A DNA stretch of 21,006 nucleotides from a virus (IMGVR_UViG_3300029922_000331:1-21006); one strand, 5' to 3'; counted from the first letter of the stretch, positions 1 to 21,006 are shown. The notes: generated by a model not told the origin, from the sequence alone. Translations and numbers: made by a program.

Positions 1-55
1 AGGGCTCTCGACAGATAAACTTGTTGCTATTTACCGTCAGTTGACCGAGATATGA
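1..55 (+). CDS. C-terminal end of a probable gp47/SbcD-like nuclease subunit (partial)
   Basis: The window opens inside a reading frame (codons from base 2) that stays open for 17 codons and ends in TGA at 53-55. That stop overlaps the ATG of the gp46-like gene in an ATGA arrangement, the usual sign of translational coupling. In T4 and relatives the gene directly upstream of 46 is 47, an Mre11/SbcD-type nuclease that forms a complex with gp46. The identity is therefore inferred from position. The visible residues (ending QLTEI) are too few to show any motif. Confidence 0.5.
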   Translation, partial: GLSTDKLVAIYRQLTEI

Positions 56-2352
56 CCAAAATTCTCGGTCTCGACATGCGTAATTTTTGGTCGGTCGGCA
101 ACGCCACACAGGCTATCCGTCTGGACGCCGACTTTCTGACGCTGGTGCTTGGCAACAACGGACACGGCAAAACCGCCATGCTACAGGCGCTGTCCTACGG
201 GATTTATGGAGAGCCGTTAACCAAAATCAACCTCGACAACCTGATTAACAATATCAACCTGAAAAACATGCTCGTTGGTGTTGATCTGGAACGCGACGGC
301 ATGCGCTACCGCATCGAACGTGGACGTAAGCCGAACGTGCTGCATATGTTGGTCTTTGATGCCAACGGCGTCCCCACAGATGCCGCCCTGGGCGAAAACC
401 GCCATACCCAAACCGAGATTAACGCCATCATCGGTATGAGCCATACGCTATTCCAGCATATCGTCGCGCTCAGTACCTATACTGACCCGTTCCTTAAAAT
501 GAAGCCGGCACAGCAACGTGAAGTGATTGAGGAATTGCTTGGTATCATGACGCTGTCGCAGCGCGACGAAGCGCTGAAGAAAATGATTTCAGATATCAAG
601 GAACAAACGCGTGCCGAGGACGCTTCCCTCAAGGCGACCACCGAAGCCAACGGGCGCATCGAAGTTGCCATCCAGCGTGCTTCAGCGGAGCGTGACGCGT
701 GGCTCATAGCCCATAACATCGCTGTCAGTCGGATAACAGCACAGGTAACGGAATGGTCCGGTATTGATTTTGCTGCTGAAATTGCCGCCTTTGACACGCT
801 TGATGCCTGGATCGAACAGGAAAGACAGTTGCTTGGCGCGGCGGAAGGGGAGGGAAAGGAAACCGACCTTTTGCGTCGTGAGCTTGCCAAGATTGTGTCA
901 GAGCAAACCCGTCTTAAAATGGATGCTGGCTCGTCAGATGACCAAATACGGCGTCTGGAGGGCGAGGCAGCCCGCTATCTGAAGGACGCCAGCAGCCCTG
1001 CCACCGACCATCAGGCAGCCCGTCTGGAGGCTGAGGCAAGGCGGTTTGATGAACAGGCGGTGTCCAGCATTGACAACCAACTGGCTCGGATGCTGTCTGA
1101 CGCCAAACGCAAAAGTCAGGAAGCTGAACAGAGAATGGCTTCCACCAAAACCAAAGCTGCCGAGATGGCATTCCTGCAAACGGAGATGACCAAAACCGAT
1201 CATACCTGCTCGACATGCGGACAGGGACTTAATGGCACTGATCACCTTGCCAAGGTTGTGGCAAAGCTGGCGGAGAAAGTTGCTGACCTTGAGGCGGCAA
1301 GTGTTCATGACGTTGCCATCGCCGAAAAACTGCAGGCCGAAGCCGGGGAAATTGAGACGGAGACGGGCAGGCTGGCTGCTGAACACAAGACCGCTCAGGA
1401 AGGCTGGCGCAACAAAGCTGTGCAGATACGTGCCGAAATCGGGCAGGTGGTGGCACAGTATGCCGTTCGACAGGAAGAATGGCGGTCCAAGGCTGCCGCC
1501 ATTGAGGGCGAGATTGCCAGGGCACGGAAACATCTGGCAAAGCGGCAGGCGGAAGTGGAGCAGACGATTGCCCAGTTGGACGATGACCGTGCCATGCTCG
1601 GCGTTGCCATCAGTGAGCGGGAAGCCGTTGAACGGGATATCATCAAATCCATTCAGAATCTCGGTCCCAAGCCGACTGTCCGGTTTAATGTCCGTGAAGA
1701 GGTATGGCGTTTGCGTCAGAGCATGGAAACGGCAATGCGTGACCTTGAGCATGAGATGGCGAAAGAAAATCCTCAGAACGCCAACATTGCGTCATTGCGG
1801 AGCGCCATCGTTGAAATTGATTATACCGTTCTAACCGAACTTCAGGACCAGCTTAAGCACATGGATTTTATCCACAAGTTGCTGTCCGGCAAGGAAAGCT
1901 TCATTCGGAAGAAGATTATTGACACCAATTTGCTGGACCTTAACCGGCGGCTCAATCATTATCTTGAAGCGTTGATGCTCCCGCACGAGGTCACGTTCAT
2001 GCCGGATTTGTCGGTGGAAATCACACGGCTTGGACGCGGGCTTGATTTTAATCAGTTATCCCGTGGCGAAATGAACCGGGTGACCCTTGCCACATCATGG
2101 GCATTCCGTGATGTCTGGGAAAAACTGAATACGACGGTCAATCTGATGTTCATTGACGAACTGGCTGACGCTGGCATGGATGACAATGGCGCCGAATTGA
2201 CGTTTGGCGTTTTGAACCGGATGGGGCGTGAGCGATCGAAAAATGTTTTTTTGATTTCCCATAAGGAATGCCTCATTGGTATTGCCGATAACTTACTGAA
2301 AGTTCATATGGAAAATCAATTCAGCAGGTTTGAGGCTAACGCGAAGAGTTAG
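52..2352 (+). CDS. gp46: gp46-like recombination endonuclease subunit (Rad50/SbcC-type ATPase)
   Basis: This 766-residue protein has the full SMC/Rad50 layout. A Walker A motif, GNNGHGKT, lies at residues 34-41. Two long charged coiled-coil arms flank a zinc-hook CxxC (C386, C389, in the context TCSTCGQG). The ABC signature LSRGE is at 669-673, and a Walker B motif with catalytic D702/E703 (MFIDELAD) and an H-loop (LISHKE) follow. In T4, gp46 with gp47 degrades host DNA and resects ends for recombination-dependent replication. The protein is about 200 residues longer than T4 gp46, mainly in the coiled coil. The ATG at 52 is chosen because it overlaps the upstream stop (ATGA). The next gene starts about 70 bp downstream on the same strand. 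Confidence 0.93.
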   Translation: MTKILGLDMRNFWSVGNATQAIRLDADFLTLVLGNNGHGKTAMLQALSYGIYGEPLTKINLDNLINNINLKNMLVGVDLERDGMRYRIERGRKPNVLHMLVFDANGVPTDAALGENRHTQTEINAIIGMSHTLFQHIVALSTYTDPFLKMKPAQQREVIEELLGIMTLSQRDEALKKMISDIKEQTRAEDASLKATTEANGRIEVAIQRASAERDAWLIAHNIAVSRITAQVTEWSGIDFAAEIAAFDTLDAWIEQERQLLGAAEGEGKETDLLRRELAKIVSEQTRLKMDAGSSDDQIRRLEGEAARYLKDASSPATDHQAARLEAEARRFDEQAVSSIDNQLARMLSDAKRKSQEAEQRMASTKTKAAEMAFLQTEMTKTDHTCSTCGQGLNGTDHLAKVVAKLAEKVADLEAASVHDVAIAEKLQAEAGEIETETGRLAAEHKTAQEGWRNKAVQIRAEIGQVVAQYAVRQEEWRSKAAAIEGEIARARKHLAKRQAEVEQTIAQLDDDRAMLGVAISEREAVERDIIKSIQNLGPKPTVRFNVREEVWRLRQSMETAMRDLEHEMAKENPQNANIASLRSAIVEIDYTVLTELQDQLKHMDFIHKLLSGKESFIRKKIIDTNLLDLNRRLNHYLEALMLPHEVTFMPDLSVEITRLGRGLDFNQLSRGEMNRVTLATSWAFRDVWEKLNTTVNLMFIDELADAGMDDNGAELTFGVLNRMGRERSKNVFLISHKECLIGIADNLLKVHMENQFSRFEANAKS

Positions 2353-2420
2353 CGGAAATCTCTTGCCAAAGCCTCTGTTTTGTGTTCTTCTCCGTAGGTA
2401 GCAGGAGAGAGGGTAAAATC

Positions 2421-3398
2421 ATGAGCCAAAACAATAAGTCAGCCTCCGAACCGCCAGTCGAAGCTGAACTGGTGGATGTAGCGGCGGAAGAGCCTGTGGC
2501 AAAGTCGGTCAATGCTGAGGTGTTTGCCGCTGTGGAGGCAATCCGTGAGGAAGTTGGCACGCTTGCCCGTGACCAGCGAAATAGTTTCGGCAACTTCAAT
2601 TTCGCCAGCATCGACCAATTCTATCAAAAGGTTGTGCCGATTGCCGCGAAACATGGCATCCAGTGGATTGCCCATAACTGCAATCCGCGCCCGATTGAAA
2701 TCACTGGGGGGAAGAACGCGGACGGCGACAAGGCGATGCTGCTCACGGACGTTTCGGTTGACCTTCGCTATCGCGATGGAACGGTTATCCGTGGCTACAT
2801 GACGTTCACGCTGATTCACCAAATTATCGGTGCACAGACGAGCCTGTCGGTCATCTCTTATGCTGACAAGGCGTTCATGCGCTCCGCGTTCAAAATTCCG
2901 ACTGAAGAGGCGGATCAGGATGCCCTTGACAACAGTCGGTTTCAGCAAACACGTGGCAAGTACCTGAAGGCGCCGGCAAACGCAACACGGTATGCAAACG
3001 CCACACGTCCAGCGCTTCCGTCTGACTATTGCGAGAATTTGGCGCCGCCATCAGACCAAGAGCATGGGTTTGAGCCTGACGTGGACCGGGCTAACCGGAT
3101 GGTGGCTGAGGGTGCACAGGCGCAGAAAGTCAAGTTCAACAACTTCGAGATGAACATCTGCAAGCGTATGCGCGCATCGGTGACGGTCGGCAAGCTCGAA
3201 GAAATCTGGGCAACGAACCAGCGCGCGTTGGGACATATCAAGACAGCGGACAAGGAACGGTACGACCGTATCGTTGCCGCTTTCGCTGCGCACAAAAACA
3301 TTCTGCTGAATCGGGCGAAGGCAAAGGATGCGGCGGTCATCAAGGAGCCCAACGGCAACAATGGACATGGCGGTCCACAGCCGGCGCCCTGGCAATAA
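2421..3398 (+). CDS. ERF-family single-strand DNA annealing protein
   Basis: A 325-residue protein starts at ATG 2421, behind a strong AGGAGAGAGG ribosome site; an upstream in-frame start at 2382 lies before that site and is unlikely. An acidic N-terminal tail is followed by an ERF-like domain. The hallmark is near residues 141-170, SLSVISYADKAFMRSAF followed by a TEEADQDALD acidic stretch. ERF proteins anneal complementary single strands and support recombination or genome circularisation. The position directly after the gp46/47 pair fits a partner that uses the resected ends. The C-terminal third (about 215-325) is lysine-rich and ends in a Gly/Asn/Pro tail, typical of a flexible or SSB-contacting end. 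The family call rests on motif recognition only. Confidence 0.75.
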   Translation: MSQNNKSASEPPVEAELVDVAAEEPVAKSVNAEVFAAVEAIREEVGTLARDQRNSFGNFNFASIDQFYQKVVPIAAKHGIQWIAHNCNPRPIEITGGKNADGDKAMLLTDVSVDLRYRDGTVIRGYMTFTLIHQIIGAQTSLSVISYADKAFMRSAFKIPTEEADQDALDNSRFQQTRGKYLKAPANATRYANATRPALPSDYCENLAPPSDQEHGFEPDVDRANRMVAEGAQAQKVKFNNFEMNICKRMRASVTVGKLEEIWATNQRALGHIKTADKERYDRIVAAFAAHKNILLNRAKAKDAAVIKEPNGNNGHGGPQPAPWQ

Positions 3399-3399
3399 G

Positions 3400-3930
3400 C
3401 TAGGGCGTTCTTGCCGTCATCGTCGCCGCAAGAATTGCGGCACGGTTGTCCTGAAAGAATGTTTTCAGGTCCGTAATGATAAAATCACCGTATAATCCAC
3501 GATACACGCAATGATTGCTATAAGCAATAACCATGCCATGTGATTTTGGGATGGCTACAAAAAGTCCGACACGTGTGACTTTAAAACATACCAGCCAGCA
3601 ATCACCGGGATCAACCACGTCAAGGGTCTGTTTAATCCATTCATCAAGCTGCGGACATGACCCCGGCGATATAAGTTGATGAAATAAGAATTTTGAGAAA
3701 TTTTTCATTTCAATCACGAGGCGTAGCATATGGTCAGGCGGAACAATATCTCCCTTGCGGCTTTGAATTTGCCCCACTGACATTACTGTTTTCCGCCGAG
3801 CGTTCTGCCCTCCGATGAAGGCGCCTGATTGCGGAGACCTCAGGAATTTGCCTTCAAATATATCGCCGAGAATTTTGCATAATTCGCGTTCACCAACTCC
3901 GCCTTTGCGGGATGATTTACTGCCTGCCAT
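3400..3930 (-). CDS. PD-(D/E)XK nuclease, probable Holliday-junction resolvase-like
   Basis: The 176-residue product shows the pattern of a small PD-(D/E)XK nuclease. It has an N-terminal GERE motif (E14/E16), an RSPQSGAF segment (31-38), a KGDI motif with D61, and an E74-x-K76 pair in IEMKN. RecU/Hjc-type resolvases share the order E, RxxxSG, D, ExK. The gene converges on the annealing-protein gene with a single base between the two stop codons. A T4-type late promoter, TATAAATA, lies about 30 bp upstream (3960-3967). Late expression next to recombination genes fits resolving branched DNA before packaging, the job of endonuclease VII (gp49) in T4. The fold is well supported; the exact substrate is inferred. 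Confidence 0.68.
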   Translation of the reverse strand: MAGSKSSRKGGVGERELCKILGDIFEGKFLRSPQSGAFIGGQNARRKTVMSVGQIQSRKGDIVPPDHMLRLVIEMKNFSKFLFHQLISPGSCPQLDEWIKQTLDVVDPGDCWLVCFKVTRVGLFVAIPKSHGMVIAYSNHCVYRGLYGDFIITDLKTFFQDNRAAILAATMTARTP

Positions 3931-3959
3931 ACATAACCGTCCATATTTAAATGTCCGAC

Positions 3960-3967
3960 TATTTATA
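3960..3967 (-). promoter_or_regulatory. T4-type late promoter (TATAAATA) for the PD-(D/E)XK nuclease
   Basis: Read on the minus strand this is TATAAATAG, identical to the T4 late -10 core. It lies 30 bp before the nuclease start, and transcription would begin about 23 nt upstream of the ATG. No -35 box is evident, as expected for gp55-type sigma recognition. Confidence 0.6.
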
Positions 3968-3993
3968 TATTATTGTTAACTAGGCTTAATCTG

Positions 3994-4203
3994 TCACGAC
4001 GAAAGATCATCCACCGACACAATGTCCAGCCGACGCTTGATGTGTTCGATGTCGCCGGAAATGCGATCAGTGCGGCGTGATATGCTGGAGTACTGCGCCT
4101 CCAATAAGCCCAGCCGTTCTTTGACCTCGGACATGTCAACCTTCAGCCCGGCAAGGTCCCCACGAATGGCACGCAGGTGCTCAAGAACAAGATTATCGCT
4201 CAT
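3994..4203 (-). CDS. Small coiled-coil protein resembling alphaproteobacterial chromosomal proteins
   Basis: From ATG 4203 this encodes 69 residues starting MSDNLVLEHLRAIRGDL and running through repeated polar heptads to SRRTDRISGDIEHIKRRLD. It is one continuous coiled coil with no membrane segment. An upstream TTG at 4224 would add 7 residues. ATG 4203 is preferred because the MSDN/MSEN-LVLEHLR opening is what I recall from a small protein family common in alphaproteobacteria, and because a promoter -10 box lies only 6 nt upstream of it. No function is known to me. It sits between structural and nuclease genes but has its own promoter, so it may be a host-derived cargo gene. Confidence 0.7.
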   Translation of the reverse strand: MSDNLVLEHLRAIRGDLAGLKVDMSEVKERLGLLEAQYSSISRRTDRISGDIEHIKRRLDIVSVDDLSS

Positions 4204-4209
4204 TCGGAC

Positions 4210-4238
4210 TTCATAACCAGCCAAAACGCACGTGTCAA
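4210..4238 (-). promoter_or_regulatory. Sigma70-like promoter giving a near-leaderless transcript
   Basis: On the minus strand a perfect TTGACA (4233-4238) is followed by exactly 17 bp and TATGAA (4210-4215, 4 of 6 matches to TATAAT). The ATG of the coiled-coil gene begins 6 nt after the -10 box, so transcription would start at or beside the start codon. No Shine-Dalgarno sequence is present. Confidence 0.6.
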
Positions 4239-4245
4239 GCCTTTT

Positions 4246-4518
4246 TCAGATCATCGGCAGACCGGTTTTCTCCACAACTTTAATCCGTTCTTCGATAAAC
4301 TTGCTAATAATTTCGCGTTCCTCATGACATAGCGACCATGCCTCATCACGGGATATCGAACCACGCATATGCCACATAATGCTCGTTATGACCTTCTGTA
4401 TCGACTTGCGTTCATGTCCGTATTCAGCGATAATTTTCACGAACCCTTCATGCGTCCTTACTCCGAGGAGTTGTCGTCGAAAAAACTTGCGGGGTCGAAC
4501 TCCACCTGTGTCTTCCAT
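4246..4518 (-). CDS. gp51-like ORF, expressed as the -1 frameshift extension of the gp26-like gene
   Basis: This open frame overlaps the last 61 bp of the gp26-like gene in its -1 frame. Read from its own ATG (4518) it would be 90 residues, but that ATG has no ribosome site. A slippery heptamer (4479-4485) inside the overlap can join the frames, adding 77 residues to the first 307 of the upstream protein (384 total). The added part is charged and helical (for example SIQKVITSIMWHM and EEREIISKFIEERIKV). In T4 gene 51, a baseplate hub assembly factor, directly follows gene 26. The gp51 likeness is from position and size, not from a recognised motif. Confidence 0.6.
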   Translation of the reverse strand: MEDTGGVRPRKFFRRQLLGVRTHEGFVKIIAEYGHERKSIQKVITSIMWHMRGSISRDEAWSLCHEEREIISKFIEERIKVVEKTGLPMI

Positions 4519-5399
4519 TCATGGTTGCATTCAACGTTCTGACATTTCGCATGAATCGTCTTGTCAATCCCCTTGTCGTTAATCTGGTTTAGTTTTTTCT
4601 CAATTTTGTTAATCCATGACTTCTTTGTGTTGAACAGAAAGCCGCCAATTTGTGCAGCGTCCGTAACTTCAGCACCAGGAACCACAACTTTGATAATGCA
4701 GTCAGCAAGCATCTCAAGATTGAGCTTGGCAAGCCGCTCAATGGTCCGATTGATTTCGGTCTTGCGCCTTGGGTCTTCGGTGCCGTTTTCGTTCTCAAAC
4801 GTCTGAAGCCGCCTAGCTTCCTCATAGGATGCCAAGGCAACACTTGTCGCGTTGTATAGGTTATAAGGACGCAAATATATCACCACCTCATCCGATAGCC
4901 TTACCGGGTTTTCCGGGTCCACCATGGTCATCGTGGCAAGCAATGCCGGAAGATGACAGGTAAATTCATTGTCCGTTCCACATTTCGGACAAGACGCGGT
5001 CAACAGCATGTTTTCGCCATTGGTCGCTGCCCGAATCGCCAACAGGAAAACATCCAAATCAGGCAGACTGACCAATTTTGGTGCCTTCAGGGCAGGAACA
5101 CACGACTCAAGCAGTTTTTCAATGGCATAACCTGACATCAATGCATCAGGACTCTTGAGCATGATTTCGTCCATCGCCCGCATCGGCAACACCGGAATAT
5201 CCTTCGCCATAGTCTGCTCCAACGTTCCCGGCGGCATGAATGCGCCACGGGTTGGCAAACAGACATGCAAGCCAGGAGACCGGTAGAAATTCAACAACGG
5301 ATTGCCTGTGGGCGCCAATGCTCCGACCGCCTTGCGGGATGCCGCAGTTGCGGCAAACAAAGCGTCTTCGTCAAAGTCATCGTTCAACGGTTTGGACAT
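4458..5399 (-). CDS. gp26: gp26-like baseplate hub / tail assembly protein
   Basis: The 313-residue protein resembles the T4 base-plate protein family that includes gp26. It has the stretch DIPVLPMRAMDEIMLKSPDA (67-86), a central LPDLDVFLLAIRAATNGE segment (112-129), and a CPKCG zinc knuckle (C137, C140) followed by hydrophobic strands. A second Cys pair near the C-terminus (C286, C291) may complete a zinc ribbon. T4 gp26 acts in baseplate hub assembly. Here the gene lies divergently next to the tape measure gene, and its end contains a -1 slippery site that fuses it to the next frame, the layout of tail-assembly chaperones. The start at 5399 has an AAAGG-like ribosome site and a late promoter about 32 bp upstream. 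Confidence 0.7.
   Translation of the reverse strand: MSKPLNDDFDEDALFAATAASRKAVGALAPTGNPLLNFYRSPGLHVCLPTRGAFMPPGTLEQTMAKDIPVLPMRAMDEIMLKSPDALMSGYAIEKLLESCVPALKAPKLVSLPDLDVFLLAIRAATNGENMLLTASCPKCGTDNEFTCHLPALLATMTMVDPENPVRLSDEVVIYLRPYNLYNATSVALASYEEARRLQTFENENGTEDPRRKTEINRTIERLAKLNLEMLADCIIKVVVPGAEVTDAAQIGGFLFNTKKSWINKIEKKLNQINDKGIDKTIHAKCQNVECNHEWKTQVEFDPASFFDDNSSE
4479..4485 (-). promoter_or_regulatory. Programmed -1 ribosomal frameshift site (T_TTT_TTC)
   Basis: On the minus strand the heptamer TTTTTTC is in the correct register of the gp26-like frame, with codons AGT TTT TTC, so it reads as the canonical X_XXY_YYZ site T_TTT_TTC. Slipping back one base continues as CGA CGA CAA in the gp51-like frame. 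The zero-frame stop TAA (4458-4460) comes 7 codons later. A short inverted repeat ACTC-CTCG-GAGT starts about 7 nt downstream; as a 4-bp stem it would be a weak stimulator. Confidence 0.8.
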
Positions 5400-5430
5400 C
5401 TAAGAAATACCTTTCGGGGGATAATGGTAG

Positions 5431-5438
5431 TATTTATC
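5431..5438 (-). promoter_or_regulatory. T4-type late promoter (GATAAATA) for the gp26-like gene
   Basis: The minus strand reads GATAAATACTACC, close to the extended T4 late consensus TATAAATACTATT. It is 32 bp upstream of the gp26-like start, in the divergent intergenic region. Confidence 0.65.
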
Positions 5439-5466
5439 TGCGAGTTATATCGGACTATTATTTTCG

Positions 5467-5474
5467 GCTAAATA
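5467..5474 (+). promoter_or_regulatory. Late promoter variant (GCTAAATA) for the tape measure gene
   Basis: GGCTAAATATTG lies 34 bp before the tape measure start. The same GGCTAAATA occurs upstream of the portal gene at 9321, so CTAAATA looks like an accepted variant of this phage's late -10 element. Confidence 0.5.
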
Positions 5475-5507
5475 TTGCTATAACCTTCGCGTGGTAAATT
5501 TTCCCAA

Positions 5508-8500
5508 ATGGAACAACACGAAATAGACTCACTTGTTGCGGCAATCTCCAGAAACAACAAGGAGTTGTTTGTCGGCTTTGGGAAGATCATGGGTGCCTCG
5601 AAAAATGACGCCAAACACCCTGCTGGCAATAAGTACGCAGCCGATAAAATAATCGCCGACCTCTATAGATCTGGTGACAAGGAATCGAAAAAACACAAAA
5701 CGCGTGTCGGCGCCAGTATAGCGAAGTTTGATGCCCAAATTAATCATTATACCAACTCAATTAAACGCCTCAGTGGCGGTGTTGATGAGGTTATCCATGG
5801 TCTGAAGGGGTTTGTTGCCGGTCTTGCTGGCGGAGCCATGTTCGTCAGCCTGATCGAAGGCAGCATGCACCTTGCCAAGAGCTACCAAAAGATGACCGAT
5901 ATCGGTCAGACATTTGGCGGCTCGATGCTGGAAATGGCGCGCTCTGCCGGCGAAGCGGGATTGCCGCTGGACGAATTTGCCGCAATGCTGAAAAGAAACA
6001 GCACCGTAGCGGCGGTACTTGCTGACAGCAACACCCAAACCGGCAGGTCATTGGGTTCATTGCAAAAATCAGTTCGCGACAGTTTGCGCCCCATGGGTTT
6101 CTATGGGATGTCAATCGGACAACTCGCTGATTTGACCGGAGATTACGCTGAAACATTACGCCTCCAGAATTCGTCAACATTCCGCAATAAAGACGCGACA
6201 TCCAAGAGCGTGGCACAATTTGCCAAAGACATCTCTGATTTTTCAGCGGTGACAGGCAAAAGCCGTGATGACATAGCGAAGGCAACGAATGCAGCATTGC
6301 AGGATGTATCCCTCGTCAACTCCCACCTCACGGACGCACAGACCAAAGCATTGACCACGGCGACTGCGTTCATGGCATCCATTCCCGGCGAAACCGGTGC
6401 CATGCTTGCCAAGGGGTTGGCACAGACTGTTGGGTTGGGACTGGTTTGGATGACCGATGTGGGCAAGGAACTTGCATCGGTTGGGGCAACCGGCATTATG
6501 AGTGCCATGCAGGATGCGGCTGACAAAATCAAAACCGGCAAATTCGATGCCAAAGACGAAGGCGAATACTACGACCGCATAAAGAAAGCCGCGAATGAAA
6601 ACACTGATACGTTAAAAATTCTTGCGTCGCAAGGAAATGCCGGCGCCAAGCTGGTCCTTGAGATGGCTCAGCAAATGAATAGCATATCCAGAGAGGACTG
6701 GGTAAAAAAACAGGAATCAATGAAAGGGTTTACCGCGCTGATGTCCTCATTGGAAGAGGCACTAAGTACGGTAACCGGCGCGTTTAGGGAAGCCTTCTAC
6801 GGAGCATTGCAAGGGGTTGAAGGCAGCGTTGGTAACATCGCCCCTGTCGTTGAGAAACTGAAACTGGTGGCAACAAGGTTGGGGGCCGCATTTGGAAGCC
6901 TCGTGGCATCTGCGTTCTCACCTAAAAATATAAAAGCTGCTGGCGATTTTATTGATAAGTTTATAGATAAATTGCCTGATGCCGCTACGGCTGTTAAAAA
7001 CTTTCTTCAAGGCTTTATCGACTTTGCCACAGATGACCTACCGAGCATTGTGGATAATCTCAAGACCTTGGGTCATTGGATCGGTGTCACCGCCGATGTT
7101 ATAGCAAAAATCGTTGATTTTATTCATGGTTTCTGGAGTGGTGTTATAACACCGGAAAAGGGTGAGGACGGTAAGGACAAACCCAACCATAAAGCGGATT
7201 TTCTGACCGGATTGACGGTCATAGCTGGAGGGCTTCTCGTGAAGTCCCTGATCGGTTCCCTGCTCGGTGCCGGAAAGTCGTTTCTTGGCAATTTGCTAGG
7301 GATGTCGGCGCGCAAGGTCAATATCAAAGCGCAAGTCGTAAATGTCAATGGGGGTAGCGGAGGCAGTGGTGGTGGTGGTGGTGAAGACGATAACAGACGG
7401 GAAACTCCTGAGGAAAAAGAGCGTAAGAAAAAACAGGAAGAAGAACGCCGTCGAACCGGCGGTCAACGTGAAGAAAAAGGACCAAGAAGAACAGGTCGCC
7501 AAAGAGTTGGTGATCATATTGGGCGAAACAAAGGAAAGTACGGCGCTGCACTTCTGGGCGTTGGCGGAATTGCTGCTTTGGTGGCTTCCAGTTCCTCCGC
7601 TCATGCAGCGGAAGTTCGAGACGAAGGCGAGTACTACGACCGCATAAAGAAAGACGTTAATGAACACGCAGATACGTTAAAAATTCTTGCGTCCCAAGGA
7701 GACGCTGACGCCAAGCTGACCCTTGAGATGGCTAGCCAAATGAATGGCATATCCAGAGAGGGCTGGGTAAAAAAACAGGGACTGGCAGATAAAGAAAAAC
7801 GACCGGATGACGAAAAAGATGATAATGACCGGGACGATGATGACAACGGCGGCAATGCCGATGAGGGCGAGCCGGCACGTCCGGCTGGCGTCGGAGACGT
7901 TTTGGACAAGGTCGAGGATCTTGGTGGTCTCGTTATGGCAGGGGCTTCCGTATTTCCATTAGCCAAGGCTGCCACAACCGCCATCGTTGGAACAGTTAAA
8001 AAAGTCTCCGGAATGGGCACGGCTGCCAATGACGCCGCCGCCAAAACAGCGAATGCCGCTGATAAAACGGCTGAAATGGTTGATGCCACGAGTGCAAGGG
8101 TAGCTGGCGCTGCCGATGCAACAGCGAAAACCACAACGGAAGCTGTTGGCAGCGCTTCCGATATAGCCAAAGCAACAGCAAAGACTACAGCAGACGCCAC
8201 TGGTAAGGCGGCTGAGATGGCTGACGCCACAAGTGCAAGAGTAGCTGGCGCTGCCGATGCAACAACGAAAACCACAACGGAAGCTGTTGGCAGCGCTTCC
8301 GATATAGCCAAAGCAACAGCAAAGACTACAACGGACGCCACCGGTAAGGCGGCTGAGATGGCTGACGCCACAAGTGCAAGGGTAGCTGGCGCTGCCGATG
8401 CAACACTGAAAACCGCAACGGATGCCACCGGCAAAACAGCGGAAATAGCGGGTAACGCGACCGATGCCAGTAAAGTCATAAAAGTGCCGGAGGCTGCTAC

Positions 8501-9266
8501 ATTGAAAGCGGCGCCGCTTGCCGAAGACGTTATCAAGGACGTGACACAAAAAGGAATCCTGAAAAGTGTTGCACGCGGCACCGCAGAAGCCGCTGCAAAA
8601 GCAGCCGCAAAAACCACAGCAAAGTTCATTCCTGGCGTCAATATAGCCATGTTGGCTGTATCCGCAAAGGAAAGATATTCCAGTGGTGATAAAGTCGGTG
8701 CATCAATAGACACAGCATCAGCGGCAATGGATGCTGCGGCAATAGCCTTGGCGGCGTCTGTCATTGGTGCACCAGCGGCACCGATCCTGGAAGGTCTAGC
8801 CGATGGTATGCAATTTCTAATGATGGGCTATGACGCACTTGGTTTTGGACAAGGCGGTGACAAAAAAGAAGATAAACCTACCGAAGCAACACCAGAACCT
8901 GCTCCGGAACCAGCCATTCCGGTAGATTACAAAAAACAGGAAGAGCAGCAGGCGGCATTCGATAAAGATCACGCCAATAAATTCGTTCCGGAAGAACGCG
9001 GTATTAATGAGCAATTGGCGGACCAAAGCAGCAATAAAGGTAACTTTATCGAATTGGCGAAACTTCATAACAAAAATCTTCGTGAAGTTCAGCAGAAACA
9101 ACTTGATGCCGACTTGAGTTCAAATTCACCAACAGTGCGATTGCTGGCTGAAATCCTGGACTCTTTGAAACAGCAAACTGGCATTGCGGTGCAAACCGCC
9201 GCTCAAGCCGCTGACCAACAGGAAAAGAGCCTCCGCTTGCAGAAAGAAGCCAAAGACCTGATGTGA
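5508..9266 (+). CDS. Probable tail tape measure protein
   Basis: This is a 1252-residue Ala/Lys/Asp-rich helical protein. Hydrophobic stretches lie near residues 98-118 (GLKGFVAGLAGGAMFVSLIEG), 564-600, 676-700 and 1067-1110; a basic Arg/Lys/Glu linker follows a Gly run near 625-675. Long helical proteins with scattered hydrophobic segments are typical of tape measure proteins, and the neighbour is the frameshifted gp26/gp51 pair, matching the usual chaperone/tape-measure pairing. It is about twice the length of T4 gp29 (590 residues), which would predict a longer tail. Residues 350-402 are duplicated at 705-757, and a 47-residue unit is repeated from 855. No lysozyme or peptidase motif was seen. 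An elongated baseplate or internal virion protein is the alternative. Confidence 0.6.
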   Translation: MEQHEIDSLVAAISRNNKELFVGFGKIMGASKNDAKHPAGNKYAADKIIADLYRSGDKESKKHKTRVGASIAKFDAQINHYTNSIKRLSGGVDEVIHGLKGFVAGLAGGAMFVSLIEGSMHLAKSYQKMTDIGQTFGGSMLEMARSAGEAGLPLDEFAAMLKRNSTVAAVLADSNTQTGRSLGSLQKSVRDSLRPMGFYGMSIGQLADLTGDYAETLRLQNSSTFRNKDATSKSVAQFAKDISDFSAVTGKSRDDIAKATNAALQDVSLVNSHLTDAQTKALTTATAFMASIPGETGAMLAKGLAQTVGLGLVWMTDVGKELASVGATGIMSAMQDAADKIKTGKFDAKDEGEYYDRIKKAANENTDTLKILASQGNAGAKLVLEMAQQMNSISREDWVKKQESMKGFTALMSSLEEALSTVTGAFREAFYGALQGVEGSVGNIAPVVEKLKLVATRLGAAFGSLVASAFSPKNIKAAGDFIDKFIDKLPDAATAVKNFLQGFIDFATDDLPSIVDNLKTLGHWIGVTADVIAKIVDFIHGFWSGVITPEKGEDGKDKPNHKADFLTGLTVIAGGLLVKSLIGSLLGAGKSFLGNLLGMSARKVNIKAQVVNVNGGSGGSGGGGGEDDNRRETPEEKERKKKQEEERRRTGGQREEKGPRRTGRQRVGDHIGRNKGKYGAALLGVGGIAALVASSSSAHAAEVRDEGEYYDRIKKDVNEHADTLKILASQGDADAKLTLEMASQMNGISREGWVKKQGLADKEKRPDDEKDDNDRDDDDNGGNADEGEPARPAGVGDVLDKVEDLGGLVMAGASVFPLAKAATTAIVGTVKKVSGMGTAANDAAAKTANAADKTAEMVDATSARVAGAADATAKTTTEAVGSASDIAKATAKTTADATGKAAEMADATSARVAGAADATTKTTTEAVGSASDIAKATAKTTTDATGKAAEMADATSARVAGAADATLKTATDATGKTAEIAGNATDASKVIKVPEAATLKAAPLAEDVIKDVTQKGILKSVARGTAEAAAKAAAKTTAKFIPGVNIAMLAVSAKERYSSGDKVGASIDTASAAMDAAAIALAASVIGAPAAPILEGLADGMQFLMMGYDALGFGQGGDKKEDKPTEATPEPAPEPAIPVDYKKQEEQQAAFDKDHANKFVPEERGINEQLADQSSNKGNFIELAKLHNKNLREVQQKQLDADLSSNSPTVRLLAEILDSLKQQTGIAVQTAAQAADQQEKSLRLQKEAKDLM
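6555..6714 (+). repeat. Dispersed repeat copy 1 in the tape measure gene
   Basis: This 160-bp segment encodes DEGEYYDRIKK through REDWVKKQ. It recurs, in frame and at the same length, 1065 bp downstream. By hand count about 140 of 160 bases match. Confidence 0.85.
7620..7779 (+). repeat. Dispersed repeat copy 2 in the tape measure gene
   Basis: This is the second copy of the 160-bp segment, beginning directly after the hydrophobic, signal-like stretch that ends AHAAEV. Differences from copy 1 are single-base substitutions without indels, so the duplicate has kept its reading frame. Confidence 0.85.
8070..8438 (+). repeat. 141-bp (47-codon) tandem repeats in the tape measure gene
   Basis: Two full units (8070-8210, 8211-8351) share the core ATSARVAGAADAT followed by KTTTEAVGSASDIAKATAKT. 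A third unit (8352-8438) lacks 54 bp, exactly 18 codons, from its middle. A degenerate fourth start (AEIAGNATDA) follows. All length changes are multiples of three, so the frame is preserved. The encoded repeat is Ala/Thr-rich and should form amphipathic helix. Confidence 0.9.
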
Positions 9267-9321
9267 TAACTTTCTTTTGACGAAAACAATTCTGGTTATG
9301 TCAGACCTTAATTTCGTTGAG

Positions 9322-9329
9322 GCTAAATA
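9322..9329 (+). promoter_or_regulatory. Late promoter variant (GCTAAATA) for the portal gene
   Basis: GGCTAAATACCAT lies 34 bp upstream of the portal start, in a 97-bp gap after the tape measure gene. It matches the 5467 element over nine bases, and the ACC that follows resembles the extended T4 late consensus. Confidence 0.5.
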
Positions 9330-9363
9330 CCATATAATTCTCAACAACGGGCTTTCATAAACC

Positions 9364-12300
9364 ATGTCCTGGAAAAAGTATTTTCGCTCTGTCGCCCCAA
9401 CATCATCATCTTCAAACCAGCTTTCGCCTTCAACTGACGGCGCAGCCATTGGCACAAACTCCAAATTTTCTTCATACCTTCCCGAAGTCTACGCCGGACA
9501 TCCTCACCGTATCCAACGCTATTATCAATACGACGATATGGATAAAGATTCTGATATCAACGCCGCACTTGACACAATTGCGGATTTTGCCACACAAAGC
9601 GAAGAACAAAACGATACGCCATTTGAAATCGTTTATAACGGTGAAGCCAATGAAACGGAAATCAAGCTGCTGAAAGCCGCGATGGACAAATGGTGCAAAC
9701 TAAACGATTTCCGCTCCAAACTATGGTTCATGTTCCGCAATACCATCAAAAATGGCGATTCCTTTTTCCTGCGCGATCCGGAAACCTTCGAATGGTTGTG
9801 GATTGACCACTTTATGGTCGAAATGGTGAAGGTCGATGAAACTGACGGCAAGGAACCGGACGAGTATATTATCCGTGGTCTCGACTATAATAAACAAGCC
9901 AAGTTCGGTAGCATCGCCGCCGACCCTTCCCAATACCGTATGCCACTTGGAGCCGCCAATATTGGCGGCTCCCGACCATCATCCTCCCCGGCATCCGGTC
10001 CAACCGTGTTTGCCCTTTCCGGCTCAACAGCGGACCAACGCCAGCGCCGGCAACTGTCGGGACAAAATGACCAGCTATACGTTGTCGATGCCAAAAGTGT
10101 CATTCACCTGTCGCTCAGCGTCGGCATGGATATCAATTGGCCGTTCGGACAAAGCATTCTGGAACCGATTTTCAAAACTTACAAACAGAAGGAATTGCTG
10201 GAAGACGCCATTATTATCTATCGCGTCAGTCGCGCACCGGAACGGCGTATTTTCTATATTGATACAGGGCTTATGCCACCAGCACGCGCCAAGGCTCATA
10301 TTGAGCAAATGAAAAACGAAATTCATCAGCGACGTATCCCAAATCGGAGCGGCGGTGGAAGTTCTATCTTAGATGCAGCCTTTAACCCATTGAGTACAAT
10401 GGATGATTACTTTTTTTCGGTTGGATGTTTCCGGCTTAATACGGGCGTGCCTCTCTTGGACGGCAGAACATTGACATTTGCTGAGATCATTAATGAATTT
10501 AACATCGGTAAGGTCAATTACGTTTACTCGATGAACAAAAACACCCACGAATTTGAGCCAGGAAAAATCACTTGGGCAGGCTTGACGCGAAAGAATGCGG
10601 AGATGGTGCGGGTGACGTTGGACAACGGCGAGTATGCAGACTGCACCCCAGATCATCGCTTCATCACCCGCAATGGGTGTGAAGTGCACGCGGAAGACTT
10701 GCAGCCCGGAGACTCATTGATGCCACTTTACCGCTTCGCATCGTTTACCGGCAAGAAGCAGAAAACGGCAAAATGTGAACGATATCTTTCCAACGCTACC
10801 GGTAAGCGCAAGTTTACCCATCTTGCCGTATGCCCGAAGCCGCCAGGGAGAGATTTTGTTGTTCATCATATCGACTTTAATGAGCAGAACAACAGCCCAA
10901 ATAATCTTGTTGTGATGTCCTGGAAGGATCATGCGCGTTTGTCAAAGGCGTTGCAGGACGCGATTACCAGTGACGTTGAAAAGCACGCGGATTCGCTTCG
11001 TAATTTGAACAACGCGAGGGTAATGACATTTACCCCCGACATGTTTGCGAGGCTCGTCCATTTCTACAGCCGTGGGTTCCAAACCTTCAACGAAATTGGC
11101 TCGGTCTTGTCTGACGATGAGACTTTTCGGAATTTATTTTCTGCCGCGAACGCGAATACAAAAATGAATGAGGGAAGTGGGGAGAAGCTTAGCAGGCTTA
11201 TGTTGTCCCGCATCGTTCAACAAGGGGGTTATAATAGCTGGCGAGACTTTCGTGCCAGTTCCACAAATAATCATAAGGTCGTATCCGTTGAACGGCTTGT
11301 TGAGCGTGAGGATACCGCCGACATTACCGTTGAAAGTGCATCCGATAGTCACATCTTTGCGCTTTCGATAGGGGTCTATGTCCATAACTCTGAAGGAAGG
11401 GGTTCCCGAGTCGAAACACTGCCGGGCGGGGAGTGCTTTGCGCTTGATACCAGGATTGTCCTGCTTGATGGCCGGTCGCTTCCGCTACAGGAAATTATTG
11501 CCGAATTCGAGCAGGGCAAACAGTTGTGGACCTATAGCTGCAACCCCGAGACCGGTGCGGTTGTTCCCGGCATGATCAACTGGGCAGGTGTTACGCGCAA
11601 AAATGCCCAGATGGTGAAACTTACGCTGGACAATGGGAAGACGGTAACGGTTACACCGGATCACAAATTTCCGGTTCAGGGACGTGGCGTTGTGGAGGCT
11701 CGGGACCTGACGCCGGAAGATTCCCTTTTTCCGTTTGAAACGCGCAGGCAGGTAATTAAGGAAGGACGCACCAAGGATTATCTTCAGGTTTTCGACTCGT
11801 CCACGAAAAATTGGGTCTACGTTCATAGATTGGTTGCTGATTATTTCAAGGGTCACCAACTGGTGAAAAAGACGGTTTTTGATGGCGCCTATCAGGATGC
11901 CTCCAAAACCACCGTTCATCATATTAATTTTGATCGGTTCAACAACAACCCGGAAAACCTCACTTGGGTGAACCATAAGGACCATTACAAGTATCATACA
12001 GCAACTTTGAACGAAAACTATGGGCATCTCGCCCGTGAAGGTTTGATGAGGTTCTTTGCATCCCTTACAGAAGAACAAAAACAGGTCCGCAATCAACATA
12101 TGAGCGACAAAATAAAAGCATCAATTGCCCGTAAAACAGAAAGCGAAATGGCCGAGTTTATTGCTCAATCGACCGCAAATCTCAAAAATGGTCACGCGAC
12201 AGAGCGACAGTTGTGGTTGTTGCAAAATGACCCCTGTGATTTTGTTTTTGCTGTTAGGCACTTGAATGTCATGCTGGAGAACAGGGGAACGACGTGGAAG

Positions 12301-13428
12301 GCGGTCAGGGATAAAGCGATTGCCGGGCAGAAACCTCGGATGACGAAGACCCTTAAAACTGATATTAAAGTTATTCAAGATGTAGCACTCCATTTTAAGG
12401 CGGGAGCGGTATCGCTACCCGATATGATCCAAAGTCTTAATTCTGACGCTGGTTTCATCGAACATCTTGCGTCATTAAACCAGAAACGCCACCATCTTGG
12501 CAAAGCTGACCAAATCAGCTACACACAATTGGTGTCCATTCTCCAGGACAATGGCTATGATTCGTGGAAGGCATTTAAGGCAGCCGGCGCCAATTTCAAT
12601 CATAGGATTGTCAGTATCGAATGGCTCGACCAAAAACAAAATACCGGAACGGTGACAATTGACGGTGCAGAAATCTTCCACGATTATCACACCCTGGCGT
12701 TGGACGTGGGAATATATTCACAGAATTCTTTGGGGGAAATTTCGGATCTAAGTTTCTTCAGCAAAAAGTTAGCACGCGGATTGCGTATTCCGCCGTCATA
12801 TTTGTCGATCGGTGAAGACCAAAACGCCCCAATTGCCTTCAATGACGGTAAACTTGGCGCCGCGTTGATTCAGGAATTCCGTTTCAATAAGTATTGCATG
12901 CGTATCCAGAGCCTATTGTCGCCAGTCTTTGACAAAGAGTTCCGCGCTTTCCTGGACCGTTCAGGCATTGAAATCGACCCTAACCTGTTTAGCGTCCGGT
13001 TCAATCCGCCACAGAACTTTACCAAATACCGTCAGATTGAGTTGGATACTCAACAGGTCGGTGTTTATACCCAACTTGCCGAAAACAAGCGTTTGTCGGA
13101 ACGCTTCAAGCTCAAGCGATTCCTGAACCTTACTGATGACGAAGTCCTTGAGAACGAGACCATGTGGGCGGAAGAGAATGCCGCCAAAATCAAGAAATCA
13201 ACCGGTGAAACCCCAGCCGATGACACCGGCGATCAGGGTCTGTCTACCGTTGGCGTACGGAGCCCAGGCATGGATATGGACATGGGTGAACCGCCAGCCG
13301 AGGGCGGTGAAGATATGGCTGGCGGCGTCCCTCCAGAAGGCGGTGACGCTGGCATGGCATCAGCGGCAGGCGGCGCTCCACCAGCCGCAGGAGGGGCAGG
13401 CGCTCCTGGAGGCGCTCCCCCCGGATAA
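9364..13428 (+). CDS. gp20: Portal vertex protein (gp20) interrupted by two inteins
   Basis: The 1354-codon frame is a T4-type portal with two in-frame inteins. N-extein residues 1-354 include HRIQRYYQYDDMDKDSDINA, LEDAIIIYRVSRAPERRIFY and STMDDYFFSVG. A 15-residue middle extein, SEGRGSRVETLPGGE (676-690), and C-extein 1122-1354, starting SLGEISDLSFFSKKLARGL, complete the conserved portal core (compare the family's GRG...TLPGGxxLGE). After splicing the portal would be 602 residues, near the 524 of T4 gp20 plus a Gly/Ala/Pro-rich tail. The portal forms the dodecameric DNA entry ring and nucleates prohead assembly. The stop TAA is embedded in a downstream late promoter. No frameshift is visible, so both inteins look able to splice. 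Confidence 0.93.
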   Translation: MSWKKYFRSVAPTSSSSNQLSPSTDGAAIGTNSKFSSYLPEVYAGHPHRIQRYYQYDDMDKDSDINAALDTIADFATQSEEQNDTPFEIVYNGEANETEIKLLKAAMDKWCKLNDFRSKLWFMFRNTIKNGDSFFLRDPETFEWLWIDHFMVEMVKVDETDGKEPDEYIIRGLDYNKQAKFGSIAADPSQYRMPLGAANIGGSRPSSSPASGPTVFALSGSTADQRQRRQLSGQNDQLYVVDAKSVIHLSLSVGMDINWPFGQSILEPIFKTYKQKELLEDAIIIYRVSRAPERRIFYIDTGLMPPARAKAHIEQMKNEIHQRRIPNRSGGGSSILDAAFNPLSTMDDYFFSVGCFRLNTGVPLLDGRTLTFAEIINEFNIGKVNYVYSMNKNTHEFEPGKITWAGLTRKNAEMVRVTLDNGEYADCTPDHRFITRNGCEVHAEDLQPGDSLMPLYRFASFTGKKQKTAKCERYLSNATGKRKFTHLAVCPKPPGRDFVVHHIDFNEQNNSPNNLVVMSWKDHARLSKALQDAITSDVEKHADSLRNLNNARVMTFTPDMFARLVHFYSRGFQTFNEIGSVLSDDETFRNLFSAANANTKMNEGSGEKLSRLMLSRIVQQGGYNSWRDFRASSTNNHKVVSVERLVEREDTADITVESASDSHIFALSIGVYVHNSEGRGSRVETLPGGECFALDTRIVLLDGRSLPLQEIIAEFEQGKQLWTYSCNPETGAVVPGMINWAGVTRKNAQMVKLTLDNGKTVTVTPDHKFPVQGRGVVEARDLTPEDSLFPFETRRQVIKEGRTKDYLQVFDSSTKNWVYVHRLVADYFKGHQLVKKTVFDGAYQDASKTTVHHINFDRFNNNPENLTWVNHKDHYKYHTATLNENYGHLAREGLMRFFASLTEEQKQVRNQHMSDKIKASIARKTESEMAEFIAQSTANLKNGHATERQLWLLQNDPCDFVFAVRHLNVMLENRGTTWKAVRDKAIAGQKPRMTKTLKTDIKVIQDVALHFKAGAVSLPDMIQSLNSDAGFIEHLASLNQKRHHLGKADQISYTQLVSILQDNGYDSWKAFKAAGANFNHRIVSIEWLDQKQNTGTVTIDGAEIFHDYHTLALDVGIYSQNSLGEISDLSFFSKKLARGLRIPPSYLSIGEDQNAPIAFNDGKLGAALIQEFRFNKYCMRIQSLLSPVFDKEFRAFLDRSGIEIDPNLFSVRFNPPQNFTKYRQIELDTQQVGVYTQLAENKRLSERFKLKRFLNLTDDEVLENETMWAEENAAKIKKSTGETPADDTGDQGLSTVGVRSPGMDMDMGEPPAEGGEDMAGGVPPEGGDAGMASAAGGAPPAAGGAGAPGGAPPG
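10426..11388 (+). mobile_element. Intein 1 in the portal, HNH homing-endonuclease type (321 aa)
   Basis: The intein runs from Cys355 (CFRLNTGVPLLDGR) to Asn675, with terminal HN followed by Ser +1. Hint-domain blocks are visible: block A at the start, block B as TPDHRF, and block F/G as SHIFALSIGVYVHN. In the middle HHIDFNEQNNSPNNL (from H501) is an HNH nuclease signature, so this is a mobile rather than a mini intein. Removal joins ...YFFSVG to SEGRGSR.... All catalytic splicing residues (Cys1, block B His, His-Asn, Ser+1) are present, so splicing is expected. Confidence 0.92.
11434..12726 (+). mobile_element. Intein 2 in the portal, HNH homing-endonuclease type (431 aa)
   Basis: The intein runs from Cys691 (CFALDTRIVLLDGR) to Asn1121, followed by Ser +1. 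Block B is TPDHKF, and HHINFDRFNNNPENL (from H852) is the HNH signature. The end, HTLALDVGIYSQN, has Gln in place of the usual penultimate His, a known but less common variant that can slow Asn cyclisation. It is clearly related to intein 1 (both carry WAG[LV]TRKNA and TLDNG) but about 110 residues longer, mainly after the HNH region. Confidence 0.92.
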
Positions 13429-13431
13429 ATA
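13424..13431 (+). promoter_or_regulatory. T4-type late promoter (GATAAATA) overlapping the portal stop codon
   Basis: GATAAATACC spans the portal stop codon TAA (13426-13428). It is 33 bp upstream of the small core gene, the same spacing as other late promoters here. Confidence 0.6.
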
Positions 13432-13464
13432 CCAAGCGACACACACAATTTTGAGCAAACCGCC

Positions 13465-13710
13465 ATGCGACTTTATGAACTAGACAGGAATGATCTGCAA
13501 ACTGGTTATTATGATCCTGCCGATGACAAGATGAACGTTCGTCAACCGACTGATACTCGTAAATCGCGGTTGTTCCTCAAGGATATCAATCGTTTGAAAA
13601 GAATGCGTGCCATGCAGAAACTGGAAAATCTCAAGCGGCAGGATTTGCTCGGAATCATGTACTCGACGCCGGAGGAGCCCGCTGGTGGTGCCGGTGGCAT
13701 GGGTTTCTGA
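13465..13710 (+). CDS. Small prohead-core-region protein (gp67-position homologue)
   Basis: An 81-residue protein directly follows the portal. Its core, KSRLFLKDINRLKRMRAMQK followed by ENLKRQDLLGIMY, is a basic helical motif I recognise from a small conserved ORF after the portal gene in many T4-like phages. The C-terminus is a Gly-rich tail. In T4 this position holds gp67, an 80-residue prohead core protein; sequence similarity to T4 gp67 itself is not obvious, so the role is inferred from location and size. It is preceded by its own late promoter. No LxE-(A/G) cleavage site was seen. Confidence 0.7.
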   Translation: MRLYELDRNDLQTGYYDPADDKMNVRQPTDTRKSRLFLKDINRLKRMRAMQKLENLKRQDLLGIMYSTPEEPAGGAGGMGF

Positions 13711-13712
13711 TA

Positions 13713-13961
13713 TTACGGACTGATCTTCGCGACCCCGGTGCAATGCTCCATCAGGGATATCAGCGCAGCCTCCTCCTCACAGCCCTCGGGCAATATCAGC
13801 ACCGCTTCCTCAGGCAAGCCATACAGCGCCATGGTGCGCAAAATGAATTTGCGCACGCCGCGTTCCTCAAGCCAGTCAGTGATTTCGTCCATCACCGCAT
13901 CATCCTGGCTGATGTCGAACGTTAAATGCGAGCCCCAATTGTTGTCCATCTGAAAATACAT
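13713..13961 (-). CDS. Hypothetical 82-residue acidic protein
   Basis: The frame encodes MYFQMDNNWGSHLTFDISQD, then a mostly helical acidic region (DEITDWLEERG, EGCEEEAALISLMEH). I do not recognise the family. It lies on the minus strand, convergent with the small core gene with only 2 bp between stops, inside an otherwise plus-strand head cluster. An internal start at Met5 is possible. Candidate late promoters on this strand are TATAAATA at 14077-14084 and the poorer GATATATA just upstream of the gene. No transmembrane segment or catalytic motif is visible. Confidence 0.55.
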   Translation of the reverse strand: MYFQMDNNWGSHLTFDISQDDAVMDEITDWLEERGVRKFILRTMALYGLPEEAVLILPEGCEEEAALISLMEHCTGVAKISP

Positions 13962-14011
13962 TTTTAGGTGCCGGATCTATATATCAAAACCACGAGAATG
14001 TCAAATTATGG

Positions 14012-14019
14012 CATAAATA
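14012..14019 (+). promoter_or_regulatory. Possible late promoter (CATAAATA) upstream of the acidic core gene
   Basis: GCATAAATATCC on the plus strand matches 7 of 8 positions of TATAAATA. It is about 107 bp upstream of the acidic core gene, further than the usual 30-35 bp, so the nearer ACTAAATA at 14060 may be the main promoter. Confidence 0.35.
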
Positions 14020-14059
14020 TCCAAAAACGGCATATTTCACAAAGGGTTTCAGCCCGATA

Positions 14060-14067
14060 ACTAAATA
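14060..14067 (+). promoter_or_regulatory. Late promoter variant (ACTAAATA) for the acidic core gene
   Basis: ATAACTAAATAAG carries the same CTAAATA core as the tape measure and portal promoters. It lies 59 bp upstream of the acidic core gene start. Confidence 0.4.
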
Positions 14068-14076
14068 AGTCTGACG

Positions 14077-14084
14077 TATTTATA
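14077..14084 (-). promoter_or_regulatory. T4-type late promoter (TATAAATA), minus strand, possibly for the 82-aa gene
   Basis: The minus strand reads GTATAAATACG, an exact TATAAATA. It is flanked by a 5-bp inverted repeat (TGACG at 14072, CGTCA at 14088). The nearest minus-strand gene begins 116 bp downstream. Confidence 0.4.
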
Positions 14085-14125
14085 CAGCGTCACAAACTTG
14101 CAACTGTTTTTGGAGAACTGAAATC

Positions 14126-15211
14126 ATGCGTTCCATTTTAGAGAAGGCTATCGTTAGTTTATTGAACGAGAATAACGACCAAGCTGAGGCGCTGTTCCAT
14201 AAGTTTATGGTCGAGCGTGCGCGCCAAATTCATGAATCGCTCCGTCAGGGTGAGGAAGTCGTGCTTGCCGAGGGCTGGGACGACGAGATTTCTTCCGAAG
14301 AATATTTCAGCGATGATGACCTCGACGGCGTGGAAGACGCCACGGATGACGTTGGTGACGCTGCCACAGATGTCGCTGACGCTTCCGGCGACCTCGCAGA
14401 CGCTTCCGCAGACCTTGGTGATGACCTTGGTGATGGCGGCGGTGAAGACGCCTCCGCAGACCTTGGTGATGACCTTGGCGCTGGTGATGATTTGGGCGGT
14501 GAAGGCGAAGAAGGCGGTAATGGCGAAGTCGTTGATCGTCTCGATGACATCGAAAGCCACATTGAGGAACTGACCGCCAAATTTGAAGAAATGATGGCGG
14601 AACTCGATGGCGGCGAGGGTGAAGACATTGATGGTCTTGCAGGTGTTGGCGATGTTGATGCTGGCGAAGGCGATGTTCCTGATTTTGGAGGCGACGGTGA
14701 AGGTGATGAACCGGATGGCGACGAAGAACTCCCTGAGCCGGCAGAAGATGAAGGCGACGAGCCTCCTGTCGATGACGATGACGATGATGAAGTTACCGAA
14801 GGCGATGAAGGTGGCAACACTGATGATGATCTCGAAGACATTACAGAGAGTGTGATGGCAGAACTTGAAAAGATCAGCGTCACCATGCCGGACGGCAAGG
14901 AAAGCGGCACTGGCAAGTCGGTTACACAGAACAACAAGTCTATTCTGCCAAACAATCCCCCGGACAAGCGTCAGGCTGGCGAACCGGTTGTGATCAAGAG
15001 CACAAACCATACTGGTTATGAGCGCGAGACACCGCCGACAAGCAAGGATACCGGCGCCGGAATGCCAAAATCACGCACGAACGTGAAAGCGAAAGCAAAT
15101 CAGTTCCAGTCAACTGTTCCGGCTGGTGGTGACAAGGGAGCACTCCTGCATAAGGATTTCGCTGGCGGGACCAAAGACACCAAATCTCCGGTGATTCAGG
15201 TGAAGAAGTAA
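14126..15211 (+). CDS. Highly acidic prohead core protein
   Basis: The N-terminus (LEKAIVSLLNENNDQAEALF, then HKFMVERARQIHESL) resembles core proteins located between portal and protease in T4-like phages. Residues about 50-240 are an extreme Asp/Glu/Gly low-complexity region with repeated DASADLGDDLG. The C-terminal third is basic and better conserved in character (SVTMPDGKESGTGKSVTQNN, KSTNHTGYERETPP). A gp21-type cleavage site, L47-A-E|G50, separates the N-terminal helix from the acidic region. In T4, core proteins gp67/gp68 help shape the prohead and are cut by gp21. The start has a GGAGAA ribosome site, and a strong terminator follows the gene. Confidence 0.7.
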   Translation: MRSILEKAIVSLLNENNDQAEALFHKFMVERARQIHESLRQGEEVVLAEGWDDEISSEEYFSDDDLDGVEDATDDVGDAATDVADASGDLADASADLGDDLGDGGGEDASADLGDDLGAGDDLGGEGEEGGNGEVVDRLDDIESHIEELTAKFEEMMAELDGGEGEDIDGLAGVGDVDAGEGDVPDFGGDGEGDEPDGDEELPEPAEDEGDEPPVDDDDDDEVTEGDEGGNTDDDLEDITESVMAELEKISVTMPDGKESGTGKSVTQNNKSILPNNPPDKRQAGEPVVIKSTNHTGYERETPPTSKDTGAGMPKSRTNVKAKANQFQSTVPAGGDKGALLHKDFAGGTKDTKSPVIQVKK

Positions 15212-15240
15212 TATTTTTTTCCGGCAATAAAGTAACTATA

Positions 15241-15275
15241 ACAGGGATGGGGCATCACACCCATCCCTGTTTTTT
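15241..15275 (+). terminator. Rho-independent terminator after the acidic core gene
   Basis: A perfect 11-bp stem (ACAGGGATGGG / CCCATCCCTGT) with an 8-nt loop is followed by a run of T. It lies 30 bp after the stop and before the protease promoter, so it separates two late transcription units. Confidence 0.9.
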
Positions 15276-15345
15276 GTACGGTAGGTATTAATTTCAAATG
15301 AATCGGTCGCTTTTTGTCACTTAAATGTAGTCTTTCTGCTAAAAG

Positions 15346-15353
15346 TATAAATA
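15346..15353 (+). promoter_or_regulatory. T4-type late promoter (TATAAATA) for the protease-scaffold-capsid unit
   Basis: AGTATAAATATTGCT is an exact T4 late core, placed 34 bp before the preferred GTG start of the protease and 70 bp after the terminator hairpin. It probably drives protease, scaffold and capsid genes together. Confidence 0.7.
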
Positions 15354-15386
15354 TTGCTGTGGGATTTTTATTTTGGGAAGTTTCCT

Positions 15387-16022
15387 GTGGGAAAGAAGTC
15401 GTCAATATTAACAGAATGGCTAACACCTGTTCAAGCGAACTGCCTTTATGAATCTGCTCCGGATGAAGAGACTGGAAAGAAAAAACTCTACATGAAGGGA
15501 ATCTTCATTCAGGGCGCAGTAAAAAATCACAATGATAGAATCTACCCTGTTCAGGAAATTCGTAAAGCCGTCGATAGCGTTACTGATAAATTGAAAAATG
15601 AATTTACCATCTGTGGTGAGGCAGATCATCCTGAGGAGTTAACAATTAATCTTCAGCGAGTTAGCCATATGATAACAGAAATGTGGATGGATGGCAACAA
15701 TGGAATGGGAAAACTACAGGTACTTGAGACCCCGATGGGAAACATTATCAAAGTGTTAATTGATAGTGGCGTTAGACTGGGTGTTTCAAGTCGCGGTGTC
15801 GGGAACGTTAATGATAACGGTATTGTTTCTGACTATGAGCTTTTGACCGTTGATATTGTATCAAATTCCAGTGCCCCCAACGCATACCCCAAACCGGTCT
15901 ACGAATCCCGGCTTGCCAAACGTGGACGGATTATTTCCGATCTTGCCGAAGCCGTTTCACATGATCCGAAAGCCAGGAAGCACCTTCACAAGGAACTTCT
16001 TGACTGGATTAACAAACTATAA
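15387..16022 (+). CDS. gp21: Prohead core protease (gp21)
   Basis: From GTG 15387 the product is 211 residues, the same size as T4 gp21 (212). The frame extends upstream to a TTG at 15354, but that codon directly abuts the late -10 box, so GTG behind GGGAAG is preferred. Gp21-family features are GIFIQGAVKNHNDRIYP, the catalytic His in GEADHPE (H81), and the catalytic Ser in LGVSSRG (S134/S135). The protease sits in the prohead core, cuts core proteins, scaffold and capsid protein after Glu in LxE/IxE sites, and then destroys itself. Downstream, the scaffold gene follows after 26 bp with a strong AAAGGAG ribosome site. Confidence 0.9.
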   Translation: MGKKSSILTEWLTPVQANCLYESAPDEETGKKKLYMKGIFIQGAVKNHNDRIYPVQEIRKAVDSVTDKLKNEFTICGEADHPEELTINLQRVSHMITEMWMDGNNGMGKLQVLETPMGNIIKVLIDSGVRLGVSSRGVGNVNDNGIVSDYELLTVDIVSNSSAPNAYPKPVYESRLAKRGRIISDLAEAVSHDPKARKHLHKELLDWINKL

Positions 16023-16048
16023 ATTTTGACCAAAGGAGAATAGTTCCG

Positions 16049-17299
16049 ATGGATAACTCCATTGCCAAGCTACTCGGTGAAGACACGCTCCCTCCAGAGC
16101 TTGTTATCTCATTGCAGGAAGCTTACGACAAAAAGGTGGCTGAAGTTCGCGAAGAGGCTGAAGTAGCCGTTCGTGAAGAACTTTCGCGCCGCTACGAGCA
16201 CGATAAGGCAAACCTTGTCGAAGCAATGGACCGCATGCTTACCGACGTTGTGCAGAAGCACGAAGCCGATAAAAATCAGGCGGTCCAGCGTTTCACCGAG
16301 GCTCGCTCAGCCTTCCGCAAGGCTGTCAAAGAGGCTCGCACGAATTATGCCACGAAGCTGAATGAAACGCTTTCCCAAACACGCGGCTTCGTGTCCACAC
16401 AGCTTTCTTTGGAGATGAAGAAACTGCGCGAACAGAAGAAAGCACTCGTTTCCGAGCGTCTGAATACCGCCGATAAACTCAAAACAATGAAGGGGACACT
16501 TGCGGAACAGCATTCCGCACGTCTTGCCAAGATTGACGAATTCGTTGTGCGGCAGGTCAAACGTGAACTCAGTGAGTTCAACGACGATCACCGCGCCCTC
16601 GTGAAAACACGCGTCAAGCTGGTTTCCGAAGCACGCCATCGCCTCAAGGAAACACAAGCCCGCTTCGTCAGGGAAGCAGCCAAGAACGTCGAAAAGGTTG
16701 TCACAGAATCGCTCAAACGCGAAATGACACAACTTCACGAAGACCTCGAAGCCAACCGCCAGAATATGTTCGGTCGGCGAATCTTCGAAGCCATGGCTGC
16801 GGAATATATGACCAGCTATCTGGCTGAAGGCACTGAAATCCGCAAACTTCAGAAAACGCTGGAGTCCAAGGAAACGGCACTCAGTTCTGCGAAATTCAAA
16901 CTGGATGAAGCAGTTAAGGAAGGTCAGCAAACCGCCCGCAAGGCAAGACTGGCTGAAGACCGCGCCGTCCGTTCGAAGACAATGAGCGAATTGCTCAGCA
17001 ATCTTCGTGGCGAAAAACGCACCATAATGGAAGGCATGCTGGAAACCGTCAAAACCGATTCCCTACGCAATACTTTCAATAAGCTTTTACCGGTCGTTCT
17101 GGATGAGACAACACGCAAGTCTCCTTCGATGGCTACAAAGAAACCACTGAACGAAACCCGCCCGGCTGCAAGGTCAGCGTCTGTCGTTACAGGGAACAAT
17201 CGAACTGCTACCCGTCTTTATGAATCAGTTGAGGCGGAAGAAAACGAAATTAACGATGATATCGCGCAGGTAGTTCGTCTCGCTGGTATCCAGAAGTGA
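16049..17299 (+). CDS. gp22: Prohead scaffold/core protein (gp22)
   Basis: A 416-residue, almost wholly helical, highly charged protein lies between protease and capsid gene, as in T4. The conserved core NMFGRRIFEAMAAEYMTSYL (about 238-257) and the C-terminal TMSELLSNLRGEKRTIMEGM are gp22-like. It forms the inner core around which gp23 assembles and is then degraded. The sequence shows at least six candidate gp21 sites (L22-Q-E|A25, L56-V-E|A59, IFE|A, LAE|G, LDE|A, IME|G), consistent with near-complete destruction during maturation. The product is longer than T4 gp22 (269 residues). Ribosome site AAAGGAG precedes ATG 16049. Confidence 0.92.
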   Translation: MDNSIAKLLGEDTLPPELVISLQEAYDKKVAEVREEAEVAVREELSRRYEHDKANLVEAMDRMLTDVVQKHEADKNQAVQRFTEARSAFRKAVKEARTNYATKLNETLSQTRGFVSTQLSLEMKKLREQKKALVSERLNTADKLKTMKGTLAEQHSARLAKIDEFVVRQVKRELSEFNDDHRALVKTRVKLVSEARHRLKETQARFVREAAKNVEKVVTESLKREMTQLHEDLEANRQNMFGRRIFEAMAAEYMTSYLAEGTEIRKLQKTLESKETALSSAKFKLDEAVKEGQQTARKARLAEDRAVRSKTMSELLSNLRGEKRTIMEGMLETVKTDSLRNTFNKLLPVVLDETTRKSPSMATKKPLNETRPAARSASVVTGNNRTATRLYESVEAEENEINDDIAQVVRLAGIQK

Positions 17300-17317
17300 T
17301 TCAAGGAGAACACTTTA

Positions 17318-18532
17318 ATGTCTAAACTATTTGAGTCCCAGTGGAAGCAGGCGAAGTCTGCACTTCTGGAAGGTCGTGACATCTCTCATAATATGGATGG
17401 CACCAAGTCCAACACCAAGCGCCAGATGATGGAAACGCTGATGGAAAATACCCGCCGGGAACTGAAACTGTTCGAAGCGGCAACTGCCGGTGCCACCAAT
17501 GCATCAAACGTGGCAGCCATCAACAAAGTCATCCTGCCAATCCTACGCCGTGTCATGCCGACCGTGATTGCCAATGAAATCATCGGCGTGCAACCCATGA
17601 CCGGTCCAGTCGGTCAGATTCACACGCTTCGTGTCCGTTATGCCGATACAGTGCCAGCCGCTGGCGGCGGTATCTCAGCCGGTGCGGAAGCGCTGTCACC
17701 GTTCAACATTGCCGCCTATTATTCCGGCAATGGCAATCCCCAGTTCCCGGCTGCTGTTCCGACATCAGCACTCGAAGGACTTGCCGGTAACCGTATTTCC
17801 ATTCAGATCCTGAAGGAAGTCGTGGAAGCCAAAACCCGCAAGCTGAGCGCCCGGTGGACGTTCGAAGCGGCACAAGATGCACAGGCAATGCAGGGCATCG
17901 ATATTGAAGCAGAAATCCTCGCCGCGTTGGCACAGGAAATTGTGGCTGAAATTGATCAGGGTATTCTTACGTCCCTGCTCGCTCTTCCCGGCGCACCACA
18001 ATCATTCTTCAATATGTCTGATGTAACGGGCACCCCAACATTCGTTGGTGATGTGCATGCGGCGCTTGCTATTCTGATTAACCGTCAGGCCAACCTAATT
18101 GCCTCCAGAACGAGGCGCGGGGCTGGTAACTGGGTGGTCGTTTCCCCGACTGCGCTGACCATTCTTCAGTCCGCCACGACATCAGCATTTGCCCGTACGA
18201 CTGAGGGCGTCTTCGAAGCTCCGACGAACACGAAGTTTGTTGGTACTTTGAACAACGCAATGCGGGTTTATGTTAACCAGTATGCAGCCGATTCGACACC
18301 GATTCTGGTTGGTTACAAAGGTAACGAAATGGACGCGGCAGCATTCTATTGCCCATACGTACCGTTAACCAGTTCCGGAACCCTTATCGACCCGGCGACG
18401 TTCGAGCCAGTCATCAGCTTCATGACTCGATATGGTTATATTGAGTTAACGAATTCCGCAAGCAGCCTTGGCAACGCCGCAGACTACGTTTCTTTGGTCG
18501 GAATATCGGCGGAAAATTTAGTGTTTATGTGA
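17318..18532 (+). CDS. gp23: Major capsid protein (gp23)
   Basis: A 404-residue HK97-fold capsid protein of the T4 gp23 family. Characteristic stretches are VILPILRRVMPTVIANEIIG followed by VQPMTGPVGQIHTLRVRY, a helical RKLSARWTFEAAQDAQAMQG, and the ADYVSLVGI C-terminal region. A gp21 site, L51-F-E|A54, matches the position where the T4 propeptide is removed, leaving about 351 residues; an upstream LLE|G (16-19) may be an extra cut. It is shorter than T4 gp23 (521), consistent with loss of the insertion domain. Ribosome site AAGGAG precedes ATG 17318, 18 bp after the scaffold stop, so expression is from the same transcript. Confidence 0.95.
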   Translation: MSKLFESQWKQAKSALLEGRDISHNMDGTKSNTKRQMMETLMENTRRELKLFEAATAGATNASNVAAINKVILPILRRVMPTVIANEIIGVQPMTGPVGQIHTLRVRYADTVPAAGGGISAGAEALSPFNIAAYYSGNGNPQFPAAVPTSALEGLAGNRISIQILKEVVEAKTRKLSARWTFEAAQDAQAMQGIDIEAEILAALAQEIVAEIDQGILTSLLALPGAPQSFFNMSDVTGTPTFVGDVHAALAILINRQANLIASRTRRGAGNWVVVSPTALTILQSATTSAFARTTEGVFEAPTNTKFVGTLNNAMRVYVNQYAADSTPILVGYKGNEMDAAAFYCPYVPLTSSGTLIDPATFEPVISFMTRYGYIELTNSASSLGNAADYVSLVGISAENLVFM

Positions 18533-18580
18533 ACTGTCTTTAATAACAACTGGTTAGTTCCTGGTGTTTAGACGGATAAG

Positions 18581-18603
18581 GGCGGGGAGAAATCCCCGCC
18601 TTT
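18581..18603 (+). terminator. Rho-independent terminator after the capsid gene
   Basis: GGCGGGGA pairs with TCCCCGCC around a GAAA tetraloop, extended by G-T and A-T pairs, then TTTCATATTTTT. It lies about 50 bp after the capsid stop and closes the head transcription unit. Confidence 0.9.
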
Positions 18604-18644
18604 CATATTTTTAACATTTCCTTCTCCAAGTCTCGAAAACAGCA

Positions 18645-18673
18645 TTGACAGCATTCTTCGGTTCGGGTATGCT
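18645..18673 (+). promoter_or_regulatory. Sigma70-like promoter giving a near-leaderless transcript of the homing endonuclease
   Basis: TTGACA (18645-18650), a 17-bp spacer and TATGCT (18668-18673) are followed 7 nt later by ATG 18681. The geometry is almost identical to the promoter at 4210-4238, and there is no ribosome site. Confidence 0.5.
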
Positions 18674-18680
18674 GATCGCC

Positions 18681-20378
18681 ATGAAAAACCGCCTCGCCGA
18701 ACTTATCACCAAGCATGGGCTGAAGCATTGGTCCTTTGGGGCTCGCAAGGACCCCGAGTTCATGTCCTGGGTCATGTCTGAAACTTCGGAAATGCCTGAC
18801 GATACTCTGTTCCCTGTTAGGGTCTATGCCGCGACATCAGGGACGCGTCCCCAGTGCGAGCACGGCGGCATGCGCACCCTCAAGAGCATCCAGGATGGTT
18901 GGAAGTTCTGTGGGAAGTCCGGAATCTGCCAGTGCGCCAAAAAATCAGTTTCGGATAGCATGAAGGCGGCCTGCGCAAATCGGTCGGCTGATGATATTGC
19001 CAAGTCTGTCGCGAAACGCGAGAAAACGTTTGTCGAAAGGCATGGGATAACCAACGCAGGCAGGCTGCCGCAAGCGTTGGCTGCCCACGCTGGGTTTTAT
19101 GCTGACCCGAAGAAAGTTGCCATCGCCGTCCAAAAGGGCGCCGAAACCATGCTGGAGTTGTATGGCGTAGCGAATGCTCTGCAACTGGAGAAAGTGGTGG
19201 AAATCAGGCGCTATAATTCGACGCACAGGACGGAAGCGCAAAAAGAATCTGCCACTGCAAAGCGAAGGGCACATGCCGCAAATGGCGGATTTCTTGCTTC
19301 AAGTCATAAGAGGCTTGTGGCAAAGTTTGATGGCTTAGGTTTTACTATGCTAACAACTGAGGAGGAATATTTTGGCGTTGGTGGAACTGGCAAACGATAC
19401 AAATACAAGTTTTCCTGCCATCGTTGCAATCTTCGTTTTGTTGATTACATTTATGATGGCGCCGAGCCATCTTGTCCCATTTGTGATTATAAGGAACCGA
19501 AAGGTACTTCAAAACCGGAGATTGAGATTGCCGGGTATGTAAGGTCTCTTGGTGTCCTCGTGATCCAGAACACCCATTCATTGATTCAGAATATGGAGAT
19601 CGACATTCAGGCTCCAGATCATAAGGTCGCAGTAGAGCACGGAGGTCTGTGGTGGCACTGCGAGGGGTCGCACGGAAAAAAGAAATGGTATCATTTCATG
19701 AAACTGAAAAAGTGCGCGGATATCGGGTATCGCCTCGTGACAATTTTTGGTGATGAATGGCTGGAAAAAAAGGATATCTGCAAGCGACGTCTGGCGCACA
19801 TCTTTGGTGTGGAAACGGAGCGGGTATTTGCCAGAAAAACCACCATTGTGACGATTACGGCGGCTGAAGCTAGGGAATTCTTGGAACGCAATCACATACA
19901 AGGTTACGCGCAGGGAGCGACTGAGCACCTTGGACTGATGAACGGCAATGTTCTGGTATCGGTGATGACTTTCGGTAAGCCACGTATGATACAGAACCAG
20001 CCGCCTCCTGGACCAAGAGATTGGGAGCTTAGCAGGTTTGCCTCCAGCGTCCTTGTTGTCGGTGGGGCATCCAAGCTGTTTGCCGCCTTCGTGAGGGCAT
20101 ACGACCCCTGGATGATATTGTCGTTTTGTGACAAGCGATGGGGAACAGGGAAGGTTTACGATAAAATGGGGTTTGCTTTGGAGGGGGAATCCGCCCCTGG
20201 ATATTTTTGGGTTGAAAAATATCTGGTGCGGCACGACAGGAGCAAATTCACCAAATACAAGCTTGTGGAACAGGGTTTTGATGCAAATATAAGTGAATCC
20301 GAAATAATGTTCGAGCGCGGTTTTGATCGCATTTGGGACTGTGGCAACCTGCGGTATCGTTGGCACAAGCCAACATAA
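18681..20378 (+). CDS. Free-standing homing-endonuclease-like protein with Vsr/EDxHD-type nuclease domain
   Basis: From ATG 18681 the product is 565 residues (ATG 18669 or TTG 18645 would overlap the promoter). In order: an N-terminal Cys cluster (C59, C77, C83, C85); two helical repeats (ERHGITNAGRLPQ and ELYGVANALQLEK) of a kind seen in phage nucleases; a zinc ribbon (C246/C249, C265/C268); a nuclease core with E280/E282, E306-I-D308, H320, H326 and GDEW (D358), resembling Vsr-like or EDxHD endonucleases; and a C-terminal domain (NHIQGYAQG, VSVMTFGKPR, ELSRF, VVGGASKLF, then KRWGTGKVYDKMGF) common on phage homing endonucleases and GNAT-like in pattern. It lies alone after the capsid gene, behind its own terminator and promoter, as expected of a selfish gene. 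The cleavage target is unknown. Confidence 0.8.
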   Translation: MKNRLAELITKHGLKHWSFGARKDPEFMSWVMSETSEMPDDTLFPVRVYAATSGTRPQCEHGGMRTLKSIQDGWKFCGKSGICQCAKKSVSDSMKAACANRSADDIAKSVAKREKTFVERHGITNAGRLPQALAAHAGFYADPKKVAIAVQKGAETMLELYGVANALQLEKVVEIRRYNSTHRTEAQKESATAKRRAHAANGGFLASSHKRLVAKFDGLGFTMLTTEEEYFGVGGTGKRYKYKFSCHRCNLRFVDYIYDGAEPSCPICDYKEPKGTSKPEIEIAGYVRSLGVLVIQNTHSLIQNMEIDIQAPDHKVAVEHGGLWWHCEGSHGKKKWYHFMKLKKCADIGYRLVTIFGDEWLEKKDICKRRLAHIFGVETERVFARKTTIVTITAAEAREFLERNHIQGYAQGATEHLGLMNGNVLVSVMTFGKPRMIQNQPPPGPRDWELSRFASSVLVVGGASKLFAAFVRAYDPWMILSFCDKRWGTGKVYDKMGFALEGESAPGYFWVEKYLVRHDRSKFTKYKLVEQGFDANISESEIMFERGFDRIWDCGNLRYRWHKPT

Positions 20379-20391
20379 ACAATAGGGTCCT

Positions 20392-20607
20392 ATTTTTGAA
20401 CGTCTGGAGCACAAGCATGCGAGGCTGCCGTCAAACGTCTCGGTGATCAAGACGAATTTCGATCGTATTTTTTCAGCCCTTGACACTATCGTTGGCTACG
20501 GCTTAAATGGCGCCTTGGTATCGTTGCAGACGGCGACAGTCAACGAGTTTCTGCTGGGTGAAAGCTCGGCAGTGGATTGCAACCTAAATCGGGTTCAAAT
20601 CAAATGA
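20392..20607 (+). CDS. Possible small gene or gene remnant without an ATG start
   Basis: After TAG at 20383 the frame is open for 71 codons to TGA at 20605-20607. It encodes FERLEHKHARLPSNVSVIKT followed by NFDRIFSALDTIVGYGLNGA and more, with codon third positions that look coding. It has no ATG; possible starts are ATT 20392 behind AGGG, CTG 20404 or GTG 20443. The stop overlaps the ATG of the next ORF as ATGA. It may be a real gene with an unusual start or the 3' remainder of a gene truncated when the endonuclease arrived. Family not recognised. Confidence 0.4.
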   Translation: MFERLEHKHARLPSNVSVIKTNFDRIFSALDTIVGYGLNGALVSLQTATVNEFLLGESSAVDCNLNRVQIK

Positions 20608-20807
20608 CCTGCTACATAATATCGTACGAAGCGTATAATGAATTGCTTCGCATCGGAGCCTGTGGACTGGCGGTTGATCGCTTCAGGAACAATGCTTATG
20701 TTGTGGAACTTGAGGATACTGCCGTCGTCATCGCGAGGATGTTCGGGGATGTGGCGCCAGTCGAACGATCACGGAATAGCCATATATACATTGCAAAAAA
20801 GGTGTAG
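20604..20807 (+). CDS. Hypothetical 67-residue protein
   Basis: ATG 20604 begins MTCYIISYEAYNELLRIGAC and the protein ends NSHIYIAKKV. The predicted pattern is strand-helix-strand, like a small alpha/beta fold. A TTG at 20577 is also in frame, but the ATG overlaps the stop of the preceding frame (ATGA), which suggests coupling. I do not recognise it and see no motif, signal peptide or membrane segment. Confidence 0.5.
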   Translation: MTCYIISYEAYNELLRIGACGLAVDRFRNNAYVVELEDTAVVIARMFGDVAPVERSRNSHIYIAKKV

Positions 20808-20816
20808 CATGGTAAC

Positions 20817-20936
20817 GTGATATATCACCTGCCATAGCTAAGTGGCTGAGAAAGAACGATCCGTAGCGGTTGGCTCGCCGTTCATCGTTTTTCTGCGCGG
20901 CGGAGACCCCTGCCTTCAGGCAGGGGAGGAGCCGCG
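20817..20936 (+). other. Hairpin-rich non-coding stretch, possible structured RNA or transposon-end relic
   Basis: Three structures follow in a row: a perfect 12-bp palindrome GTGATATATCAC (20817-20828); a hairpin with 9-bp stem AAGAACGAT/ATCGTTTTT (20852-20860 with 20884-20892, one G-T pair); and a two-part hairpin with outer stem CGCGGC/GCCGCG (20896-20901, 20931-20936), a purine internal loop GGAGA/AGGA, and inner stem CCCCTGCC/GGCAGGGG with TTCA loop. The last resembles the end hairpins of IS200/IS605-family elements. No gene with good support covers 20808-21006; the open frame starting at ATG 20948 is too short to judge. Confidence 0.35.
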
Positions 20937-21006
20937 TCTTTCTTGCTATGCATAACATCTCCATGAATTATATGTCAGGAGTTTGCAGTCAGCCGGCTTG
21001 GCTCCT

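Follow-up and report, generated by a model that had tools for sequence, protein, structure and literature searches.

The window analysed here is the whole of IMGVR_UViG_3300029922_000331:1-21006, a 21,006-bp virus record of IMG/VR. Profile searches identified T4-type head genes in it, namely those for the portal, an S77-type prohead protease and the gp23 major capsid protein; gp23, the protease and core genes lie downstream of the portal ORF. This ORF (9364-13428, plus strand) comprises 1354 codons with no internal stop. It is matched by the Portal_T4 profile (E=4e-80) on either side of two inserts, and homology to T4-type portals (gp20) is seen across both N- and C-terminal exteins. Three further profiles, Intein_splicing (E=5e-21), intein_Nterm (E=7e-20) and HNH_3 (E=1e-10, both matches over the cut-off), are each found in two stretches. 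With such E-values, chance is ruled out as an explanation of the portal, intein and HNH matches. Detected features are listed in Table 1. Since the record is a 21-kb fragment, a second portal copy may be present elsewhere in the genome.

Table 1. Features of the intein-bearing portal gene
Feature	Position	Strand	Characteristics
Portal N-extein, aa 1-354	9364..10425	+	Ends ...STMDDYFFSVG; Portal_T4 / phrog_213; aligns to T4 gp20 structures 3ja7, 6uzc, 9lu6
Intein a, 321 aa (aa 355-675)	10426..11388	+	Cys1, TPDH block B, block-F Asp and His, YVHN followed by Ser+1
HNH motif of intein a (VVHHIDFNEQNNSPNNLVVMSWKDH)	10852..10938	+	HNH_3, residues 143-171
Middle extein SEGRGSRVETLPGGE, 15 residues, 45 bp	11389..11433	+	Gap-free in intein-free portals and Atu_ph07
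Intein b, 431 aa (aa 691-1121)	11434..12726	+	Cys1, TPDH block B, block-F His, Asn431, Ser+1; ends YSQN
HNH endonuclease motif of intein b (VHHINFDRFNNNPENLTWVNHKDH)	11815..11985	+	HNH_3, residues 128-184; phrog_59 HNH
Portal C-extein, aa 1122-1354 and stop	12727..13428	+	Begins SLGEISDLSFFSKK; 74% identical portals in IMG/VR; Atu_ph07 portal

Both inserts share the following features of class 1 inteins: Cys1, TPDH at residues 74-77 and a terminal asparagine followed by serine (Asn321/Ser and Asn431/Ser, respectively). Cys1 is shared by all 166 site-assigned inteins. The preliminary description of this DNA had proposed two inteins with complete signatures in one T4-type portal, and the coordinates, Cys1, TPDH, Asn and Ser+1 are all as claimed there; the HNH motif inside each intein (HNH_3), the Gln and Thr replacements in intein b and the homology of the two inteins (see below) are features that it did not contain. 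AlphaFold2 models have a mean pLDDT of 86.6 for intein a (Hint blocks above 90) and 83.6 for intein b (blocks mostly above 90). In Foldseek searches, the model of intein a matches the PI-PfuI, NrdJ-1 and Ssp DnaB inteins, and the best match of intein b is the NrdJ-1 intein. Models and matches to solved inteins (E down to 1e-7) together assign the Hint fold to both. The NrdJ-1 intein resides in ribonucleotide reductase and, unlike the window inteins, is split and endonuclease-free. It is also their best solved-structure relative by sequence (PDB 8ubs, E=5e-12), and ranks first for intein b and fourth for intein a by Foldseek. The HNH region of intein a is modelled as strand-strand-helix. In alignment, about 55 residues after its HNH motif are absent in comparison with most inteins of the same insertion site (site a, see below); intein a may be in early endonuclease decay, its endonuclease failing. 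The endonuclease region of intein b is full-size.

Excision of both inteins from the 1354-residue precursor leaves 354 + 15 + 233 = 602 residues. That a portal of normal length needs both excisions, as had been suggested, agrees with the alignments: the spliced product matches intein-free portals gap-free, with no large insertion. Homologues aligning through residues 355-675 or 691-1121 had been named as evidence against inteins; the portals found are without exactly these segments. The portal of an isolate, Agrobacterium phage Atu_ph07, is gap-free through both junctions, DDYFFSVG/SEGRGSRVETLPGGE/SLGEI of the spliced window product being aligned to DDYFFATNSDGRGSRVEILPGGENLGSI. Empty insertion sites are thus seen in Atu_ph07, and also in contigs L003 and L004. 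To what extent relatives carry inteins was estimated from a search with the C-extein only, an intein-blind sample of 80 portal loci. Most of these loci are intein-free and 8/80 carry inteins of this family, so inteins are the minority state.

The position of the middle extein in a conserved region of the portal, another point of the preliminary description, is likewise correct. As the two inteins have the same fold and are about 39% identical, and the micro-extein between them is short, the Hint N-half of intein a might act with the C-half of intein b, by which the 15-residue extein would be lost and a shorter portal made. We attach almost no probability to such cross-splicing, because the residues of the middle extein are kept in all intein-free homologues and the extein is alignable and of full length in all double portals. 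Judged from sequence, two successive splicing reactions that restore the 602-residue portal are very likely.

Insertion sites were mapped by alignment to T4 gp20, in a numbering that agrees with R338 and K342 of the inner clip loop (PMC4493910). Site c lies between residues 328 and 329 in the clip domain, site a between 338 and 339 in the inner clip loop, and site b between 354 and 355 (b1 between 353 and 354) in the channel loop (350-359). The middle extein of the window corresponds to R339-D354, leading from the inner clip loop into the channel loop. Both loops face DNA in the portal, the ring by which DNA passes into the virus head, and unspliced inserts of 320-430 residues in them would be expected to block the channel. 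Within the site-a clade, junctions are shifted by at most two codons (FFA/CGNEG in L002, FFAQ/SAEG in L200, FFSVG/SEGRG in the window), and total extein length is constant despite these shifts.

The two inteins differ in residues that assist splicing. Intein a has the penultimate His as well as Asp and His of block F. In intein b, the usual penultimate His is replaced by Gln and the usual Asp at block-F position 4 by Thr; all these are assisting residues, the block-F positions being less conserved (PMC4031507). Given this absence of penultimate His and block-F Asp, splicing of intein b may be slow or conditional. From the roles of these residues (PMC4031507) it could even be argued that splicing has been lost or become conditional in one intein, most probably b, in which case a precursor portal would be made and splicing would be a switch on head assembly. 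A precedent is M. smegmatis DnaB, whose two inteins splice at very different rates, one of them being redox-sensitive (PMC6195587). Intein b, however, keeps Cys1, TxxH, block-F His, Asn and Ser+1. Moreover, the penultimate residue of site-b and site-c inteins is mostly Lys, His being found in 2 of about 130 (16/20 in site-a inteins), and their ORFs are open nevertheless. Because they stay open, the non-His residue suggests a family-wide working variant. A switch of this kind is therefore considered improbable, and splicing of both inteins is preferred.

To estimate evolutionary relationship between the inteins, a phylogenetic tree of 152 inteins was constructed. Site and clade agree strongly in it, with 16 site changes versus a mean of 78 for shuffled labels. 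Window intein a belongs to a clade of 15 (SH-aLRT 100), all of site a and derived from single, double and triple portals. Window intein b is placed far from it, with the b inteins of L002 and L113 (SH-aLRT 99). The same layout, with orthologous inteins at both sites, is seen in contig L002, which comes from a different sample. The window inteins are 50% and 50% identical to their L002 counterparts and 34% to each other, the range between sites being 29-36%; exteins of the window and L002 are sisters (SH-aLRT 96). Separate clades and the higher identity to L002 indicate two site-specific families, present in both phages.

This topology is hard to reconcile with tandem duplication of one intein within the gene and later divergence. 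The two are indeed homologous, with 39% identity in the N-terminal 196 residues, and are separated by 45 bp, as duplicates might be. On the contrary, they are not each other's closest relatives but fall into separate, well-supported clades, and identity to the L002 counterpart exceeds that to the neighbour, which makes duplication very improbable. As read from the intein tree, the pair is the product of two invasions and not of local duplication, which bears out the double invasion proposed earlier. As the record is a short fragment from a metagenome and its two inserts are homologous, contigs with different inteins might also have been wrongly joined. Mis-assembly is unlikely because L002, from another sample, shares the two-intein architecture; furthermore, portal L261 has inteins a and b with the same 15-residue spacing, and the window exteins are in frame with exact junctions. 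We give a chimera hardly any credence.

We wondered if similar pairs also occur in other portals. Single-protein scans using each window intein alone gave no matches, and alignment queries were needed. Intein-only alignment queries were run on viral contigs, two of the searches covering the best 80 of 387 relatives each. All intein ORFs among the matches listed there and the portal loci found by C-extein lie in T4-type portals (186/186). An added scan with site-a inteins yielded 76 intein-matching ORFs, 55 of which also match the portal profile; most of the remainder are fragmentary, belong to more distant portals or match weakly. The L281 contig and the window are unrelated at the DNA level. 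Relatives on genome contigs are mostly in other bacterial or archaeal ORFs, with three in portals. Thus, the close viral relatives are restricted to portals, but the intein family as a whole is not.

The set comprises 155 distinct intein-bearing portals, in 20 of which parsing gave two or three inteins. Two of these (L127 and L146) carry inteins far apart in the portal and are outside the hot-spot group. The other 18, including the window, have them in the hot spot, two being triples, and their middle exteins are 10-26 residues long: 10 in L200, 11 in L144, L184, L260, L274 and L293, 14 in L230, L233 and L248, 15 in the window, 17 in L002, about 24 in L086 (parsed boundary adjusted by eye) and 26 in L113. 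Triple portal L261 has inteins c, a and b with gaps of 11 and 15 residues, and L291 has three inteins with gaps of 13 and 12. The preliminary description had treated a portal with two inteins as unusual; with at least 17 other portals carrying two or three inteins in the hot spot, and a triple in LR756508.1, neither uniqueness nor rarity stands. The window pair is one case of a portal intein hot spot, and the wider system is of more interest than this single case. We found no description of the hot spot in openly licensed literature. Its conservation is above average, but other stretches of the portal are more conserved (it ranks 144 of 574 sliding segments).

Two regularities were considered and rejected. 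Site-a inteins at first occurred only in double portals (6/6), but single site-a portals were then found (L262, L264, L265, L267, L268 and others). Interference between neighbours, which would leave one partner without endonuclease (HEN-less), was likewise dropped: in the site-a/a2 set, the less biased sample for comparison of short inteins, they are found in 6/23 singles and 3/12 multiples, no difference. Over all portals, a partner shorter than 260 aa is found in 11/18 multiples versus 7/131 singles, a contrast to be read with the under-sampling of short singles by searches weighted to full length.

Further, we examined how neighbouring inteins come and go in related phages. On the extein tree, presence of a changes 11 times, that of b 11 times and that of c 13 times. 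Three close pairs of phages are informative, read here without an assigned direction of change. L229 (b) and L230 (a+b) are 99.4-99.8% identical across 10 kb, and their b inteins 99.9%. L230 has a 1125-bp intein a inserted precisely, 42 bp upstream of intein b. Of 14 differences between the exteins, five fall within 64 bp directly upstream of the insertion and none in the 42 bp between the inteins. The pattern resembles homing of a next to a b already in place, accompanied by a short tract of co-conversion. Empty sites and this precise gain or loss are evidence for mobility of HNH inteins of the site-a family, not of the window's own copy.

In the second pair, L121 (b) and L233 (a+b), identity is about 95% in the exteins and only 55% in the b inteins. 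The 42-bp micro-extein differs at 31% of positions (P about 1e-10 against the background rate, positions taken as independent), and intein a of L233 is HEN-less, with a length of 148 aa. With the micro-extein and intein b both divergent, the L233 block of a, micro-extein and b differs as one unit and has probably been exchanged as such. In the third, L113 (c+b) and L261 (c+a+b), intein c is represented by different alleles (55% identity), and b inteins are 98.9% identical; the 33-bp extein between c and a differs at 15% (P about 2e-7, positions taken as independent). Both cases are likely to represent co-conversion of neighbouring inteins. We tentatively propose, at somewhat less than even confidence, that close-packed portal inteins move as a block, a HEN-less intein, a micro-extein of 10-17 residues and a HEN-bearing neighbour being transferred in one recombination event. 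Transfer would be driven by the endonuclease of the neighbour, and the micro-extein would become part of a composite mobile element.

For the window, we hold with high confidence the account of a T4-type portal precursor with two class 1 HNH inteins, assembled stepwise or as a block and spliced to a 602-residue portal. Each intein would have invaded its own site by endonuclease-driven homing, and the pair would thus have been built up one intein at a time or acquired as a single block rather than by duplication. Once the precursor is translated, the Hint domains would fold and excise themselves, in either order, joining 354 + 15 + 233 residues into a portal able to form the DNA channel. Computation establishes the anatomy, the homology, the empty sites, the site-specific clades and, in related phages, alleles that precisely have or lack an intein, with mismatches clustered at its flank; we infer that both window inteins splice, in whichever order, and that their endonucleases are active. 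Singly spliced intermediates would exist on the way, the dodecamer would need both splicing events, and unspliced portal would presumably be unable to assemble or package.

Several known systems resemble this arrangement in part. The accessible text on the mycobacteriophage PORT intein of cluster C1 (PMC5050341) places it likewise in a phage portal gene; it reports one portal group of six inteins in another phage type and describes no pair. Two inteins in one gene appear for non-portal proteins of phages: TerL of a crAss-like phage, with two Hint-Hop inteins (PMC7886860), and, in Campylobacter phage IBB_35, PhoH and RNR (PMC3322345). In the portal of the uncultured, unannotated huge-phage record LR756508.1 (L082), there are three inteins, and 13 extein residues separate two of these. 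One of the three is distantly related to those of the window, and the portal itself is more distant, with other insertion sites.

The closest studied case is the MCM helicase of haloarchaea (MCM-a, b, c, d; PMC10643990), an archaeal helicase and not a phage portal. As in portals, several close-set inteins occupy one conserved gene. Both systems have site-specific families, one- and two-intein alleles and some endonuclease-free members, and some insertion sites line a DNA channel (PMC10643990). In MCM, co-homing of two active inteins was poor, and whether a HEN-less intein rides with its neighbour was left open (PMC10643990). In contrast to the poor co-homing, the L121/L233 pair suggests joint exchange of a HEN-less intein and its neighbour. 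Block transfer, if true, would be nature's own answer to the question whether a HEN-less intein can home with help from its neighbour.

Inteins are selfish elements at the protein level and also tools, and the hot spot is a source of HNH inteins predicted to splice when very short exteins separate them. Annotators should be aware that a T4-type portal of 950-1950 residues may contain inteins rather than be a new protein. In the hot spot, up to three inteins occupy channel loops of an essential head protein, and exteins of 10-26 residues need successive splicing. It also provides natural pairs of alleles, from the same phage with one neighbour present or absent, in which to test if adjacent inteins hinder or promote one another's spread.

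Three inteins interrupt the portal gene of an uncultured phage (locus L082), and two of them are separated by an extein of only 13 residues (SVLEGARRTWKQL). The record is unannotated, and the ORF at 164 of the same locus carries one more intein-like insert. In two further loci, L127 and L146, portal ORFs are very long (1544-1953 aa) because of additional intein-like inserts, which follow PFWTRN, a long way upstream in the portal; in L127, an intein-like insert is located close to FRQ as well.

Inteins of the clade inserted in the inner clip loop (site a; the window, L002, L184, L200 and L230) have junctions 1-2 codons apart, while total extein length is constant. These differences give the impression that the edge of the intein has shifted along the gene.

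Other features of the window are listed below. The tape-measure-like ORF also contains a repeated segment of about 50 residues (DEGEYYDRIKK...). The endonuclease-like ORF directly follows the gp23 capsid gene, and there is a weak match between the C-terminal portion of this ORF and the Mom family of DNA-modification proteins.

Coordinates of repeat, endonuclease-like ORF and triple-intein locus
Feature	Location	Strand	Remarks
141-bp repeat	window 8068-8422		2.5 copies, 93% match; inside tape-measure-like ORF 5508-9266
Homing-endonuclease-like ORF, free-standing, 577 aa	window 18645-20378	+	phrog_3339, E=8e-100
L082 (portal: ORF at 2027)	LR756508.1 143734-152321		public 484-kb uncultured phage

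Intein-bearing T4-type portals also occur on two bacterial MAG contigs from the genome-contig collection (L331 and L330), labelled Alphaproteobacteria and Bacillota. Given these portals, both contigs are probably phage sequences binned into MAGs.
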